64,000 nucleotides of DNA from Nitrososphaerota archaeon (GTDB lineage Archaea > Thermoproteota > Nitrososphaeria > Nitrososphaerales > Gagatemarchaeaceae), in assembly GCA_029785825.1 (NCBI GenBank), contig JAFLYY010000001.1, positions 1,519,374 through 1,583,373 on the forward strand. The letters are read 5' to 3'. Each line of letters opens with the position of its first letter. Position 1 is the stretch's first letter. This document shows, in pieces, positions 1 to 64,000 of this stretch. The translations under genes were made by a program, and so were the position numbers. The notes beneath the pieces are model-generated. The model was not told where the DNA came from and made no database searches. It saw nothing but the letters and a program-made list of their open reading frames with translations.

Positions 1-156
1 GACGTCATGAGGGTGGCTTATGTTTCGCTGCTGATAGTCGGTATACTCCTGTATTACACCCACTCGGCTCAGAGGCTGGGGAAAGATCTGATAAAGGGTG
101 GAGTGGCTTTGGCCATAATCTCAGAGTTCCTTGTCCCCTGGCTCGTCAAGCTCTGA
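1..156 (+). CDS. C-terminal part of a small membrane protein
   Basis: The frame is open from the first base and stops at 154-156, so the gene may begin outside the window; an in-frame ATG at 7 would give 49 residues. The translation has two hydrophobic stretches (around YVSLLIVGILLYY and GGVALAIISEFLVPWL) joined by a short basic loop with a Lys-Asp-Leu-Ile-Lys turn. This suggests a two-helix membrane protein or the last two helices of a larger one. It converges on pelA with an 11-base overlap. No family is recognised. Confidence 0.5.
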   Translation, partial: DVMRVAYVSLLIVGILLYYTHSAQRLGKDLIKGGVALAIISEFLVPWLVKL

Positions 157-1201
157 GAGAGTATCTCAGCAACGCCACGATTCCTCCAAAGGAGGACACC
201 TGCTTGCCGAACTCCATGGAAGAGTCGGCCAAGTACACGTTCCCCCCTTTCCCCTCAATAGTGTTCAGTGTGTCGACGAGCTGCGCCTCGTCCACCCCCG
301 AAGCGAACACGTCGTCAGAAACCGCGCAGGCCTCCACGGCGCCTGTCGGAGCTGCCTCGGCGACCCTGGGAAGGGTGTAGGTAACCTTCGGATCTCCTGT
401 TGAGACCCGTTTCACCACTTCCGCGACGAGCCGCTGCATCTCGACCATGACCGAGTCTCTGGCCAGCGACTGGAAGCCAGGGGTCTTGATGAGGGCCCGG
501 ACACCGTCGGAGCCTGTGATGTCCATCCCCTCTATTATCGCTACTTCTTTGCCCTTCAGCCTCTCCCTGACCTGGTTGGCCACGGCGTTCTTGAAGTTCC
601 CGGGTCCGGCCAAGACGATTTTGTCTCCATCCTGGTAGACTTGGGCGACCGTCTCGGCGACCTTAGACAGGTAGGGTCGAGGACTCTGCTCTTCACCCAT
701 CTTCCCCCCGAGGCCTGACTCTGTCGTGGCCACGACTGACAGGTGCGAGCCGCTGAGCGTGCCAATCCCTGCATCCCTCCTGTCAACGGCGACGAGGATG
801 AACCTCGCTGTGGAGCCTTCTGGCTGTCTGACGAGCCGGATGTCCAGCGGGGTCCACGTGCGCTTCCGAATCGTCAGGGCATGTCCAGGCGAGAGGGTAA
901 CTGAGTGGGACCCTGCCTTCGTCACGGTCTCGTCGCTGGCTTCGACTATTGTCCCCCTTACCCTGATCCTTTCGATGCTGCTGTCAAGGTGGATTTGATT
1001 CACGGAAAGAGCCAGAGCCACTTTGACCCTCTCGCCTCTGTCCGGCCTGGAGTACTCGTCCTCATTCTTGATGACCCGCGAGCTTCTGGTGACAATCACA
1101 TCCCCCTTTGCGATCAGGCGCCGCAGGACCCAGAGGTCTTCCGCTGACTCGATTGTAAGAGAGCAGTAGCCGTGCTTCGGGTTGAACTCGTTTACAATCA
1201 T
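146..1201 (-). CDS. pelA: Pelota (Dom34) mRNA surveillance protein
   Basis: This is the archaeal pelota/Dom34, an eRF1 relative that works with aEF1A/ABCE1 to release ribosomes stalled on mRNA in the cytoplasm. The 351 residues match the usual length of about 350. The N-terminal Sm-like domain (residues 1-130) starts with the typical MIVNEFNPKHGYCSL and contains the EDLWVL segment; the central and C-terminal eRF1-type domains follow, with the PGNFKNAV and DSSMEFGKQV stretches. As expected for pelota, the eRF1 GGQ motif is absent. The start overlaps the upstream small gene by four bases (ATGA), so the two are probably translated together, possibly in one transcript with dnaG. Confidence 0.95.
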   Translation of the reverse strand: MIVNEFNPKHGYCSLTIESAEDLWVLRRLIAKGDVIVTRSSRVIKNEDEYSRPDRGERVKVALALSVNQIHLDSSIERIRVRGTIVEASDETVTKAGSHSVTLSPGHALTIRKRTWTPLDIRLVRQPEGSTARFILVAVDRRDAGIGTLSGSHLSVVATTESGLGGKMGEEQSPRPYLSKVAETVAQVYQDGDKIVLAGPGNFKNAVANQVRERLKGKEVAIIEGMDITGSDGVRALIKTPGFQSLARDSVMVEMQRLVAEVVKRVSTGDPKVTYTLPRVAEAAPTGAVEACAVSDDVFASGVDEAQLVDTLNTIEGKGGNVYLADSSMEFGKQVSSFGGIVALLRYSLRA

Positions 1202-1401
1202 TCTTGTCGCCCACCCGTGATCCCTATGTGGCGTGTCGTCACTATCCTGCGCCTCCCGTCAAGCTCTTCGGTCAGCTGCGCTACGGAACTCCATACGAAG
1301 CGCTTCCATGGGTCGTCGCCCTGCGCCGAGTCCCTAGTCAAGGCTGAGGAAGCCCTGCCCCCCCTCCTGAAGACGAATGCTTTCACACCCCTCCCGACCA
1401 A
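1198..1401 (-). CDS. Small basic protein between dnaG and pelA
   Basis: Unrecognised. A 67-residue, Arg/Lys-rich frame ends in an ATGA overlap with the pelA start, which supports translation. The start is uncertain: TTG at 1401 is used here, but the same frame stays open upstream to the end of dnaG with no ATG, and its upstream translation (containing GPPWPERRDP and FYGPLTDKQQV) looks protein-like. The true protein may therefore be about 105 residues with an unusual start. The sequence is soluble, with no zinc motif or membrane segment. Its position suggests co-transcription with dnaG and pelA. Confidence 0.45.
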   Translation of the reverse strand: MVGRGVKAFVFRRGGRASSALTRDSAQGDDPWKRFVWSSVAQLTEELDGRRRIVTTRHIGITGGRQE

Positions 1402-1505
1402 CCTGATTACCTGCTGCTTATCAGTGAGAGGGCCATAAAACCTGCAGCACCTTTCGAGGAGTTGTCTATTGGAAGGATCACGACGCTCCGGCCACGGCGG
1501 CCCGG

Positions 1506-2681
1506 TTACTCGAGCCCGAGGTCTCTGAAAGTCCCGATTCTGACATCGTCTGGGACCGAGTTCAGTTCGCCAGTCCGATGGCCGATTATCCCCTTCACAC
1601 CAACTCTAGCAGCCGACTCCACCAGCCTCTGGGTCACAATTCCGTCGAAGATCAGGTACTGGGCACCGCCAGTCCCTTCCATCTTCTGGACGAGCTCGCT
1701 AATGGGGAACCTCCCGATTTCCTGGAGCCCGGTATCGAGGAGTACGGCTTCCAGTGTCCCGTTGAGGTTCGGATAGATTTCGCGCGTCTTGACCACTACC
1801 GGCTCGTCAGGCTCTTCTTGGGCCTTCGAGGGCGGGGCTTCTGTCGTTCCTCCCCTCTGCCTTCTCTGGGGAGCTTGCGGCTCGACCTTTTCCGCCTTTA
1901 GGAGGTTGATTACGTCAATAGGAGTGAGATCCTCGACCTCTTTCCCTGTGGGGGCGTGTAGGACTTTCTCTACATGCATGACCTGGGCGAGCTCCTTCTC
2001 AATGAGCTCCCCTCCCCTGTCGCCGTCGAGCACCGCTATCAGCCTCTTCTTCTTCCCCAGTTCGATAATCGAGTCTGGGACGCTGGTACCCTCCAGTGCC
2101 ACGACGTTCTCTATCCCAGCCCTCAGGAAAAGAACTACGTCCGCCCGTCCCTCCACTAGGTAGACCAACTCGGAGGAGTAGACCCCTGGTCCGGCTGGTA
2201 GGTTCTCCAGCCCGTAGTTAATGACCTTAGCCCTCTTGGTGGACTCCGTGACGTCCTTCAGAAGGTTCTCCCCCTCGCTGGAGGTCTTGGAGCTCCAGTC
2301 TCTAACTATGAGCTTGGCCCTGTCCACTATTTGCTTCCTCTTGACGGCTCTCACGTCCTCGATGTTCCCGACGGTGAAATGAGCGCTGCAGGGTCCGACC
2401 TTATCTACGCTCTCCACCGCCGCCGCGATGAGAGCAGCCGTTCCTATGTCGGTTGACATCGGGATTATGACCTCTCCCCTGGTCCTGTCGTTCTTGGACT
2501 CGAGGTTAATTTCTATTCTGCCGACCTTCCAGCTCTTCTGGAGCTCGTTGAGGTTCATCTCAGGGCCGAAGAGACCTTCAGTCTGGCCGAAAATCGCGCC
2601 GATTACGTCGGCCCTTTCTACGACCCCGTCTACTTCAAACCTGAGTCTGACTAGATACTTTACTATACCTGAATCTGGCAA
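1506..2681 (-). CDS. dnaG: Archaeal DnaG-type primase
   Basis: This is the archaeal bacterial-type DnaG homologue. It has a Toprim domain and is linked in archaea both to the RNA exosome and to primase activity. The 391 residues carry an N-terminal conserved domain (to about 165), then the Toprim core: YLVEGRADVV supplies the catalytic Glu and LIAVLDGDRGG the Asp-x-Asp metal site (about residues 172-245). A Pro/Gln/Arg-rich linker follows near 280-305, then the C-terminal archaeal domain. The start is TTG at 2681, with a GGAGAG purine stretch just upstream and a TATA box 85 bases upstream. It heads a minus-strand group leading into pelA. Confidence 0.93.
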   Translation of the reverse strand: MPDSGIVKYLVRLRFEVDGVVERADVIGAIFGQTEGLFGPEMNLNELQKSWKVGRIEINLESKNDRTRGEVIIPMSTDIGTAALIAAAVESVDKVGPCSAHFTVGNIEDVRAVKRKQIVDRAKLIVRDWSSKTSSEGENLLKDVTESTKRAKVINYGLENLPAGPGVYSSELVYLVEGRADVVLFLRAGIENVVALEGTSVPDSIIELGKKKRLIAVLDGDRGGELIEKELAQVMHVEKVLHAPTGKEVEDLTPIDVINLLKAEKVEPQAPQRRQRGGTTEAPPSKAQEEPDEPVVVKTREIYPNLNGTLEAVLLDTGLQEIGRFPISELVQKMEGTGGAQYLIFDGIVTQRLVESAARVGVKGIIGHRTGELNSVPDDVRIGTFRDLGLE

Positions 2682-2762
2682 CTCCCTTCTCTCCGTTCAC
2701 TTTCTGTTTCACTCGTGCTTAACGGTGTTAATCGTTAATTGAATCACACCGATTTTATCGGG

Positions 2763-2771
2763 GATATAAAC
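2763..2771 (-). promoter_or_regulatory. TATA box for dnaG
   Basis: On the minus strand the sequence reads GTTTATATC, a good archaeal TATA element, with transcription expected to start near 2740. This leaves a leader of about 60 bases before the dnaG TTG, consistent with the purine-rich ribosome-binding stretch just before that start. Confidence 0.55.
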
Positions 2772-2810
2772 TTCGTGTTTTCTTTGCGTGCCATTAATGA
2801 AATGGTCGAG

Positions 2811-3290
2811 TCAGCCGTTGTCCCCTCCGCTGCGGGACCGCGTCTCTCCCAGCCCATATAGGCCGCCGGACGCTTCGTTCCAACCAATGTCGTCGGCCTT
2901 CACGAACCTCTCGAGGTTCTCGATGTGGAGGAAGACGCCTCTTGAAGCCGTCTCCAGCCTTTTGCGCTCGCTCAGGGAGGTAGCCACCCCCTCGCGACCC
3001 AGTTTCTTCGTATATTTCGATGCCAGCCTTGCGCCCTCGCTGTCCAGGTCTGTTAGTATGATGACCTTCGTTGAGCCTTTCAGGGCCCACGGCCCGCTTC
3101 TGCCAAGGAGGGAGACGGTGACCATCTGGCCGCGGTACCCCAGCTTCCTCAGCGCCCTGCTGTCCCTCTGCCCCTCTACCAGGACGGCCCACCCCTCTTC
3201 AGATCTGTCGTTGAGGGACCTGACAAACTCCGAGAGGAAGGCTTTGAAGGCCTGGTAGACCCTTTCTCGCCTGTCGATCACCCGGTCCAC
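2811..3290 (-). CDS. Small stand-alone Toprim protein
   Basis: A 159-residue protein with one Toprim fold: AVLVEGQRDSRALRKLG (about residues 35-52) gives the metal-binding Glu, and VIILTDLDSEG (about 76-86) the Asp-x-Asp pair followed by a conserved Gly. The rest is basic with a Gly/Arg-rich tail. Small archaeal Toprim proteins resemble the catalytic core of RNase M5 and are suspected to act on RNA, but none has a settled role. It lies 130 bases upstream of dnaG on the same strand. About 210 bases with no recognised gene separate it from pheT. Confidence 0.75.
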   Translation of the reverse strand: MDRVIDRRERVYQAFKAFLSEFVRSLNDRSEEGWAVLVEGQRDSRALRKLGYRGQMVTVSLLGRSGPWALKGSTKVIILTDLDSEGARLASKYTKKLGREGVATSLSERKRLETASRGVFLHIENLERFVKADDIGWNEASGGLYGLGETRSRSGGDNG

Positions 3291-3499
3291 CTTTTGGAGA
3301 GTGTTGCCCGTCTCTGACGAGCCCGGATCATGTCCCAGCTTTCAGCGGGGAGCATCACCGAGCCTCTTCAACGGGCAAACGGCTCCCGTCTGTCGCGCGG
3401 CTGGGTAAACCATCCGCTCATCAAAGCGTCTCCGCCTTCGCAGGTGGCCGTTTGCCGCGCTTTAGAACGAAAGCCGTCTGCGGCGGAAGCTCCCCGGCG

Positions 3500-5134
3500 C
3501 TATTTTAGGAGTTCGTACAGCACCGAAAGGTCTAGCTCGAACCCTGAGACTGGGACCCCCATCCCGAAGGCTTCGATGGCTTCGGGTTTCAGCTCCCCTA
3601 CGAAACCGAGCTCCGTCTCTCCCACTCTGATTCCAGCGCACCTTCCCTGGGTGAAGGCCCAGTGGTCTACTGCGGGAGTCGCGATTTCCTCCTCTGAGAC
3701 AAGGCGGCAGAGCGCGTCCAGGTACATCTTTGCTTCGGTGAATGACGACTGAGAGTGCGCCACCAGGCATCCCAGGTGCCAGGACTCGGCTACACCGCTT
3801 TCGGACCTTGAATAGGTTCTGCCGACTTCGTAGACCTTCTGAGGATAGTCGGACTTCACATTCCCAGTGAGCGCGGCCATGAGCGAAGGGATGAGCGAGT
3901 CCCTTAGCAGGGAATGATCCAAGCTCTTAGGGTCCTGGACCGCCACCCTGTCTGACGAAGGTCGCCGGAACAAGGAGTAAAGTGACTTCTCGTCGACCAA
4001 CTCGTAGGTCATGAGCTCTACCATCCCTTCCTCCGCCATGACAGTGGACACCAAGTCGAGGAATTCTTCGAAGGGGTTGAAGGCACCTGGTTGCCCGCTC
4101 GGCGGATACACCGGTGCTATCTTGTCCAACCCATAGCCAAGGGCGACCTCTTCGGCAACATCTACCCGGTGCAGGAGATCGACTCTGTACCTCGGCCCCA
4201 AGGCTTTCCCTCCGCTCACGCCCATCCTGCTCTTCGCCAGAGCGCGAAGAACCTCCTTGCGAGACAGGTCGAGGCCCAGGACCGACCTGACCAGACCCAG
4301 GTCCAGGGGGATCCCTATGGGGGTGAGGTCGGGGGTAGCTCTCGCTCCGCTCTCATACTTCACCAAGACCGTCTTCAGGTTTCCGCCTGCCTCCGCCAGC
4401 GTGGTCGCCATGACAGCTAGCACGTCGTCCCCCGCAGCCAGATCCGTGCTCGTGACGTCCACGAAAAGGCGTTTCGTCTTCGTCGTCACCCTCGTCGCGT
4501 TTCCATTGATAATCGGCGGGAAGGATAGAACCGTCCCCTTCGAGTCACAAATTACTGGGAAGATCGTCCCCCCCGGGAGGGTTGGCCCATATGCCCGCCC
4601 CTCACTGGTGCTTGTCAGTATCGAGGCCATCGAGGAAGGCTCTTTCGCTCCCAGGGGGACGAACTCGAACGAAGCCGGCACCCCCCTGTAATACAATGGC
4701 GGGGAGATTGCGTCCATGTCGTGGAGGCCGATGGCTACCCTCTTCCGCTTCCTCCCGAGGCCGTTGTGTAGGTCCTCCTGGAGCGAGATCACCTGCCTGA
4801 CATCTTCGTCGTCTAGTTCCAGACCCGCAACGACACAACAAGCGATGTATGGTCTTACGGACGAGAGTCTCCGGTCTACGCTCACGAACACCCCAGACGG
4901 CTTGGTGCGGAACATAGGTAGCCCCACTTCCTTACCAAGCAGCCCCCTCATGGCCCGCGCGATGCCGTAGTCCGTACCCAAGTCGGGCCTGTTTGGGCTG
5001 TACTCCACCCTGATGAAGTCAGTCCCGACCTCTTCGATATCCAGGCCGATGTAGGGGAGACGGTCGACTATCTTCCTCCGATTCCCCCCGACCATCTTCG
5101 TAAAGCGAGGGAACTCTAATCTAACTACCGGCAA
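3500..5134 (-). CDS. pheT: Phenylalanyl-tRNA synthetase beta subunit
   Basis: The beta chain of the heterotetrameric PheRS, which charges tRNA-Phe in the cytoplasm. At 544 residues it has the compact archaeal/eukaryotic form, without the bacterial N-terminal EMAP-like and C-terminal anticodon domains. Visible landmarks are the N-terminal B1-like start (FPRFTKMVGG), the B3/B4 editing-type region with PPLYYRGVPASFEFVPLG, the B5 DNA-binding-like fold, and the inactive catalytic-like domain with RDSLIPSLMAAL near residue 410. Its start overlaps the end of pheS by 14 bases, so the order pheS-pheT is transcribed as one unit. Confidence 0.95.
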   Translation of the reverse strand: MPVVRLEFPRFTKMVGGNRRKIVDRLPYIGLDIEEVGTDFIRVEYSPNRPDLGTDYGIARAMRGLLGKEVGLPMFRTKPSGVFVSVDRRLSSVRPYIACCVVAGLELDDEDVRQVISLQEDLHNGLGRKRKRVAIGLHDMDAISPPLYYRGVPASFEFVPLGAKEPSSMASILTSTSEGRAYGPTLPGGTIFPVICDSKGTVLSFPPIINGNATRVTTKTKRLFVDVTSTDLAAGDDVLAVMATTLAEAGGNLKTVLVKYESGARATPDLTPIGIPLDLGLVRSVLGLDLSRKEVLRALAKSRMGVSGGKALGPRYRVDLLHRVDVAEEVALGYGLDKIAPVYPPSGQPGAFNPFEEFLDLVSTVMAEEGMVELMTYELVDEKSLYSLFRRPSSDRVAVQDPKSLDHSLLRDSLIPSLMAALTGNVKSDYPQKVYEVGRTYSRSESGVAESWHLGCLVAHSQSSFTEAKMYLDALCRLVSEEEIATPAVDHWAFTQGRCAGIRVGETELGFVGELKPEAIEAFGMGVPVSGFELDLSVLYELLK

Positions 5135-6602
5135 GCTCTCTCCTGTTCCTGAGCCACGAGAGGTCAGACCCGTATAGGGCCCTCATATCGTCCAGGCCAT
5201 ACCTCATCAACATCAGCCGTTCTATCCCAGGTCCCCAGGCCAAGACCGGCACCCTTACCCCCAGAGGGACTGTGACCTCCGGGCGGAAGACCCCAGATCC
5301 TCCCAATTCAATCCAGCTTTTGAAAGCCCTTGAGTATCCCATCACCTGCAACGAGGGTTCAGTGTAGGGGAAGTATGTGGGCCATAGCTTCACGTCGGCC
5401 ATCCCCAGCTTCTTGTAGAACTCTGTGAGGAACCCCATCAGATGCCTGACGTTGAGCCCGTTGCCTACCATGATCCCGTCCATGTGGTGGAACTCGGCGA
5501 GGTGTTTGTAGTCGAGGTTTTCATTTCTGTAAACCTTTGAAACGGCGAAGACCCGAGTCTCTCTTTCCTTCGACTCCGAAAGGGCCTTGACAGTCAGAAC
5601 CGTGTTGTGAGTCCTGAGGACGAGGCGCCTCGCCTCGTCAATGCGCCAACTGTAGCCCCAGCCCCTGCTCCCCGTCTTCCATCCATCTTCGTGTGTAGCC
5701 GCGACGTTAGCGACGAGCCCCTTCCTAGCGAGACCCTTGTCAGACAGCCCAGCGAGGTAGAAGGTATCCTGCATCTCCCTGCCTGGGTGGTCCTGCGGGA
5801 TGAAGAGGGCATCGAAGTTCCAGAAAGCCGGATAGACGCTCCCTCCCTCGAGCTCGGTGAACCCCATCGAGATGTAAGTCTCCCTGACCTCCTTGATGAA
5901 GTCCCTTACGGGGTGCCTCCGGCCCGGGTAGAATCGGGGTGCCTTGGCTTCCACGTCGATAGGCCTGAGCTTACTCTTCTTCCAGGACCCCGTGGTCAGG
6001 GCTTCTGTGGTCAGCCGGTCTAAGAACTCGCCCCCAGCGTCGGTTGCGGAGGCGCGCCTGCCATCGTCGGTGATGACTACCGTCGTGCTTCGGTTCTCCA
6101 CCCGCCTGACTATCCCGCGCTTGAGCATGTCGGGAAGGAGGGAAGCCTGATCCGGCGGAAGCTCCCCCTCAGGCCTCCCGTCCTTCAACGACCCCAAAAG
6201 GGAACGGAGAGCCTTGGGTCCCTCTGCATTTCCGATCCTCACGGCAGGGACCGATTCTCCGTCCACCCTGACCCATCCGCTCCCCCTGGCCCTTCCTAGA
6301 GCGGCCGAGAACTCTTCAGGGGAGGCGAAGGCACCCTTGAGGTCCTCGACGGTTAGCAGACTCGTAGACTCGCTCACCTTGCGGACGAGCTCGAGTTCCG
6401 GGGGCTCTTTTTCGACCTCCAGCCTCCGTTCAACCGTGTTCCCGATGGTGATCAATCCCTTGGAAGAGAGCCACTGGAGGGCTCTCCTCACCTGGTCCTC
6501 GTTCAGTGAGGTGGCGCTGACAATCACTTCGAAGGGAGCCGACGAGAGGGGAGCCAGTACGGACAGAACCTTCCTCTCGAGGGGGTGGAGGGCGCTGGGC
6601 AT
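5121..6602 (-). CDS. pheS: Phenylalanyl-tRNA synthetase alpha subunit
   Basis: The catalytic alpha subunit of PheRS. It is 493 residues, typical for archaea. The first ~200 residues hold winged-helix modules that bind tRNA (PLERKVLSVL, LSSKGLITIGN). The class II catalytic core begins near residue 225: motif 2 appears around THNTVLTVKAL and FAVSKVYRNENLD, with EFHHMDGIMVG after it, and motif 3 as GPGIERLMLMRYGLDDMR near 465. It lies six bases downstream of trpS on the same strand and overlaps pheT, so trpS-pheS-pheT looks like a synthetase operon. Confidence 0.96.
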   Translation of the reverse strand: MPSALHPLERKVLSVLAPLSSAPFEVIVSATSLNEDQVRRALQWLSSKGLITIGNTVERRLEVEKEPPELELVRKVSESTSLLTVEDLKGAFASPEEFSAALGRARGSGWVRVDGESVPAVRIGNAEGPKALRSLLGSLKDGRPEGELPPDQASLLPDMLKRGIVRRVENRSTTVVITDDGRRASATDAGGEFLDRLTTEALTTGSWKKSKLRPIDVEAKAPRFYPGRRHPVRDFIKEVRETYISMGFTELEGGSVYPAFWNFDALFIPQDHPGREMQDTFYLAGLSDKGLARKGLVANVAATHEDGWKTGSRGWGYSWRIDEARRLVLRTHNTVLTVKALSESKERETRVFAVSKVYRNENLDYKHLAEFHHMDGIMVGNGLNVRHLMGFLTEFYKKLGMADVKLWPTYFPYTEPSLQVMGYSRAFKSWIELGGSGVFRPEVTVPLGVRVPVLAWGPGIERLMLMRYGLDDMRALYGSDLSWLRNRRELAGS

Positions 6603-6608
6603 GTATTG

Positions 6609-7739
6609 TTACCTTCCCTTCGAAGATAAGTAGTTCCTGCTCTTCGCTAGGAGGTCCTCGGCGTCCTTCGTCATGGCGTCTCGCTTCCTGCGGTGCTCTT
6701 CTAGGTATGTCTTGACGAGCCCGGTGACCTCCTGCTTGCACCCTCCGCAGAGCCGAGTCCCTCTGGTACACTCCTGGTTGACGATCTCCACGTGATGGTC
6801 ATCCTTTGCGAAGTGGAAGCGGTAAAGGTCATAGACCGGGCAGATGTCAGGCCTACCGCCCAGGCGGCGCTGCTCCTCGACTGTGTCCCTCCCGCCAGTG
6901 AACGCGGTCGAGATTTTCTTGGAGGCGTCCTTCGACCCGCTTTCCAGCGTGATGAGGGAGTCGGCCGCCCTCTTGGACATCTTGTCGGAGCCGTTAAGGC
7001 TCAGCATAAGGCGGTGATAGATCGAAGAAGGAGGGACGAAGCCATACTCCTCGTGATACCTCGCAGCAAGGTCCCTCGAGAGCCTGATGTGAGGGTCCTG
7101 GTCAGCCCCGACCGGGACCAGCACCGGCTTGGGCCCGCCCAGCTCGGGGAGCTGCGGCATCAAGATGTCTCCCGCTTGGTACAGCGCTGACATGTAGAGT
7201 CCTATCTGCCTCTCGCCGTAGATGGCCCTGAGCATATTGTTGGTGACCCCCTTCGAGAACACGGTCCCGAGTTGCAACACTTTCAGGTTCTCGCTCTGGA
7301 GATAGACCACCGCCCTGTCGGGGTCTAGGCCGAGTGCGAGTATGTCGGCCACGTTCCTGATAGCGATCTTGGAGGTCTGCTGGAACGAAAGCCCGTTGTC
7401 TGCGTAGGCTTCGACGTCGGCGATGGCGTAGTAGACCGTCGCTTTTTCCGACAAGGACTGAAAATACACCATGTCGTCGGCTGTCATCTTCGTTCCGAGA
7501 TGGAAATCCCCCGTGGGCTTAATGCCGCTCATTACGGCGTAGGGCCTATGGGCGTCGATGGCGTCGAGGACTCTACCAAGGTCCCGCTGACCGAAGTCGA
7601 TTCCGCGGCTGAGGTGAGGGCTGGGGGTCCTGAAGCGCGAGAGGAGTGAGGCTACTGGCTCGATTCCGAACTCAGACTGGAGTCTGGCATAATCCTTGAC
7701 CGAACTGGTCCCCCATGGGTCGAGCCTTTCCTTCTCCAC
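6609..7739 (-). CDS. trpS: Tryptophanyl-tRNA synthetase
   Basis: A class I synthetase that charges tRNA-Trp. The 376 residues match archaeal TrpRS. The HIGH-type signature is DFHLGTK near residue 100, and the KMSKR signature is intact near 255 (GSDKMSKRAAD). The stretch GADQDPHIRLSRDLA fits the tryptophan/adenylate pocket of archaeal-eukaryotic TrpRS. The C-terminus has a CTRGTRLCGGC cluster that may bind zinc. The cognate tRNA-Trp(CCA) gene is at 11317-11481. It leads the trpS-pheS-pheT group. Confidence 0.95.
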   Translation of the reverse strand: MEKERLDPWGTSSVKDYARLQSEFGIEPVASLLSRFRTPSPHLSRGIDFGQRDLGRVLDAIDAHRPYAVMSGIKPTGDFHLGTKMTADDMVYFQSLSEKATVYYAIADVEAYADNGLSFQQTSKIAIRNVADILALGLDPDRAVVYLQSENLKVLQLGTVFSKGVTNNMLRAIYGERQIGLYMSALYQAGDILMPQLPELGGPKPVLVPVGADQDPHIRLSRDLAARYHEEYGFVPPSSIYHRLMLSLNGSDKMSKRAADSLITLESGSKDASKKISTAFTGGRDTVEEQRRLGGRPDICPVYDLYRFHFAKDDHHVEIVNQECTRGTRLCGGCKQEVTGLVKTYLEEHRRKRDAMTKDAEDLLAKSRNYLSSKGR

Positions 7740-7790
7740 ACTACTTTCGCCTGGCCGCCTTCGGATATAACCACTCCTCGAGGGCCTCCT

Positions 7791-8279
7791 TCAGCCGGTT
7801 AGGTTCCCAATGACCCTTCCCTGCGGGTCGATCTCGCCCTTCCTTATCCTCGTTGAAGATATCGGCTCGGAGTCTTCAGCCAGCACGTAATTCACGACCA
7901 CCACCTTGAGGGGAGGGAACCCCTTCTTCCTGCGAAGGGCGTTTGCCAAGGAGACCCTCTTGGCGGTCTCTCTGCTGACCACGATTGCCTCCACCTCGGG
8001 GGATGCTATCCCCGGCCCGAAGTAGTCGTCAAGCTTCGCTACCAGATGCTGCCTTCCAGGGAACCTCTCGCTGATGAGCGCCTCTAGCGCCATCACCCTT
8101 TCCTTGTAGCCCTGGTCAGGGGTTTTCCCCTCACTTCGGGCGAATTCATCTGAGGTCACCCCAATGACCACGCGCTCCCCTACCTCGAAGCTCTTGGTGA
8201 TCAGGGCCAGGTGACCCAGATGGAGATGGTCGAACGTCCCTCCGGTAGCCACCGTCTTGAACTTCAATGCCTCCGCCAC
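7791..8279 (-). CDS. coaD: Archaeal phosphopantetheine adenylyltransferase
   Basis: This enzyme transfers AMP from ATP to 4'-phosphopantetheine in coenzyme A synthesis. The 162 residues show the nucleotidyltransferase motif TGGTFDHLHLGH near the N-terminus and the second signature ISSTRIRKGEID near the C-terminus, the hallmarks of the archaeal/eukaryotic-type PPAT (COG1019). I use GTG at 8279; the open frame continues upstream, but that part overlaps the divergent map gene and looks non-coding, and the family normally starts just before the TGGTFD motif. Confidence 0.85.
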   Translation of the reverse strand: MAEALKFKTVATGGTFDHLHLGHLALITKSFEVGERVVIGVTSDEFARSEGKTPDQGYKERVMALEALISERFPGRQHLVAKLDDYFGPGIASPEVEAIVVSRETAKRVSLANALRRKKGFPPLKVVVVNYVLAEDSEPISSTRIRKGEIDPQGRVIGNLTG

Positions 8280-8349
8280 TCTCCACAAATCAGTTGAAAT
8301 AGCACAGGCGCTGCAGGTGGCACAAACACCATAAAGGATTTGTGAAAGA

Positions 8350-9243
8350 ATGATACTAGTCCCCGAAGAGTACAGGAAATCTGGCCAGATCACGAACCAA
8401 GTGAAGGCTGTGGTCAGGTCGGCTGTGAAGCCCGGGGTGGGTCTTCTTGAGATCTGCGACTTGGTGAAGACAGAGGTCGAGTCGAGAGGAGGGAGCCTGG
8501 CTTTCCCCACTGGGGTAGGAGTCAACGAGATGACAGCCCACTACGCGCCCCAGAACGGAGACGCCACGACCGTCAGGGAGGGGGATCTGGTCAAGGTGGA
8601 CTTCGGCGTCCACATAGACGGTTACGTGACCGACACGTCTGTGAGTGTGACTTTCAACCCAGAGTACAACCTCCTCCTGGAAGCGACTGAGAGATCTCTC
8701 GAGGCGGCCGTGGCCACCGCGAGGCGGGAGCCGAGGACGGGGGAGATAGGGAGAGAGATTCACCGAGAGGCTGCCAGGTTCGGGTTCAAGACCATAGAGA
8801 ACCTGACAGGACACACTGTGGACAGATGGGTGGTCCACGCGGGGAAGAGCATCCCTAACCTGTACATGCCAGGTATGCAGTCCCTCAAGAAGGGCGACGT
8901 CTTCGCCATCGAGCCATTCCTTACGTTGGGCTCGGCGGCGGGGTACGTGGTCGATGGAGATTCGAGGACGATTTTCTCGATAGTGGCAAGGAAGAAGACC
9001 GGAGTGCCTGAGCTCGACGGGTTCGCCGATAGGGTCTGGGCTGAGCGCAAGACGCTCCCCTTCACCCCCCGCTGGTATGCCGAAGAATACGGGAGCAGGA
9101 GGCTCCCGGAAATCATCGACCGGCTGGTGGCCAAGAGGATTGCCAAGGCTTATCCCGTTCTGGTGGAGGCTTCAGGGAGTCCCGTGGCGCAGTTCGAGCA
9201 CACCATGGCCCTCGACGACGGGGGCCTTACAGTCCTAACCTGA
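8350..9243 (+). CDS. map: Methionine aminopeptidase, type II
   Basis: Removes the initiator methionine from new proteins using a two-metal site. The 297 residues match the archaeal type II enzyme. Visible metal ligands are the two Asp of DFGVHIDGYVTDTS (about residues 92-106), His in NLTGHTVDRWVVHAG, Glu in FAIEPF and Glu in QFEHTM near the end; the substrate His lies in MTAHYAP. The ATG at 8350 faces the divergent coaD gene across about 70 bases that must hold both promoters. The end overlaps the following minus-strand zinc-ribbon gene by nine bases. Confidence 0.95.
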   Translation: MILVPEEYRKSGQITNQVKAVVRSAVKPGVGLLEICDLVKTEVESRGGSLAFPTGVGVNEMTAHYAPQNGDATTVREGDLVKVDFGVHIDGYVTDTSVSVTFNPEYNLLLEATERSLEAAVATARREPRTGEIGREIHREAARFGFKTIENLTGHTVDRWVVHAGKSIPNLYMPGMQSLKKGDVFAIEPFLTLGSAAGYVVDGDSRTIFSIVARKKTGVPELDGFADRVWAERKTLPFTPRWYAEEYGSRRLPEIIDRLVAKRIAKAYPVLVEASGSPVAQFEHTMALDDGGLTVLT

Positions 9244-9438
9244 TGGCTTCTGACCTTCGGCGTAGACCAAGCTGACCCTGGTCGAGTTACCGCACTTCGA
9301 GCATTTCGCCGCCTCCTTGGTGACGTAGTCGCCGACAGCGAAGGCCCTCTTGGTCTTCTGACCGCAGGCGGGACACTCTTCAATTGTGTAGACTAAGAGC
9401 TTGGTCTTTTTGTCAGGACCGGGAACGGAGCTCATCAT
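9235..9438 (-). CDS. Small zinc-ribbon protein
   Basis: A 67-residue protein with two Cys pairs, CPACG (about residue 22) and CSKCG (about 45), making a single zinc ribbon of the kind found in ribosomal or transcription accessory proteins. There is no membrane segment. The gene overlaps the upstream DUF1512-type gene by four bases (ATGA at 9435-9438), so both are likely in one transcript. The exact function is not recognised. Confidence 0.7.
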   Translation of the reverse strand: MMSSVPGPDKKTKLLVYTIEECPACGQKTKRAFAVGDYVTKEAAKCSKCGNSTRVSLVYAEGQKPSG

Positions 9439-10559
9439 TGTGCCACACCGAGGGTGTTGCCTATGCCTGCGACGACGACGTCGTCCCCTTCCTTCGTCTT
9501 CTCCTCTATCACCCTGTTGAGGACCTGGGTGACCTTGTCGGCCGCTTCTGCTATCTCCTTCCTCATTACGGTGATCGCTTCAAGTAGGCTCTGTTTCACG
9601 AGGATGGCATATAGGGGAACCTTCGCCTTGGTGGCAGCCTCTTCAATCTGGAACTTCTCGACCCCGATGCCTCCGATTGCAGCACCCACCCCTTCCGCTA
9701 TCTCGCCTGTCTTCTCCCCTTCCAGCTTCAGAGCCGCGTCAATCATCACTATGGCGCTCGGCTTCACTCCCATCTCACCGACAATCTTCTGTATGGCCAC
9801 CCCGGGCTGGCCCACATAGGCCATGGGTCCGTCCGCCTTCAGCACGTAGAGGTTCCTCCCTTTGTACTCGGTGACCGCCATCACAGTGTCCTTGGCAACG
9901 ACTCTCTTGTCCTTGCCGGCCATTAGCCTGGAGACAACGACTGGCCCGATGCCATCACCGACCGGCTGCCCCATCTTGAACGAGTCGGTGGCGTTGAGCA
10001 GTGCGTCAGCTTCTTGGATTATCATCGGCATCAGCATCTGGAGCTGTACGAGTGTGAAGTACGAGTTGGTCTTCTTCCCAAGCAGATAGAAGTGGCGGAC
10101 AATCTTGTGTATCTGGTTCAGTGACGTAGCGACCTCGAGGAGGTTCTCCGAAATAGATACGGTCACCGGATTGTTCTGGTTCAGAAGCGCCCCCACCTCT
10201 GCCCTGACCCGGTCGTTGTTGGTAGTGACTATGTGGTCTACCTTGCCGACAAGGCCGTTCGGGTCCATGTCCACCGGCATTATCGTGACGTAGTCCAAGA
10301 ACTGGTCGACCCTCTGGGTCGGGTCGTTGGGAGCCTTTCCCACATTCACCAAGTAGTCGATGGCGTCCTTCCTCGCCTTGTCTTTCATCACCTTGAGCTT
10401 ATTCAGCCCCCTGCTGATTTCGCTGAGTGCCAGATATGACTGAATCCTGGTCTGGTAGAGGAACGTCAGTGCGAAGAAGGCAATCCAGATCAGAGTGACC
10501 AGAGACGAGGTGTCGAACCCTGGGACCGCCTGTAGAACGTTACTGGAAGGGACAAACAC
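9435..10559 (-). CDS. DUF1512-type archaeal membrane-anchored protein
   Basis: A 374-residue protein with one N-terminal membrane helix (around SLVTLIWIAFFALTFLY) and a large cytoplasmic part. It resembles the archaeal DUF1512 family, which has no known function. The body has a helical segment, then an alternating beta/alpha region rich in Gly and Val (KGRNLYVLKADGP, AGIGNTLGVAQ at the end). GTG at 10559 is chosen because a TATA element lies about 35 bases upstream; the frame is open further up to 10754 but that part would precede the promoter. It is co-transcribed with the zinc-ribbon gene. Confidence 0.65.
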   Translation of the reverse strand: MFVPSSNVLQAVPGFDTSSLVTLIWIAFFALTFLYQTRIQSYLALSEISRGLNKLKVMKDKARKDAIDYLVNVGKAPNDPTQRVDQFLDYVTIMPVDMDPNGLVGKVDHIVTTNNDRVRAEVGALLNQNNPVTVSISENLLEVATSLNQIHKIVRHFYLLGKKTNSYFTLVQLQMLMPMIIQEADALLNATDSFKMGQPVGDGIGPVVVSRLMAGKDKRVVAKDTVMAVTEYKGRNLYVLKADGPMAYVGQPGVAIQKIVGEMGVKPSAIVMIDAALKLEGEKTGEIAEGVGAAIGGIGVEKFQIEEAATKAKVPLYAILVKQSLLEAITVMRKEIAEAADKVTQVLNRVIEEKTKEGDDVVVAGIGNTLGVAQ

Positions 10560-10592
10560 TAGACTTTCAAAAATTGAAGCCGCGAACCCGGA

Positions 10593-10599
10593 CTTAAAT
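10593..10599 (-). promoter_or_regulatory. TATA box for the DUF1512-type gene
   Basis: The minus strand reads ATTTAAG about 35 bases before GTG 10559, the spacing of a leaderless or short-leader archaeal promoter. It helps reject the longer upstream reading frame. Confidence 0.45.
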
Positions 10600-10949
10600 G
10601 TTCTGTATGAATGACTCGATTCTTTGATTGTGAAAGGCGCCGGCACCTCGGCTTCCCGACTCCTCTCGGAAGTCAGTAGCACCGGGGCGACGCGCGGTTT
10701 GACTTCTCCCCCTCTTGCGAGTCTGGGTTCGGAACGAGTCCAGGTCGGACCCACGCGCTATGGCCGGCTGAATGGCTCTTTTTTCGCAGGGGATTTAACT
10801 GTTTCAGCCGTCCCGTGCAAGATACCATGATTTGAGAGAGAATTGCCTCCTCCGTGATCGTGGAAACGGGTTCGCCGCGGACCTAGGCGCAGGATGGTTC
10901 GGCCTCATCGAGTGATGCTTTCTGGGAAGATACAGTCGCCGATGAAGCC
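10600..10949 (+). other. Intergenic stretch, no gene recognised
   Basis: Open frames here are short or share the frame extension of the neighbouring DUF1512-type gene, and none has a convincing start. A TTAAGAAAA element at about 10950 sits some 30 bases before the GTG of the next gene and is probably its TATA box. GATTTAACT near 10791 could be another TATA box, but nothing recognisable follows it. Confidence 0.4.
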
Positions 10950-10981
10950 CTTAAGAAAACGCGCGATAGGCCCAGAGAACC

Positions 10982-11254
10982 GTGCAGAGGAAGCTCCTGG
11001 ACATCCTAGCCTGCCCCATAGACAAGCATTATCCGCTTGATATGCTCGAGTTCAGCCTTAGGGGCGGAGACGTGATTGTCGAGGGCGTCCTCGTCTGTTC
11101 CAAGTGCGGGAGGTACTACCCCATAATAGACGAAATCCCAGTCATGCTCCCAGACAGCCTGAGGAACAGGGAGGAAGACCTCGCGTTCCTAGAGAGGTGG
11201 AACCTGAAGCTCCCGGAGAAGGTGGTCCATGGGGGCAAGCCCTGGAGCCTATGA
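10982..11254 (+). CDS. Trm112-like zinc-binding methyltransferase activator
   Basis: A 90-residue protein of the Trm112/YcaR type. In eukaryotes and archaea Trm112 activates several SAM-dependent RNA and protein methyltransferases. It starts with the typical KLLDILACPID and carries the second Cys pair in VCSKCGRYYPIIDEIPVMLP, both hallmarks of the family; the first site has one Cys (ACPIDK), so the zinc site may be partial. It starts at GTG 10982, with a TTAAGAAA element at the leaderless distance. The tRNA-Trp gene follows 60 bases later. Confidence 0.85.
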   Translation: MQRKLLDILACPIDKHYPLDMLEFSLRGGDVIVEGVLVCSKCGRYYPIIDEIPVMLPDSLRNREEDLAFLERWNLKLPEKVVHGGKPWSL

Positions 11255-11316
11255 CTCCTCCCGAAAACACCCACGAAACCCTAAAGCCACCAGTGGGTCG
11301 CCCCGGGGGCCGTGAT

Positions 11317-11481
11317 GGGGGTATAGCCCAGATGGTATCCATGCGAATGGTTACTCGGGCAGCCAGGCAGGGCGACAGGCTCCAGTGAGACCAATGGCTG
11401 ACACGGAAACGTGGATGACTTGACATTGGAGCTGCCGAAGAGACCTGTAGACCGTCGGTTCAAATCCGACTACCCCCACCA
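11317..11481 (+). tRNA. tRNA-Trp(CCA) with two introns
   Basis: The acceptor arms GGGGGTA and TACCCCC pair perfectly, the T arm is GTCGG-TTCAAAT-CCGAC, and CCA is encoded at the end (11479-11481). The anticodon CCA is at 11382-11384. Two insertions must be removed for a cloverleaf. One is in the D loop (about 11338-11365, 28 bases, with a CCAT/ATGG hairpin). The other is at the standard position after base 37 (11386-11442, 57 bases). After removal the D stem is GCCC/GGGC and the anticodon stem ACAGG/CCTGT. Exact D-loop splice sites are inferred from the cloverleaf. The cognate synthetase trpS is in this window. Confidence 0.9.
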
Positions 11482-11550
11482 CCCAACGTGCGCGTCGAAG
11501 GGATATTCAGCCGGGAAAAGAACAGCTGGGGCTAGGTTACGCCACCCAGT

Positions 11551-12447
11551 TTGAGGCCCGCCGCTAGGTTCTCGGCCTGGATCGCCGTTTGCCTCGCCAC
11601 TTTGCTTCTTACGGCGCCTAACTTCCCCAGCCTGCTTGGGCAGTCACTCGGGGACACCTTCGGCAGCGTCTTCCCCGCCATCCCCTTCGCTGCACTCTTA
11701 CTCCTCATCCTCGCCCTAAGGTGGGGAGAGCTACGGGACCTCCTCCTGAAGGAGGAAGGATGGAAGTCCGAGCCTACGACAAGGGTGATTGGAGTGGGAA
11801 CCATCGTCGCGCTCGCCCTCTTGGAGCCCGTCACAGGCCAGAATGTGGCAGCGGCAGGAATAGCGGTAGTCCTTACCGTCTATGCGGCATCTTTGGCCGT
11901 CAACCCTCTCACGAAACGGTTCCTCCTCCCCTACGCCGCGATATATGCTACCGGAGTAGGTGCCCCCACTGTCCTCCAGTGGGCCTTCGGAGAGCCGCTC
12001 GCCTATCTATCTTCAGCCATCTCTTCGAGGCTCATCGACGTCTTGGGTTTCCCTGTCGCGTGGCATGGGACAGAGTTTCAGTTCGTCTCCAGAACCGGGG
12101 GTGTGATAAGCGGGGTCGTTGCCCCCGGCTGCTCCAGTATCATCTCCGTCACTACCTTCCTGGGGCTGCTGGCTCTCATGCACCTGGACATGAAGAAGGA
12201 TTTCCGCTCTACGGCGACCCTGGCCCTCGCAGGGATAGCGGCGCTGACCATACTCAACGCTGTCAGGATAATGGTGTTGTTGTGGGTCGGTTACGTGGAC
12301 GGTTCGGCCGCGTTCTGGGGGGTGCACAACTGGGTGGGATATGCGTTCTTCCTCGGGTTCTATCTCGCGGTGCTCCCCGTCTACTCCAAGATGGGGAGGG
12401 GACCGCGGGCATTTCCCCCGATGCCGGAAATGCCGTACACGCCCTAA
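11551..12447 (+). CDS. Archaeosortase/exosortase family membrane transpeptidase
   Basis: A 298-residue polytopic membrane protein with about eight hydrophobic segments. The three catalytic-type residues of exosortase/archaeosortase are visible: Cys in VAPGCSSI (about residue 193), Arg in LNAVRIM (about 237) and His in VHNWVGY (about 259). Such enzymes cut C-terminal sorting signals of surface proteins and attach them to lipid. The start is TTG at 11551. No clear target with a sorting tail is encoded nearby, so the substrate must lie elsewhere. It converges on the UDG gene with a one-base gap. Confidence 0.85.
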   Translation: MRPAARFSAWIAVCLATLLLTAPNFPSLLGQSLGDTFGSVFPAIPFAALLLLILALRWGELRDLLLKEEGWKSEPTTRVIGVGTIVALALLEPVTGQNVAAAGIAVVLTVYAASLAVNPLTKRFLLPYAAIYATGVGAPTVLQWAFGEPLAYLSSAISSRLIDVLGFPVAWHGTEFQFVSRTGGVISGVVAPGCSSIISVTTFLGLLALMHLDMKKDFRSTATLALAGIAALTILNAVRIMVLLWVGYVDGSAAFWGVHNWVGYAFFLGFYLAVLPVYSKMGRGPRAFPPMPEMPYTP

Positions 12448-12448
12448 A

Positions 12449-13015
12449 TCAGATCCGGTTACTTGCCGTCCGAGCGTTTCGTATCTTACGGAGGTCGTGC
12501 CAGAATGCGCCTTTGAGGCCGGGGTTACGGAGGACCGCTGCCGGATGGTAGGCGCTGAGGTATCTCCTCCCTTGCATCTTTACGACCTTTCCTCTGACGC
12601 TCCCCAGGGAATCAACCCCCAACAGGGTTCTTGATGCGGTCCTCCCCAGAAGGACAACAAAGTCAGGGTCAACGAGCTCCAGCTCTCGGGAGAGATACGC
12701 GCCTCTGCAGATGTCGATTTCGTTCCTGGTCGGAAGCCTATTCTTCGGAGGCCTGCACTTCACGACGTTCGAGATGTAAGCCTGCTCACTCGCCACCCCG
12801 ACCGAGTCGAGGGCCGAACGCAATATCCTTCCCCCTCTACCCACGAACGGCCTGCCGCTGAGGTCTTCTTCCCTCCCCGGCGCCTCCCCCACCAAGACTA
12901 TCTTGGACCGTCCGGATCCCTCGCCGGGAACCGCGTTGGTCCTTCCTTTTGCCAGAGGGCAGAGGTGGCAGTTCCTCACCTCGACTGCCAGTGCCTCGAG
13001 CGTGTCGGTCTTCAA
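12449..13015 (-). CDS. udg: Uracil-DNA glycosylase, family 4 (Fe-S)
   Basis: Excises uracil from DNA in base-excision repair. The 188 residues contain GEAPGREED (motif 1, about residue 43), the PFVGRGG turn, and HPAAVLR (motif 2) near the C-terminus. Four cysteines suited to a 4Fe-4S cluster are present: CHLC near 16-19, VKCRPP near 88 and DICRGA near 104. This places it in family 4 rather than 5. It is divergent from the AAG-type glycosylase, about 75 bases away, forming a small DNA-repair pair. Confidence 0.93.
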   Translation of the reverse strand: MKTDTLEALAVEVRNCHLCPLAKGRTNAVPGEGSGRSKIVLVGEAPGREEDLSGRPFVGRGGRILRSALDSVGVASEQAYISNVVKCRPPKNRLPTRNEIDICRGAYLSRELELVDPDFVVLLGRTASRTLLGVDSLGSVRGKVVKMQGRRYLSAYHPAAVLRNPGLKGAFWHDLRKIRNARTASNRI

Positions 13016-13090
13016 CGGCGGTTCGACCGTGGTTCTCCTTCTCCGGTTAATTAATGGAGCCCGACGTGTAACCTCACCTTCGGTGGAACC

Positions 13091-13696
13091 TTGGGACGCA
13101 TAGGACGAAAGTTCTTCCAGCGGTACACTCCGACTGTGGCGAAAGAGCTGATAGGGTCGCTGCTCGTAAGGAGGATAGACGGAGAGACCCTTTCAGGCGT
13201 AATCGTCGAAACGGAAGCTTACCGAGGACGGGAAGACCCCGCGAGCCACGCCTATAGAGGCAAGACCCCCAGAAACGAAGTCATGTTCGGGCCGCCCGGT
13301 CATGCCTACGTCTATTTCACGATGGGGATGCATTACTGCCTCAACGTAACCACGGAACCGGTGGGAAATGCGGCAGCTGTCCTCCTGAGGGCGATCGAGC
13401 CCGCCAAAGGTATGGGACTTATGTCTAAGAACAGGGGGATCGCGGACGTCCAGAGGCTCGCCTCTGGGCCTGGCAACCTGACCAAGGCGATGGCGATCGA
13501 CAGGAGCCTCAATGGGGAAGACCTAGTGACGTCTGACAGGCTGTTCCTCGAGAGCGGCAGGCCGGAGGCGTCCATACTGGCGACTTCCAGGGTCGGCGTG
13601 TCGGCGGGGAGGTCGAACCCCTGGCGGTTCTTCTTGGAGGGGAGCAGGTTCGTCTCAAGAGCGCGGCCGGCGGCCGCCCCCAGAACCCATAACTAA
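13091..13696 (+). CDS. 3-methyladenine DNA glycosylase (AAG/MPG family)
   Basis: Removes alkylated or deaminated purines from DNA. The 201 residues match the AAG family. Signature segments are ETEAYRGREDPASHAYRG (about residues 40-57) with the catalytic Glu, PRNEVMFGPPGHAYVYF, the MHYCLNVTT strand and LASGPGNLTKAM. The start used is TTG at 13091, after a short AT-rich stretch shared with the divergent udg gene. The intron-bearing tRNA-Pro follows 23 bases after the stop. Confidence 0.92.
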   Translation: MGRIGRKFFQRYTPTVAKELIGSLLVRRIDGETLSGVIVETEAYRGREDPASHAYRGKTPRNEVMFGPPGHAYVYFTMGMHYCLNVTTEPVGNAAAVLLRAIEPAKGMGLMSKNRGIADVQRLASGPGNLTKAMAIDRSLNGEDLVTSDRLFLESGRPEASILATSRVGVSAGRSNPWRFFLEGSRFVSRARPAAAPRTHN

Positions 13697-13719
13697 CTCA
13701 GGCTTGGACCGAAAAATGT

Positions 13720-13814
13720 GGGGTCGTCGGCTAGTCTGGTCTAGGCTTCAAGCCTTGGGTGCCCCCGCGGGCCGAGTTCGCTTGAGATCCCCGGTTCAAA
13801 TCCGGGCGACCCCA
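13720..13814 (+). tRNA. tRNA-Pro(TGG) with one intron
   Basis: Acceptor GGGGTCG pairs with CGACCCC, the T arm is CCCGG-TTCAAAT-CCGGG, and the anticodon stem is CAAGC/GCTTG with loop C-T-TGG-G. The anticodon TGG is at 13756-13758. A 19-base intron (13760-13778) follows base 37, the standard archaeal position. The D stem GGCT/GGCT pairs through two G-U type pairs. No CCA is encoded. Confidence 0.85.
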
Positions 13815-14053
13815 CTAAAACACAATCAAAGCTTCGACATTCCTCGTATCGCCGGGGACCTGCCGGCTAACCCTACGCCTTCCGCGAGCCAAATAGTCTG
13901 CACCTTCGGCTGGGTCTCCCCGGACTTTACCGACCATGTCGTCGCATGTGTTGATGTCAGACAGAAGACTTTGATTGCAGAAGTCGGCGTGGCATCGGCT
14001 GGGCACGTCCGCCTAGCAGCAGAAAATCTTTTGACTATCTGTCCACATAGGTT

Positions 14054-14061
14054 GATATAGT
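14054..14061 (+). promoter_or_regulatory. TATA box for the NrdD-like gene
   Basis: GATATAGT lies 26 bases before the TTG at 14084, the distance of a leaderless archaeal transcript. The 240 bases between tRNA-Pro and this element contain an open frame but no clear start or family match, so I read them as intergenic. Confidence 0.5.
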
Positions 14062-14083
14062 TACTCTAGCCAAGCTGAATGGG

Positions 14084-16171
14084 TTGCAGGCTGCGCCCCG
14101 CCGGGTCAAGACCATTTACAGCGTGATCGCTTCTCCACAGAGACTTGAGATTCTGAGGATTCTCAACATCAAAGGGCCCCTGACCTACAGCGCCCTGAAG
14201 ACCCTGGCCGGGTTCAAATCGAAAAAGGAGTCGGGGAAATTCGCGTATCACCTCAGGAAGCTAGTGAAACAGCTGCTCATCCAGTTGAACCGGCAGGAAC
14301 GCAAATACACGGTCACCAACCTAGGGAGGCTGGTCCTTAACCTGACAAGGCAGATAGAGGAGCAATCGCTGGTAGAAAGCGGCAAGCTCTATGTCAGGAC
14401 ATCCCATCAGACCATGGAAGAGTTCAACGCAAACAAGATACTCCAGTCGCTGGTGAAGGAGGCCGGGATGCCGGTGGAGCTGGCCCAGAAGATAACCAGC
14501 GAAACCGAGTCGAGGCTCTACAAGTTCCAGACCCAGTACCTTACGGCCCCCCTCATCCGCGAGATAGTCAACGCTCTTCTGGTCGAGCATAGCATGGAGG
14601 AGTACAGGCACAAGCTCACCAGGCTCGGGATGCCGATCTATGACGTCACCCAGCTCCTGGGGAAGGTGGGAGACGACGGCGGGAACGTGGAGGCGCTAGT
14701 CCATCAGACGGGGAAGCAGGTCTTCTCAGAATACCTTCTGCTGGAGCAGCTTCCCAGAGACGTGGCCGACGCTCACCTTTCAGGGGACATTCATATCACG
14801 AATGCGGGTTCCTGGGGGCTCACTCCCGACACAGTCTTCGTAGACCTCCTTTCGATGAAGCCAGCTGGGCTTAACCCCAAGGGGAAGATTGCTAATGCTT
14901 CGATGATTCCTGGCCCAGAGAATGCCGAGAGGGCCCTGGGGATAGTCCTCAACCTCGCCTCCATGCTCACCAGGGAGGTCTCCGATGAAGTGGCCTTCAG
15001 GAACTTCATCCAGTATGTGGGTCCGTTCTGCAAGTCGAGGGGGAAGAGGGAACTGGAATCGCTGCTGCTGCGGTTCTTCGAGACGGTCGGGTCTCCGGTG
15101 GCGGGCGCCGTCGGTCCAGCCATCAGCCTTGACCTGAACCCCTACAAGCACGACGATGTGGGCCGGGAAGTCCTGGACAAGGTCGTGGATGCGGCTTTGG
15201 GCGCCTATAGGACCTACGTCGAAGAGACCCCCAGGCCAGAAGTCAGGCTCCTGCTTGCCAAGCCGAACAGGGTCGACGAGACCCAGACCCTGAAGGATGC
15301 CGCTTCGATAATCTTCAACGGCGGGAGGATAGCTTTCTTCTCCACCGACCAGAGGAGGAGCTTTCTAGGACTGAACGCCAATGTCCTGTCCCCGGAATCT
15401 CAGGCGGACAACGTAAGCGTCCTGTATGGGCTCAGCCTGAACCTCCCAAGGCTCGCCTACGACTCCAACCAGGACGAGACATACTTCAGGGCGAAGCTCG
15501 CCCTTCTCATCGGGGTGGCGTCAGATGCCTTGTCAACGAGGAGGAGGCTGATTGAGAGGACTCTCAAGAGGGGACTCCTGCCTTCGCTCGCGTCGGGATC
15601 CGACGGGGTCACCTCCGACACCATGCCCCTCATCATGAACATGGTAGGGCTCGACGAGACCCTGGCCAGTTTGATACGGGACCCGACTACGGCTTCAAGG
15701 TACGACCTTGCCGAGAAAATAGTTGGGACGGCAACACAGGTTGCAGAAGACAAGTCCACCAAGATAGACAGGCTCGGGGTGGCCATGCTTGATCTGGATG
15801 GAGCGTCTAGGCTCGCGAGCTTAGACGCGGAGAAGTATGGGAAAGCCAACATTCAGCCCCTCATGAAAGGAGCATACACCCAGGCTCCTAGGCTCCAACT
15901 AGCGGACCTGGAGGTCCCAGAGAAAGTAGACTATATGGCAAAGTTAGCCGCGGGCCTTCACGGCGGCATGTCAGTGGCACTCGACGGATCAGCGGAAGAA
16001 GTCAGAGGGATTTACAACCTGATACTCAACGCGACCCCCAAACTCCCCTACTTCAAAGTGGACAGGACGATTTCGGTCTGCAGGAACTGCGGAGCGAAGC
16101 TCCCGCAAGGCGCAACCAGGTGTCCCCATTGCAGGTCGGTTGCCATGTCGCAGTATTCGACCGCGTCCTAG
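14084..16171 (+). CDS. Winged-helix/ATP-cone/NrdD-like protein without catalytic residues
   Basis: A 695-residue fusion. Residues 1-95 are an ArsR-like winged helix (VIASPQRLEILRILN). Residues about 100-190 resemble an ATP-cone, the nucleotide-sensing module of ribonucleotide reductases and NrdR. Residues 195-650 resemble the anaerobic reductase NrdD barrel (AHLSGDIHIT, SLDLNPYK, LHGGMSVAL). A C-terminal zinc ribbon has Cys 666/669/680/683. Outside the ribbon only one Cys is present (in GPFCKSRG), and the chain ends 12 residues after the ribbon without the RVxGY glycyl-radical motif, so it cannot work as a normal NrdD. It lies directly upstream of nrdJ. I infer a nucleotide-responsive regulator analogous to NrdR. 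Confidence 0.8.
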   Translation: MQAAPRRVKTIYSVIASPQRLEILRILNIKGPLTYSALKTLAGFKSKKESGKFAYHLRKLVKQLLIQLNRQERKYTVTNLGRLVLNLTRQIEEQSLVESGKLYVRTSHQTMEEFNANKILQSLVKEAGMPVELAQKITSETESRLYKFQTQYLTAPLIREIVNALLVEHSMEEYRHKLTRLGMPIYDVTQLLGKVGDDGGNVEALVHQTGKQVFSEYLLLEQLPRDVADAHLSGDIHITNAGSWGLTPDTVFVDLLSMKPAGLNPKGKIANASMIPGPENAERALGIVLNLASMLTREVSDEVAFRNFIQYVGPFCKSRGKRELESLLLRFFETVGSPVAGAVGPAISLDLNPYKHDDVGREVLDKVVDAALGAYRTYVEETPRPEVRLLLAKPNRVDETQTLKDAASIIFNGGRIAFFSTDQRRSFLGLNANVLSPESQADNVSVLYGLSLNLPRLAYDSNQDETYFRAKLALLIGVASDALSTRRRLIERTLKRGLLPSLASGSDGVTSDTMPLIMNMVGLDETLASLIRDPTTASRYDLAEKIVGTATQVAEDKSTKIDRLGVAMLDLDGASRLASLDAEKYGKANIQPLMKGAYTQAPRLQLADLEVPEKVDYMAKLAAGLHGGMSVALDGSAEEVRGIYNLILNATPKLPYFKVDRTISVCRNCGAKLPQGATRCPHCRSVAMSQYSTAS

Positions 16172-16181
16172 GGCCGCGAAC

Positions 16182-16221
16182 GTGCTTTACTTTTTGTCAA
16201 CAAGAGTTTACCGCTGAGCAC
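16182..16221 (+). promoter_or_regulatory. Candidate operator upstream of nrdJ
   Basis: An inverted repeat GTGCT (16182-16186) and AGCAC (16217-16221) encloses a second dyad TTGT-CA-ACAA (16194-16203) and two copies of TTTAC. It lies 66 bases upstream of the nrdJ TATA box and could bind a regulator, for example the adjacent winged-helix protein. This is inference from symmetry only. Confidence 0.3.
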
Positions 16222-16286
16222 TTCATGTCAGTCCCCGACGCCGTGACCCTCCAGTTCGAAGGTCAACTAAGAGTCAGCCAAGCCTG

Positions 16287-16294
16287 AAATATAT
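16287..16294 (+). promoter_or_regulatory. TATA box for nrdJ
   Basis: AAATATAT is centred about 35 bases before ATG 16325. An earlier in-frame ATG at 16298 would lie upstream of the expected transcription start, which decides the start codon of nrdJ. Confidence 0.55.
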
Positions 16295-16324
16295 GCTATG
16301 GGCGATGGGTGGGAGGCAGAAGTT

Positions 16325-18637
16325 ATGACGTCAATCGTTGAGAATCCACGAGACTCTCCGGATGTAGGAGAGGAAGTCAAGGGGGAGGTCAAAATCCCGG
16401 TGGAGACCCTAGCTGCGTTCGGAGGAGACGAACTGCGAGCTCGGGTCTTCTATGAGAAGTATGCGTTGAGAGACGCGTCGGGCAGGCAGACCGAGAAGGT
16501 TCCAGCCGACATGTGGCGGAGGGTAGCCCAGGAACTTGCTTCTGTCGAGAAAGATGAGGCAACGAAGAAGGAGTGGGCAGGTAGGTTCTACTGGTTGCTT
16601 GAGAACTACCGGTTCGTCCCGGGAGGGAGGGTTCTGTTCGGGGCTGGACAGACGCGCAAGTCCACGCTGTTGAACTGTTACTTCTTCAAAATCCGTGAAG
16701 ATTCGATTGAAGCCATCTTTGACTGGTGCAAGGAGGCGGCCAGGACCTACAGCTTCGGTGGCGGGGTGGGGACAGACATCTCCGTCCTGCGGCCCAGAGG
16801 GGCCCCAGTGAACAACTCGGCCATCTATAGTTCCGGGTCGGTCTCATTCATGGAGCTCCTCTCCACCACCACGGGGACCATCGGCCAGGCCGGGAGGCGC
16901 GGAGCCCTGATGATCACTATCCGGGTGGACCACCCGGACGTGATGGACTTCATCAACGTGAAGAAGGACCTCAAGAGAGTCAACTACGCCAACATTTCAG
17001 TGAAGATAAGCGACGACTTCATGAGGGCCGTGGAGACAGACGGGGACTTCCTCCTCCATTTCAAGAACGAGAAGGTAGAAGTGAACCGGACCGTGAGGGC
17101 GAGGGAAGTCTGGAAGTCCCTCATCAAGGGGTCCTGGCAGTCTGCCGAGCCCGGGGTCCTGTTCTGGGACGCCATCAAACGGGAGTCGACCACAGAGTAC
17201 AACGGCATGGAGGTCCAGGGGGTAAACCCGTGCAGCGAGCAGACCCTTGAGAGCTATGGGTGTTGCTGCCTCGGGTCGGTCAACCTCAGCGCTTTCGTGA
17301 AGGACCCGTTCACTGAGAGGGCGAGCATAGACTGGGACCAGCTCACTAGGGCCGCCCAGTACGGCGTGAGGTTCCTGGACAATGTCCTCGACTACAACGC
17401 GGAGAGGCACCCCCTAAGCCAGCAGAAGGACGCATCCCTCTGGAGCAGGAGGATTGGGGTGGGAATAACGGGGCTGGGAGACATGCTGATCAAGCTCGGC
17501 CTGAAGTACGACGACGACTCAACCATTGAGTTCGTCGACCACCTGTTCGAGAAGATCAAGAACGTCTTCTACGGTTACTCCACTGAGCTTGCGAAGGAGA
17601 AGGGGAGCTTTCCCGCCTTCGACGCGGCCAAGCACCTAGCGCAGCCATTCATCTCCAGACTTGATGAGAACGTCAAGGAGAAGATCAAAGCCCAAGGGAT
17701 AAGGAATGCCGCCGTCACGACAATCCCTCCGGTGGGGTCTGGGTCGATACTGGCGGGGACAAGCAGTGGTGTGGAACCGGTGTTCGCCCTCTTCTACACG
17801 AGGAGGAGCAAGTCCCTCAGTGAGGGGGAGTTCAAGGTCTTCCACCCACTGGTGAGGGAGTACACAGCCGCGACCGGGGCGAAGGAAGAAGGCCAGCTCC
17901 CGAACTACTTCGTCACCGCCCACGAAATCAGGCCCGAGATGAGAGTGAAGATGCAGGCCACCATCCAGAAGCACATCGACACGGCCATATCGAGCACTGT
18001 GAACCTTCCTGAGGAAATCACCCCCGAAGAGGTCGAGAAGATCTACCTGCTCGCCTGGAAGATGGGGTGCAAGGGCATAACCGTGTACAGGGAAGGGAGC
18101 AGGGAAGGAATCCTGGAGACCGAGAAGGTGGCAAAGAAGACCGAAGTACCGAGGGCGGCGGCTGCCTTCGAAAGGCCCAAGGTGATGGAGGGAAAGACCA
18201 TGAAGTTGAAGCTCCCCCAGGGGAGCATCTACCTCACGGCAAATCTCGAGGACGGAGAAATCAGGGAGGTCTTCGTCACCCTAGGCAAGTCGGGAGCCGA
18301 CGAGAATGCCGACGCTGCCGCGTTGGGCCGCCTGATCAGCCTCTACCTCCAGCACGGAGGGGACATCAGGAACGTAATCTCCACCCTGAAGGGGATCAAG
18401 GGGAAGTACGTTTCCTGGGATGGTGGGACTCAGCTCCAGTCAATCCCTGACGCTATCGCGAAGGCTCTGGAAATCCTGACCCTGAACCACGTGGTGAAGG
18501 AGTCCGGGTTCGTGGCCGAGCCGAAGCATGGAGCGGGACCTAGCACGGGAACCTGTCCAGACTGTCATGAAAGCACTCTCGTGTTTGAGAACGGGTGTTA
18601 CCACTGCAACACGTGCGGCTACAGCAAATGTGAGTGA
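16325..18637 (+). CDS. nrdJ: Class II (adenosylcobalamin-dependent) ribonucleotide reductase
   Basis: Makes deoxyribonucleotides using adenosylcobalamin as radical source, in the cytoplasm. The 770 residues show FVPGGRVLFGAG, LLNCYFF (first redox Cys, about residue 118), FGGGVGTDIS, NPCSEQ (radical Cys and catalytic Asn/Glu, about 302) and PPVGSGSILAGTSSGVEP (phosphate-binding loop, about 490). The C-terminus ends in a Cys-rich tail with two Cys-x2-Cys pairs, as in class II enzymes that use thioredoxin-like reductants. ATG 16325 is preferred over 16298 because of the TATA position and the GGGAGG before it. It depends on cobalamin; a candidate uptake pair lies at 36.7-37.9 kb. Confidence 0.95.
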   Translation: MTSIVENPRDSPDVGEEVKGEVKIPVETLAAFGGDELRARVFYEKYALRDASGRQTEKVPADMWRRVAQELASVEKDEATKKEWAGRFYWLLENYRFVPGGRVLFGAGQTRKSTLLNCYFFKIREDSIEAIFDWCKEAARTYSFGGGVGTDISVLRPRGAPVNNSAIYSSGSVSFMELLSTTTGTIGQAGRRGALMITIRVDHPDVMDFINVKKDLKRVNYANISVKISDDFMRAVETDGDFLLHFKNEKVEVNRTVRAREVWKSLIKGSWQSAEPGVLFWDAIKRESTTEYNGMEVQGVNPCSEQTLESYGCCCLGSVNLSAFVKDPFTERASIDWDQLTRAAQYGVRFLDNVLDYNAERHPLSQQKDASLWSRRIGVGITGLGDMLIKLGLKYDDDSTIEFVDHLFEKIKNVFYGYSTELAKEKGSFPAFDAAKHLAQPFISRLDENVKEKIKAQGIRNAAVTTIPPVGSGSILAGTSSGVEPVFALFYTRRSKSLSEGEFKVFHPLVREYTAATGAKEEGQLPNYFVTAHEIRPEMRVKMQATIQKHIDTAISSTVNLPEEITPEEVEKIYLLAWKMGCKGITVYREGSREGILETEKVAKKTEVPRAAAAFERPKVMEGKTMKLKLPQGSIYLTANLEDGEIREVFVTLGKSGADENADAAALGRLISLYLQHGGDIRNVISTLKGIKGKYVSWDGGTQLQSIPDAIAKALEILTLNHVVKESGFVAEPKHGAGPSTGTCPDCHESTLVFENGCYHCNTCGYSKCE

Positions 18638-18656
18638 GCCCCTGAGCGAGGGGCTC
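18636..18656 (+). terminator. Hairpin at the end of nrdJ
   Basis: GAGCCCCT (18636-18643) and AGGGGCTC (18649-18656) form a perfect 8-bp stem with a 5-base loop, starting at the nrdJ stop codon. No T-run follows directly, so this may be a 3' end stabiliser rather than a true archaeal terminator. Confidence 0.45.
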
Positions 18657-18737
18657 TCACCCCCGCCCGACTGAGACGGTGAAAATGCGGCTAACCTCGG
18701 CCATTAGGTCTGTAGTCGCTCTGGGCGTAGACAGAAG

Positions 18738-19070
18738 TCACGAAGTCAGCTTCAGTATCGCCCTGGCGACTTCGCCGTCAGACTGCTCGAGGGCCGCCAC
18801 TGCCTTTTCCTTTGACGCCCCCGTCTGCTGCTGGACCAGAAGGATGTCCTCCTCGTTGAACGTCTTCTTCTCTAATTCGACCTCCTCGACCTCCCCCATG
18901 ACTTGGAACACCCGCTGCCCCTGGGCGTTGACCTCCGACACCGATGCCGCAGTGATGTGCAACTCCTTGTCGGGGGTCCTGATAACGACCTCCTGGACGT
19001 TCGGAATCTCTTTCATATTGATTCCGAGACGATCCATCATGCGCCGCGCGTTCCTGTTGTCCATCTTCAT
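18738..19070 (-). CDS. nac: Nascent polypeptide-associated complex protein (NAC alpha)
   Basis: The archaeal NAC binds nascent chains at the ribosome exit. The 110 residues match the family: the NAC barrel (about residues 15-70, including VQEVVIRTPDKEL and VFQVMGEVEEVEL) and a C-terminal UBA domain (EEDILLVQQQTGASKEKAVAALEQSDGEV). Its start overlaps the stop of the upstream PUA-domain gene by four bases, so the two are translated together from one minus-strand transcript. Confidence 0.95.
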   Translation of the reverse strand: MKMDNRNARRMMDRLGINMKEIPNVQEVVIRTPDKELHITAASVSEVNAQGQRVFQVMGEVEEVELEKKTFNEEDILLVQQQTGASKEKAVAALEQSDGEVARAILKLTS

Positions 19071-19591
19071 TGCTCTAGGCCTGCTCTGACCTTGACGGCG
19101 ACCCCCGACTTAAACAATGCCATGTGAGCCCCTGAAAGCACGGCCGTGCCGACCCCCACTACCCTACCTTTTCCGTCGACCACCGCGACCTCCCCCCTCG
19201 GCCTGACGTCCTTCCCGACGCGGCTGACGAATTTGCAGAACACGGATTTCCCTCCCTTCACGAATTGGACGGCGTCGTCGGAGACATGGACGCAGTTCTG
19301 GCGGAAGCGGGGGCTTCTGGAGAGCATCGCGGCGCCGTAAACGGTGAGGGCAAAGGCTCCATTGGCCTTAACGGTGGCGAAGAGCATCCCTTCGTGGTGC
19401 ACGAGCTTCACTCTCCCAGACCTCCGTGAGAAATACAAGCGAAAGCCCTGGCGTGGTAGGACTCGGCTCACCCCCTCCCCGAACAGGTAGTCTACCATGA
19501 GGGATAGCCTCCTAATATCAGAGGGTAGGCTCAACGCGGGAGCCGGGCAGCGGGACAATAAAAGCGCGGTCGCATCCTCGTAAGCGTTCAT
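19067..19591 (-). CDS. PUA-domain RNA-binding protein
   Basis: A 174-residue protein whose C-terminal ~75 residues form a PUA domain (VHVSDDAVQFVKGGKSVF, then VGKDVRPRGEVAVVD and VGVGTAVLSG), as in archaeosine transglycosylase and NIP7-like proteins. The N-terminal half resembles the pre-PUA part of such proteins and may help bind RNA. It is the first gene of a two-gene unit with nac and is divergent from trm56 only about 26 bases away. Its RNA target is unknown; a role in tRNA or ribosome maturation is likely by family. Confidence 0.8.
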   Translation of the reverse strand: MNAYEDATALLLSRCPAPALSLPSDIRRLSLMVDYLFGEGVSRVLPRQGFRLYFSRRSGRVKLVHHEGMLFATVKANGAFALTVYGAAMLSRSPRFRQNCVHVSDDAVQFVKGGKSVFCKFVSRVGKDVRPRGEVAVVDGKGRVVGVGTAVLSGAHMALFKSGVAVKVRAGLEQ

Positions 19592-19617
19592 CTAGGCATT
19601 TGGCGCGGGGCAAGGCG

Positions 19618-20148
19618 ATGACCCCCATGAGCATCAAAGTGCTGCGGCTCGGTCAGAGGTATGTCCGGGACGACAGGACCCTCACCCACCTGTGCCTCGT
19701 CTCAAGAGCCATGGGGGCGGAGTGCATCTACCTCGAAGATGCTGAGAAGGACGTCACGGCCACCCTTGAGGAAGTGAACAGGACCTGGGGAGGCGACTTC
19801 CGGGCGGTGTTGGGGAGGCCATGGAGAGAGGTAATCAAGGAGGCAAAGAGGGAAGGCAGACGTGTGGTCCACCTCACCATGTACGGGATACCCATACAGG
19901 AAGCAGTCGTACAGCTGAGGGGTCTGGACAAGGTCCTGCTGGTAGTCGGGGGACCCAAGGTCCCTGGGAAGATGTATCACGAGGCTGACTTCAACGTCGC
20001 CGTGACCTCCCAACCCCACTCTGAGGTCGCGGCCCTGGCTATAGCCCTGCATGAGATGCAGTCCGGAGAAGAGCTTAAGAGGACGTTTGAAAAAAGTAAA
20101 CTAAGAATCTTGCCAACCCCTCGGGGCAAGAAGGTTGTAGAAAATTGA
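19618..20148 (+). CDS. trm56: tRNA (cytidine-56 2'-O)-methyltransferase Trm56
   Basis: A SPOUT methyltransferase specific to archaea that methylates the ribose of C56 in the T loop. The chain of about 176 residues contains VLRLGQRYVRDDRTLTH at the start, HLTMYGIP in the middle and the SPOUT knot region VVGGPKVPGKMYHEADFNVAV (split here by Gly-rich loops) near residue 110-130, all family hallmarks. ATG 19618 is used; TTG 19600 and ATG 19627 are alternatives. The stop overlaps the TTG of tfe by four bases, linking tRNA modification and transcription genes in one unit. Confidence 0.92.
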   Translation: MTPMSIKVLRLGQRYVRDDRTLTHLCLVSRAMGAECIYLEDAEKDVTATLEEVNRTWGGDFRAVLGRPWREVIKEAKREGRRVVHLTMYGIPIQEAVVQLRGLDKVLLVVGGPKVPGKMYHEADFNVAVTSQPHSEVAALAIALHEMQSGEELKRTFEKSKLRILPTPRGKKVVEN

Positions 20149-20654
20149 AAATCGAATATGAAGATACCTTTGTGAAGGTAGCGGGACTCATCGGGGGTCC
20201 TGATTACATCAGGGTGGCTAGGGCGCTGCTCAACAATGAGAACGCGACCGACGAAGAGATCGCGTCGGCTACGGGGCTCAAGATAAAGACGGTCAGGAAG
20301 GCGCTCTATGATCTATTCGGCCGCAGCCTGATCACGGGCGTCAGGGTGAGGGACCCGAAGAGGGGATGGTTCGTCTACAGGTGGAAGGCCCAGAGAGACC
20401 AGACTGATGGCTTCATCCAGACCCAGAGGAGAAAGGTGCTGAACAGGCTGAGGCAGCGGCTCGAGTACGAAGAGCTGCACGAGTTCTACCATTGCGGGAC
20501 GCCCACCTGCCTGACCAGGACCTTCGAGGACGCCATGGAGAACTTCTTCAAGTGTCCCACCTGCGGGAAAGCGCTCAACAGGCTGGACAACACGGAGCTA
20601 AAGGACGCCCTTCGGTGGAAGATCAACCAACTGGATGAGGAACTGTCCAAGTGA
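20145..20654 (+). CDS. tfe: Transcription factor E, alpha subunit
   Basis: Archaeal TFE, the homologue of TFIIE-alpha, helps open promoters with RNA polymerase. The 169 residues hold an N-terminal winged helix (residues about 8-85, ATDEEIASATGLKIKTVRKALYDL), a coiled linker and a zinc ribbon (about 118-145). The first zinc knuckle is CGTPTC, a Cys-x4-Cys pair instead of the usual Cys-x2-Cys; the second is the normal CPTCG. It starts at TTG 20145, overlapping trm56, and its end overlaps the next gene by four bases (GTGA). Confidence 0.93.
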   Translation: MKIEYEDTFVKVAGLIGGPDYIRVARALLNNENATDEEIASATGLKIKTVRKALYDLFGRSLITGVRVRDPKRGWFVYRWKAQRDQTDGFIQTQRRKVLNRLRQRLEYEELHEFYHCGTPTCLTRTFEDAMENFFKCPTCGKALNRLDNTELKDALRWKINQLDEELSK

Positions 20655-21193
20655 TCCCCTCCGAAGAGGAGGCGGTCGCGCTTCACAGGAAGCACGGCAG
20701 CGACGAGAGAATAATCCGCCATTGCGAAGCGGTGGCCTGGGTCGCCAGGGTTCTCGCCGAAGAGTTCGAGCGCGGCGGGAGGAAGGTCGACGGGAAGGCG
20801 GTAATCGCCGCTGCGGCGCTGCATGATATCGGCAGGTCTCAAGTCCAGACAGTCAGACATGGGGTCGAAGGCGCTGAAATCGCGAAGAACGAGGGAGTCG
20901 ACGCCAGAGTGGTGGAGATTATTAGGAGACATGTGGGGGCAGGAATCTCGGCCGAGGAAGCGAAGGACTTGGGGCTCCCGGACTTCGACTACATCCCGAG
21001 GACCGTGGAGGAGAGGATAGTCTGCTTCGCGGACAAGCTGGTAGATGGGGACAAGGTGAGGCCGTTCGAGGCGGAGGTGCACAGGTTCGTCGCCAAGAAG
21101 CACGATGTAGCCAGGCTCATGAGACTGAAACGAGAGCTCCAAGAAGAGCTAGGCGAAGACCCGGAAAAGGTCGTGTTCGACAAGATAAAATAA
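20651..21193 (+). CDS. HD-domain phosphohydrolase
   Basis: A 180-residue HD-superfamily protein. The metal ligands are visible: His in IRHCEAV (about residue 23), the HD pair in ALHDIGRS (about 57) and a late Asp in CFADKLVDGDKV (about 126). Small archaeal HD proteins of this type are thought to cleave phosphate esters of nucleotides or RNA ends, but the substrate is not known. It is the third gene of a tightly overlapping unit with trm56 and tfe, and is followed by a small Cys-rich frame and the initiator tRNA. Confidence 0.85.
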   Translation: MIPSEEEAVALHRKHGSDERIIRHCEAVAWVARVLAEEFERGGRKVDGKAVIAAAALHDIGRSQVQTVRHGVEGAEIAKNEGVDARVVEIIRRHVGAGISAEEAKDLGLPDFDYIPRTVEERIVCFADKLVDGDKVRPFEAEVHRFVAKKHDVARLMRLKRELQEELGEDPEKVVFDKIK

Positions 21194-21215
21194 TCATGGG
21201 CGATACGGCCGAAGG

Positions 21216-21323
21216 TTGGCCTCATGCGTCTGCAAGGTTTGCAGGCACAAAGACTACGAAAGCTGTTCGAAGTGCACGTGCTGCAAGTACCAGCGGGCGG
21301 CCTGCATACAGGTGCAGGTCTAG
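21216..21323 (+). CDS. Possible 35-residue Cys-rich miniprotein
   Basis: A short frame from TTG 21216 encodes nine... eight or more cysteines in pairs (SCVCKVC, SCSKCTCC, AAC), ending in VQV, much like a compact zinc-binding knuckle protein. It lies 22 bases after the HD gene, and its stop sits inside a perfect hairpin. The frame has no ATG and no strong ribosome site, so translation is unproven, but such a dense Cys-x2-Cys pattern is unlikely by chance. Function unknown. Confidence 0.4.
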   Translation: MASCVCKVCRHKDYESCSKCTCCKYQRAACIQVQV

Positions 21324-21332
21324 CGACCTGCA
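21313..21332 (+). terminator. Perfect hairpin after the trm56-tfe-HD unit
   Basis: TGCAGGTC (21313-21320) pairs with GACCTGCA (21325-21332) across a TAGC loop. It lies at the end of the three-gene unit and just before the initiator tRNA, so it may end or process the upstream transcript. Confidence 0.45.
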
Positions 21333-21369
21333 GGCAAGACTTAAGGGATAACCGTTAGGAGGCTTCTTT

Positions 21370-21507
21370 AGCGAGGTGGGGAAGCCAGACCCCCTGTGGG
21401 GGTAAGGATCATCCCGGCGGGCTCATAACCCGCAGAGCGGAGATCGGGCGAGAGCTCGACCGTGCGTTCAAAAGGGGAGTGATCCCCTGAAATTCCTCCC
21501 CTCGCTA
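21370..21507 (+). tRNA. Initiator tRNA-Met(CAT) with three introns
   Basis: Acceptor AGCGAGG pairs fully with CCTCGCT and starts with the A1-U72 pair of archaeal initiators. The anticodon stem GCGGG/CCCGC has the three G-C pairs typical of initiators; anticodon CAT is at 21424-21426. A cloverleaf forms only if three stretches are removed. They lie in the D loop (about 21389-21406, 18 bases), in the T stem between bases 52 and 53 (21443-21465, 23 bases) and in the T loop near 59/60 (about 21473-21493, 21 bases). The joined T arm is then GGAGG-TTCAAAT-CCTCC. Each insert forms its own hairpin. No CCA is encoded. Confidence 0.88.
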
Positions 21508-21560
21508 TCTCTCACCACTCTCGCTACGCATTTTACAACCCCTTTCGAGGGTGGATATGT

Positions 21561-22739
21561 TTGACCGGCGATTCTACGAAGTCAGTCCATGGAGGGGAAC
21601 GCCTCGACCCTCAGACAGGCTCGCTGACCGTCCCGATCTATGAGACATCCACCTTCGGATTTTCGAGGGCCGAAGACGTCCCCGTGGCCGTCGCCGGCTC
21701 AGGAGAGAAGGGGTACACCTACTCCAGGTGGGACAATCCGACGGTGGTGGCTCTGGAGAAGAAACTGGCCGTCTTCGAGCGCGGTGGCGCCGGCGCTGCC
21801 TTCTCGTCCGGGATGGCCGCCATTACCACTGCTGTCTTCGCATTCTTGAAGAAGGGGGCGCACATCCTGGCGATAAGAGACCTCTATGGCGGCACCTTCG
21901 GACTCCTCAACGACATCCTCCCTGAGCTCGGCTTCCAAACCGACTTGGTGGACACCACCGACCATGGGGCCCTCGAAAGGGGGCTGAAGAAGAGCACCAG
22001 GATCGTCTACATCGAAAGTCCGACCAACCCAACGCTGAAGGTGGTCGACATTGCGAAGGCTGCGAAACTGGCGCACTCCAACGGAGCGCTCCTCATGGTG
22101 GACAACACCTTCGCGTCTCCCATCAACCAGAACCCCTTAGACCTGGGGGCTGACGTGGTGCTGCACAGTGCCACCAAGTATCTGAACGGCCATGCGGACC
22201 TTATCGCGGGCGCCGCTGTAGCAAGCAAGGGTGACATACAGAGAATTAAGACGATGAGGCGCGATTTCGGCGGGACCCTTGACCCCCTCCCGGCCTGGCT
22301 CATCCTCCGAGGGATGAAGACCATGGCAATCAGGGTGAGACAACAGAACGCGAACGCTATGGCGCTGGCCGAGTTTCTGTCGAACCATAGAAAGGTCGAG
22401 GCCGTGCACTACCCGGGCCTCCGGAACCACCCCCAGCACCTGCTGGCGAAGAAGCAGATGAGGGGGTTCGGCGGGATGCTGAGCTTCGTGATCAAGGGGA
22501 CCACGAGAGATGCAATGCGTTTCACAGAGTCGGTGAAGGTCGCGACGCTAGCCGCGAGCCTTGGCGGGGTGGAGACCCTGGTCTCTCAGCCCTACAACAT
22601 GACGCATACTCAGATGTCAGCCAAGGAAAGGGCGAAGACCGGTATCCCCGACACGCTGGTCAGGGTCTCCGTAGGGATAGAGGATTTGGACGACCTGATT
22701 GGGGACTTCAGACAGGCGCTGGCTGCATCGGGGTCCTGA
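21561..22739 (+). CDS. Cystathionine gamma-synthase/beta-lyase family PLP enzyme
   Basis: A 392-residue PLP enzyme of the Cys/Met metabolism family. The PLP lysine sits in HSATKYLNGHADLIAG (about residue 199); SSGMAAI (cofactor phosphate) and ESPTNPTLKVVDI are also typical, as is SLGGVETLVSQP near the end. Members act as cystathionine synthase or lyase, or as methionine gamma-lyase; sequence alone does not decide. The start used is TTG 21561 with GGTGG before it. Its end overlaps the convergent tiaS gene by 32 bases. Confidence 0.9.
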   Translation: MTGDSTKSVHGGERLDPQTGSLTVPIYETSTFGFSRAEDVPVAVAGSGEKGYTYSRWDNPTVVALEKKLAVFERGGAGAAFSSGMAAITTAVFAFLKKGAHILAIRDLYGGTFGLLNDILPELGFQTDLVDTTDHGALERGLKKSTRIVYIESPTNPTLKVVDIAKAAKLAHSNGALLMVDNTFASPINQNPLDLGADVVLHSATKYLNGHADLIAGAAVASKGDIQRIKTMRRDFGGTLDPLPAWLILRGMKTMAIRVRQQNANAMALAEFLSNHRKVEAVHYPGLRNHPQHLLAKKQMRGFGGMLSFVIKGTTRDAMRFTESVKVATLAASLGGVETLVSQPYNMTHTQMSAKERAKTGIPDTLVRVSVGIEDLDDLIGDFRQALAASGS

Positions 22740-23892
22740 GCCATCCTCCGACCGCTTCCGACTCCCTATACGCCTCGCGACCGTACCTGATTAGGGGCTT
22801 CGTCAGGTGCCTGTTCGCTCTGGGGGAAGATATGTAGGTCCCCTCCGGCAGCCCGCAGCTCGCCGAGGTCACCTCGAGTTTCTCCAGATTGAGGACCCTC
22901 GGGTGCAGGGATGTGGGCCTCCTGACACCGCCGTAGGCGCGGACCCTGTCCCCCGGCTTTAGAAGCCTGACGGATCGCCTGAGGTCCCCTGTGGGCTCGT
23001 AGGCAGCAGCCAGACGCCGTTCCCCTTCCACGTCCAGCGTGACATATGTATGGCCCCCCTGACCAACCTCCACCCGCTCGACTTTCCCTTCTGCCCACCC
23101 CGACGAATAGGCCTTCCAGTTGAGGGGCTTCCCCAAGTGCGCGTCAGTGTGCTGGTTGGACGCATACACCATGTGGCCCTCGAGCGGCTCCCCGGAGACC
23201 AGCGCCTCGAGGGCCCTTAACACGTTCGTCGGCGAGTCCCCCCTCACCCCGGCGAAGACAGGATCTGGGCCATGGGGGGCCACTAGGGCCTTCTTCTTCT
23301 GGTGGTCGTAACTGTTGAAGGTGTGCGGAAACATCCGGATGTCCATCTCCTTCACCGACGAGCTGTCGATGAGGCGTCTGGTCCCCCAGTGGTCCCTCCT
23401 GCGGTAGGCGATGCATTCGTAGGTGTGGTCGAAGCGCTCGTCGAACCCGAAAGACGCTGCAGCCCCGACGAGCCCCATCCCGTTCCCAAGCTCGAAAGAC
23501 CTCGCTCCGACCTCCTTCAGGAGCTTCCTCACTCTGCAGGGGTTGACGACGCCCGTTAGAGCGTCGAGGTAGAGCGGCTCGAACGATTTCGCCTTCGAAG
23601 GGTCGTCTAGGAAGACCATCCCCGAGTTCGCCCCACCTTCGACGTCTGAGAACTCCTCCACCTTCGCAGACAGCGCGGCGAAGGCGACTTCGGCGTCGGA
23701 AGCTTCCACCGTAAAACAGACAGCGGCGTTCCCTCGGGTCTTGAAAGGGATGTTGGGGTTGAGCCTGACCAGCCTTGGATACGGCAGAACGGTGACGGCA
23801 GGTGGGAGATCGACGGCGATGCGGTAGGCAAGGTATGTAGTGCAGTAACCCCGCGAGGAATCAGTGTCGTCGATGCCTACTAGGAACCGCAT
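22708..23892 (-). CDS. tiaS: tRNA-Ile2 agmatinyl-cytidine synthetase TiaS
   Basis: TiaS attaches agmatine to C34 of the CAU-anticodon tRNA-Ile so that it reads AUA. The 394 residues begin with the kinase-like domain (FLVGIDDTDSSRG), continue through the ferredoxin-like domain and an OB fold with ASNQHTDAHL, and end with RHLTKPL. The C-terminal zinc ribbon of well-known TiaS proteins is not visible: only one Cys (SASCGL) remains between the OB fold and RHLTKPL. ATG 23892 is chosen because an AAATAATC element lies about 27 bases upstream. Confidence 0.9.
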   Translation of the reverse strand: MRFLVGIDDTDSSRGYCTTYLAYRIAVDLPPAVTVLPYPRLVRLNPNIPFKTRGNAAVCFTVEASDAEVAFAALSAKVEEFSDVEGGANSGMVFLDDPSKAKSFEPLYLDALTGVVNPCRVRKLLKEVGARSFELGNGMGLVGAAASFGFDERFDHTYECIAYRRRDHWGTRRLIDSSSVKEMDIRMFPHTFNSYDHQKKKALVAPHGPDPVFAGVRGDSPTNVLRALEALVSGEPLEGHMVYASNQHTDAHLGKPLNWKAYSSGWAEGKVERVEVGQGGHTYVTLDVEGERRLAAAYEPTGDLRRSVRLLKPGDRVRAYGGVRRPTSLHPRVLNLEKLEVTSASCGLPEGTYISSPRANRHLTKPLIRYGREAYRESEAVGGWLRTPMQPAPV

Positions 23893-23939
23893 GCCCGTCG
23901 GACCATATCTCACGATTATTTGAGGATAGGATAATCGCG

Positions 23940-24158
23940 CTACGCGTCGACGACGATCATGGTGAGGGTGCTCCTCACTTTGTCAAGGCGGCGTATGCTC
24001 CAAGTGATGGTCTCCTTGACCTTCTCCATAGTATCGGCCTCGACCCGGGCGACAATGTCGTAGACCCCGTAGACGACGTAAACCTCTTTGACGTTGGGGA
24101 TCTCGCGGAGCTTCTTGAGGAGGTCCTCCTCAGCCCCAAGGTCGGCGTTTACTAGCAC
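23940..24158 (-). CDS. Stand-alone Lrp/AsnC ligand-binding (RAM) domain
   Basis: A 72-residue protein made only of the effector-binding RAM fold (LVNADLGAEEDLL, VYGVYDIVARVEADTMEKV), without the DNA-binding helix-turn-helix. Such short forms can bind amino acids and partner with full Lrp regulators. A GTG at 24158 is used; a few residues upstream (IPQAF) also match the family but are preceded by a stop codon, so the N-terminus may be shortened. It is 47 bases upstream of tiaS on the same strand. Confidence 0.8.
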   Translation of the reverse strand: MLVNADLGAEEDLLKKLREIPNVKEVYVVYGVYDIVARVEADTMEKVKETITWSIRRLDKVRSTLTMIVVDA

Positions 24159-24296
24159 AAAAGCCTGGGGGATTTTCGGTCACTTCCTCTGCCTCCCCTT
24201 GTACCGTGTGCCGTAATAACCATTTGCCCCCTTATCAAGTCCCAGAGCGTAGCTGTATCTGCAGAGTAGTCCCTAGCTACGAGTTGCAGACCATCT

Positions 24297-24422
24297 CTAC
24301 GAGGATGGTACCGCTAACTTCTCGGACACCCCTTCAACCGTGTTCTTCACCATGTCGGGCGCGGTGAGCGACAGAAGGTCGGTCAACGACATGCACGTGA
24401 CCAGTTCTGTCAGGTTTTCCAT
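24297..24422 (-). CDS. Possible 41-residue protein or gene remnant
   Basis: An ATG-started frame with amphipathic helix character (TELVTCMSLTDLLSL, then APDMVKNTVEGVSEKL). It is not recognised. It is the only plausible frame in the 394 bases between the RAM-domain gene and tsr3; the rest of that gap holds a GTAGCT/AGCTAC dyad (24249-24280) and the tsr3 promoter region. It may be a decayed fragment. Confidence 0.3.
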   Translation of the reverse strand: MENLTELVTCMSLTDLLSLTAPDMVKNTVEGVSEKLAVPSS

Positions 24423-24552
24423 TGCGAGTGCCTAGTGGGCAGCGATGCAAGGAAGGCGCGAATATCAACGCGTCGTGGCTTATCAGCTTCATCCCTGGAG
24501 GGGCGCTGCTCTCTCACCGACACCACCTTAAGGGGGCAACATCTGGCCTGAA

Positions 24553-25092
24553 GTGGACATGCTCGGGGTTTTCGCTCTTGAGATGGGCCAGGACGACCCC
24601 ACCAAGTGCACAGCGCGGAAGATGATCAATATGGATTTGGCGAGGGCGGTGAGCAGGAAGTTCCACGCGTCAGACAAGACCATTGTCCTCAACCCCTTCG
24701 CCCACCGGGTACTCTCCCCACCTGACAGGGTGGCCAAGAGCGTACTTGTGGTGGACGCGTCGTGGAACCAAGCCCAGGAGGTCTTCTTCAGGAAGCTCGG
24801 AGGGAAGCATAGGAGGCTCCCCATCCTCCTGGCAGGGAACCCGACCAATTATTCGAGGGCCGGAGTGCTGAGCTCACTCGAGGCCGTGGCGGCGACCATG
24901 TACATCCTCGGAGAAGTGGAAGAGGCATCACGATACCTGAGCATCTACAAATGGGGCCCCACCTTTCTGGCCCTGAATGAGGAGCCGCTGGAGGAGTACC
25001 GAAAGTCGCGGACCGAAGGGAAAGTCATTAGGGCACAAAGGGAGTACTTCCCTCAACTCTTCGAGCCCGAGTCGTTTCGCCAGGCGGATTGA
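24553..25092 (+). CDS. tsr3: 16S/18S rRNA aminocarboxypropyltransferase Tsr3
   Basis: Tsr3 transfers the aminocarboxypropyl group of SAM to a pseudouridine of small-subunit rRNA. The 179 residues match the archaeal form: QDDPTKCTARKM near the N-terminus, VLNPFAHRVLSP, VVDASWNQA, and GNPTNYSRAGVLSSLEAVAA, which are the known conserved blocks with the SAM-binding Leu/Asp-Ser-Trp loop. GTG 24553 is used; ATG 24559 is an alternative. It is followed by the RNase P RNA gene on the same strand. Confidence 0.93.
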   Translation: MDMLGVFALEMGQDDPTKCTARKMINMDLARAVSRKFHASDKTIVLNPFAHRVLSPPDRVAKSVLVVDASWNQAQEVFFRKLGGKHRRLPILLAGNPTNYSRAGVLSSLEAVAATMYILGEVEEASRYLSIYKWGPTFLALNEEPLEEYRKSRTEGKVIRAQREYFPQLFEPESFRQAD

Positions 25093-25290
25093 GTCTTCTC
25101 GTAATCCCCGTTCGATTGTGGTACCTCTACACCTCCCCGATAAATGCACCAGCCGCGTCTAGGCCTGTATTCATCTGAGTCCCGACCGCGCGGGTGCCCA
25201 CGCCGTGGAAGTGCGGGAGTTCAGCGCTATGGAACGTCAGGAAATGGTTATCAGGCGCCAGGCTGACGGACAGTTGACGCGAGCCGGTGG

Positions 25291-25581
25291 ACGGGCCACG
25301 GGGATCTCCTGGGGAAGTTCCTCCCTCGCAGCAGGATGCACGGCGCCAGGAGGCGCGACCAGAGATGGTCGGCTCCAGAACAGAAACGGGACCCGGCCCA
25401 TCAAGCGCGATGATAGGGCGACCTTGAGGTCGATGGGACACGGGATGAAACGGCTGACCCGTGCAGAGCAAGGCCAAACATGGCCGATGAGATGCCTGCA
25501 AGAGGCCAGGGTAGGCCGCTGAGCGGAATCCCGTCTAGAACAGAAGGAGGACTACGGCCGGCACGGGTCGAAGTGGCCCCG
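25291..25581 (+). ncRNA. rnpB: RNase P RNA
   Basis: The catalytic RNA of RNase P, which trims tRNA 5' ends. The conserved AGAGCAAGGCCAAACA block (CR-IV) is present at about 25467, and GTTCCTCC near 25317 pairs with GGAGGA at about 25548, forming P2. AACAGAAGGAGGACTACGG (CR-V) and AGCAGGATGCACGGC also match. The ends are set by a perfect P1 stem, GGGCCAC (25293-25299) with GTGGCCC (25573-25579). It looks like an archaeal type A RNA. The exact transcript ends are uncertain by several bases. Confidence 0.93.
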
Positions 25582-25603
25582 GGCGAGGGAAACCCGCTCG
25601 GGG
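25577..25603 (+). terminator. GC-rich hairpin at the RNase P RNA 3' end
   Basis: CCCCGGGCG and CGCTCGGGG can pair (one G-U) across an A-rich loop right after the P1 stem, partly overlapping it; the next bases are TTGCCGATTAAAA. It may be a terminator or an alternative 3' fold. Confidence 0.35.
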
Positions 25604-25699
25604 TTGCCGATTAAAACCTCGATGAGACACCGCGCCCTTTGTATTCTACTTCGGGAGGCAACCTTCGGGTATCAAATCCCCTAATCTGAGGCGCAAAAC

Positions 25700-26117
25700 A
25701 TCTTGAAGCTCGCGGCGAACTCATGTGAAGGCTTCGCGGGGGTGCTAGCCGCGCGTAGAAGCCGCCGACGCTATTCAACTGGCGAGGAGGGCGCGGGTGG
25801 ACGAGCGAGGTTCTACAACGCAGCAGAGTCATCAAGCGGTCGCATAGGCCAGGAAATACATCCAGAAGATTATGCGGGTGAGCCTCCTCAGTGGCTTCTT
25901 AGGATCACGCGTCGCGAAGACATCAGATTGCGAGTACCACATCACGCTGAACAACTGTTACTTCTGCAGGACCCTGACTTACGCCGATTTGTTCAGGCGT
26001 CTCCGGGGGCCTCGACGGTGTCTGCGGGACCGTCTTCAAGCTCAAGGCTGACTGCGCCGAAGTGGGGTGCAGGAGTATGGAGACAGGAATTGCGAGTTCA
26101 GGCTACACATGATTGAT
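25700..26117 (+). pseudogene. Decayed V4R-like domain gene
   Basis: Joined pieces from three frames read as one protein: an N-terminal part with RFYNAAES, then MRVSLLSGFLGSRVAKTSDCEYHITLNNC (read in pieces) with CYFCRTLTYADLF, then GTVFKLKADCAEVGC, then NCEFRLHMID and a stop. The ending pattern, a Gly-Cys segment followed by CEFRL, is typical of V4R (vinyl-4-reductase) hydrocarbon-binding domains. At least two frameshifts break it. No intact copy is in this window. It could also be affected by sequencing errors, but several shifts make decay more likely. Confidence 0.6.
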
Positions 26118-26179
26118 TGAAGGCCCGAAAGGCAGCCAAGTAGCACCAGAGCTCATGTAGACGCAGCGTCCGTAACGCG

Positions 26180-26186
26180 CTTAAAC
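26180..26186 (+). promoter_or_regulatory. TATA box for mre11-rad50
   Basis: CTTAAAC is centred 25 bases before the TTG of mre11, suggesting a leaderless or very short leader transcript. A GGGAG motif lies between them and could also serve as a ribosome site. Confidence 0.45.
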
Positions 26187-26207
26187 TCGGAGTAAGGGAG
26201 AAAGACG

Positions 26208-27461
26208 TTGCACAGATTCGCGCATGTAGCTGACGTCCATCTTGGAGCCCACCGGGAGCCGGCACTCCAGAAACTCGAGCTGCAGATTTTTGACGCCACC
26301 ATGATGAAATGCATCGAGCTCGGGATGGACTTCGTTCTGATCTGCGGGGACCTGTTCCATGTCGGGATTCCAGACCTAGAGGTGGTCGACGCGGCACTGA
26401 AGAGCATGATCGCAGTGAAGAATCAGGGCATTCCCATCTACGCCGTATATGGAAGCCACGACTATACTCCCAACGGTACGTCAGTCATCGATATACTGAA
26501 CACGGCCGGGGTGCTGACCAACGTGTTCAAACCGAGCTTCGAGGGTGAGGCCCTAAGGCTCGGGGTCACGGTAGACGAGAAGACGGGGGCTAAAATCGCA
26601 GGAATCTCCGCGCGCAAGATCGGGCTCGAAAGCCGATACTTCCAAGCCCTGGATAGAGCGGCTCTTGAGAGGGAGCTGGGACTCAAAATATTCGCATTCC
26701 ACAGCGGGCTCACGGAGTTGAAGCCGGACCATCTGAATGCCATGGACACCGTGGATGCGGAGCTCCTGCCGAGGGGCTTCGATTACTATGCGGGCGGCCA
26801 CATACATGAGAGGGGAGAGTACAGCCTCCCTGGGATGGAGAATATTGTGTTCCCCGGCCCGCTGTTTACGGGCTATGGTAAGGACCTAGAGGCGACGGCG
26901 AAGGGTGAAAGGCGGGGGTTCTACATCGTCGAGTTCGACGCGCATGTCACAGCCAAGACGTTCGTCCCCATGGACTCTTTTGAAGGAGTCTTCAGGGAGT
27001 ACGACCTCGGCGGCCTGAACGCCCCTGAGGCGGGCGCCATGATCTTGGAGGACGTCAAGGGGATAGACGTGGGAGGCAAACTGGTGGTCATAAGAACCCA
27101 TGGAGAGCTCATAGGAGGGAAGCCGTCCGAGGTCGGGTTAGCGCGTGTCAAGGCCGTCCTCTCCGAGCGAGGTGCCCTTCACGTCTACCTCAACAGGAGC
27201 GGACTGAGTTCGAGGGAGCAGACAGGCCCTGTTTTCTCCGGGGAGGAGCCTGCGTCCATCGAGAAGAAACTGCTCGAGGGAGAGGCAGCCAAGGTCCAGG
27301 TCGGAGACGAACACCTTCGCGGTCAGTCCGGGGCAGCCGTCGGGATGGAGCTCCTGAGGCTCTGGCGTCAGCCCCCGAAACTGGGGGAGGCCAAGAAGGA
27401 CTACACCGCGAGGATGGTCAGGGAGGGGATGCACACCCTGACACGGGAGGAGCAGAAGTGA
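26208..27461 (+). CDS. mre11: DNA double-strand break repair nuclease Mre11
   Basis: The nuclease partner of Rad50, acting on broken DNA ends. The 417 residues show the phosphoesterase motifs: ADVHLG (I), CGDLFH (II), GSHDY (III, with His/Asp in place of the more common GNHD), FHSGL, and GGHIHERGEY (V). A capping/Rad50-binding C-terminal region follows. The start is TTG 26208, predicted from the TATA box. The stop overlaps the rad50 start by four bases (GTGATA region, 27458-27461), so both proteins are made together. Confidence 0.93.
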   Translation: MHRFAHVADVHLGAHREPALQKLELQIFDATMMKCIELGMDFVLICGDLFHVGIPDLEVVDAALKSMIAVKNQGIPIYAVYGSHDYTPNGTSVIDILNTAGVLTNVFKPSFEGEALRLGVTVDEKTGAKIAGISARKIGLESRYFQALDRAALERELGLKIFAFHSGLTELKPDHLNAMDTVDAELLPRGFDYYAGGHIHERGEYSLPGMENIVFPGPLFTGYGKDLEATAKGERRGFYIVEFDAHVTAKTFVPMDSFEGVFREYDLGGLNAPEAGAMILEDVKGIDVGGKLVVIRTHGELIGGKPSEVGLARVKAVLSERGALHVYLNRSGLSSREQTGPVFSGEEPASIEKKLLEGEAAKVQVGDEHLRGQSGAAVGMELLRLWRQPPKLGEAKKDYTARMVREGMHTLTREEQK

Positions 27462-29482
27462 TAGTCAAAGAGCTCGAGCTCACGAACATCAGGAGTCATG
27501 GGCACTCCATAATCCGGTTCCCTCTCGGCAGGACCTTGCTTGAAGGAGACATAGGCTCGGGAAAGTCCAGCATCCTAGTAGCCATGGAGTTCGCCCTGTT
27601 CGGCCTTGGTTCGGATTCGGGGGCTTCGGTGCTGAGGCTCGGCCAGGACAGCGGGGAGGTGAGGATGGCCTTCGACGTGGACGGCTCGGAGTATGAGGTC
27701 ACCAGGAGGCTTCAGAGGAAGGCGGGGAGGATTCAGCAGTCAGATGGAGTGCTCAAAACACCCGGCGAGACTCTGAACCTTTCTCCGAGCGAGCTGAAGG
27801 AGAAGATACTTGAGATTCTCGAGTTCAACGAGGCGCCTGACCCGAAGGCCCAGAGCTGGGTCTACAGATATGCGGTTTATACCCCCCAGGAAGAGATGAA
27901 GAGCATCCTCGCTCTCGCCTCTGAGCAGAGGCTGCAAGTCCTAAGGAGGGCGTTCAGGGTGGAAGACTACAAGGTTGCAGTGACCAACGCGGAAGATGCT
28001 TCCAAGCAGATCAGGATAGACGCAAGCAAGCAGGATGGAATAGCGATGGGGATGACCGAGCTCCGGGAAGTGGTCGAGAGGCTCCAGAAAGAGGAGGAGA
28101 AGCGCAGAACCGGTCTCTCGGAGCTGGAGGGAGAGGAGACGCGCATCGAAGAAGAAGTCCGTCTCGTGAAGGACGAGCGGGAGGCGCTGCAGAAACGCGA
28201 ACTGAACCTCCAAGGAGTCAAGGCAGAGAAGGAGTATTACGAACGGCTTGAATCCGAAGCGGCTGCCGACTTTGCCGCGGCGAAGGTCGAAGCCGCCGAA
28301 CTGAAAGGGGCCCTCAAGGCCATCGACGTCGAGCTGGCCAGCTCCGAGCTCGAGCGACCGCCTTCGGCAGACTCGCTCCCTGATTTGAAGCGGAGAGAAC
28401 GTGCCTTCGAAGTGAAGGAGAAGAAGCTGACCGAGCTGAAGGCCGCAGCAGAGACAAAGTTGTCCGATTATGAATCGGTGATGAGGAGTGGTGTCTGCCC
28501 GGTGTGCGACAGGCCGGTGGAGGCCCATGACTTCGATGAAAGGAGATCGGAGAAGGGCGCCGAGAGGGACCACTTCGCCGGGGAGCTCCGGGCGGTCGAG
28601 AGCGAAATCAAGGCGCTCCGTGAGAGGATAGAGCGCGTCGAGTCATATAAGGAGGCCTCGAGAGAGTTGGCCCAGAGGAAAGCCGAGCGCTCGCGATTGA
28701 AGGCCGACCTGGAGAAGAAGGCACAGGCCATGCACAAGTTCGAAAAACGGGTCAACTTCGCGAAGAATTCGCTTCGACAGGTCGCGGAGCAGTTGAGAGA
28801 ACTGCATGGGGTCGAAGAGGGCATCCAAACGGCAGAGAAGAATCTGACCAAGACGGAGGAGAAGCTCAGAGACGTTAGAGATAGGCTCGTAAAGACCAGG
28901 GGTCTGCTCGAGGAAGCCCAGAAGAGACAGACGGAGATCGCCATCGAAGTGGTGGCTAAGGAGGAGGCGTCGAACAGAGGAAGGAGGCTCAGGGAAAGAG
29001 AGGTCTGGCTGAGCGACTATTTCGTGCCTACTGTGAAGATCATCGAGAAGTCGGTTTTGGCCACCGTCAATCAGGAGTTCGACGCCCTATTCAAGAAGTG
29101 GTTCGGGCTGCTTGTGGACGAGCCCGAGAAGGAGGTCAGGGTGGACGAGGACTTCGCTCCGGTGGTCACTCAGGCCGGCTACGAACAGGACGTCAGGTAC
29201 CTCAGTGGCGGAGAAAGGACGAGCGTCGCTCTCGCCTACAGGCTCGCTCTCAACGTCCTCGCCCAGAGGATGTCCATCGGGATGAAGTCGAACCTCCTGA
29301 TCCTGGACGAGCCCACTGACGGGTTCAGCCAAGCGCAGCTCGGGACAGTGAGAGAGGTGCTGGACGACGTGGGGTGCCTGCAGATGATAATCGTCTCCCA
29401 CGACAAGGAACTGGAGAGTTTCGCAGATCAGATATTCAAGGTCGAGAAGATGGCGGGCGAGTCGACGGTCAGGATGCCGTAA
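27458..29482 (+). CDS. rad50: DNA double-strand break repair ATPase Rad50 (short form)
   Basis: SMC-like ATPase that tethers DNA ends with Mre11. The 674 residues have Walker A GDIGSGKSSIL (about residue 31), a coiled coil, the zinc hook CPVCDRP (about 346), a second coiled coil, the ABC signature YLSGGERTSVALA (about 580) and Walker B LLILDEPTDGF. It is clearly shorter than typical archaeal Rad50 (about 850-900 residues); the shortening lies in the coiled arms. No herA-nurA genes are adjacent, unlike in many archaea. Confidence 0.94.
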   Translation: MIVKELELTNIRSHGHSIIRFPLGRTLLEGDIGSGKSSILVAMEFALFGLGSDSGASVLRLGQDSGEVRMAFDVDGSEYEVTRRLQRKAGRIQQSDGVLKTPGETLNLSPSELKEKILEILEFNEAPDPKAQSWVYRYAVYTPQEEMKSILALASEQRLQVLRRAFRVEDYKVAVTNAEDASKQIRIDASKQDGIAMGMTELREVVERLQKEEEKRRTGLSELEGEETRIEEEVRLVKDEREALQKRELNLQGVKAEKEYYERLESEAAADFAAAKVEAAELKGALKAIDVELASSELERPPSADSLPDLKRRERAFEVKEKKLTELKAAAETKLSDYESVMRSGVCPVCDRPVEAHDFDERRSEKGAERDHFAGELRAVESEIKALRERIERVESYKEASRELAQRKAERSRLKADLEKKAQAMHKFEKRVNFAKNSLRQVAEQLRELHGVEEGIQTAEKNLTKTEEKLRDVRDRLVKTRGLLEEAQKRQTEIAIEVVAKEEASNRGRRLREREVWLSDYFVPTVKIIEKSVLATVNQEFDALFKKWFGLLVDEPEKEVRVDEDFAPVVTQAGYEQDVRYLSGGERTSVALAYRLALNVLAQRMSIGMKSNLLILDEPTDGFSQAQLGTVREVLDDVGCLQMIIVSHDKELESFADQIFKVEKMAGESTVRMP

Positions 29483-29549
29483 GCGGAGCCTGAGCCTTGA
29501 AAGGACGCGGACCGTCAGCTAAATAGACAGTGGGAGAACACTCACCCTG

Positions 29550-30527
29550 TTGCGAGCTGTCGTCTACGACGGGGCCCTTTCCTGCAGGGACATCCCGCCT
29601 CCTCGCGGGACAGGAGAGGCGGTCATGGCTGTGAGAAGTGCCGGGATTTGCGGGACCGACTTGGCAATAAAGTCGGGAAAACTCTCGGTTCCGACCCCGC
29701 TGGTGCTTGGGCATGAGATTCTTGGGACCGTCGTCAGCGCGCCCGGCGGGAAGCCCGAATTAGTCGGCAAGAGGGCCGTGACAGAGATCAACGTTTCCTG
29801 CGGAAAGTGTGCTTATTGCAGAATGGGCCTGAGGACTCATTGCGAGAGGGTCGAGGCGCTCGGGATACGCAGGGACGGCGGCTTCGCCGAACAGGTGTCC
29901 ACCCCGGCTGAAAACATCCACCTCGTCCCCGACTCCGTAAGCGACGACGAAGCCGTCTTCGTCGAGCCCCTCGCAGCTTGCGTCCAGATGACCAAGGTGA
30001 CACAGATAGATCGTGGGTCGACCATCGTAGTGGTAGGCGTCGGGAGGATGGGGCTCCTTGCCCTACAGGTCCTCAAGCTCAGCGCCCCACAGGTCCTGGT
30101 CGCCATCGGCCACAAAGGGGTGAAACTTGAGATGGCGCGCCGGCTGGGCGTTCACGCGTTCGACTCGGAGGAAACCGCGAGGGTCTTCGACCTGACAGGC
30201 GGGATAAAGTTCGACAACGTAGTCGAAGCGACCGGGACTCCGGAGGGTCTGTCCCTGGCGATGGACCTAGTGAGGCCCCGGGGGACCCTCCACCTCAAGA
30301 GCACCCATGGGGTCCCGGTGAAGTTTGATGCGACCAAGGTTGCGGTAGACGAACTCAGAGTCCAGGGATCTAGGTGCGGGCCCTTCGAGGAGGCGATAGA
30401 ACTCATATGCCAGGGAGACGTCAAAGTGGAGGAGATGATAACCCATAGGTTCCCCCTGGATAAGTGTGAGGAAGCGTTCGAGTCCGCCGCTTCAAGCTCG
30501 GGCATCAAGACCGTCTTCGAAGTCTAA
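29550..30527 (+). CDS. Zinc-dependent medium-chain dehydrogenase
   Basis: A 325-residue MDR-family dehydrogenase. Catalytic zinc ligands sit in AGICGTDLAIK (Cys) and LGHEILG (His-Glu); the structural zinc lobe has four Cys (CGKCAYCRMGLRTHC, about residues 89-103). The cofactor domain carries the glycine loop VVGVGRMGLLALQ. Members include threonine, sorbitol and glucose dehydrogenases; the substrate cannot be told. It starts at TTG 29550, about 70 bases after rad50, and may have its own promoter. Confidence 0.85.
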   Translation: MRAVVYDGALSCRDIPPPRGTGEAVMAVRSAGICGTDLAIKSGKLSVPTPLVLGHEILGTVVSAPGGKPELVGKRAVTEINVSCGKCAYCRMGLRTHCERVEALGIRRDGGFAEQVSTPAENIHLVPDSVSDDEAVFVEPLAACVQMTKVTQIDRGSTIVVVGVGRMGLLALQVLKLSAPQVLVAIGHKGVKLEMARRLGVHAFDSEETARVFDLTGGIKFDNVVEATGTPEGLSLAMDLVRPRGTLHLKSTHGVPVKFDATKVAVDELRVQGSRCGPFEEAIELICQGDVKVEEMITHRFPLDKCEEAFESAASSSGIKTVFEV

Positions 30528-30565
30528 GAGCTTCGTCGGGCTCGACCGGGAGCGACCAGTACGGG

Positions 30566-30571
30566 TTTAAG
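30566..30571 (+). promoter_or_regulatory. TATA element for nreA
   Basis: TTTAAG lies about 30 bases before the TTG at 30598, fitting a leaderless transcript. Confidence 0.4.
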
Positions 30572-30597
30572 AGCGGAAGCGTCCATTCCCAAGTCCT

Positions 30598-31914
30598 TTG
30601 CCGAAGAGAATCGCTTGGCTCTCGAACGTGATGGCACCGTCCGTGACCGGGCTAGAGGAGGACGAGGCGAAGTCCATCGAGGTCGTGGAGAGCCCTCCCG
30701 CCTGGATGTGCTTAGCGTGCCGGGGAGCGAATCTCCTCTGCGGCAAGCCCAGGTGCCCTGTCATCGTGAAAGCCCAGGCGCTGGCCAGGCAGGGCCCATC
30801 GATGGCTACAAACGAGATCCTCGGCTCCTCTCCACCTGGCGTGTTTGTGGGGAGGCTCGGGTACCCGAAGGTCTCCATAGGTCCGATGGTCCCGCCGCAA
30901 TTCGGGGACACCGCGGTGCTGGACACCCCGGAGGAGTGGCTAGGGAGGCCCATAGACCAGATCGTGGGCTACAGGTACTCCCTCGTCAGGGGGAACTCCA
31001 GGGCGAGCGTGGAAGACGCTCAGGACCCGGGGAGGTTCCTGTCCTCCCTCCAGGAGCTGGCCATGGCCGCGAGACCCGTTGACACAGAGCTCAGACTGAC
31101 GAAGGCGCCCAGAAGGATCCTGACCCTCAGTGAGGACACACAGCCCTACGGTCCGTCAGGCCCACTCGACAGGTTCAAGATTGACAACCCGTCAGTCGAC
31201 AGGCGGGTCCAGAAGGCCTACTATGACAGAGACCTAGACGCGACCGGAGCCATAGGCGAGCTGTACAGGAAGGGGGTACTGATCACCAGAATACAGAAGG
31301 CGTTCTCTCTTGGGATGTTCGGATTCGGCACCAGGAGGAAGATAGTCCCCACCAGATGGAGCATCACCGCGGTAGACAGCTCAATAAGCTTAGATTTGGT
31401 AGAGAAAGTCAAGCGCCATCCTACCATCGACGAGTACAGAGTCTACAGCTTCGGCGTCTACGACAACCAGTACGTCGCCATGCTCCTCCCCGAGCCCTGG
31501 AGATTCGAATGGATGGAGGCCTGGTTTCCAAACACCACCTGGAATCAGTTCACCACCGCCCCTTACATGATAGGCGACCACGAAGAGTACTTCGGCAGGA
31601 CGAAGTATGCACGAGTGGGGGGGTGCTACTATTCGACGCGGCTTGCGGTGACGGAAGCCCTAGAAAGGGAGGGGAAGCAAGCGGCCGCCATAGTCCTACG
31701 AGAGACGTATCCCGGGTTCATCATGCCACTTGGGGTGTGGAACGTGAGGGAGAGCATAAGGGCCCTCATGAGGCAGCCGTTCGAAAAGCACGAGACGTTC
31801 AGAGGTGCGATGGACTCGGCGCTGTCGAAGATGAGGATACCCAAAGCGAAGTGGAAGCGGGAGAGCACGCTTATCTCCCGCGAGCTGACCCAGACTAAAA
31901 TCAATGCCTATTGA
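30598..31914 (+). CDS. nreA: DNA repair protein NreA
   Basis: Archaeal Nre proteins support survival after DNA damage and are linked to PCNA/NucS-type repair. The 438 residues show the N-terminal zinc-like cluster CLACRGANLLCGKPRCP (about residues 38-54) and the family blocks GRLGYPKVSIGP, GYRYSLVRGN and RKIVPTRWSITAVDS. The C-terminus ends SRELTQTKINAY, without an obvious PCNA-binding peptide. The leaderless TTG start is inferred from the TATA element. It sits near mre11-rad50 and upstream of alaX. Confidence 0.9.
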   Translation: MPKRIAWLSNVMAPSVTGLEEDEAKSIEVVESPPAWMCLACRGANLLCGKPRCPVIVKAQALARQGPSMATNEILGSSPPGVFVGRLGYPKVSIGPMVPPQFGDTAVLDTPEEWLGRPIDQIVGYRYSLVRGNSRASVEDAQDPGRFLSSLQELAMAARPVDTELRLTKAPRRILTLSEDTQPYGPSGPLDRFKIDNPSVDRRVQKAYYDRDLDATGAIGELYRKGVLITRIQKAFSLGMFGFGTRRKIVPTRWSITAVDSSISLDLVEKVKRHPTIDEYRVYSFGVYDNQYVAMLLPEPWRFEWMEAWFPNTTWNQFTTAPYMIGDHEEYFGRTKYARVGGCYYSTRLAVTEALEREGKQAAAIVLRETYPGFIMPLGVWNVRESIRALMRQPFEKHETFRGAMDSALSKMRIPKAKWKRESTLISRELTQTKINAY

Positions 31915-31950
31915 GAACGAATGTTAATCTGGCCCTGCCGGTGGGCAGTT

Positions 31951-32652
31951 ATGATGACCAGGAAGCTGTACTGGGAAGATATGTATCTGCGCGAATTCGA
32001 AGCGGAAGCCGAGTTGGTTGATGGCAACAGGGTCATCCTGGATTCGACTGCGTTCAGTCCCAGGGGCGGTGGACTGGTCTCCGACGTGGGGAGCCTGAAT
32101 GGGGCGAGAGTAATGGAGGCCATAAAGGAGGGGGATAACATCATCCACCTGCTCGAGGAACCTGCGGAACTGCGAGTGGGGGACAAGGTTCACGGCGCCC
32201 TGGACTGGAATAGGAGGCACAGGATCATGAGGATGCACACGTCGGCGCACATACTCAGCGCGATAGTCAACGGAGAGGCTGGGGCGCTCATCACTGGCAA
32301 CCAGATAAGCCCAGACAAGTCGCGGGTCGACTTTAACCTCGAAAATTTTGACAGAGGCAAGATGTCCCACTACATCGACAGGGTCAACGAAGCGGTGAGG
32401 AGGGAGCTTGACGTCACGACATTCTTCATGAAAAGGGAGGAAGCCCTGGCCAACCCGGGCTTCGTCAAGCTCGCCAACGCTATGCCTCCGTCGCTGGAGG
32501 AACTCCGCATCGTTCAGATAGGCGACGTAGACACACAAGCCGACGGCGGGGTCCATGTGAAGAACACCCGGGAAATCGGGAAGGTAGTCGGCCTTGAAAT
32601 CGACAACAAGGGGAAAAACAACAGGCGGCTTTACTTCGGGGTAGAGCCCTGA
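31951..32652 (+). CDS. alaX: Alanyl-tRNA editing protein AlaX
   Basis: Free-standing editing domain that hydrolyses Ser/Gly-tRNA-Ala. The 233 residues contain the metal motif HTSAH (about residue 103) and the second motif DGGVHVKNTREIG near the C-terminus. The usual Cys of the CGGTH motif is Asp here and the Thr is Val, a variant that may change metal binding or specificity. The N-terminal barrel has STAFSPRGGGLVSD. ATG 31951 is preferred to 31921 because GGTGGG precedes it and the family begins with KLYWED. Confidence 0.88.
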   Translation: MMTRKLYWEDMYLREFEAEAELVDGNRVILDSTAFSPRGGGLVSDVGSLNGARVMEAIKEGDNIIHLLEEPAELRVGDKVHGALDWNRRHRIMRMHTSAHILSAIVNGEAGALITGNQISPDKSRVDFNLENFDRGKMSHYIDRVNEAVRRELDVTTFFMKREEALANPGFVKLANAMPPSLEELRIVQIGDVDTQADGGVHVKNTREIGKVVGLEIDNKGKNNRRLYFGVEP

Positions 32653-32676
32653 CAATCGAGAACCACTCGCCGGATT

Positions 32677-32732
32677 GGTGTCTCATGGCATTCTCTGAGA
32701 CACCTAGCGCCGGAGTTCTCATATTGGAACTC
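32677..32732 (+). repeat. Two adjacent perfect hairpins after alaX
   Basis: GGTGTCTC (32677-32684) and GAGACACC (32697-32704) form an 8-bp stem, and GAGTTC (32713-32718) with GAACTC (32727-32732) a 6-bp stem right after it. They lie between alaX and the convergent small zinc gene and may be a transcription end or part of a small RNA. Confidence 0.45.
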
Positions 32733-32793
32733 GGAACCGACTAGCGGGTACAGCACGCCGACTGAGCCGATGGTTCTGAGTTCTTCCCGAACA

Positions 32794-32970
32794 CTATCTA
32801 CGCCGCGAAACCCACACGGGCATCCTCTTCGCAGTACAGTTACCGCAGTAGGTCTTCATGGCCCTGCTAGCCTCGTCGAAAATTGTCGTAGAATGCGACA
32901 TGCACACCTGCGCCCGGCATTCTGCGCATGTAGCTACCGCGTGGCCCTTGCATACCGAACATCTTGCCAT
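32794..32970 (-). CDS. 58-residue zinc-knuckle protein
   Basis: A small basic protein with three Cys pairs: CSVC (residues 4-7), CAEC (15-18) and CGNC (42-45), plus a His in MSHST, the pattern of a B-box or cross-brace zinc finger. A strong GGGGGTGA ribosome site lies just before the ATG at 32970, which supports translation. Its C-terminus is Arg-rich. Function unknown. The remaining bases of this gap (32970-33106) show no gene. Confidence 0.65.
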   Translation of the reverse strand: MARCSVCKGHAVATCAECRAQVCMSHSTTIFDEASRAMKTYCGNCTAKRMPVWVSRRR

Positions 32971-33106
32971 TCGTTCACCCCCAATTTCTCTGCGTCATAC
33001 GGGCACGCCCCCTTGCTTCGTCGAGCTGCAAAGAGTTCGTCGGAGTTTGGGCGGTGCAGGTAAGACGCAGTGCTCCAGAACCTTAACCTGTTAATAAAGA
33101 GGAGGG

Positions 33107-33427
33107 TCAGATTGGTAGCTTCACGTCTCCCGGATAGATGTGAACGCCCCTGAGCTCCAGGGCCCTCGAGAACTCTTTCGCCCTGTCGGCCGGAACGAAC
33201 GCGCTCATTGACTTCGAATTCCCTTCGCCGTCGCAGACAACGAGTGCTGCGGTCTTGTTCTTCCCCTGGACCACCTTCTGGAGCATCTCTTCCCCCACCG
33301 GGGTCCACTCGGAGGCCCCGAGCTTGAGGAAGAGCATGGGATAGCAGGGGCCTGCGACTGCCTCTAGCGTCGCGACGGCCCTGTCCACCCTCTTCCTGCC
33401 CGTGCTGACCGCCATGAAATAGTCCAC
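33107..33427 (-). CDS. Uncharacterised 106-residue protein
   Basis: Not recognised. GTG 33427 has GGAGG just upstream and lies five bases past the stop of the EamA-like gene, so the two are translated from one transcript. The chain has an alternating alpha/beta pattern (YFMAVSTGRKRVDRAVATL, TAALVVCDGEG) and no membrane segment. An ATG at 33415 is an alternative start. Confidence 0.55.
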   Translation of the reverse strand: MDYFMAVSTGRKRVDRAVATLEAVAGPCYPMLFLKLGASEWTPVGEEMLQKVVQGKNKTAALVVCDGEGNSKSMSAFVPADRAKEFSRALELRGVHIYPGDVKLPI

Positions 33428-33431
33428 CCTC

Positions 33432-33899
33432 TCAACCTCCAAAGTAAAGAAGCGCGAAGACACCTGCGATTGCGAGGATCCCAGCCAACTGGTCAAGCTC
33501 AAGGCGTTCCCTCAGGAGTACTAGCCCATACCCCGCGGCTACGGCCCCGCCCATTCCCGAAAGGGCAGCAACCATCGGGAGAAAGCCGGTCCCTGTGATG
33601 ATCCCATAAGTGAAGGAGAGGAATCGGGCGGCTTCCAGGATACCCATGGCGAGTACGGTGCCCGAGAAGTCAACCAGGCTGGGCTTGATGTCCTGACCGA
33701 GTACAGGAGCGAGGGCGGACCCAGCAGACTCTGCAACACCCCGCAGCATCAGGGCCAGCAGGACGACGAGGGTGACCACGTGCGAGTGAGCGACGGTCTT
33801 GTAGGACCCCAACTTCTCCGACTGGCTTCTCGACAGGTAGTCGGAAGTCCCCCAACAGAGGGCCGCGACTAGGCCTGCTGCCATTGGGATGTATGCCAA
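33432..33899 (-). CDS. Half-size EamA/DMT-like transporter
   Basis: A hydrophobic protein of about 155 residues with some five membrane helices. It begins like the first EamA repeat (AALCWGTSDYLSRS) and ends like the second (LRERLELDQLAGILAIAGV). The usual family members have ten helices in two repeats (about 300 residues), so this may act as a dimer or be a fusion of the two ends after an internal loss. The start TTG 33899 fits a shared TATA (CTTTAAGA near 33928-33935) that could serve both strands. Confidence 0.65.
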   Translation of the reverse strand: MAYIPMAAGLVAALCWGTSDYLSRSQSEKLGSYKTVAHSHVVTLVVLLALMLRGVAESAGSALAPVLGQDIKPSLVDFSGTVLAMGILEAARFLSFTYGIITGTGFLPMVAALSGMGGAVAAGYGLVLLRERLELDQLAGILAIAGVFALLYFGG

Positions 33900-33961
33900 G
33901 TGGACAGACCATTCCCCTCCTCGCTCGACTTTAAGAGCCATCTGCCTTCTGGGCGCCGCGG

Positions 33962-34966
33962 TTGAAGATAGACGCCGAGGTGCAAGTAGGGGCGCCCTCG
34001 GAGGCAGCAGAGCTGTCGAAGAGGGCTGAGGAGTACGGATTCGATTGCTTCTGGGTGAACGAGACGAAGCACGACCCGTTCATCCAGCTCTCGCTCGCTG
34101 CCCAGTCGACTCGGAGGATTTCCCTCGGGACCTCCATAGCCCTCGCCTTCACGAGGAGCCCCACCACCCTGGCATACACCGCCTGGGACCTCCAGAGCTT
34201 GTCGGCCGGGAGGCTGATACTGGGACTTGGTAGTCAGGTGAAGGGACATATCGAAAGGAGGTTCGGGATGAAGTGGGATGCTCCCGCCCCGAAAATGAAA
34301 GACGAAGTCCTCGCAATGAAGGCGGTTTGGGAGAGTTGGCAGGAAGGGAAGACGCTCGGTTACCACGGCAGATACTTCAGGCTAGATCTGATGACCCCTT
34401 TCTTCAACCCCGGCCCGGTGGAGCACCCCGAGATACCTGTCTACGTCGCAGGGGTCAACCCGGTGATGTGCAGGATCGCAGGGGAGATTGCGGAGGGGCT
34501 CCACGTGCATCCTCTGCACACCGTAAGATACCTGAACGAGGTGGTGAGTCCCGCGCTGGAGGCCGGGGCGGCCAAGACAGGACGGAGAGGGCGGGCCGCG
34601 GCTGCGGCTTCGGTGTTCGCTGCAGTAGGTGAAACAAGAGAAGAGATACGGAGTGTCAGGGAAGCATACAGAGGACAGATATCATTCTATGCGTCAACGC
34701 GGAGCTACAGGCGCGTCATGGAACTGCACGGGTGGGGAGACGTCTGCGACAGACTCCATGGGCTTTCGACCAGGGGGGATTGGGGTAAGATGCCGTCAGA
34801 AATCACGGATGACATCCTGAACGAGTTCGTGGTGGAAGGAACATGGGACGACATCGGGAGGACGGTTAGAGGCAGATATGAGAACATCCTAGACAGGGTT
34901 AGGCTATACCTTCCCTTCGACGGAAGCGAAAACTGGAAGCGGGTGGTACGGGGGTTCAGAGCCTGA
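33962..34966 (+). CDS. Luciferase-like F420-dependent oxidoreductase
   Basis: A 334-residue member of the luciferase-like monooxygenase (LLM) family, in archaea mostly using coenzyme F420. The TIM barrel shows EEYGFDCFWVNETKHDPF, SLGTSIALAFTRSPTTLAYTAWDLQ (in two parts) and LGLGSQVKGHIERRFG, typical for this class. The substrate is unknown. The start TTG 33962 lies about 30 bases after CTTTAAGA, pointing to a leaderless transcript divergent from the EamA-like gene. It overlaps the convergent methyltransferase by 11 bases. Confidence 0.88.
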   Translation: MKIDAEVQVGAPSEAAELSKRAEEYGFDCFWVNETKHDPFIQLSLAAQSTRRISLGTSIALAFTRSPTTLAYTAWDLQSLSAGRLILGLGSQVKGHIERRFGMKWDAPAPKMKDEVLAMKAVWESWQEGKTLGYHGRYFRLDLMTPFFNPGPVEHPEIPVYVAGVNPVMCRIAGEIAEGLHVHPLHTVRYLNEVVSPALEAGAAKTGRRGRAAAAASVFAAVGETREEIRSVREAYRGQISFYASTRSYRRVMELHGWGDVCDRLHGLSTRGDWGKMPSEITDDILNEFVVEGTWDDIGRTVRGRYENILDRVRLYLPFDGSENWKRVVRGFRA

Positions 34967-35573
34967 CGCTGATTTCCACGGCGTCCCCGGCGTCGGTTCC
35001 CCAGTTAGACGGCGCCTCCCTGTAGGCGCTCCTGTATTGTCCCGACTCCCTTACGTACTCCAGATAGGGTCCGACCTCGGCGGCGTGGGACTTCACGTTA
35101 TCGGCGACCACCACGCTCCCCTTGTGCAGCAGTCGTTCAACAGAATTCAAGTAAGTGAGATAGTCCTCCTTTACTGCGTCGAGAAAGACCATGTCGAGCC
35201 TCCCATCCAGCGTTGGGAGTACCCTCAGTGCATCGCCTACGACCACCTCGATTCTGTCAGAGAGTCCTGCATTCTCGAAGTTGGACCGCGCGGCCCTAGC
35301 CATGTCTTCCCGGATTTCTACGCAGGTGAGCTTGCCCCTTGCGTCTAGGTGCCTCGCCATCCTGACTGCGCTGTAGCCTACGTTGGTGCCGACCTCCAGT
35401 ATGGAGGACGGCCTGTGAGCCGCGACTACCTCGTCGAGCAGAATGCCCCTCTTCGGGCCTATGATGGGCCACCCCTTTACAGGGGCAGCATCTTCAATGG
35501 ACTTCAGGAGCTGCTCTGGCGTCACGGGTGCGGTCAGCCTTCTCCGAAGTGTAAACCTACCGGTGGCCCTCAT
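34956..35573 (-). CDS. COMT-like O-methyltransferase
   Basis: A 205-residue class I SAM-dependent methyltransferase of the caffeoyl-CoA/catechol O-methyltransferase type. Visible are the SAM loop LEVGTNVGYSAVRMA (about residues 60-74), the acidic residue in CVEIRED, GDALRVLP and the metal-binding FLDAVKEDY with VVADNV downstream. Its substrate is unknown. It lies divergent from sufT over about 45 bases. Confidence 0.85.
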   Translation of the reverse strand: MRATGRFTLRRRLTAPVTPEQLLKSIEDAAPVKGWPIIGPKRGILLDEVVAAHRPSSILEVGTNVGYSAVRMARHLDARGKLTCVEIREDMARAARSNFENAGLSDRIEVVVGDALRVLPTLDGRLDMVFLDAVKEDYLTYLNSVERLLHKGSVVVADNVKSHAAEVGPYLEYVRESGQYRSAYREAPSNWGTDAGDAVEISVRL

Positions 35574-35619
35574 TTCCGGGACAAGCTTTTAGTAGCGGAA
35601 AGCAGTCTTTCGGAATCGG

Positions 35620-35964
35620 ATGTCTTCAGAGCAGGTTGACGTGAAGGAACTGCAGCGTCAGATTTCGAAGATCGTTGACCCCGAGATAGGCATGCCCATA
35701 GTCGAGATGAACCTCATTGACAAGCTGGACGTCAAGGAGGGAGAGGTGGACGTCGAATATCATGCGACCACCCAGTTCTGCCCCCCCGTGTTCGCTCTAA
35801 AGATTTCTCAGGATTTGAAAGACAGTCTGACGCAAGTGAAGGGAGTGAAGTCTGTGAGGGTCGTGGTCACAGGGCACTACTTCGCTGACGCCATCAATAG
35901 ACAGGTGAACAAACCGCTCACCGGCGCTGAGCCCAATCCCACAGAACAGGCCCCGAAACAATAG
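35620..35964 (+). CDS. SufT/MIP18-type Fe-S assembly factor (DUF59)
   Basis: A 114-residue DUF59 protein. The family helps mature iron-sulfur proteins. The signature VDPEIGMPIVEMNLI (residues about 18-32) and the Cys in TTQFCPPVFALKIS are present, as in MIP18/SufT. The ATG at 35620 lies about 30 bases after a CTTTTAG element. It ends one base before the end of the convergent DUF4443-like gene. Confidence 0.88.
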   Translation: MSSEQVDVKELQRQISKIVDPEIGMPIVEMNLIDKLDVKEGEVDVEYHATTQFCPPVFALKISQDLKDSLTQVKGVKSVRVVVTGHYFADAINRQVNKPLTGAEPNPTEQAPKQ

Positions 35965-36585
35965 TCAGAGTAGGGTAAGGGCGGCGGACAGGGCCCCGAG
36001 TTTCGCCGTCACCTCGTCAGATGCCCCCGAGAGGACCACTGCGTCTCCGTTGGCCAGCTTCAGGTGCTCGCGGAGCGAGCCCCATGAAGGACCGGGGAAG
36101 TCTCTTTCGCAGTCAGCGGAGCCACTAGGGATGGTGAACCTCCCCTCCTTGATCACAAGGGTGGTCGCACCGGCTGCCCCTACCCCTATAGCCGCGTCCC
36201 TCTGCTCAAGCCCGCCCCTTACCGCCCGCCCCCCTTCCTTCACAGCCAGGCCGACTTGGATGGATCCCATGGTGATAGCGGACCGTTCAACTGTGACGAG
36301 TGGGGAGAACTTGGCTGCGAGCGACTGGAGGGCGCTCATCCCGGGCTTCGTCAGGTAGCACCCTGATGCGTTTGCCCCCGCGTATCCACCCTCGCGGAGC
36401 TTCTTGATGATCGTGCGAGCAGGCCCTTCCTTGAGGCCGGCCTTGGTGGCGAGGGCCTGTCGGCCGATAAGCCCGCTTTCTCCTATGGTCAAAAAAGCCA
36501 GAACCACGTGGGCCTTCCCATAAGAAGGAGAAGGCCCAATAGAAGGCCGAACTGCCAACCGAAGCAGACCACGGAACGACTGCAA
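35965..36585 (-). CDS. DUF4443-like archaeal regulator
   Basis: About 206 residues. The N-terminal winged helix (GPSPSYGKAHVVLAF, ATKAGLKEGPARTIIKKL) and the C-terminal domain with RDAAIGVGAAGATTLVIKEG and GDAVVLSGA match the archaeal DUF4443 type. Such proteins are thought to control neighbouring genes. Start codons TTG 36585 or 36558 are both possible; the frame stays open further upstream but crosses the divergent promoter. It is divergent from the membrane S component, with a perfect palindrome between them, so autoregulation and control of that operon are plausible. Confidence 0.65.
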   Translation of the reverse strand: MQSFRGLLRLAVRPSIGPSPSYGKAHVVLAFLTIGESGLIGRQALATKAGLKEGPARTIIKKLREGGYAGANASGCYLTKPGMSALQSLAAKFSPLVTVERSAITMGSIQVGLAVKEGGRAVRGGLEQRDAAIGVGAAGATTLVIKEGRFTIPSGSADCERDFPGPSWGSLREHLKLANGDAVVLSGASDEVTAKLGALSAALTLL

Positions 36586-36660
36586 CGCCGCCGACTTTCG
36601 TTCGGTCTCTTTATCATGTTTCGTCAGGGAGGAGAAGGCCTCGCGAACCCTTTTTATGCT

Positions 36661-36677
36661 GGATGGATTATCCATCC
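36661..36677. promoter_or_regulatory. Perfect 17-bp palindrome operator in a divergent promoter
   Basis: GGATGGAT-T-ATCCATCC has two perfect 8-base arms. It lies between the DUF4443-like regulator and the S-component gene, directly after a CTTTTTATGC element (TATA on either strand) and four bases before ATG 36681. A protein bound here would cover the start of transcription of the plus-strand operon, and the nearby winged-helix protein is the obvious candidate. Confidence 0.65.
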
Positions 36678-36680
36678 AAG

Positions 36681-37241
36681 ATGCGAGGAGCCAGTGACGT
36701 GGCAGTCGTCGCGGCGTTCTCGGCACTGATTATAGGGTCAGACCTCGCGCTTTCGGGCCCGGAATTCTCCAACATCAAGCTCCTAGACACGTTGGTCTTC
36801 GTCTCCGCTTACCTGTTCGGGTTCCGGGTCGGGGCGGCGGTTGCAGTGGTCTCCGAGACAGCGTGGAGTTTCGTCAGCCCCATAGGGATGGCGGGGGCCA
36901 TAACACCCTTCCTGGTCACCGGCGAACTCCTCTTCGCGCTAGCAGGGTGGGCCGCTTCGCGCGCCTGGGGTAAGAAGGTGGGGGTCCTGTCGGTCAACTC
37001 CGTCTTCATCGGGGCGTCCCTCGCCATCTGTGCGTTCCTCTGGGACCTTGAGACCAACGCCGCCACCGCACTGATTTCCTACTGGCCCTCCCTTGGGATT
37101 CCTCAACTCCTGGGGACGATGTTCAATCCGTTTACCCTGCTCTTCTCAATCGCCCATGAGGGGAGCGACTTCGCCTTTGGGATTCTCGTCGCACCTGCGC
37201 TCATTACCGTCATTCCCAGGGCCCTGGGGAGGCACCCCTGA
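36681..37241 (+). CDS. ECF-type S-component-like membrane protein
   Basis: A 186-residue protein with about six membrane helices. Its pattern (LVFVSAYLFGFRVGAAVAVVSETAWS, GAITPFLVTGELLF) resembles the substrate-binding S component of energy-coupling factor vitamin transporters. ATG 36681 is used because it lies at the leaderless distance from the TATA element; ATG 36663 would sit inside the palindrome. Its stop overlaps the start of the DUF4430 gene (TGATG), which links the two. The substrate is inferred only: DUF4430 partners suggest cobalamin or another ring compound. No ATPase subunits are nearby. Confidence 0.65.
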   Translation: MRGASDVAVVAAFSALIIGSDLALSGPEFSNIKLLDTLVFVSAYLFGFRVGAAVAVVSETAWSFVSPIGMAGAITPFLVTGELLFALAGWAASRAWGKKVGVLSVNSVFIGASLAICAFLWDLETNAATALISYWPSLGIPQLLGTMFNPFTLLFSIAHEGSDFAFGILVAPALITVIPRALGRHP

Positions 37242-37930
37242 TGCCTGCCAAGGGGACGTTCTGGGGGGTCGTCGCAGTCCTTGCAGCCCTCCTGATACTG
37301 AGCTCAACCGCGACCGTGGTCTATTACGGGAGATACGAGGCCGCTGCTTCCCAGAACCAGACCTATGCAGGGGAGCTAAAGACTGCGCTCGCGAGCTACA
37401 GGACTCTCGAGGGCTCCTATGACAGCAGCCTGTCAGACTTCAACGAGACGATATCGTTACTAGCGACTGCGGTCGCCAATCTCAACACCAGCACCCCGGC
37501 CTATCAGGAGGCGAGCGTCGCCTTGTCCACCCTGTGGGGCGAGTATCAGGCACTTGCGAGCTCGGTCGGGGAAACCCATTTGATCTATGGAGTGCACATG
37601 CTGGTTGACTACGGGAATGGGACGAGGGTCTGGTACAACGACACGGCGGCCCAACCCGGGTGGAACGCCTATGTCGTCGCCCTAGTCCTTCTCGACGGAC
37701 GAGTGCAGGCCACGTGGTACCCCCAGTACGGCGAGCACTATGTGACCGGAATCGGAGGGGTGTCCGACTCGCAGTCTGAGTACTGGTTCCTCCTTACCTA
37801 CAACAGCTCCTCATCCTGGCAGGTGGCCCAAGCAGGAGCAGATGCGATACCTGCGGTCAACGGGACAACATTCGCCTGGATCTACTGCACAGAGAATTCA
37901 GACTACCTCCCCACCTGCCCGCTCCCCTAA
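37241..37930 (+). CDS. Membrane-anchored DUF4430-like ligand-binding protein
   Basis: A 229-residue protein with an N-terminal membrane helix (VVAVLAALLILSSTATVVYY), an extracellular coiled segment (about 30-110) with several N-glycosylation sequons, and a C-terminal domain resembling DUF4430 (SEYWFLLTYNSSSSW, AGADAIPAVNGTTFAWIYC). DUF4430 is related to the intrinsic factor/transcobalamin C-terminal fold. It is translationally coupled to the S-component-like gene, so it is probably its external receptor or helper. Confidence 0.65.
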   Translation: MPAKGTFWGVVAVLAALLILSSTATVVYYGRYEAAASQNQTYAGELKTALASYRTLEGSYDSSLSDFNETISLLATAVANLNTSTPAYQEASVALSTLWGEYQALASSVGETHLIYGVHMLVDYGNGTRVWYNDTAAQPGWNAYVVALVLLDGRVQATWYPQYGEHYVTGIGGVSDSQSEYWFLLTYNSSSSWQVAQAGADAIPAVNGTTFAWIYCTENSDYLPTCPLP

Positions 37931-37943
37931 GTCGGGGAGGATG

Positions 37944-38560
37944 TCAGCAAAGCAGAAGCCGTCTCAAGATTACCTCTCCTCTCTTCACGCCAATCTCTCC
38001 GCCGAATATCGGTCCACCGTAGACAAACATGCAGAACTCTCCATTCTCATCGCGTGGGTCAACACCTGTGGGGAATTCGGAGTGGAATGATTCGAAGTCC
38101 ATTCCACAGAGCCTGCCGTCGAGGACCTTGGAATCCAAGGCGCAGACGATGGCTTTGAACCGAAGGCGGAGGAATATGTGGGCCAGTTTCCGGGTGTCCT
38201 TCATCCAGAGGGGAAATATCCCGGCCATGTCGAGCTTCGAGGGCAGCTTCTCGTGGTAGTCCCTGACGTCCTTGAGAAACAGAGCGCCGGACGGCAAGGG
38301 CGTCGGAGATGCGCCTCTCGTACTCGGCATTTGAAGCGCTTTTCGATATCCAGACCTCGTCGAAGGGGAGGCGTAGCCTATCCGCCTGGGCATTCAAGAG
38401 GGCCGCCCTGACCCCGTGCATGCTTATCCTGTCGAAACCCCTGGTCAGTGTGGTCATGAGAGGTGTTATCTCGAAGTCCTTGGACTTGGCCATCATAGAG
38501 CGCGAGCGCGCTGTCTTTTCCCCCACTCCAGGAAAGTACAGCGGCAGGAGATAACCGCCG
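37944..38560 (-). pseudogene. Frameshifted Dph6-type diphthine-ammonia ligase
   Basis: Three frames in order make one ATP-pyrophosphatase protein. First comes VLSWSGGKDSALALYDG (PP-loop), then MTTLTRGFDRISMHGVR and LLNAQADRLRLPF, then FLKDVRDYHEKL, PLWMKDTRKLA, SKVLDG and GVDPRDENGEF with YGGPIF. These are the exact landmarks of Dph6 (ammonia step of diphthamide synthesis on EF-2). Two frameshifts (near 38500 and 38300) and a small internal loss break it. Either the gene has decayed and another copy serves diphthamide, or these are assembly errors. Confidence 0.75.
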
Positions 38561-39077
38561 TTTGCCGGCAGATTCTGGCCATAAGGCTCCCATTCGACGA
38601 AAGGTCAAGGGTTGCGGCGCTGAGTTCGGGGATTGTCGCCACGGCGGAGAAGTTCCCTCGGGCGAACTAGGTTAGGCGTAAAGATCACAATTGTTGCGTC
38701 TGCTGCGACCAAGTATGGCTATGACGGCCATGGCAAGCCATTCTGGTCATTCGCGATACTGAGGTTTCAGAACCACTGGTTGTAACCCTGTTCCACAGGA
38801 ACCGCCACGGGGTTCCCTGGCTGCTACTCTGCGGTTGACTCTCGCTCGTTCGCGCTCAGCCGACGGCAAACAAGGATGGAGGCCCCCTGAACCTCATCCC
38901 CTTTGGACCGTCGATCCTGATGTGTCTGCGCCTGTTCATGAGGAAGATGCGAGCGCCTTCGCCAGTTGAACAGGGGAATCAATGTTTGATGACAAGGGGC
39001 TAAAACGCCAACCACCTGCGCGACTGCTTAAGTGCCTGGATGGACGGCTCGGTCCGTTGAACCCGTCGCAGGGGAAG
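38561..39077. other. Gene-poor stretch after the dph6 remnant
   Basis: No convincing gene. A 27-residue basic frame on the minus strand (38856-38939, MNRRRHIRIDG...) has no ribosome site. A CTTAAG element near 39029 is probably the TATA box of the following gene. The rest is ordinary GC-rich DNA that looks like eroded coding sequence. Confidence 0.35.
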
Positions 39078-39410
39078 ATGCGTGCTGAGGTCGTCGCGCT
39101 CATCCTGGACTCCAAGCCCGAGGAGGCGATAAGAGTCCTCAGCCGCTGGTACAGGATTTCAGAACCTAGGCTCGGGGTGGGAGTCTTCGAAGGGAAGACA
39201 AAGGGGGTGGCTGCGGTGTATTCGCCGAGGAGGAAGGAGATTCTGGCCGCGAATAGAGAGTTCTTGTATGACCCCTTCGTCATAATACATGAGTTCTACC
39301 ATCACCTCAGGTCCGTCAGTGGGAAGCACAGGGGGACCGAAAAGCAGGCTGACAGGTTCGCCCTGGAGTTCATCGCCGCCTACCGGCTGACGGTGCTCGG
39401 GACCGTATAG
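39078..39410 (+). CDS. Small HExxH metal-binding protein
   Basis: About 110 residues with a metal site IIHEFYHHLRS (His-Glu-x-x-His, about residue 70) and a downstream TEKQADRFALEFI where a Glu/Asp could be the third ligand. This is the layout of minimal zinc peptidases (IrrE/SprT-like or zincin folds). ATG 39078 has AGGGGAAG before it and lies 50 bases after a TATA-like CTTAAG; an earlier ATG at 38982 lies upstream of that element. Its substrate is unknown. Confidence 0.6.
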   Translation: MRAEVVALILDSKPEEAIRVLSRWYRISEPRLGVGVFEGKTKGVAAVYSPRRKEILAANREFLYDPFVIIHEFYHHLRSVSGKHRGTEKQADRFALEFIAAYRLTVLGTV

Positions 39411-39644
39411 GGGCCGGCCGCGGACGGTCTCTCGTCGTCTTTCGTAGTCCCGATATAGCCGCGCCATCTCACCTTTCCCATTGGGTTACAGCGTCCCTTC
39501 TGTTTTTCCTACGCTCCTCTCGTACTCGACCATCTGTCCTGCATGGCACCCTTCGCAGACTAGTCGACTCGGTCGGCAAACCCAGAGTGTTAGGGTCCCG
39601 GGCAAAAGGTTTAGAGAACTGCGCCGACTAACCACACTGCTGGT

Positions 39645-40100
39645 TTGTCTAGACGGCTACCTGTGGCTACGCAGGTCGGGGGGGCTGGAAGCTGCATTTT
39701 TTGTCAAATCGCGTCCAAGCGGTCTCCTTCGAATATCGTGTATGAGGACGAGAGATATATCGCCTTTCTCGACATATTTCCCTTCTCCAGGGGCCACACG
39801 CTAGTCTGTCCCAAGGAGCACGGCGAGACAATCTGGGACATGAAGGAGGGCGATATCGCAGAGCTGTTCCAGGTCGCGTCAAAGATCTCGAAGGCCGCGG
39901 TGGCGGCCATGGAGGCTGACGGGTTCAGGTTCGTCCAGAACAACGGCGAGGCGGCCAACCAAGTGGTCGCCCATGTGCACGTGCACGTGATCCCAGTCAA
40001 GATGGCGGACAAAGGGAGGTTCTCAGGAAGGCAGCGCTTCACGGCTGCCGAGATGGATGAGGTGGCGCGGTCGATTCGGGCCGAGATGGCGAAGGTCTAG
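39645..40100 (+). CDS. HIT-family nucleotide hydrolase
   Basis: A histidine-triad protein of 151 residues or slightly fewer. The active site HVHVHVIP is near residue 122, and the zinc-like start SCIFCQI is near 24, as in Hint-type adenosine phosphoramidases. FLDIFPFSRGHTLVCPKEH is also typical. TTG 39645 is used; GTG 39663 is nearer the family start. A TTTAGAG element lies about 30 bases upstream. It converges with the CAP-domain gene, overlapping it by four bases. Confidence 0.88.
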   Translation: MSRRLPVATQVGGAGSCIFCQIASKRSPSNIVYEDERYIAFLDIFPFSRGHTLVCPKEHGETIWDMKEGDIAELFQVASKISKAAVAAMEADGFRFVQNNGEAANQVVAHVHVHVIPVKMADKGRFSGRQRFTAAEMDEVARSIRAEMAKV

Positions 40101-41281
40101 GTAATGAAGAGGGATATCGTGGTGAGTGAATAGTCGGTGTTCGGCCCCGTTATCAGGTAGAGCGTGTAGACCCCGGGCCCGTAGTCGTTGACGAGCTGTT
40201 CCAGTGGGAACGCTATATCGACGGCGCCGGAGTTGAAGGTCCATTTGTCTGCACAGACCGTGGTACCGCTGAGGAACTGGCTACAGGTACCAAGGACGTT
40301 GCGGGGAAGGACTCCGCCTATGAACGTCCCAGGAGTGTATTCGTGGGGCCCGGCGTTCAGCTGGGACCTAGTCTGTGCCGCCGGAGGGCTGTCGTAAAAG
40401 ACATAGACCGAGCCGGGGACGGGGCTCCCGGATACCGGGGTACCCTGCATCGATACGTAGTAAGGAGATGGGGCGCTAGATCCGCTCATGGTCAGATTCA
40501 GGTTGATGTAATAATTCTGGAACTCCTCGTCGAAGAAGACGTAGGTGCTGTTGTATGAAATTCCTATCGAGACGTAGTTGTGGAGGGGGTTCAGGATGTT
40601 GTCCCTATGCCCGTTGTTGCAACAGGCTGCGTCGTTGTACACCATTAGGTGCTCCAGGTTGTTGATGGCGCCCTCCAGAGCCGAGAGCTGACCGAAGGGG
40701 CTCGGGCCGTATGTCTGGTACGCTATGTTCTCGTAGTCGGCGCCGGTCCCCCCCAAGAGGGTGTAGCGCATGTAGGGCTTGTACCCCTGCGTGTCGAAAT
40801 GGCTGAAGTACTGGTAGTAGATCATGGAGTCGGCGTGCTGCTGGGCGGCCTGGTTGAAGTCGAGCGCCACCGGACCAGTTCCATTGGCAGCCCTGTCGGT
40901 GTTGATGAGAGAGAGGGCGTACTGGACGAGCGTGCAGTAGTCGGGAGGGTAAGCCACGTCGGCGGACCCGTTTATGATGTCTGGCGCAGCCAAAGGCTTG
41001 ATTGCCACGACACTGGAGCAGTTGCCGACCGAGGTCGCGGTCGTGACCCCTCCCGCTATCGTGGACACTCCGGGGCTGGCGAACGTGAGCTGGGAGAACA
41101 CCGAGTATCCCTGTTTGAGCGTTGTCGACAGATAGGGAGCGACTATTATGAACCCTGCCATAAGGATCAGGGCGACGAGTATTAGGCCCGCGGCCCTCCA
41201 ACCGTTCCGCTGCGGAGCTGGGGGGACCGAGGGCTGGCCTCCAGGCGGAAACGAGCGGAGGTATTCTTGCCCTATCTTCAA
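40097..41281 (-). CDS. Membrane-anchored CAP/SCP-domain protein
   Basis: A 394-residue protein with an N-terminal membrane helix (AAGLILVALILMAGFIIVAPYL) and a long outside part. The CAP domain (about residues 115-270) shows LSLINTDRAANGTGPVALD, QHADSMIYYQYFSHFD, ENIAYQT and GHRDNILNP, the conserved blocks. A Pro/Ser-rich beta region follows to the end. Such proteins are secreted or surface-bound; the function in archaea is unknown. The TTG 41281 start fits a GTTTAATAC element about 30 bases upstream. Confidence 0.85.
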   Translation of the reverse strand: MKIGQEYLRSFPPGGQPSVPPAPQRNGWRAAGLILVALILMAGFIIVAPYLSTTLKQGYSVFSQLTFASPGVSTIAGGVTTATSVGNCSSVVAIKPLAAPDIINGSADVAYPPDYCTLVQYALSLINTDRAANGTGPVALDFNQAAQQHADSMIYYQYFSHFDTQGYKPYMRYTLLGGTGADYENIAYQTYGPSPFGQLSALEGAINNLEHLMVYNDAACCNNGHRDNILNPLHNYVSIGISYNSTYVFFDEEFQNYYINLNLTMSGSSAPSPYYVSMQGTPVSGSPVPGSVYVFYDSPPAAQTRSQLNAGPHEYTPGTFIGGVLPRNVLGTCSQFLSGTTVCADKWTFNSGAVDIAFPLEQLVNDYGPGVYTLYLITGPNTDYSLTTISLFIT

Positions 41282-41404
41282 GTTAGGGGAGAAGACATCC
41301 CGTCAGGGTATTAAACGAAATGGGATTCAAAACCGTTCAACGGTATTGAATGTCAGAAGGGGGAGGTCGTGGTCTAAGCCGCAGTTTGATTTCGGACCGC
41401 TGAG

Positions 41405-42052
41405 CTATGCGGTGAGCCCTTCCCCTTCGTCCTGGACGAACACACCTGCTGGTATCTCTGGGAAGCTCTCTCGCATCCTCTGCTCTGCGACGGCCGAGGC
41501 TTCCTCGAGGACCTTCTGGGCGTCTTCGTTCGCTGCGTCGAAGTTGAGTGATATCCCGCCGGTGGTGCTCGCATCGACTAGTACGCTGCTGAGCAGGCTG
41601 GAGATTTCGCTGATTTCCTTGTCCGCTTCGGGGAGCGCGCTGGTCAGACCCTCCTTCATGTTCTTGATGACCGACACGGCAGGAGCGAGCGTGTTCGCGA
41701 TTTCGCCCAAGTCCGTGATTGTTCCCAGTCTCAGCGATATCTGCTCCATGGCGAGTTGGGCCTGAGTGACCATCTTCCCCATCTTCCTCACTTCCGCGAG
41801 CTCGTTGGCATAGACCGCCGCGTGCTGCGCGTCGTGCTTTGCCAGCGACGAAACCACGTTCTTGAAGATGGTCGAATCCCGCTGCTTAATCTTGCTCACA
41901 GTGCCGTCGAGCTGTGAAATCAGGAGTCGAATCTGCCGGTTAGCTTGCTCTATCTGCGACTTCAGTGGCGTCGGCGGCCTCACTGTCCCCCTGAGTCTAT
42001 CTACTAGGCCAGGGCTCTGGTCCCTCTTTTGCCACTTGGATGAAAAGCTCAT
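41405..42052 (-). CDS. cdvB: ESCRT-III/Snf7-like CdvB
   Basis: A 215-residue Snf7-family protein. Archaeal CdvB polymers divide the cell and remodel membranes with the AAA ATPase CdvC. The helical core (residues about 25-180) has the charged pattern of the family: LLISQLDGTVSKIKQRDSTIF, VYANELAEVRKMGKMV, QAQLAMEQISLRLGTI. A Pro-containing tail (FPEIPAGVFV) could act as a weak MIT-binding motif. No cdvA or cdvC is adjacent, but a stand-alone MIT-like protein is at 57781-58077. An orphan RNA region lies upstream. Confidence 0.88.
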   Translation of the reverse strand: MSFSSKWQKRDQSPGLVDRLRGTVRPPTPLKSQIEQANRQIRLLISQLDGTVSKIKQRDSTIFKNVVSSLAKHDAQHAAVYANELAEVRKMGKMVTQAQLAMEQISLRLGTITDLGEIANTLAPAVSVIKNMKEGLTSALPEADKEISEISSLLSSVLVDASTTGGISLNFDAANEDAQKVLEEASAVAEQRMRESFPEIPAGVFVQDEGEGLTA

Positions 42053-42130
42053 GCTTGCCTACAAAGGAGCCCGGGGATGCAATATACCGGGGGCTCTAAT
42101 CCACATGCCATTTTGAAGAAATAAAGTTGA

Positions 42131-42420
42131 CAGCACTGTCGTGTCGGCTGATGCATATTCGTCGGACGTGACTTTAACATCACGTGAGTGCTGTTTAGCC
42201 TAGCAAGCGGTCTAGGTCAGACACGATGCTTGGCCGTTGTTCAGAAACAGACATACGTGCGTTCCAGCGGCAAGAACCGGAACAACGGAACGTGACAGAG
42301 GCTGGGCCCCCAAGCTCGCCCTGCGTGGAGAAATCATGCCGACGTCGAGAAGGTTCCGGGAACCCCGACCGTGGAAATCCGGTAGCCTGGCGCAAGGGTG
42401 AATTCCCAGAGAGCCAATGC
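42131..42420 (+). ncRNA. Orphan structured RNA region
   Basis: No protein frame is convincing here, but several perfect stems are: CAGCACT/AGTGCTG (42131-42137, 42187-42193) enclosing ACGTGA/TCACGT (42166-42185), then CCGTTGTTC/GAACAACGG (42234-42242, 42280-42288), then GTCG...GGTTC-cgg-GAACC...CGAC near 42334-42363. A TTTAACA element at about 42173 may start transcription. The SRP RNA helix 8 motif and C/D box pattern are not seen. The strand and ends are uncertain. Confidence 0.45.
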
Positions 42421-42450
42421 TTTTGAACTTCCCCGCCGTTACGCCTCCTG

Positions 42451-42642
42451 ATGAAACCACAGAGCGACGAGATGCGGTGCCCGAAGTGTGGGAGGCCCGA
42501 CCTACGCGATACTGGCCAGAAGATTGTGTGCATGGTATGTGGATATGCACTTTCGCCGGGAGAGAGCGACAAGTACAGACTCTACAAGCTTCTGAAGGAA
42601 GAGGAGAAGGGAAGTCGTGGCAAAGGCTCCGGCAGAGCCTGA
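42451..42642 (+). CDS. Small zinc-ribbon protein
   Basis: 63 residues with CPKCG (about residue 10) and CMVCG (about 27), a TFIIB-like ribbon, followed by a basic helix rich in Lys/Glu/Arg. Its end overlaps the start of the next gene by 26 bases, so both are in one transcript. Function unknown; the fold suggests nucleic-acid or RNA-polymerase binding. Confidence 0.6.
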   Translation: MKPQSDEMRCPKCGRPDLRDTGQKIVCMVCGYALSPGESDKYRLYKLLKEEEKGSRGKGSGRA

Positions 42643-42898
42643 AGCGTCGACCAACCGTTTAACTCTAGGCGCAGAGTCGAGGAAAAGCATGGCGGTCAAG
42701 GCGAGCCCGATTTCGAAGACAGCGGCGGTCCTCATTATACTGATGGGTGCCTTCGTCCTGTTCACAGGGCTGGTGGCCGGGGACCTTGCCAGTGACGTCG
42801 CTGGAACTGCGTTCATCGTCCTTGGGGTCGCCCTCTATGGCCTCCTGTCCAGGTTCACGAGGAAGTTGAAAGGGGAAGTCGTCGACGCCGGCCGTTGA
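42617..42898 (+). CDS. Small two-helix membrane protein
   Basis: A 93-residue protein with an N-terminal soluble segment and two membrane helices (TAAVLIILMGAFVLFTGLVAG and VAGTAFIVLGVALYGLL), ending in a basic tail. GTG 42617 has GGAGAAGGGAAG before it. It is translated after the zinc-ribbon gene in an overlapping frame. Not recognised. Confidence 0.55.
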   Translation: MAKAPAEPEASTNRLTLGAESRKSMAVKASPISKTAAVLIILMGAFVLFTGLVAGDLASDVAGTAFIVLGVALYGLLSRFTRKLKGEVVDAGR

Positions 42899-43054
42899 CT
42901 ATCGAAAGCTGCGCGGGTGATAGTCTCCGCTCCAGGTCCTCCGTCCAAATCTTGGCGCCGAGGAGCCTAGATTTCCTTGCACACCACGGCCCGTCGTTTA
43001 TCACCGAGGCCCTGCCATGGCTGGAGGGAAGGCTCAGGTTGGCAGAGGAAAGAA

Positions 43055-44239
43055 TTGACTCTTAGCCAGGAGGTAAGACCGCCGTCGGCGAACTATCGCC
43101 CCCGTAGCCGCTGGGACGTGATCGTAGTCGGATGTGGCATAATGGGTGCAGCGGCGAGCTACAACATCGCGACGAAGGGTTTCAGAGTTCTCAACATCGA
43201 AAGATTTGGGGTGAACCATGAGCACGGTTCGTCGCACGGGAGGACACGGATTTTCAGGACGGCCTACTATGAAGACCCACGATACGTACCGCTCCTCCGG
43301 CGAGCCTTCGAGGCGTGGAAGGGGTTAGAGTTGAAGTCAGGTAAGACGCTGCTGAAAATGACAGGGGGCCTTATGATAGGGAGGCCAGGCGGGGAGTTGG
43401 TGGCTGGGACGCTGAAGGCAGCCCGGACCCATGGGATACCCTACGAACTCATGACGGCGTCGGAGGCGGAGGGGCGCTTCGGGGCGTTCAGGCTAGATGA
43501 AGGATTTGTGGCCGTGCACGAGCAGAGGGCGGGGGTCCTGCTTGCTGAGGAGTGTGTCCGTGCATTCGTGGGGCTGGGGAGCGAGGCGGGGTGCGAATAC
43601 AGGTTCTCTGAGGAGGTCAGGGGGTGGAGGGCACGAACGCATGGTGTGGAGGTCGAGACCCAGTTCGGGACCCAGTCGGCCGACAGGCTCGTCTTCTGCG
43701 CCGGGGCTTGGAGCGGCCCCTTGCTCAAGGGGGTAGTCCCCCTTGGGGTGGAGAGGCAGGTCCCTCTCTGGTTCTCATCAGGAGGAGAGGAGAAGTTCAC
43801 TTCGCAGAAGATGCCTGTCTTCATAGCGGAGGAGAGCGATGGCGTCGTCTACTATGGAGTCCCGGACTTGGGGCACGGAGTCAAGGTGGCCAGGCATCAT
43901 GGCGGCAAGGTGGGGGAACCAGACAAAGTGAGGAGAGAAGTGACTGAGGAAGACATAACCCCCGTAAGGTCCTTCGCGTCACGCAGGCTGAAGGGGCTGG
44001 ATGGTCCCCCAATATCATCTACGACTTGCCTCTACACCAACACGCCGGACTTCAACTTCGCTGTAGGTCCCTATCCAGACGACGGCAGGGTCTTGGTCGT
44101 GAGTGGAGGCTCGGGGCACGGGTTCAAGTTCGCCAGCGTCATAGGCGAAGTGGTGTCGAGCCTGGTCTCGGAGGAGAAGCTTGACTACGACATCTCGTTC
44201 CTCAGCCTGGCCAGGTTCGGCCAGAAGGGCTCAGACTGA
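43055..44239 (+). CDS. FAD-dependent amine oxidase (MTOX/sarcosine oxidase-like)
   Basis: A flavoprotein of about 394 residues in the monomeric sarcosine oxidase/N-methyltryptophan oxidase group. The FAD loop is VIVVGCGIMGAAASYNIA near the start; EHGSSHGRTRIFRTAYYEDP is the family block with the Arg/His that contact FAD; VFCAGAWSGPLL and SGGSGHGFKFASVIGE near the end complete the site. The family usually has a Cys that binds FAD covalently; TTCLYTNTPDFNF fits that position. TTG 43055 (after AGAGGAAAG) is chosen over the earlier frame opening at 42977. Confidence 0.85.
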   Translation: MTLSQEVRPPSANYRPRSRWDVIVVGCGIMGAAASYNIATKGFRVLNIERFGVNHEHGSSHGRTRIFRTAYYEDPRYVPLLRRAFEAWKGLELKSGKTLLKMTGGLMIGRPGGELVAGTLKAARTHGIPYELMTASEAEGRFGAFRLDEGFVAVHEQRAGVLLAEECVRAFVGLGSEAGCEYRFSEEVRGWRARTHGVEVETQFGTQSADRLVFCAGAWSGPLLKGVVPLGVERQVPLWFSSGGEEKFTSQKMPVFIAEESDGVVYYGVPDLGHGVKVARHHGGKVGEPDKVRREVTEEDITPVRSFASRRLKGLDGPPISSTTCLYTNTPDFNFAVGPYPDDGRVLVVSGGSGHGFKFASVIGEVVSSLVSEEKLDYDISFLSLARFGQKGSD

Positions 44240-44356
44240 ACTGGAAGCGGCACCTTCCTTAAAATGGCCGACCTAGTCCTTCGTGTTGAATCCTGACGAC
44301 CGCCCCGAGAGGCGGATGAAAATCAGGCGTTGCGCGTGGACTGGGTCACCGGGGCC

Positions 44357-45652
44357 TCACGCTAGGGGCGAGGCCGCCTGTGACGACTGGCCTGCACCCG
44401 GAGACTCGGTCTTGACGCGACCGTCGAGGGCCCAGAGGTTTTTCATAAGGGCGAAGACAGCTGCGGAGATGACCATGAGGACCCCGACCACCTCGTACAT
44501 CCTTGCGACCCCAAAGGTCGCGATGAGGATCCCACCGGTCGCGATAGAAGGCGGCCCGCCTATGAAGCTCAACAGGCCGTCCACTGCGAAGTAACGCCCA
44601 CGCATGGCGGTCGGCACCAGGCCCTGGGCCGATGACAACCAGACGTTCCCGCTGAAGCTGATGGCGAAGCCGACGGCTACGATGGCCGCCATAGCGACCG
44701 GGGTGGCGGGGAAGGCACCCATCAAGAGTGTAAGCATGCCGACACCTCCTCCATAGCAGAGGACCCATACCTTGCCCGCGTGCCTGATAGCCCCGGTCTT
44801 CCCCACGAGCAGAGATCCGGTCGCGTTCCCAACCACAAAGGCGGCGAGCACGACGCCAAAGAGGATGGCGCCCCCTCCCAGGGCAAAGACGACATAAAGC
44901 ACCAGGAAGGCATTGGCCATGCCGAACAGGAAGTTGAAGACCAGCGCTGAGACAGAGAGTTGCAGCAGGCCCCGCTGGGTGACGAGCCAGCTGAACCCCT
45001 CTTTGATTTCCGTTCCCATCTTTCGCTCCCTGTCGACCGTGCGCTTCTGCTTGGCTGCGTAGCGGAGTATGAGTAGGGAGAAGACAAGGGCTGCTGAATA
45101 TCCCACGAATCCGTATCCGAAAGCCAGAGCAGCCCCTGCCACGGCCATCATGGCCCCGCCCAACGCGTTGGAAGCAGATCCTACGAGGTTGAAGCCCGCC
45201 ATCGTCACCCCGTTGGCGTCGGCGATCGCATCCGCGCTCACCAGGTCCGGGAGGACCGAGTAGGACGTCGACCTGTTCAGTTCCCCGGCCGAGTTCCAGA
45301 CTACGGCCACAGCCACGACTGCTAAGAGCTGGAACCCATAGAGAGCTGTGACCACTGCGAGCAGGCCGAAGCTCGCCGCCCTGACGGAGTTCGCTAACAC
45401 TAGGAGTTTCCTACGGTCATGGCGGTCCACCAGGACACCTGCCGGCAGGGTGGTGACCACGGCAGCTAGGGTCTCCGCCACTCCGACAATCGTGACATAG
45501 AACGCTGACTGGCTCAGGCTGTTGGCTGATTTGGCCACCAGTAGGAGGATGGCCACGTTGACCACCGCGCTGGCGGTCCGTCCAGAGAGGTTCATCCCAA
45601 AGTAGCTGAGGAAGCTCCGAGTTTTGAGGAATCCCCGCGACGCGGTACCCAT
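44357..45652 (-). CDS. Major facilitator superfamily transporter
   Basis: A 431-residue membrane protein with about 12 helices. The loop between helices 2 and 3 (PAGVLVDRHDRRKLLVL) is the classic MFS motif A. A central cytoplasmic loop (KRTVDRERKMGTEIKEG) separates the two halves. The pattern is closest to drug or macrolide-type exporters (MefA-like), but the cargo is unknown. It is convergent with the flavoprotein gene and divergent from nothing nearby; dinB lies 65 bases upstream on the same strand. Confidence 0.85.
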   Translation of the reverse strand: MGTASRGFLKTRSFLSYFGMNLSGRTASAVVNVAILLLVAKSANSLSQSAFYVTIVGVAETLAAVVTTLPAGVLVDRHDRRKLLVLANSVRAASFGLLAVVTALYGFQLLAVVAVAVVWNSAGELNRSTSYSVLPDLVSADAIADANGVTMAGFNLVGSASNALGGAMMAVAGAALAFGYGFVGYSAALVFSLLILRYAAKQKRTVDRERKMGTEIKEGFSWLVTQRGLLQLSVSALVFNFLFGMANAFLVLYVVFALGGGAILFGVVLAAFVVGNATGSLLVGKTGAIRHAGKVWVLCYGGGVGMLTLLMGAFPATPVAMAAIVAVGFAISFSGNVWLSSAQGLVPTAMRGRYFAVDGLLSFIGGPPSIATGGILIATFGVARMYEVVGVLMVISAAVFALMKNLWALDGRVKTESPGAGQSSQAASPLA

Positions 45653-45716
45653 TATTCCCGTTTATCCCGTTAGGGGGGCGGATAACTCTTCGAGTGCCGG
45701 GCGAGCATGGGGCGGA

Positions 45717-46811
45717 CTAGGGTCCCGCCCAGTCGTCCAGCTTCGAGGGCCCGGAGACGGAGCGCTGGATGTCAGCCACGCGGACGCCTATGAGCCTGAC
45801 TGGCTTCCCGTTCGTCTCGAACTCGTCGAGAAGCGCATCGACGGCCTCGATGAGGGGGGCGTCGCTGTCTGTGTGACTGACCAAAGTCTTCTCCCGAGTG
45901 TGGGTCTCGAAGCCCCTGCCGAACCTTATCTTGATTCCGGCGACCTTGTAGGAGTACCCCGCAGACCTGACCCGTCTCATGAGCTCGGCCACGCCGTCGG
46001 CGGCCTCCCGCCTGACCTCCCGGAACTCCCTGACGTCGTCTTTGAACGTCCTCTCGACACTGAGGGACTTCGGTATCTCTTGCTGTCTCACATCCACTCT
46101 CTCCAGTCCGTGAATCACTCCCCAGAGCCAGACACCGTTCTTGCCGAACCAAGAAGTGAGCTGCTTCCCCTCAAGTTGCTGCAGCTGGGCTATCGTGGAG
46201 ACCCCCTTCTCGGAGAGGAATTCCCTTGTCTTCGTGCCGATTCCAGGGACCACAGACACTTGGAGGGGCGCAAGGAAGCGAGCAACGCCGTCGAAAGGTA
46301 CTACCGTCAGGCCATCGGGCTTGTTTCTGTCGGACGCGATTTTGGCTGACGATTTGTTGGGAGCGACCCCGATGGAACAGGACAGCCCGTGCCTCTCTTT
46401 CACCGCCTTCTTGACCTCCACGGCCACCCTCCTGCCCGACTCTTCGTCAGTCGCCCTGCTAGTGACGTCGAGGTAAGCCTCGTCAACGCTACCCTGTTCG
46501 AACTTGTCGGCGAACCCCTTGAGGGTGGACATGACCTCCTCCGACGTGCGCTCGTAGAGCTCCCAGTCTGGCGGTATGTATCTCGCCTGGGGGCAGAACC
46601 TGTATGCCTGTGAAATCGGCATTCCTGACCTGAGGCCGAACTTGCGCGCCTCGTATGAGCAGGCTACCACGACACCTCTCCCCTTCCCGCCTTCGGGGTC
46701 CGCTCCGACCACGACAGGGAGTCCTTTCAGCTCAGGGTGCTCCCTGACCTCGGCTGACACGTAGAAGGCGTCCAGGTCAACATGAAGGATAGTCCGGTGC
46801 GGGGGTTGCAA
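45717..46811 (-). CDS. dinB: DNA polymerase IV (Y-family)
   Basis: A translesion DNA polymerase. The 364 residues carry HVDLDAFYVSAE (first catalytic Asp, about residue 10), ACSYEARKFGLRSGMP, SVDEAYLDVT (second catalytic Asp-Glu pair, about 107), the helix-hairpin-helix VPGIGTKTREFL and the little-finger domain. The C-terminus ends in SKLDDWAGP without a clear PCNA peptide. It lies seven bases downstream of the DUF72 gene on the same strand. Confidence 0.95.
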   Translation of the reverse strand: MQPPHRTILHVDLDAFYVSAEVREHPELKGLPVVVGADPEGGKGRGVVVACSYEARKFGLRSGMPISQAYRFCPQARYIPPDWELYERTSEEVMSTLKGFADKFEQGSVDEAYLDVTSRATDEESGRRVAVEVKKAVKERHGLSCSIGVAPNKSSAKIASDRNKPDGLTVVPFDGVARFLAPLQVSVVPGIGTKTREFLSEKGVSTIAQLQQLEGKQLTSWFGKNGVWLWGVIHGLERVDVRQQEIPKSLSVERTFKDDVREFREVRREAADGVAELMRRVRSAGYSYKVAGIKIRFGRGFETHTREKTLVSHTDSDAPLIEAVDALLDEFETNGKPVRLIGVRVADIQRSVSGPSKLDDWAGP

Positions 46812-46818
46812 CTGTCAG

Positions 46819-47622
46819 CTACGTCCCGAAGAGTGTCTGCTGCTCGGCTCCCTGGCCCTTCCAGTCGAGCTCCATCAGGCCTAGAAGCCTGCGGAACTCG
46901 TTCGCTGACTCCGGGCTGAAGCCGGCGAAATGATTGTTGAAGAAGACGTACCCCGACTCGAACTTCTTGGAGTTCTCTTTGACGGCGGCGGCCCAGCGCT
47001 TCAGGTCGCCAGACCTGTCCTTCTGAATCCCGTTGAACTCGGTGATCTCCCTGTCCCCCACCATCCTCAGGTAGACGAAGTCTGCCGTGACTTCCGGGGG
47101 GGACTCCACAAACTGGTTCAGGGTCCACACCATCGCGATGTTGCTCGTCCTGAGAAGGGAATAGACTTCTGGGTTGAACCAAGACTTGTGTCGGAACTCA
47201 ATAGCGTGCCTGAACTCGGGGCTGAGCTGGGAAACGAACCCCTTGAGGGCCCCCTCGTGGGTGCTGAGCTTGATGGAAGGTGGGAGCTGGATCACTATGG
47301 GTCCCAGCTTGTCCTTCAGCTTGCTGAGAACGCCATAGAAGTAGACAAGGGTCGACTCAGAGTCTTTGAGTTTCCTCTCGTGGGTTATCTTTTTCGGGAG
47401 CTTCGGGGAAAAGAGGAACCCCGAAGGCGTGCCGCTCCTCCATTGGTTGACCATAAGGTGGTTAGGTATCCTGTAGAAACTGGAGTCGATTTCGACGCAG
47501 TTGAACACCTTGGAGTAGTAGGAGAGGTAGTCCTTCGGAGGCACCCCCTTGGGGTAGAAAATCCCCTGCCAGTCCTTGTAAGACCAGCCGCTACAGCCTA
47601 TCCTGAGGTTCTCGAGGTCCAA
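46819..47622 (-). CDS. DUF72-family protein
   Basis: A 267-residue DUF72 (YecE-like) TIM-barrel protein. The start GCSGWSYKDWQGIFYP, FNCVEIDSSFYRIP, GFLFSPKLPKKITHE and YVFFNNHFAGFSP are the conserved blocks of this widespread family of unknown activity. It precedes dinB by seven bases, so the pair is probably co-transcribed; such pairing could mean a role in DNA damage, but this is only inference. Confidence 0.9.
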   Translation of the reverse strand: MDLENLRIGCSGWSYKDWQGIFYPKGVPPKDYLSYYSKVFNCVEIDSSFYRIPNHLMVNQWRSGTPSGFLFSPKLPKKITHERKLKDSESTLVYFYGVLSKLKDKLGPIVIQLPPSIKLSTHEGALKGFVSQLSPEFRHAIEFRHKSWFNPEVYSLLRTSNIAMVWTLNQFVESPPEVTADFVYLRMVGDREITEFNGIQKDRSGDLKRWAAAVKENSKKFESGYVFFNNHFAGFSPESANEFRRLLGLMELDWKGQGAEQQTLFGT

Positions 47623-47700
47623 CCAGGGGAAGCCCTTCCCAGTAGCGCAGAGCGTTCGCCATATTTATTTAGATGGAACCAAGGTCGCGCTCGTACTCCC

Positions 47701-48249
47701 TTGTCTCAGGGGAACCCCGACATCAGGCAGCAGGTTGACGCCAACAGAGGAATAGCGAAGAAGCTGGAGTTGCTCATCCCAGGCCTCAGAGGATACAGGA
47801 GCAAGGAAGACCTTAGGGCGTCCGACGCGCTCCTTCGGAATCAGGTAGCGGACAGACTGGACAAGGTAAAGGATAACCTGCAACAGCTCAGGAAGCAGGT
47901 CGCCGCGGCAGGTGACTTCAACAACCTCACGACGGTCGGGTCGCTGATATCTCAGGTGCAGGGGCTCAGCGGAGAGGTGAGGCACTCAGGGCAAGGGTAC
48001 TCCGGGTGGGTGGCCCCAATTCAGATCAATGATGACAAGCTGAACAGGCTATACGACTACGACTACGCCTTCGTGAGCCTGGTCTTCCAGTTCGATGACG
48101 CCACGTCCCCTGGGAAGCTCAGCTACGACAGCTCAGCCCCGAACACGGTCCAGACGGTGATGGGCGGGTTCGCGAGGACCGTGGCTGACATCAAGCAGAA
48201 GTGGTCTCAGAGGATGGAGGCAATAGAGGGCATAGCCCTCGGACAGTGA
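47701..48249 (+). CDS. Coiled protein, first gene of the SPFH cassette
   Basis: A 182-residue soluble, mostly helical protein. The stretch LLIPGLRGYRSKEDLRASDALLRNQVADRLD followed by helices (split here by loops) is a pattern I associate with small proteins next to SPFH/zinc-ribbon genes. TTG 47701 is chosen because a CATATTTATTT element lies about 35 bases upstream and homologous sequence begins there; the frame stays open far upstream but is antisense to DUF72. It is followed after five bases by the SPFH gene. Confidence 0.6.
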   Translation: MSQGNPDIRQQVDANRGIAKKLELLIPGLRGYRSKEDLRASDALLRNQVADRLDKVKDNLQQLRKQVAAAGDFNNLTTVGSLISQVQGLSGEVRHSGQGYSGWVAPIQINDDKLNRLYDYDYAFVSLVFQFDDATSPGKLSYDSSAPNTVQTVMGGFARTVADIKQKWSQRMEAIEGIALGQ

Positions 48250-48254
48250 TTGTG

Positions 48255-49349
48255 ATGGTGTTCGGAAAGAAGAGCGACGCTGTCCCAGCGACCGGAGGGA
48301 GCGTGTTCGGCTCCACCACATTCGCCTGGGATGACAAGGACAAACAGCCTGCGCCCGGCGTCTACAACGTCCTCTGGAAGGCGCCACGCCAAATCAGGCT
48401 AAACGACAACGTAGTGGTGAGGGAGGACGAGATTGCTGTGTTCTACAGGGACGGGAAGGCGCTGACCTACTTCGACCAGCCCAACAGATACGCTCTGACG
48501 GACTTCAACGCTCCGGTGGTCGGGAAGTTGCTGAAGTTCTTCAGTGGTGTCACCCAATGGGCAGAAGTCTATTTCGTGCCGAAGAGGTATCTCGACGGGA
48601 AATACGGGAGCACCCAGCCCTACCAGTTCACAGACCCGACCTTTGGGATAATCAACCTCCGCGTGTTCGGTGAGTACAGGTGGAAGATATCCTCGCCCGA
48701 GCTCTTCATCAACCAGTTTGTCGGGACGTTCGGAGCGGACACCTCCGACGACGTCGAAGGGAGGGTGAAGGAGCAGGTCGTCATCCTGATCTACAACGCC
48801 CTCGGGAAGATGAAGCAACAGGGGCTGAAGGTGACCGACCTGGCCGCCAGCCTCACCAACATAGAACAGGAGGTCCTGGCCGCGGCACCCGACCACCTTG
48901 GACAGTATGGGATTGAGATCAACAAGATTTCGGGGCTGACAATAAGCCTCCCCGACGAGGTGCAGAAAGCCATCGACACGCGGTCCGAGATGCAGGTCCT
49001 GGGGGTGAACTATATGCAATATCAGACAGGGAAGGCGATAGACGACGCCGCGAAGAACCCCAGCGGAGGCGCAGGGGTCTTCGCAGGACTCGGGGCCGGC
49101 ATTGGTGCTGGTTCTGCCATTGGCGGGCAGATGGCCCAGGGGATGAACCAGAACGTACAGTCCCGGAGCTGCCCCAACTGCGGGTCCATCATCTCTGCTA
49201 CAGCGAAGTTCTGTCCCAACTGTGGAGTGACCATGCCCTCCCAGCAGGGTCCCCAGGCCCCGGCGGGGGCGAGCAAGTTCTGTCCCAACTGTGGGAGCCC
49301 TGTCGCAGCCGGGTCGAAGTTCTGCAACAGCTGTGGGACCAAGCTCTAG
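48255..49349 (+). CDS. SPFH-domain protein with C-terminal zinc ribbons
   Basis: A 364-residue protein of the COG4260 ('virion core'/YdjI-like) type. It has an SPFH core (about residues 20-240: ALTYFDQPNRYALTDF, FGEYRWKISSPELFINQFVG), a Gly/Ala-rich linker (AGLGAGIGAGSAIGGQMAQGM) and two zinc ribbons of the double CPNCG type, the second ending in CNSCGTKL. There is no membrane helix; related proteins sit on membranes under stress. ATG 48255 follows the upstream stop closely, and the next gene starts seven bases after its stop. Confidence 0.85.
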   Translation: MVFGKKSDAVPATGGSVFGSTTFAWDDKDKQPAPGVYNVLWKAPRQIRLNDNVVVREDEIAVFYRDGKALTYFDQPNRYALTDFNAPVVGKLLKFFSGVTQWAEVYFVPKRYLDGKYGSTQPYQFTDPTFGIINLRVFGEYRWKISSPELFINQFVGTFGADTSDDVEGRVKEQVVILIYNALGKMKQQGLKVTDLAASLTNIEQEVLAAAPDHLGQYGIEINKISGLTISLPDEVQKAIDTRSEMQVLGVNYMQYQTGKAIDDAAKNPSGGAGVFAGLGAGIGAGSAIGGQMAQGMNQNVQSRSCPNCGSIISATAKFCPNCGVTMPSQQGPQAPAGASKFCPNCGSPVAAGSKFCNSCGTKL

Positions 49350-49355
49350 GTGGTT

Positions 49356-50363
49356 ATGGTGTTCTGCCCAAAGTGCGGCGCGCAACTTCCCGATGACGCG
49401 GGATTCTGCTATAAGTGTGGAGCCAAGGTGGGGCTTGTGACCCAGCAGGCTCCCAAGCAGAGCCAGGACGTGATTGCCCCCATGGGTGCCAAGAGCCTAA
49501 AGTGCCCGAGCTGCGGAGCGCCAATCAGCCCCGCGTTCGGAGAGATGTTCATAACCTGTCAGTACTGCGGGAGCAGCGTTTCGCTCGGAGACGGGGGGTG
49601 GAAGAGCATCGACAAGCACACCATGCTCCCTGTCAAGATTTCTCAGGAGGACGATGTCCTGAAGGAGGTCCGCGGGTTGATGGACAAGGGGCTGCTCCAC
49701 AGGCATCTGCAGGAGTCTTCGACCCTGGAAGAGGCGAACCTTGCCATGGTCCCATACTGGCTCATGCCGGTCTCTGCTAGGACGTCCCTGGTCGCGGTCG
49801 ACATGGCTGCCGAGGCCGGTCAGATTGCCACCACGGCGGCGCTGGCTGGGATCCTGGGAGGGGCCATGAGCAACAACAGAGGATGGGGTGGGGGAGGAGG
49901 CGGATTGATGGGAGGAATGCTTCTAGGGACCATGATGGGGGGTGGAGGCTTCGGCGGCGGAGGCCAGGGGACTAAGCGCGCCTATGAGATGGACAACGAC
50001 TACAACTTTCCCATAGTGGGGATGAAAGCCCTGACCGATTACCAGCCCAAGGACTACCAGTTCAAGCTGGAGGACAGGGTGATTTTCGATCAGAGCAAGG
50101 TTAAGGGGATTAAGGTGCTCAACGGAGATGTGGGCGAAGAGGTTGCGAAGACCCAAGCCAAAACCCTCGTCGACCAGCTCCAGTCGGATAAAGCTCACGC
50201 CGCCCATCACATGATACAACAGCTCTCGACCCAGTCTGACGTGGGGGAAGCCGAGCTCCTTCACGCCCCCGTGTGGTTCGTCAGATACCAGCACAAGAAC
50301 GGGAAAATCGTGCTTGTGATTGACGCCAACTCCGGCGGCGTCATAAACAGCATAGGTCTTTAG
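49356..50363 (+). CDS. Zinc-ribbon/Gly-rich protein of the SPFH cassette
   Basis: A 335-residue protein with an N-terminal zinc ribbon (CPKCGAQLP, CYKCGAK), a second ribbon (CPSCGAPISP, CQYCGSS), a mixed middle, a hydrophobic/Gly-rich segment (about 155-205) and a C-terminal PepSY-like beta domain (VWFVRYQHKNGKIVLVID). The layout resembles YdjG of Bacillus, which anchors the SPFH protein YdjI. It is third in the operon. A short GTG alternative lies at 49350. Confidence 0.7.
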   Translation: MVFCPKCGAQLPDDAGFCYKCGAKVGLVTQQAPKQSQDVIAPMGAKSLKCPSCGAPISPAFGEMFITCQYCGSSVSLGDGGWKSIDKHTMLPVKISQEDDVLKEVRGLMDKGLLHRHLQESSTLEEANLAMVPYWLMPVSARTSLVAVDMAAEAGQIATTAALAGILGGAMSNNRGWGGGGGGLMGGMLLGTMMGGGGFGGGGQGTKRAYEMDNDYNFPIVGMKALTDYQPKDYQFKLEDRVIFDQSKVKGIKVLNGDVGEEVAKTQAKTLVDQLQSDKAHAAHHMIQQLSTQSDVGEAELLHAPVWFVRYQHKNGKIVLVIDANSGGVINSIGL

Positions 50364-50404
50364 AGCGCCGAACCCAGAAATAACGGGGCGTCAGCCGGTT
50401 CGCC

Positions 50405-50623
50405 ATGGCTGAACGAAGGCAGAAAGTGCCCATAAACATCCCAAGTGACGTCTGGCAGCCCCTCATGGAGATCAGGGCCCAGTTGGACTCCGAATGTCCG
50501 GGGAAGCCCACCCCCATCGAAGAGCTCCTGCGGGAAGTTGTGGGCCACTATGAGCGGTGCGACAGGGCCGCCGAAGAAGTCGAGGATTTCTGCAAGAGGG
50601 CCCAGACCTGGAAGAAACGCTGA
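50405..50623 (+). CDS. Small helical protein
   Basis: 72 residues; the stretch KVPINIPSDVWQPLMEIRAQL, with TPIEELLREVVGHYERC after it, resembles a ribbon-helix-helix-like or short DNA-binding protein. ATG 50405 is 40 bases after the zinc-ribbon gene. Not further recognised. Confidence 0.5.
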   Translation: MAERRQKVPINIPSDVWQPLMEIRAQLDSECPGKPTPIEELLREVVGHYERCDRAAEEVEDFCKRAQTWKKR

Positions 50624-50664
50624 GCCGCAGACGGCAACGATGCGAGTCTTCGCCCGGCCGGGAT

Positions 50665-50859
50665 CTACCTGTTGAGCGGCCTGAACTCGAAACCGCATTT
50701 GACGCACACCCTCATCCCGGGTGCGTCGGTGATTACCTGCCTCGTCATACACCTGGGACACTCGACTGACATGCTTGCGTGCTTGATTGAACCGGAATGC
50801 TCCGCTCGGACCTTGTTTATGGCGTCGCTGTAGGCGTCACGCCTGAATCCCCTAGCCAT
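50665..50859 (-). CDS. 64-residue zinc-ribbon protein
   Basis: Two Cys pairs, CPRCMTRQ (about residue 34) and CVKCGFEF (about 52), form one zinc ribbon; the N-terminal half is basic and helical. ATG 50859 is chosen; the longer open frame upstream overlaps the next gene. Co-directional with the two minus-strand genes upstream. Confidence 0.6.
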   Translation of the reverse strand: MARGFRRDAYSDAINKVRAEHSGSIKHASMSVECPRCMTRQVITDAPGMRVCVKCGFEFRPLNR

Positions 50860-50894
50860 GGAATATGTAGGACCTCCCCCCAGAAAAAGTTGTC

Positions 50895-51176
50895 CTATTT
50901 GACCTCGTCCAGTGTGAAGGTGAACCTGGCCCCCGCAAACTCGCCTGTGCTCACCCTTTCCCAAGTCACCTTGTAGGTCTTGGTGACGTTAGCACCCACG
51001 ATGCTGATTTGTTTGGGGACATCCGAGAAGAGCCTCTCCACCTTGGCAGGGTCCTTGGTGAAGATGAGGCTCCTCCTCCGCTTCATCAGGTACTTTACTG
51101 CCACATTCTGGTGGGCGTGCCCCTCGACAGGAATCTTCTCTGTCCCAATGTCTATGGTGAAGGCTCTTTTCGCCAT
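50895..51176 (-). CDS. Uncharacterised 93-residue basic protein
   Basis: Not recognised. The chain is basic and rich in beta-strand pattern (RAFTIDIGTEKIPVEG, SIVGANVTKTYKVTW, GARFTFTLDEVK), suggesting a small beta barrel that could bind RNA. ATG 51176 is a clear start. It lies between the FKBP gene and the zinc-ribbon gene on the same strand. Confidence 0.55.
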   Translation of the reverse strand: MAKRAFTIDIGTEKIPVEGHAHQNVAVKYLMKRRRSLIFTKDPAKVERLFSDVPKQISIVGANVTKTYKVTWERVSTGEFAGARFTFTLDEVK

Positions 51177-51278
51177 TTCCTGGGTTCGAGTCAGTGTCTT
51201 CCGTGGTAAATAGCTCTGGGGTCAAGGCGAATACACCAGTAACTCGAATGGGTGGAAGCGGCACCGAGGCTCCGATGC

Positions 51279-51611
51279 CTAGGGTTTCTTGATATTCGTG
51301 ACCAGGAGCTTGAACTGCAGTGTCTTCCCTGCCATTGGGTGCTTCCCCGCCCTACCGTAGGCCTTCTCGGGCGGGAGAGTGACTTCCTTGGTCTCGTTGA
51401 CTTTCATCCCGAGCAGGGCCTCCTCGAACCCGCTGATCACCTGGTGTCGCCCCAGGACCACCTGCAGAGGTCTGTAGTCGCGGGCCGGGCTGAACAACCC
51501 TGACTTCATGGCTTCGGGCTTCATGCTGGTGTCGAAGACCTTCCCTCCAGGGAACCTCCCCACGTAGTGAACGGACACCGTGTCCCCTACCTGGGCGCTT
51601 GCTTCGCTCAT
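51279..51611 (-). CDS. FKBP-type peptidyl-prolyl isomerase
   Basis: A 110-residue FKBP that speeds proline isomerisation during folding. VHYVGRFPGGKVFDTSM (about residues 14-30), QVVLGRHQVISGFEEALLGMKV and VTLPPEKAYG are the FKBP signature blocks. It lacks the large inserted chaperone flap seen in long archaeal FKBPs. No signal peptide, so it is cytoplasmic. Confidence 0.9.
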   Translation of the reverse strand: MSEASAQVGDTVSVHYVGRFPGGKVFDTSMKPEAMKSGLFSPARDYRPLQVVLGRHQVISGFEEALLGMKVNETKEVTLPPEKAYGRAGKHPMAGKTLQFKLLVTNIKKP

Positions 51612-52245
51612 AGGACTTGAGCTGGCTGCAGGATGTAGTTAAGGAATGAGCCGCCCCTCGCTGTTTTCGTCTGCCAGCCAGCGTCGGTGGGAGTCCTCCT
51701 TCCCCGTCCTGTTCCGGCTTCGAGTCGCATTTGGGCGTTGGCTCGCGTTCAGGCGTCGGTGCGCCTTCAGGCTTCGGGCGCTTCGTCGGTCGAGTCTGGT
51801 GCTAAGCATGGAGCTCCACACCGCGCTCGGTCGAAGAAGGGCCCTCAGCCCTCTTTCGTACCTCGGCCTTCGTGCGTTCCAACCCCCACCTGCGCTTCTC
51901 TGCCATCCCAGGACGTGGTCGTCGGACCACACCGGGCTCTGGCGAGCACAAGGCTCTGCTTCTGATCCAGGGGCAGCCCGGAATATTCCCGGCCTCGCGC
52001 GTTGCAGGCGTCGACTCGGACTGCGCCCCAGGCCATCGGCGAAGCCAACAGCGAGAGAGCTACCAGCATACTAGTTCGTGAACCTGTTATCCATGTTTGA
52101 CTCTTGTTGCTGACAAAGAACGAATTTTCTGTTGACCAGGTTATCACGGCCGAGGGGTGCCCAGTGGAGCAGAGCACCGAGTTGTGCGTTTGGCCATGAG
52201 CGGGCAGCCGTAGATGTAGACTGCTCATCCCAAGGAAGAAATCGG
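51612..52245 (-). other. Gene-poor stretch with small frames, possible decayed gene
   Basis: No confident gene in 634 bases. On the minus strand a 74-residue frame beginning MLVALSLLASPMAWGA looks like a signal peptide start, and another frame holds a Pro/Glu-rich stretch (KPEGAPTPEREPTPK). A 34-residue basic ORF (51802-51906) lies between them. Together they could be a frameshifted secreted protein. A different frame reads RRWGLERTKAEVRKRAEG. Nothing here is firmly supported. Confidence 0.3.
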
Positions 52246-52695
52246 GTGGCGACCGAGGGGGCCGTGGCCGAATCTGAAGTCCACAGCACGATGAAGTCTG
52301 TGGTGAGGCTCGAACTCGAACGGGATGGGTACGCCGTGGTAGAGGAGCCGACGGTCGCTCCGGGCGAGAAGGTGCACTGGACCTCCTACAGACCAGACCT
52401 TCTGGGTTACAGGACAAAGGGCGACGAGGAGGAGCTGATGATAGTAGAGTGCGAAACTCGGCCAAACATGAAGCGGCTCGGGGCCAAGAACTTCTCCAGC
52501 GTGTGGTTCGAGGCACATCTCTATGGCCAGGGGACGCTGAGGAAGATACTGGTCGTGCCGCAGGGTAGGCTGCGCGCAGTAGACATGCCAGTCAAGGGAG
52601 GGTGGGAGGTCTGGGTCGTGGGGCGGCGCACAATTATGGCTAGGTTCCCGAAGCCGGATATGGCGCCTGCGGCCGACGTTTCTCGAAATCGATAA
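52246..52695 (+). CDS. PD-(D/E)XK-like nuclease-fold protein
   Basis: About 149 residues. The pattern RPDLLGY followed by ELMIVECET (Pro-Asp, then Glu-x-Glu) matches the core of PD-(D/E)XK nucleases, such as a restriction-type or Holliday-junction-like enzyme, although a catalytic Lys is replaced (E-C-E-T). A similar Asp/VVEIET pattern occurs in the protein at 53664-54365, so both may share a fold. GTG 52246 with AGGA before it is used; ATG 52291 is another option. Confidence 0.5.
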   Translation: MATEGAVAESEVHSTMKSVVRLELERDGYAVVEEPTVAPGEKVHWTSYRPDLLGYRTKGDEEELMIVECETRPNMKRLGAKNFSSVWFEAHLYGQGTLRKILVVPQGRLRAVDMPVKGGWEVWVVGRRTIMARFPKPDMAPAADVSRNR

Positions 52696-52708
52696 CTGTA
52701 GCAATTGA

Positions 52709-52715
52709 TTTATAG
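52709..52715 (+). promoter_or_regulatory. TATA box before the structured leader
   Basis: TTTATAG lies about 25 bases before a strongly structured region and about 290 bases before the phosphoribosyltransferase start, so it likely starts a long leader or a separate RNA near 52737. Confidence 0.45.
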
Positions 52716-52736
52716 TCCTCGCGCGATTAAATCAAT

Positions 52737-53001
52737 CACTCGTCCGGCCAGGAAAAGGATGGATTCGCGGGGACGATGAGGCGCCTGGGAAAGCCTTGGC
52801 GCCTGGGACGACCCCGCGAGCGGGATGGTGGCGCGTAGAGCCGGGGTCACCCGGACTTCACGGAAGCCAGACCGAGGGCGAACCGGGGCGGCGGCAATGA
52901 AGGAACGCTACGGGGCCGCCGTCGGAGGAAAGCCACATCCCTCCTGAAAGCCGGGCGAGTCAGCCAAATATCGCGTAGGGGATACCCCGAAGCGGGGACC
53001 G
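52737..53001 (+). ncRNA. Structured RNA or 5' leader before the phosphoribosyltransferase
   Basis: About 265 bases without a reading frame but with nested stems: CGCGGGG...CCCCGCG (52766-52772, 52812-52818) enclosing AGGCGCC/GGCGCCT (52779-52804), GGCGGC/GCCGCC (52889-52920), GGAGG/CCTCC (52924-52943) and CCCC/GGGG right before the ATG (52985-52998). Adenine-rich loops (GAAAGCC, GCGAACC) are typical of structured RNA. It may be a riboswitch-like leader or a free RNA. I could not match it to SRP RNA, RNase P or a known riboswitch. Confidence 0.5.
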
Positions 53002-53649
53002 ATGGTGCTCTTCCGGGACAGGGTCGAGGCGGGGAGGAAGCTCGGGCAAGCTCTAGCATACTGCAAAGGGGAAGGCGTCGTGGTGTTGGGGATACCCAGG
53101 GGAGGGGTCGTTGTTGCCAACGAGGTAGCTCGAACGCTCGGAGCCCCTCTCGACGTCGTGGTCACGAGGAAGATTGAAGCGCCCGGGGAGCCAGAATATG
53201 CCCTTGGGGCTGTCACACAGGAGGGGGAAGTGTTGATGGACAGGCGGGCGAGCGAGTCTCTGGGAGCGACGGTGTCATACCTCGACGCGCAGATTCGCCT
53301 GAAAAGGGAAGAGGTCCGGAATCGGATGCGGAGGTTGCGAGGCAACGCGCCCTACCCCGCGCTCGGTGGGAAGACCGTGGTGATAGTTGATGACGGCATA
53401 GCGACTGGGAGCTCGGTCAGCGCAGCTGTGATGTCGGTGAAGAAGAGAAAGCCGAAGGAGGTCGTGGTCGCCGTCCCGGTCGCCCCGGAGGACGCCGTCC
53501 AGTCGTTGTCGGAGGACGGAACGAGGGTGGTTTGCCTCTCAACCCCCGGGCCGTTTCTGGCGATAGGGGAGTTCTATGCAGACTTCGGTCAGGTGGAGGA
53601 TCTCGAAGTGAAGCGCATCCTCGACGAGAGTGCGGCCAGGCGCCGCTGA
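53002..53649 (+). CDS. Phosphoribosyltransferase-family protein
   Basis: A 215-residue PRTase fold. The PRPP loop VVIVDDGIATGSS is at about residue 128, and the N-terminal GIPRGGVVVANEVA block plus VTRKIEAPGEPEYALGAV resemble the group of PRT-like proteins (COG1926) whose substrate is unknown. ATG 53002 sits right at the end of the structured leader, so its expression may be controlled by that RNA. The nuclease-like gene follows 14 bases later. Confidence 0.8.
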   Translation: MVLFRDRVEAGRKLGQALAYCKGEGVVVLGIPRGGVVVANEVARTLGAPLDVVVTRKIEAPGEPEYALGAVTQEGEVLMDRRASESLGATVSYLDAQIRLKREEVRNRMRRLRGNAPYPALGGKTVVIVDDGIATGSSVSAAVMSVKKRKPKEVVVAVPVAPEDAVQSLSEDGTRVVCLSTPGPFLAIGEFYADFGQVEDLEVKRILDESAARRR

Positions 53650-53663
53650 GAGAAAGTTTGCCG

Positions 53664-54365
53664 ATGCACTCTAGGCGACCTGGGACGAAGGAAGACGTGG
53701 CCAGGTTCAGGGACGACCTCCATCGGCTGACAGCGCGGGCCTGCGAACATGACGATCAGACAGTACGGGCGAAGGTGCTCGAGACTGCAGACATGCTGGT
53801 GGGACTCTACAAGAAGAACCTGGTTAAGATCAACCACTCCGCACTTGAGCTGGTCTGCGCCAGGAGCCTGATCAAGGAGGGGTACGATGTGAGGGTGGAA
53901 CAGAGGCTCGACAGGGCGCTGGTCTGCGACGTAGTGGGGAAAAGAGGGGACGGGGAGCTTGTTGTGGAGATCGAGACCGGGTTCATCCCCCCCGAGGCTG
54001 CATTGGATCCGTCAGCCTACGCCCGGAGCAGAATATCCAGCAAGATAGCTAGGTATAGCAAGTTCGCTGGGAAGTTCGCCCTGGGGACCACCCCCTCGTA
54101 CGTTCTGGACCTCCCCGAGTTCTTCGTCAAGCCTCCCCGTAGCAGGACCGTGGAGGAGGCGGCTGAAATCAAGGCGCTCACTGATGTTACGTACCACAAG
54201 CCTGAAATCTCGATTGACGAATTGATGCAGGCCAGGTTGCATGCAATCTTCCTGATAGACGTTGATTCTGCTACCACTAGAGAGGTCGACCCCGACACCT
54301 ATGCCAGGAGTGCCCTGGTCCTTCTCGACTGGCACCGGATTGTTCAAGGCTTAAATCCGCGCTGA
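53664..54365 (+). CDS. PD-(D/E)XK-like protein after the PRTase
   Basis: About 233 residues. A helical N-terminal part (MLVGLYKKNLVKINHSALELVC) is followed by a core with VRVEQRLDRALVCDVVGKRGDGELVVEIETG, in which Asp then Glu-x-Glu recall the PD-(D/E)XK nuclease site; YVLDLPEFFVKPP follows. Similar to the gene at 52246, hinting at a shared job. It is 14 bases downstream of the PRTase gene and precedes pyrE. Confidence 0.5.
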   Translation: MHSRRPGTKEDVARFRDDLHRLTARACEHDDQTVRAKVLETADMLVGLYKKNLVKINHSALELVCARSLIKEGYDVRVEQRLDRALVCDVVGKRGDGELVVEIETGFIPPEAALDPSAYARSRISSKIARYSKFAGKFALGTTPSYVLDLPEFFVKPPRSRTVEEAAEIKALTDVTYHKPEISIDELMQARLHAIFLIDVDSATTREVDPDTYARSALVLLDWHRIVQGLNPR

Positions 54366-54442
54366 TTCGCAATCAGGCGCGGGTTCAATTTTCGCAGAAA
54401 TCGGCAGAATGAAAGGACCCGGCTTTAGGAGTGTCACTCATT

Positions 54443-55060
54443 ATGGCTGAGCGTTCGAGTGGGAGGGCCGCTCTTGCCGAGGCGCTCTTCCGCATTGGGG
54501 CCCTTAGATTCGGCAAGTTCACGCTCGCCAGCGGAAAGACCAGCTCCTACTATCTCGACCTGAGGGTGGTACCCAGCGACCCCCAGGCTTACGGGTTGGC
54601 GATTGGGGCCTATCTGGCGATGGTTCGTGAGATGGCGGAGCGGAGCTTCGACGTCGTGGGTGGGGTGGCTACCGCCGGGATAGCCATCTCCTCGCCCATG
54701 GCTTACGTCCTCAAGAAACCTATGGTCTACGTTCGGAGCGAGCAGAAGGCGCATGGCCTGGGGAAGCTCGTCGAGGGTGCTGTCAGGCCCGGATGGAAAG
54801 CACTGGTGGTCGACGATCTGATCACCGACGGAGGAAGCAAGGTCGTAGCGGTCGAGGCCCTGAGGAAGGCAGGGTGTGTGGTCAATGACGTGATGGTACT
54901 GGTCGACAGGCTCGAAGGCGGCAAGACGACCCTGGATAGGGTCGGGGTGAAGCTTAGGTCGTTCACCGACATCAAGGATCTGGTGGGGACGCTGTACGCC
55001 CAGGAGAAGGTTACCAAGGCGGACTATGAAGCCGTGCTGAAACAGATGGGGACGAAGTAG
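54443..55060 (+). CDS. pyrE: Orotate phosphoribosyltransferase
   Basis: Makes OMP from orotate and PRPP in pyrimidine synthesis. About 205 residues with FGKFTLASGKTSSYYLDLR near the start, GVATAGIAISSPMAY, the PRPP loop LVVDDLITDGGS (about residue 125) and KVTKADYEAV near the end, all typical. ATG 54443 follows GGAGTG; GTG 54431 is an alternative. It is followed by pyrD and pyrF in one unit. Confidence 0.93.
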   Translation: MAERSSGRAALAEALFRIGALRFGKFTLASGKTSSYYLDLRVVPSDPQAYGLAIGAYLAMVREMAERSFDVVGGVATAGIAISSPMAYVLKKPMVYVRSEQKAHGLGKLVEGAVRPGWKALVVDDLITDGGSKVVAVEALRKAGCVVNDVMVLVDRLEGGKTTLDRVGVKLRSFTDIKDLVGTLYAQEKVTKADYEAVLKQMGTK

Positions 55061-55082
55061 CCTGGAAGCGCTTGCAATAGAG

Positions 55083-55988
55083 GTGAAAATGGGGAATTTG
55101 CATCTCGCTAACCCCACGGTGCTTGCATCAGGCGTGCATGGGAGCTCCCTCGAGAAGGTCATCCGCGCCTTGAGGGTAGGTGCTGGCGCCGCGGTCACGA
55201 AGTCAATCGGCCAGGCGCCGAGGGAAGGGTATCCAGAGCCTATCCTGGTAGATGTGGAAGGGGGCGTGGTGAACGCGGCCGGGCTCCCAAATCCAGGTGC
55301 CGAGAAGTTCTCGGAGCAGCTGGCGCAGGTCAAAGGGAAGGGACTGCCGATTTTCGTCTCGGTGTTCGGAGGGGACGAGGAGGAGTTCGCCAATGTGGTA
55401 AGAGCTCTGGACGGGAATGACTTCGCTGGCTTCGAGTTGAACCTCAGCTGCCCTCATGTGTCTGGGGTGGGGACCGAGGTTGGGCATCGCCCTGACCTGG
55501 TTGGCAGGGTGACCAAGGCAGTAAAAGCGGCGACGGCGAAGCCGGTCTTCGCGAAGCTCTCTCCCAACACGGAGAGGCTGACCGAGGTGGCGAGCGCCGC
55601 CATAGATGCTGGGATTGACGGACTGACCGCCATCAACACGGTGAAGGCTTACCCCATCGACGTGGAAAGTGGGGGGGCTGCCCTCTCGAACGGCTTCGGA
55701 GGGCTCTCCGGGCCCGCCATAGGCCCCATCGCCCTGCGCTGTGTCTACGAGCTCAGGGAAGAGTTCGGCGTGCCTATAATGGGGTGCGGAGGGGTGGCCA
55801 CCTGGGAGGACGCGGTGCGGTTTTTCATAGCAGGGGCTGACGCGGTGCAGTTGGGGACCTCGACAATCAGCAGGTTCGACCGGTTCAACGATGTGAACCT
55901 CGGGATTATATCGTATCTCGAGCGCAAAGGATTCCGGAGCCTGGCCGACTTGGTCGGAGGGGCTCATCCGGGGGGGCGACGGACGTGA
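55083..55988 (+). CDS. pyrD: Dihydroorotate dehydrogenase
   Basis: Oxidises dihydroorotate to orotate. The 301 residues match the class 1 (PyrDB-like) fold: NPTVLASGVHG near the start, ELNLSCPHVSG (active-site Cys loop, about residue 125), FAKLSPNTERLTEVA, GLTAINTV, and GCGGVATWEDAVRFFIAGADAVQLGTS (read in parts) at the FMN-binding end. No pyrK gene is adjacent, so the electron acceptor is unclear. GTG 55083 is used. The stop overlaps pyrF by four bases. Confidence 0.92.
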   Translation: MKMGNLHLANPTVLASGVHGSSLEKVIRALRVGAGAAVTKSIGQAPREGYPEPILVDVEGGVVNAAGLPNPGAEKFSEQLAQVKGKGLPIFVSVFGGDEEEFANVVRALDGNDFAGFELNLSCPHVSGVGTEVGHRPDLVGRVTKAVKAATAKPVFAKLSPNTERLTEVASAAIDAGIDGLTAINTVKAYPIDVESGGAALSNGFGGLSGPAIGPIALRCVYELREEFGVPIMGCGGVATWEDAVRFFIAGADAVQLGTSTISRFDRFNDVNLGIISYLERKGFRSLADLVGGAHPGGRRT

Positions 55989-56704
55989 GTTTCAAAGGGC
56001 GGATTCTCGACTCCGCGAGCAGGAGGCGGTCCAGACTGGTGCTCGCACTTGACTTCGCCGGTTCCTACGACGCGAGACTGGCCAAGGCTGAACACGTGCT
56101 TGGCCTCGTAAAGGAACATGTCGCCGCCGTGAAAGTCAACCACCATCTGCTCCTCCCCTATGGGCTAGACGGCCTCGGGAGGATCGTCGACGTCTGCCGA
56201 GCGGGAGGGATTCCGCTCGTCGCTGACCTGAAGATGAATGACATCGAAGCGACCAACCTGAACATGTTCGACTCTCTGTTAGCCTACGGCTTCGACGCGG
56301 TCATCGCCAACCCCTTCGTCGGGAGGGAAGAGGGATTGGGGAAGGTGGTGGAGCGTGCCCATGCGAACAAGGGCGGCGTCATCTTCCTTGTCTACATGAG
56401 CCACAGCGGGGCATCCGAAGGGTACGGCCTCCGCCTCGAAGGAGGGGAGCCTCTCTACCGGGTGTTCGCACAGAGGGCGAGGGAGTGGGGAGCAGACGGG
56501 GTGGTGGTGTCGGCGAAGTCGGCCGAAAAGATAGCCGAAACCAGAGAGATAGTGGGGAAGGGATGTCTGATCTTCTCCCCGGGGGTGGGCGCCCAGGGAG
56601 GGGATGCCTCTGCCGCGACGGGAGCTGACTTTACCATCGTCGGGAGGTCCATCACAGAGTCCTCTGACCCGGGGAAGGTAGCCCGGAAATTGAAGTCGCC
56701 CTAG
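55985..56704 (+). CDS. pyrF: Orotidine 5'-phosphate decarboxylase
   Basis: Removes CO2 from OMP to make UMP, the last step of the pathway. The 239 residues show the catalytic Lys in VADLKMNDIEATN (about residue 84), a second Lys/Asp pair, SPGVGAQGGDAS near the C-terminus and IVGRSITESSDP, the phosphate loop. The GTG start overlaps the pyrD stop (GTGA), giving translational coupling. Confidence 0.93.
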   Translation: MSFKGRILDSASRRRSRLVLALDFAGSYDARLAKAEHVLGLVKEHVAAVKVNHHLLLPYGLDGLGRIVDVCRAGGIPLVADLKMNDIEATNLNMFDSLLAYGFDAVIANPFVGREEGLGKVVERAHANKGGVIFLVYMSHSGASEGYGLRLEGGEPLYRVFAQRAREWGADGVVVSAKSAEKIAETREIVGKGCLIFSPGVGAQGGDASAATGADFTIVGRSITESSDPGKVARKLKSP

Positions 56705-56712
56705 CAACTGAT

Positions 56713-57036
56713 CTATGGCTGGGCCGTGTAATAGTCCCAGATCTTCTGTTGCGCTTCCTTGACGTAGTTGATCTCGTCTGCCGAGAGATTCGGGTCTGCA
56801 GCCCTAGAGAAGGGCCGTCTGAGGCCTGCGGGAAGGTCGTCATCGCAGAAGAAGCCTCCTCCTGGGAACCCCGTGTCCTTCCTGACTATGATGGCGGCGA
56901 ACCCCGGGGCCCCTTTAGCGTACTCGTCTCTGTCAACGGCGACGATCGAATCGAAGAGGGGTCGCCCCCTGGAGACACCTAAGATATTCATCAGTTGGCC
57001 GTAGGTGAGGGTACTCCGGGCCCTGGCTGCCTTCAC
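56713..57036 (-). CDS. Uncharacterised protein of the TYGQLM...PGGGFF type
   Basis: 107 residues. STLTYGQLMNILGVSRGRPLFDSI followed by APGFAAIIVRKDTGFPGGGFF (parts) is a recurrent bacterial/archaeal domain with an N-terminal helical part resembling alkyltransferase-like (MGMT/ATL) DNA-binding folds but without their Pro-Cys-His site. The function is not known. GTG 57036 is used; the same frame runs upstream without ATG, so a few N-terminal residues may be missing. It is convergent with pyrF. Confidence 0.55.
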   Translation of the reverse strand: MKAARARSTLTYGQLMNILGVSRGRPLFDSIVAVDRDEYAKGAPGFAAIIVRKDTGFPGGGFFCDDDLPAGLRRPFSRAADPNLSADEINYVKEAQQKIWDYYTAQP

Positions 57037-57225
57037 AAGCTCCTGCCTCAGCTCATCAAGCCCTGGTAAGGTGTGCTCACCGCAACCGCCGTTTGGAAGG
57101 CGCCTCAGGGTTGAAGGGCTCCTCAGAAAGGGTACTCTGGAGGGTGTTTCCGAGGCAGATGAGCGGGACGGCAGGCATAGATGTGTCTCCGGTCTCCCTC
57201 GTTATAATAGCCATCTTAGACGGCG

Positions 57226-57738
57226 TCAGGAATCCAGGAGTTTGGCCACTTTGAACTGGTCCCCGACGATGGACCTCATGTTCAGGAGGCCGTAGGGTTT
57301 ACCCCCGTCAGTCACGAAGATGGTCCTGATCCGGTGCTTCGCCATCAGTTTGACCCCTTCTGACAGAGGTGAGTCGGCGTCTATGGACACCATGGGCGAG
57401 GTCATGATCTTCCTCACGGGGATGGTCGAGGAGATGAGGTCGTCAGCAGCTACCCTGTAGAGAACGTCTCGCTCGGTGAGGATTCCTTTCGGTTCACCTT
57501 TGATGAGGATCAGTATGTTTCCAGCCCCCTTCTCTCGCATCATCTGGGCGGCCCTCAGGACAGACTCGTTGGCGTCTATCGTCAGAGGATCCGTCTTGAC
57601 GAAACTCCTCACGGTGGGCGCCTTAGTCTCGGCGGCCTCAATCCAGAAGGCCAGGGAGTAGTGGCAGCTCGGGCACTCTTCCGGCGTGTTTTCCCCCTCG
57701 AAGACGTATCCGCAGCGGTAGCACTGCCATTTCGTCAT
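57226..57738 (-). CDS. Rubredoxin-like zinc ribbon with two CBS domains
   Basis: A 170-residue protein. The N-terminus has a rubredoxin-like metal site (CYRCGYVF, CPSCHYS). Two CBS repeats follow (about residues 42-105 and 106-168), with ILTERDVLYRVA and FVTDGGKPYGLLN. CBS pairs sense adenine nucleotides; the added ribbon suggests redox or nucleic-acid contact. Target genes are unknown. ATG 57738 is clear. Confidence 0.85.
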   Translation of the reverse strand: MTKWQCYRCGYVFEGENTPEECPSCHYSLAFWIEAAETKAPTVRSFVKTDPLTIDANESVLRAAQMMREKGAGNILILIKGEPKGILTERDVLYRVAADDLISSTIPVRKIMTSPMVSIDADSPLSEGVKLMAKHRIRTIFVTDGGKPYGLLNMRSIVGDQFKVAKLLDS

Positions 57739-57780
57739 CCCATGTGAAATCAGGTCCGTAGTATATTAAGAACTCGCGGC

Positions 57781-58077
57781 CTAACTGGTTGGGGGAAACG
57801 GTTGGCCGGTCGCGGGACCGCTCCCTGGGACGGTCGCGATCAGCCTCCTGGCCTTCTGCTGGCAGAGTGATGCCTTGTCAGTGTATCCCCTCCAGGCGGT
57901 GTAGTTCTGCTCGACCTTAGCGAGAAGCAATAGGATGTCGGCTGCCTGGAGGTAGCGGCTCACGGCCGTCTCCCCGTTCCCCGACTTCGCGTCAGCTTCC
58001 GCATCCTTGACCAACTGATCCGCGTACCACCCAAGTTTCTGGGCACGGGACATTGGCGGCCTCGGAGCTGACTGCAT
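57781..58077 (-). CDS. Stand-alone MIT-like domain protein
   Basis: 98 residues with a three-helix pattern typical of MIT domains: LGWYADQLVKDAEADAKSGN, then ETAVSRYLQAADILLLL, then YTDKASLCQQKARRLIA (about residues 15-80). MIT domains bind ESCRT-III tails, usually fused to the ATPase CdvC/Vps4; here the domain stands alone with a Pro/Gly tail. cdvB is in the same window. A TPR-like helical repeat is an alternative reading. Confidence 0.6.
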   Translation of the reverse strand: MQSAPRPPMSRAQKLGWYADQLVKDAEADAKSGNGETAVSRYLQAADILLLLAKVEQNYTAWRGYTDKASLCQQKARRLIATVPGSGPATGQPFPPTS

Positions 58078-58124
58078 GATTTGCAGGCTGCGCCTTAGGG
58101 CAAAAGAATGGGTGGTCGAAATTC

Positions 58125-58661
58125 CTAGACGGTTTTGAGAAGGGCCAGAAGCGGGGGCGGGAGCGAGCCGAATCGGACCGTGGTGCCGACATTGATGTCA
58201 CTTGTGGACGCGAAACCTGCTTTAGCCTCGATTACAAAGTTTGCCGCAGATGTGGGGGTGTACTTTGGGCACTGGTCTCCCAGGAGGAAGCATGGCTGGG
58301 CCCCCGTCACGACGTATACAACGCGCCCCGTCCCACCAGTGACGTTGAGCCAGATCATGTCAAGGCTGGTGTTGGTGTCATACATCCAGAACGACCACAC
58401 ACCGTAACCGGGGAAGGCGAAAAGCATGGTTGTGGTGTTTGTCACCTTCTTGTTCATCAACCCGGCCGCTCGCTCGGCCGGAGTGGTGGCAGTGTAGTTG
58501 AAGAACCACGTCCTGCCATCAACCGTGAAAGAGCTAGGGACGGCCGTCGTCATGCTCCCGGGCCCCACGCTGGACAGATAGGCGTCGTTGACCACGAGAA
58601 GAGCGGCCACTAGCACCACCGCAGCCACGGCCATGCCTGCGACATTCCCTCTGGGGGTCAT
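58125..58661 (-). CDS. Secreted DUF192 protein
   Basis: A 178-residue protein with an N-terminal membrane/signal segment (VAGMAVAAVVLVAALLVV) and an outside DUF192 domain (ERAAGLMNKK, MLFAFPGYGVWSFWMYDT, SLDMIWLN, CPKY). DUF192 proteins are small, extracellular and of unknown function, often haloarchaeal or bacterial. Several N-glycosylation sequons (NTTT, NVTG) fit a surface location. Confidence 0.85.
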   Translation of the reverse strand: MTPRGNVAGMAVAAVVLVAALLVVNDAYLSSVGPGSMTTAVPSSFTVDGRTWFFNYTATTPAERAAGLMNKKVTNTTTMLFAFPGYGVWSFWMYDTNTSLDMIWLNVTGGTGRVVYVVTGAQPCFLLGDQCPKYTPTSAANFVIEAKAGFASTSDINVGTTVRFGSLPPPLLALLKTV

Positions 58662-58995
58662 AGATCTAGGTCCGCCGGGGCGGTATTTCTGGAAGATGCG
58701 TAAAGCCCATTCAGCCGCTGACCGCCATCGGCAAAGGGGGAATCAAAGACGACGCGGGACCTTCGCGCACGTCAGAACTATCGAGACAATCAGGTAACAA
58801 TTCTGAGACTCTCGGACCGGGGGCTGAGACTTTGTTATCAGCCCAGCTAATAGTGACGCCATCTTGTCACTGACTTCGGTCTCGGGGGACAAAGCTACGA
58901 CCCTGTCGGAGGCGATAGGCGGTGACCAGCGCGAGGGCGAATGTGACCGCGCTTGTTTTAAAAGGAGGAAGCGGTGAAAGAGAATCGGATTATCT
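58662..58995 (-). other. Intergenic stretch between two divergent genes
   Basis: No confident gene. A 39-residue minus-strand frame (MASLLAGLITKSQPPV...) has no strong ribosome site. A TTTTAAAA element near 58951-58958 lies about 40 bases before the next gene on the plus strand and is its likely promoter. The DUF192 promoter should also lie here. Confidence 0.35.
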
Positions 58996-59616
58996 TTGGT
59001 GAGCCGCGAGAGTAGTTTCGGAGGCGACGGCGGATCAGGCATGAGTGCGAGGGACGCCGAAGTCGTACGAGCGATAGCGGAAGAAGAGCTGTCGGTCTTC
59101 ACATTCGACGGGCTGAGACGCATTACAGGTACTCATCCCGAAACGCTGTCAAGGACGCTGGAACGGCTCGAAGACGACGGCATGGTGGTCAAGTCCCCTG
59201 GTGGGTACAGCCTCACAGGCAGGGCCAGGGAGACACTCGAACTCAGCCCGGTCGGGACTGGACCCAAGAGCGTCTCAATCCTCCACACTTACCTTCCCTA
59301 TGCGGCCAGCGCCGGCAAGATCGTTGGAGCTCTGAAGGGGAGATGGTTCGACAATGTCAGATGGGTCGGCATGTCAGAGGGAGAGGATGGACCCATCATG
59401 AAGTGGGTCACAGAAGACGGCTCTGCGCTGATAGACGTGAAGTTCGGCTCCGGCCAGCTTGACATCGAAGCGAAGGTCGCCAGCGAGGCCGACCTCTCCA
59501 AAGCCGTCAGAGGAGCCCACCAACTCATGGGGAAGATATCGAAACTCTATGCCAGCCCGAGGAGCGGGAAACCAACCTTGATGCGCATGGGGTATTCCAC
59601 TCCTTACGCGATGTGA
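58996..59616 (+). CDS. Winged-helix DNA-binding protein with a C-terminal ligand-like domain
   Basis: A protein of about 206 residues. The N-terminus (about residues 18-75) is a winged helix (FTFDGLRRITGTHPETLSRTLERLEDDGMV). The rest resembles a START/SRPBCC-like or polyketide-cyclase beta domain (RWFDNVRWVGMSEG, SALIDVKFGSGQLDIEAKV). Start TTG 58996 fits the TTTTAAAA promoter; ATG 59041 is an alternative. Probable regulator of unknown genes. Confidence 0.65.
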   Translation: MVSRESSFGGDGGSGMSARDAEVVRAIAEEELSVFTFDGLRRITGTHPETLSRTLERLEDDGMVVKSPGGYSLTGRARETLELSPVGTGPKSVSILHTYLPYAASAGKIVGALKGRWFDNVRWVGMSEGEDGPIMKWVTEDGSALIDVKFGSGQLDIEAKVASEADLSKAVRGAHQLMGKISKLYASPRSGKPTLMRMGYSTPYAM

Positions 59617-59684
59617 GCAGCTAGTTCCCGAACCCGCTCAACAAGTAGCTGCCGGAGCGCACCTCTGATGGTGAATCTGACAGG

Positions 59685-60602
59685 ATGACAGGAGCAGAAG
59701 GTGTGCAGCTGCTACGGTCTTTTTCAAACGCTGTAGCTGAACTGGCAGACAACGTCTCGCCTTCGGTGGTGAGAGTAAGCGCCGGTAGGAGGAGTGGAAC
59801 CGGCGTCGTCTGGTCCGGAGATGGTCTCATCGTGACAGCTTTCCATGTGGTCGGGCAGTCCGAGTCTCCCTCGGTCGTCCTGGGTGACGGAAGGGAACTC
59901 GAAGCGAAGGTGGTAGGCAGGGACCAGTATGCTGACGTGGCCCTGTTGAAGGTCGACGCGTTGGGGCTCTCGCCGTTGAGCCTTCGGACCGCTGACCGCG
60001 TCAGGGTGGGTGAGTTCGTGCTCGCGTTGGCGAACGCCATGGACAAGAAGCCGTCCGCAACGTCTGGAATAGTCACAGGGGCTAGTAGGAGGATGAGGGG
60101 GTTGTGGGGCGTGATGATCGAAGATGCAGTGGTCACCGACGCCAAGTTGAACCCAGGGTACTCGGGTGGCCCGCTGGTAGACGCTTCTGGACGGATGGTC
60201 GGGATGAATGTAGCTTACTTTGCAGGGAGGGGGGCGGCTGTGTCCGTCGAGGTGTTGAAAGAGACCGTGGAGAGGCTGTCCAGAGACGGGAGGGTGAAGA
60301 AGGGATTCCTGGGGGTCGTGGTCGAACCCATCGAGCTCCCAGAGGAGTTGGCGAAATCTCCCGATGTGAGCCAGGGAACAGGGCTCCTCGTGAGAGCCGT
60401 CGACCCGGGGTCCCCTGCAAGAGCGGCTGGGGTCGCTATCGGTGACATAATCCTGAAGCTGGGAGAGGCGCAGGCCATAGACGAGTATGAGCTCCACAAG
60501 GCCCTGGCCTCAGATGTAGTCGGCAAGCTGGTCACCCTGAAGGTCCTCAGGGGCGAGAAGGCCACGGAGTTCGGCGTGACCCCGAGGGAGGTCGAGGGGT
60601 AG
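59685..60602 (+). CDS. Cytoplasmic HtrA/DegP-like serine protease
   Basis: A 305-residue trypsin-like protease with one PDZ domain. The triad is visible: His in TAFHVVG (about residue 51), Asp in YADVALL (about 84) and Ser in GYSGGPLV (about 162; the usual Asn is Tyr). The PDZ domain spans about residues 205-295 (FLGVVVEPIEL, VDPGSPARAAGVAIGDIIL). There is no signal peptide or membrane helix, so it acts inside the cell. ATG 59685 follows AGGA. Confidence 0.88.
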   Translation: MTGAEGVQLLRSFSNAVAELADNVSPSVVRVSAGRRSGTGVVWSGDGLIVTAFHVVGQSESPSVVLGDGRELEAKVVGRDQYADVALLKVDALGLSPLSLRTADRVRVGEFVLALANAMDKKPSATSGIVTGASRRMRGLWGVMIEDAVVTDAKLNPGYSGGPLVDASGRMVGMNVAYFAGRGAAVSVEVLKETVERLSRDGRVKKGFLGVVVEPIELPEELAKSPDVSQGTGLLVRAVDPGSPARAAGVAIGDIILKLGEAQAIDEYELHKALASDVVGKLVTLKVLRGEKATEFGVTPREVEG

Positions 60603-60747
60603 ATGCGCAGGCAGCGGGCTTCGTTTCCCAGGGAACCGGGTTTCCCCCATCCTGGAGGACCGAGAGAACCTCTCCCTCCAATCCGCCCGCCTCCCTTCTA
60701 GGCAGGGCCTGGCTGGGTTGATTAGGGCGGGCCCGGAGGCTCCGGAC

Positions 60748-61200
60748 GTGAGCGAAATCAAGGCGAAGACCCGCCATGGCGAGATGAGCGTCGACCAGCT
60801 GGCTGAAATCCAGCCCGGAATGGCGGCAGTCATGAAAGAGGTCGGAGACAGGTTCACTCAGACCTACTACGCGGCCAAGGGCGGCAACTGGAAGCTGGCC
60901 GCACACCACCTGAACCAAGTCAGGGCAGAGTTCAGGAAGGCCAAAGTCACGAGGCCGAAGTTCGCTGACGACCTAGATGCATATGATAAGGAGTTCCTGC
61001 TACCCCTCTTCGAGTCAATCCGCGACCAGGAGTGGATAAAGTTCGAGTCGGCGTTCAAGAATGGAGAGGCTGGATCTGACCTCTACCACGACAAGAGAGG
61101 ATACCCGCACATCAGGTATGTCCTATCAAAGGAGCCTCGATCGAACCTATTCCTTGGCTCCCCTGAGAAGTTCGTCAGGGAGTCCGGTACGGGTGTCTAG
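60748..61200 (+). CDS. Uncharacterised helical protein
   Basis: About 150 residues, mostly helical, with a conserved-looking pattern: GDRFTQTYYAAKGGNWKLAAHHLNQVRAE, LFESIRDQEWIKFESAF and YHDKRGYPHIRYVLSKEP. Proteins with this YYAAKxGNW...YHxKxGxPYIR pattern occur in other prokaryotes without known function. GTG 60748 is used because GGAGG lies just before it. It overlaps the convergent HExxE gene by four bases. Confidence 0.55.
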   Translation: MSEIKAKTRHGEMSVDQLAEIQPGMAAVMKEVGDRFTQTYYAAKGGNWKLAAHHLNQVRAEFRKAKVTRPKFADDLDAYDKEFLLPLFESIRDQEWIKFESAFKNGEAGSDLYHDKRGYPHIRYVLSKEPRSNLFLGSPEKFVRESGTGV

Positions 61201-61664
61201 CGCCTCGACTGTCTCCGGCTCTTTGCTCGGGGACGGACCAAGATTTTTTTCGGCCTCGGCCCCAACCCCAGTATTGTCTTCTCGTAGTCGGCCCAACTCA
61301 CTCCGAGCTTCTGGGCCACCATCCTCTCGATAATCGTGGCGAACTCGTGCTCGCTCCTGTATGGGGCCTTGGGGTGGTCCCCTGGTTCCGCGTCGACCGG
61401 GTGGAGGTTCATCCTCCTTTCGGCCTCGAAGTTCACGTCGAAGGCGACCACCTCCCTGTCAGTTATTCCGTGAGCTCTGCATAGCTCGTACTCTACCATC
61501 TCGTGGAGCGCTACCAGAAAGACATACCTCTGGTCCCTCATCTTGCTCACCCTTATCTCAGCCGGTTTGCCCGGAATCCAGTCCCCGACAGTCTCGTACC
61601 TCTGCTTCCTGTGAGGCACCTGGGCGACTGTGAAGATGGGTTTGATGTCTGCCCGTCTGACCAT
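61197..61664 (-). CDS. Protein with HExxE-type metal motif
   Basis: About 155 residues. The stretch ALHEMVEYELCRAHGI (His-Glu-x-x-Glu) suggests a metal-binding helix; the surrounding DWIPGKPAEIRVSKM and the Arg-rich tail are not recognised. ATG 61664 with GAGGG upstream is used; the longer upstream frame is unlikely. Function unknown. Confidence 0.5.
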   Translation of the reverse strand: MVRRADIKPIFTVAQVPHRKQRYETVGDWIPGKPAEIRVSKMRDQRYVFLVALHEMVEYELCRAHGITDREVVAFDVNFEAERRMNLHPVDAEPGDHPKAPYRSEHEFATIIERMVAQKLGVSWADYEKTILGLGPRPKKILVRPRAKSRRQSRR

Positions 61665-61962
61665 CCCTCTGGGACGGAGCAGGTTGGAGTGCGCCCTGGG
61701 GAAGCCGGTGCCGGGTCTGAGGGGGACGCGCCTGAAGCTCTGAGATGACATAAGTCGAGTGCCTGCCCGGCCAGGGGCCCCTAAGGGATAGGCTGTCAAA
61801 ACGGCGCTCCTCTTTAGTAAACCAAAGTTAAGCGCCCTACTTGACGGCGTCTCTTTGTGTCCGCATCGTCGACCGTCGATGGCGTCTAGCATAGTTATTC
61901 GCCAATCGACTAACGAGTCGACCCCTTGTTGAGGCTATAATCCGACTAGGAGTCCGGTACAG

Positions 61963-62067
61963 ATGAAGCGGACAGATGGTTTGCCTCTTGAGTACCGGCT
62001 CTGTAGCGTATACGAAGTCCCGAAGGTACCATGGGAAGCATTCGCTCGAGTCACAAGAGAAAGATAG
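61963..62067 (+). CDS. Possible 34-residue small protein
   Basis: An ATG-started frame (MKRTDGLPLEYRLCSVYEVPKVPWEAF..., amphipathic) with GGAG eight bases upstream and TATAAT at 61936-61941 about 25 bases upstream, so it could be a leaderless or short-leader gene. It lies in the 527-base gap between the HExxE gene and msrB, which otherwise shows no gene. Confidence 0.35.
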   Translation: MKRTDGLPLEYRLCSVYEVPKVPWEAFARVTRER

Positions 62068-62191
62068 GCGACAGAGTGAAAACCAGAGCCGTTGATCCGC
62101 TTCCGCCTCCACTCATTGGGGCTCCTTGAGCCTGCGGGGTTCGTCGATCTCTGTCGCGCGAAGGCGAAGCCGGTGCTGGCTCTGGACGGGG

Positions 62192-62581
62192 CTAATCCCT
62201 CTTGAATTCGAGGGCGGCCGAGTTGATGCAATAGCGGAGCCCTGTGGGCTTCGGGCCGTCGTCGAAGACGTGCCCGAGATGGACGCCGCACGCCCTGCAT
62301 GACACCTCGGTCCTGACCATCCCCAGGCTGCGGTCAGCCTCCTCGTTGATTGCTTCCTTCGAGACAGGCTGGAAGAAGCTAGGCCACCCGGTCCCTGACT
62401 CGAACTTGGTGCCTGAGTTGAAGAGGGGGACGCCACAGACCACGCATGTGTAAGTACCCTTTTCGTGGTTGTCCCAGTACTTGCCCGTGAATGGTGCCTC
62501 GGTTCCCTTGAGGAAACAGACGTTCACCGCCTCCCTATCCAACTGTGCCTTCTTCTTCGCCATCTCTTCCTTACTGAGCAT
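62192..62581 (-). CDS. msrB: Peptide methionine-R-sulfoxide reductase MsrB
   Basis: Repairs oxidised methionine. The 129 residues match Msr[14 protein letters not shown], the catalytic Cys in RYCINSAAL near the end and the zinc pairs CVVCG (about residue 46) and CRACG (about 95). ATG 62581 lies about 30 bases after a TTTATAC element, so it is probably leaderless. It is divergent from the parB-like gene. Confidence 0.94.
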
Positions 62582-62740
62582 TACTTCGAAACTGCCGGAA
62601 GACGAGTATAAAGTTTCGATTGGTGAAACTTCAGAACGGCCCGGATAGTTTTAAGAGTCTCTCCATATGGTATATCCCAGGAATCCTTGGCCAAGTTCTC
62701 CTCTGCGCAACAGGGGTGGAAGGAGCAGACCGGGAGCATC

Positions 62741-63589
62741 ATGGCCGTAGAGACTTCGAAGCTTTTCGTCGGGAAGACGAATGCCAGGAAATCCCCCGGA
62801 GACGTTGGAGACCTTGTCGACTCCATTAAGGAGAAAGGGATACTCGAACCCGTCCTCGTCAGGCCCATAGGCGGTAGGTACGAGCTGGTTGTCGGGTCGA
62901 GAAGGTTCGAGGCCGCCAAGATTGTGGGGCTGAAGAAGATGCCCGCCATAGTCAGGCCTATGACTGACGAGGAGGCAATCGTAGTCTCCCTCGTGGAGAA
63001 CATTCAGAGGAGAGACATCGAGCCCGAGGAAGAGTACGACGCCATCATAGCCCTAAGGAAGGTCAATCCGCGTGCCTATGGTTCGTCGGATCAGATAGCA
63101 AAGGCGCTGGGAAAGTCGAGGAGGTACGTTGACGACAGAATAAACGCCGTCGAGGCGATCCGCACGATAAGGAAGGAGACAAGAGCAGACATAGCAGTAA
63201 AACATGCGCCGCTCCAGAGCGAGAGGAAGGAGGGAGTCCTCCCGGTCAGGCATGCGACGTTCCTGCATCGGGCTGAGGAAGCGCCCACGGTCCAGGAGCT
63301 TCCCAAGAGGGAGAGGGCCACCCAGTTGAAGGAGTTGGCTGAGACCATTGCGCCGCTACCGACCCCCGAGGCTGAGAATGTGGTGAGCCATTTCGTGATG
63401 GCCCCCCAGCGCCCTGTGGAGGACATCAAGAAAGAGGCGTCGTATCTCCACGCCGTCAAGCTTGAGATATTGTTGGATCCTAGGGTGGCAGACGGCCTGA
63501 GGAAGGCCGCTGAGGAAAGGAACACCACCATGGAAGCGGTCGCCTCGCTGGCCATTCACTCATGGCTGAGGCAGCAGCGCTACGCGTAG
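62741..63589 (+). CDS. ParB-like DNA-binding protein
   Basis: A 282-residue ParB/Noc-type protein. The ParB N-terminal domain (about residues 1-100) has SIKEKGILEPVLVRP, LVVGSRRFEAAKIVG and SLVENIQRRDIEPEEEY; the helix-turn-helix region is QIAKALGKSRRYVDDRINAVEAI. The C-terminal ~50 residues look like a ribbon-helix-helix (KLEILLDPRVADGLRKAAEERNTT, in parts), a possible second DNA-binding or dimer module. ATG 62741 has GGGAG before it. No ParA gene is in the window; a role in chromosome or plasmid partition or regulation is open. Confidence 0.85.
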   Translation: MAVETSKLFVGKTNARKSPGDVGDLVDSIKEKGILEPVLVRPIGGRYELVVGSRRFEAAKIVGLKKMPAIVRPMTDEEAIVVSLVENIQRRDIEPEEEYDAIIALRKVNPRAYGSSDQIAKALGKSRRYVDDRINAVEAIRTIRKETRADIAVKHAPLQSERKEGVLPVRHATFLHRAEEAPTVQELPKRERATQLKELAETIAPLPTPEAENVVSHFVMAPQRPVEDIKKEASYLHAVKLEILLDPRVADGLRKAAEERNTTMEAVASLAIHSWLRQQRYA

Positions 63590-63843
63590 GAGCACTACAA
63601 GAAACCGTCGCACGTGGAGCCTGGGAGGACTGGAGCCTGGTATCGGTAGTCGGCTTGGGGTCGCGCTGCCTGAGATTCGTGTTGTATCGCATGTGGCGAT
63701 TCACAGCTGCCACCGGGGAAAGGGGATGCCACCTAGGCGTTCTAATCGAGATGAGGAAGGCCGAATCGCTTGTGCAGGGGTTCGAACCCACTATCTGATT
63801 CCGGAAAGGAAGACTGGGTCCGCGTTCTCGTGGGCGTTCGGCC
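63590..63843. other. Gap with a tRNA-like T arm, no clear tRNA
   Basis: On the minus strand GTGGG-TTCGAAC and GGCCGAA...TTCGGCC look tRNA-like, but the T stem does not close and no anticodon arm can be drawn, even allowing one intron. No protein frame is convincing either. Confidence 0.3.
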
Positions 63844-64000
63844 TTACCGCCGCTGCTTCATGAGCTCGCCAATCTCCCTGTCTAGCCTGACCACCTCGCT
63901 CTGGTAACGCTCCATCTCCGACTGGTCCCTGTCTATGCTCTGTCTCTTGCTGGTAATCTTCGCCTTCAGGTCGGTGAGGGACCTGTTCGCGGCGTCCATG
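63844..64000 (-). CDS. Coiled-coil protein, C-terminal part
   Basis: At least 51 residues to a stop at 63844, ending MKQRR. The sequence is charged and heptad-like (LTDLKAKITSKRQSI, EMERYQSEVVRLDREIGELM), a coiled coil. An ATG at 63997-63999 could be the start, but the gene may extend beyond the window. Function unknown. Confidence 0.5.
   Translation of the reverse strand, partial: MDAANRSLTDLKAKITSKRQSIDRDQSEMERYQSEVVRLDREIGELMKQRR

Follow-up and report, generated by a model that had tools for sequence, protein, structure and literature searches.

What does a protein that resembles a class III ribonucleotide reductase (RNR), joined to a predicted DNA-binding domain, do directly upstream of a class II RNR gene? 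We analyzed this question in a stretch of 64,000 nucleotides from a Nitrososphaerota archaeon (the window). The open reading frame at 14084-16171 on the plus strand encodes 695 amino acids from a TTG start and is a real gene, conserved, including the start codon, in about 20 relatives. Pfam gives the domain order as winged helix (DUF7347), ATP-cone, NrdD barrel and zinc ribbon, and the next gene is nrdJ:

14084-14370, plus strand: winged helix (DUF7347/ArsR-like), predicted DNA-binding, residues 1-95 (PF24038, E-value 1.5e-9, residues 11-85)
14390-14605, plus strand: ATP-cone, residues 103-174 (PF03477, 8.9e-7, 29.8 bits against a cut-off of 25.8)
14642-16063, plus strand: NrdD-like barrel without catalytic residues (pseudoenzyme), residues 187-660 (PF13597, 2.1e-28)
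16079-16132, plus strand: C-terminal zinc ribbon, Cys 666, 669, 680 and 683 (invariant), without the glycyl-radical tail expected after it
16325-18637, plus strand: nrdJ, class II (B12-dependent) RNR without an ATP-cone, probable start ATG 16325 (PF02867, 4.7e-110)

This combination of four domains in one protein had been read from the sequence in an initial annotation, and the Pfam matches agree with it. The winged helix and ATP-cone scores both exceed the curated cut-offs, and the ATP-cone core motif VRTS...EEFNANKI is conserved. The zinc-ribbon match is weak (6.7e-5, under its cut-off), with its four cysteines invariant in relatives; an HTH_20 match is also below cut-off. By sequence, the barrel matches PDB entries in family-profile searches (9d3x, 4.9e-38; T4 1h78, 1.6e-30). 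The winged helix searched alone against PDB sequences gave no significant match, and the AlphaFold2 model of the protein, built on an alignment of 13 close relatives, is poor (pLDDT 45).

A tRNA gene lies just upstream of the reading frame, at 13720-13814 (Rfam, 47 bits; missed by ARAGORN). In relatives L021, L022, L023 and L025 the tRNA gene appears to be interrupted around the D-arm by inserted sequence that may be a non-canonical intron.

Loss of the reductase signatures

The alignment to E. coli NrdD comprised the window protein, three of its near relatives and 40 further family members of the phylum, together with 27 other archaeal NRDD proteins without the winged helix. These 27 keep the Cys175 position and have CC or QCC at Cys384, and their complete C-termini mostly read RVTGY, RITGY, RVVGY or RIIGY; as exceptions, N_L119 and N_L120 have different ends and two others are truncated. 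Both the Cys175 equivalent and the CC at Cys384 (E. coli numbering) are absent from all 44 winged-helix family members. P_L078 and P_L082 have one stray cysteine in the second (Cys384) loop (TATGCRF), not CC. The HxHD motif, described for PcNrdD as the substrate triphosphate motif (PMC11226230), reads HITN in the 695-residue protein and is lost in all family members, whereas the catalytic NrdDs compared have it. The glycyl-radical glycine is also lost in the family of 44, with rare ambiguous exceptions: P_L092 keeps a glycine and P_L083 has one a residue off, and the cysteines are gone in both.

The RVxGY loop is missing from the 695-residue protein and from sampled members of its order (Nitrososphaerales), and it is vestigial in most other family members. 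In some members outside the order it is recognisable but broken (for instance, FSRVSAKHLPAPF versus WSRVTGYYQAVSG), the kind of remnant that an inactivated enzyme would be expected to leave. The zinc cysteines are kept throughout the family, except in P_L067, P_L096 and P_L097, whose C-terminus is shortened. In the window protein itself, C316 is the only cysteine of the barrel, apart from the four of the zinc ribbon, and the C-terminus is VAMSQYSTAS, with no glycyl-radical tail. Both details had been noted at the outset, and the alignment confirmed the suspected loss of the two active-site cysteines and the glycyl glycine.

These data make it well supported, at the level of sequence, that the 695-residue protein and its whole family are dead class III reductases (pseudoenzymes). 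An unusual but active reductase that uses other residues would be compatible with the homology to NrdD, and variation among class III active sites is known, as in Thermotoga NrdD (PMC4493059). Against this, the glycyl glycine, both cysteines and the triphosphate motif are all missing, and the window's genome has nrdJ for the work. We rejected this reading on the residue data and regard it as very improbable. The gene of the 695-residue protein is the only NRDD gene in the window's genome, nrdJ is its only class I/II RNR barrel gene, and neither a catalytic NrdD nor NrdR was found there.

Origin, distribution and selection

A FastTree phylogeny places the 44 family members in a single clade (support 1.0), whose sister group (support 1.0) is the catalytic NrdDs of the same phylum. 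A single origin of the family from a class III NrdD is thus well supported by the tree. The earlier proposal of descent from a dead reductase fits both the single NrdD-derived clade and the family-wide loss of catalytic signatures. Every one of 24 diverse members scanned contains DUF7347, ATP-cone and NRDD. We surveyed 300 genomes, all of one archaeal phylum, and the protein has a match in 221 of them, including 50 of the 50 from the order; these were counted by similarity, and among the weak ones outside the order there may be some catalytic NrdDs or different ATP-cone proteins. Searches of phages and plasmids returned ordinary NrdD, and the single long match has no winged helix and begins with the ATP-cone.

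Sequence identity among near relatives is 98-100% for the winged helix and ATP-cone and 68-89% for the barrel. The dN/dS values, which are rough for the most distant pairs because dS is near saturation, are about 0.005-0.012 for the winged helix where measurable, 0-0.013 for the ATP-cone, 0.05-0.14 for the barrel and 0.13-0.35 for the zinc tail. By these estimates, purifying selection is strongest on the winged helix and ATP-cone, as for a regulator and not a decaying gene. The loss of catalytic residues could also describe a functionless NrdD remnant in decay. However, dN/dS is far below 1 in every domain, the gene is kept in 50 of 50 genomes of the order and its synteny is constant. The selection and retention data refute this reading, and we give it practically no weight.

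Neighbouring genes

The window NrdJ has further matches to NrdJ_Z (1.6e-165) and TSCPD (1.4e-19); an ATP-cone was looked for in it and gave no match. In 48 of the order's 50 genomes (47 of 49 measured, plus the window), the gene of the 695-residue protein is followed directly by nrdJ in the same orientation; in both exceptions the two genes are on different contigs. The initial annotation had suggested co-occurrence with nrdJ in related genomes as a check, and in the order adjacency is the rule.

Neighbours differ outside the order. Among 30 sampled loci, a second NRDD gene, encoding catalytic NrdD, is directly downstream in seven (the copy in L094 is truncated), and the adjoining gene is nrdJ in one and dcd (dCTP deaminase) in one. 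A convergent pyrB or pyrI adjoins in 14, often within 20 bp (L068, L070, L072-L077, L080, L081, L084, L089, L090 and L093). A carbamoyltransferase-like gene lies upstream in two, and the remaining five have none of these neighbours. Because pyrB is found just past nrdD or nrdJ in several families, one old locus of regulator, RNR gene and pyrBI is suggested. Taken over both sets of loci, a close tie to RNR genes is well supported.

In the tree, the regulator from the window clusters with its counterparts in the order's other families (support 1.0). The window NrdJ, without an ATP-cone, falls far from the nrdJ of these families, yet occupies the same slot. The same distant lineage without an ATP-cone occurs in L003, L016, L018, L021-L023 and L025. 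This lineage seems to have replaced the order's usual nrdJ in place while the regulator stayed. Because the reductase gene was swapped and the regulator kept its place, the link appears to be to RNR as a function; this is the strongest sign from genome context. Ammonia-oxidizer NrdJ carries its own ATP-cone. The nrdJ frame of L022 contains a LAGLIDADG-intein-like sequence (YWYGFICGLIATDGH), and the phylum has several further nrdJ frames of more than 1100 residues.

The constant adjacency to an RNR gene in the order would also suit a post-translational partner, that is, a dead subunit whose binding adds activity to NrdJ or NrdD, or removes it, and whose winged helix serves protein contact or only autoregulation. 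Selection on the barrel and zinc ribbon, which a pure sensor would not need, favours such a partner, as does the lack of an ATP-cone in the window NrdJ. However, pyrBI and not an RNR gene is the neighbour in 14 of the 30 outside loci, and the protein persists whether its would-be partner is nrdD or belongs to either of two distant nrdJ lineages, a range that is difficult to reconcile with a specific protein interface. The ammonia-oxidizer NrdJ, moreover, already has its ATP-cone. We consider a partner role unlikely.

Promoters and a candidate operator

The upstream regions of nrdJ in near relatives share, on alignment, a conserved TTGTCAAnAnnAnTTnAC block and a conserved TATA box. These and similar elements of the gene's own promoter are placed as follows:

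14029-14059, plus strand: own promoter, with TTTTGAC (14029-14035), a weak operator-like CTGTCCACATAGGTTGATAT (14039-14058) and a TATA-like TTGATATA (14052-14059), about 25 nucleotides before the TTG start
16194-16213, plus strand: candidate operator upstream of nrdJ, TTGTCAACAAGAGTTTACCG, conserved in relatives and spanning an inverted-repeat-like GTCAACAAGAGTTTAC (16196-16211)
16262-16278, plus strand: second, weaker copy, GTCAACTAAGAGTCAGC, 66 bp from the first and less conserved in others
16287-16294, plus strand: nrdJ TATA box, AAATATAT, with ATATAT invariant in aligned relatives

The initial annotation had placed the gene directly upstream of an nrdJ with its own TATA box and a nearby inverted repeat. 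This arrangement stands, with both genes on the same strand, the TATA-like ATATAT invariant and the inverted-repeat-like element conserved. Only the nrdJ start needs revision: it is probably ATG 16325 and not 16298, because 16298 is just a few bases past the TATA box, relatives have indels between the two positions, and ATGACGTCAATCGTTGA at 16325 is conserved.

The two copies in the nrdJ promoter are 64-66 bp apart in relatives with the GTYAA core. A repeat search of the promoters found no repeat; the element is visible on alignment only. The strict motif (GTCAAnAnnAnTTnAC) occurs once in the window's genome, before nrdJ, and this is the sole match genome-wide at up to two mismatches. The motif and its weight matrix were derived from nrdJ promoter sites alone. 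We ran the matrix over whole loci (3.5-18 kb), leaving out each locus's own nrdJ site. The match in the own promoter ranks 1-5 in 17 of 19 loci, which are relatives and not independent; it is most often second or third and usually lies over the TATA box. Part of this score is TATA, because the own sites overlap that box. The scan found no own-promoter match in L005, and the one in the window is weak (score 6.5-7.1, rank 11 of 64 kb). The own-promoter elements are conserved in close relatives L002, L016 and L018.

In 29 ammonia-oxidizer loci the motif failed, with 3/29 and 1/29 at p<=0.05. The ammonia-oxidizer winged helix is nearly identical to that of the window in the likely recognition region. 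In place of the window's element, many ammonia oxidizers (L029-L057) have a conserved palindrome, TATGAAnTTCATA, and GTGTCAA upstream of nrdJ.

Among close relatives, a candidate cis element shared by the promoters of nrdJ and of the regulator gene is well supported. The claim that the protein controls nrdJ and perhaps itself gains from this shared element in close relatives; it is weakened by the poor match in the window's own promoter and by the failure of the motif in the ammonia-oxidizer loci.

The pyrimidine neighbours raise a different possibility, a broader regulator of nucleotide pools that would act mainly on pyrBI and dcd, RNR being just one target among several. Convergent pyrB or pyrI adjoins in nearly half of the outside loci (14 of 30), pyrB or pyrI lies within about 2-3.6 kb in several other loci and in some members of the order, and dcd is present in one. 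Convergent genes, however, share no promoter with the regulator gene, the recognised co-directional downstream neighbours are an RNR gene or dcd, and the best element in the window's genome is unique to nrdJ. Such a breadth of targets is, in our view, quite unlikely.

Comparison with known systems

RNR transcription is known to be controlled by NrdR, a mainly bacterial regulator. Both NrdR and the 695-residue protein combine a small DNA-binding part (predicted here) with an ATP-cone and are linked to RNR genes and to their own promoter. In NrdR, dATP/ATP changes the oligomeric state through the ATP-cone, giving a tetramer that binds paired boxes (PMC9110341). NrdR has about 150 residues, with an N-terminal zinc-ribbon DNA reader followed by the ATP-cone, whereas the 695-residue protein has an N-terminal winged helix and a whole dead reductase, and its candidate DNA element differs from that of NrdR. 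The NrdR model TIGR00244 has no match over its cut-off anywhere in the window's genome. It does in 22 of the 300 genomes, all of one other family (f5; e.g., G297, G184 and G231), where by the listed coordinates NrdR lies within about 1 kb of a different, catalytic nrdD, and a protein of the 695-residue type is present too. The 695-residue protein is, on these features, not a member of NrdR; it appears only to work that way.

With class III NrdD (PF13597, TIGR02487) the protein shares the ATP-cone, the barrel (by sequence) and the C-terminal zinc site. Unlike NrdD, it is without the catalytic cysteines, glycyl radical and HxHD motif and has the extra winged helix; against TIGR02487 it scores 91 bits, where the equivalog cut-off is 326. 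It is thus neither NrdR nor NrdD, as the defining features tested fail for both. Bacillus PurR and the ROK repressors likewise join a DNA-binding domain to an enzyme fold that became a ligand sensor of the same pathway. The present protein differs from these in the enzyme concerned and in where the ligand is sensed, probably at the ATP-cone rather than in the former active site. Its predicted architecture is that of a pseudoenzyme transcription factor. The open-access papers searched contain no description of this protein, nor of an RNR-derived pseudoenzyme regulator with an ATP-cone.

Proposed mechanism

Our preferred reading, to which we assign a probability of roughly 0.68, is that the protein is a transcription factor of single origin in this archaeal phylum, derived from a duplicated NrdD fused to a winged helix, which acts as an NrdR-like repressor of nrdJ and of itself. 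It is probably an archaeal NrdR-like regulator of RNR, a dATP/ATP-responsive autorepressor. The GTCAA-n6-TTnAC element, both upstream of nrdJ and across the TATA box of the regulator's own gene, would be the binding site of the winged helix. The ATP-cone would read dATP versus ATP, and the oligomeric state would change via the old NrdD dimer scaffold. High dATP would favour DNA binding and shut off nrdJ and the gene itself, as NrdR does in bacteria. In this way the protein would probably adjust the supply of DNA precursors to the amount present in the cell. The ATP-cone and the paired site of near-constant spacing suggest the NrdR-like logic, and the site over the gene's own TATA box suggests autorepression. 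Because the NrdJ of the window's lineage is without an ATP-cone, the main dATP feedback on the pathway may be the 695-residue protein.

The evidence leans slightly towards extending this reading to a whole archaeal family for the control of RNR, in which a dead class III RNR with a winged helix would sense dATP/ATP and repress its living relatives and itself. Such a family would be a counterpart of NrdR built independently from RNR, near-universal in Nitrososphaerales (ammonia oxidizers included) and common across the phylum.

Implications

NRDD-domain matches in this phylum are often not reductases, so surveys of RNR classes that count such matches would wrongly credit aerobic archaea with a class III enzyme. 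If our reading is true, RNR control through an ATP-cone regulator evolved on two occasions, each time with a different DNA-binding part. The family would also fill a gap in RNR control in this phylum, including the ammonia-oxidizing archaea, where NrdR was found in one family only.
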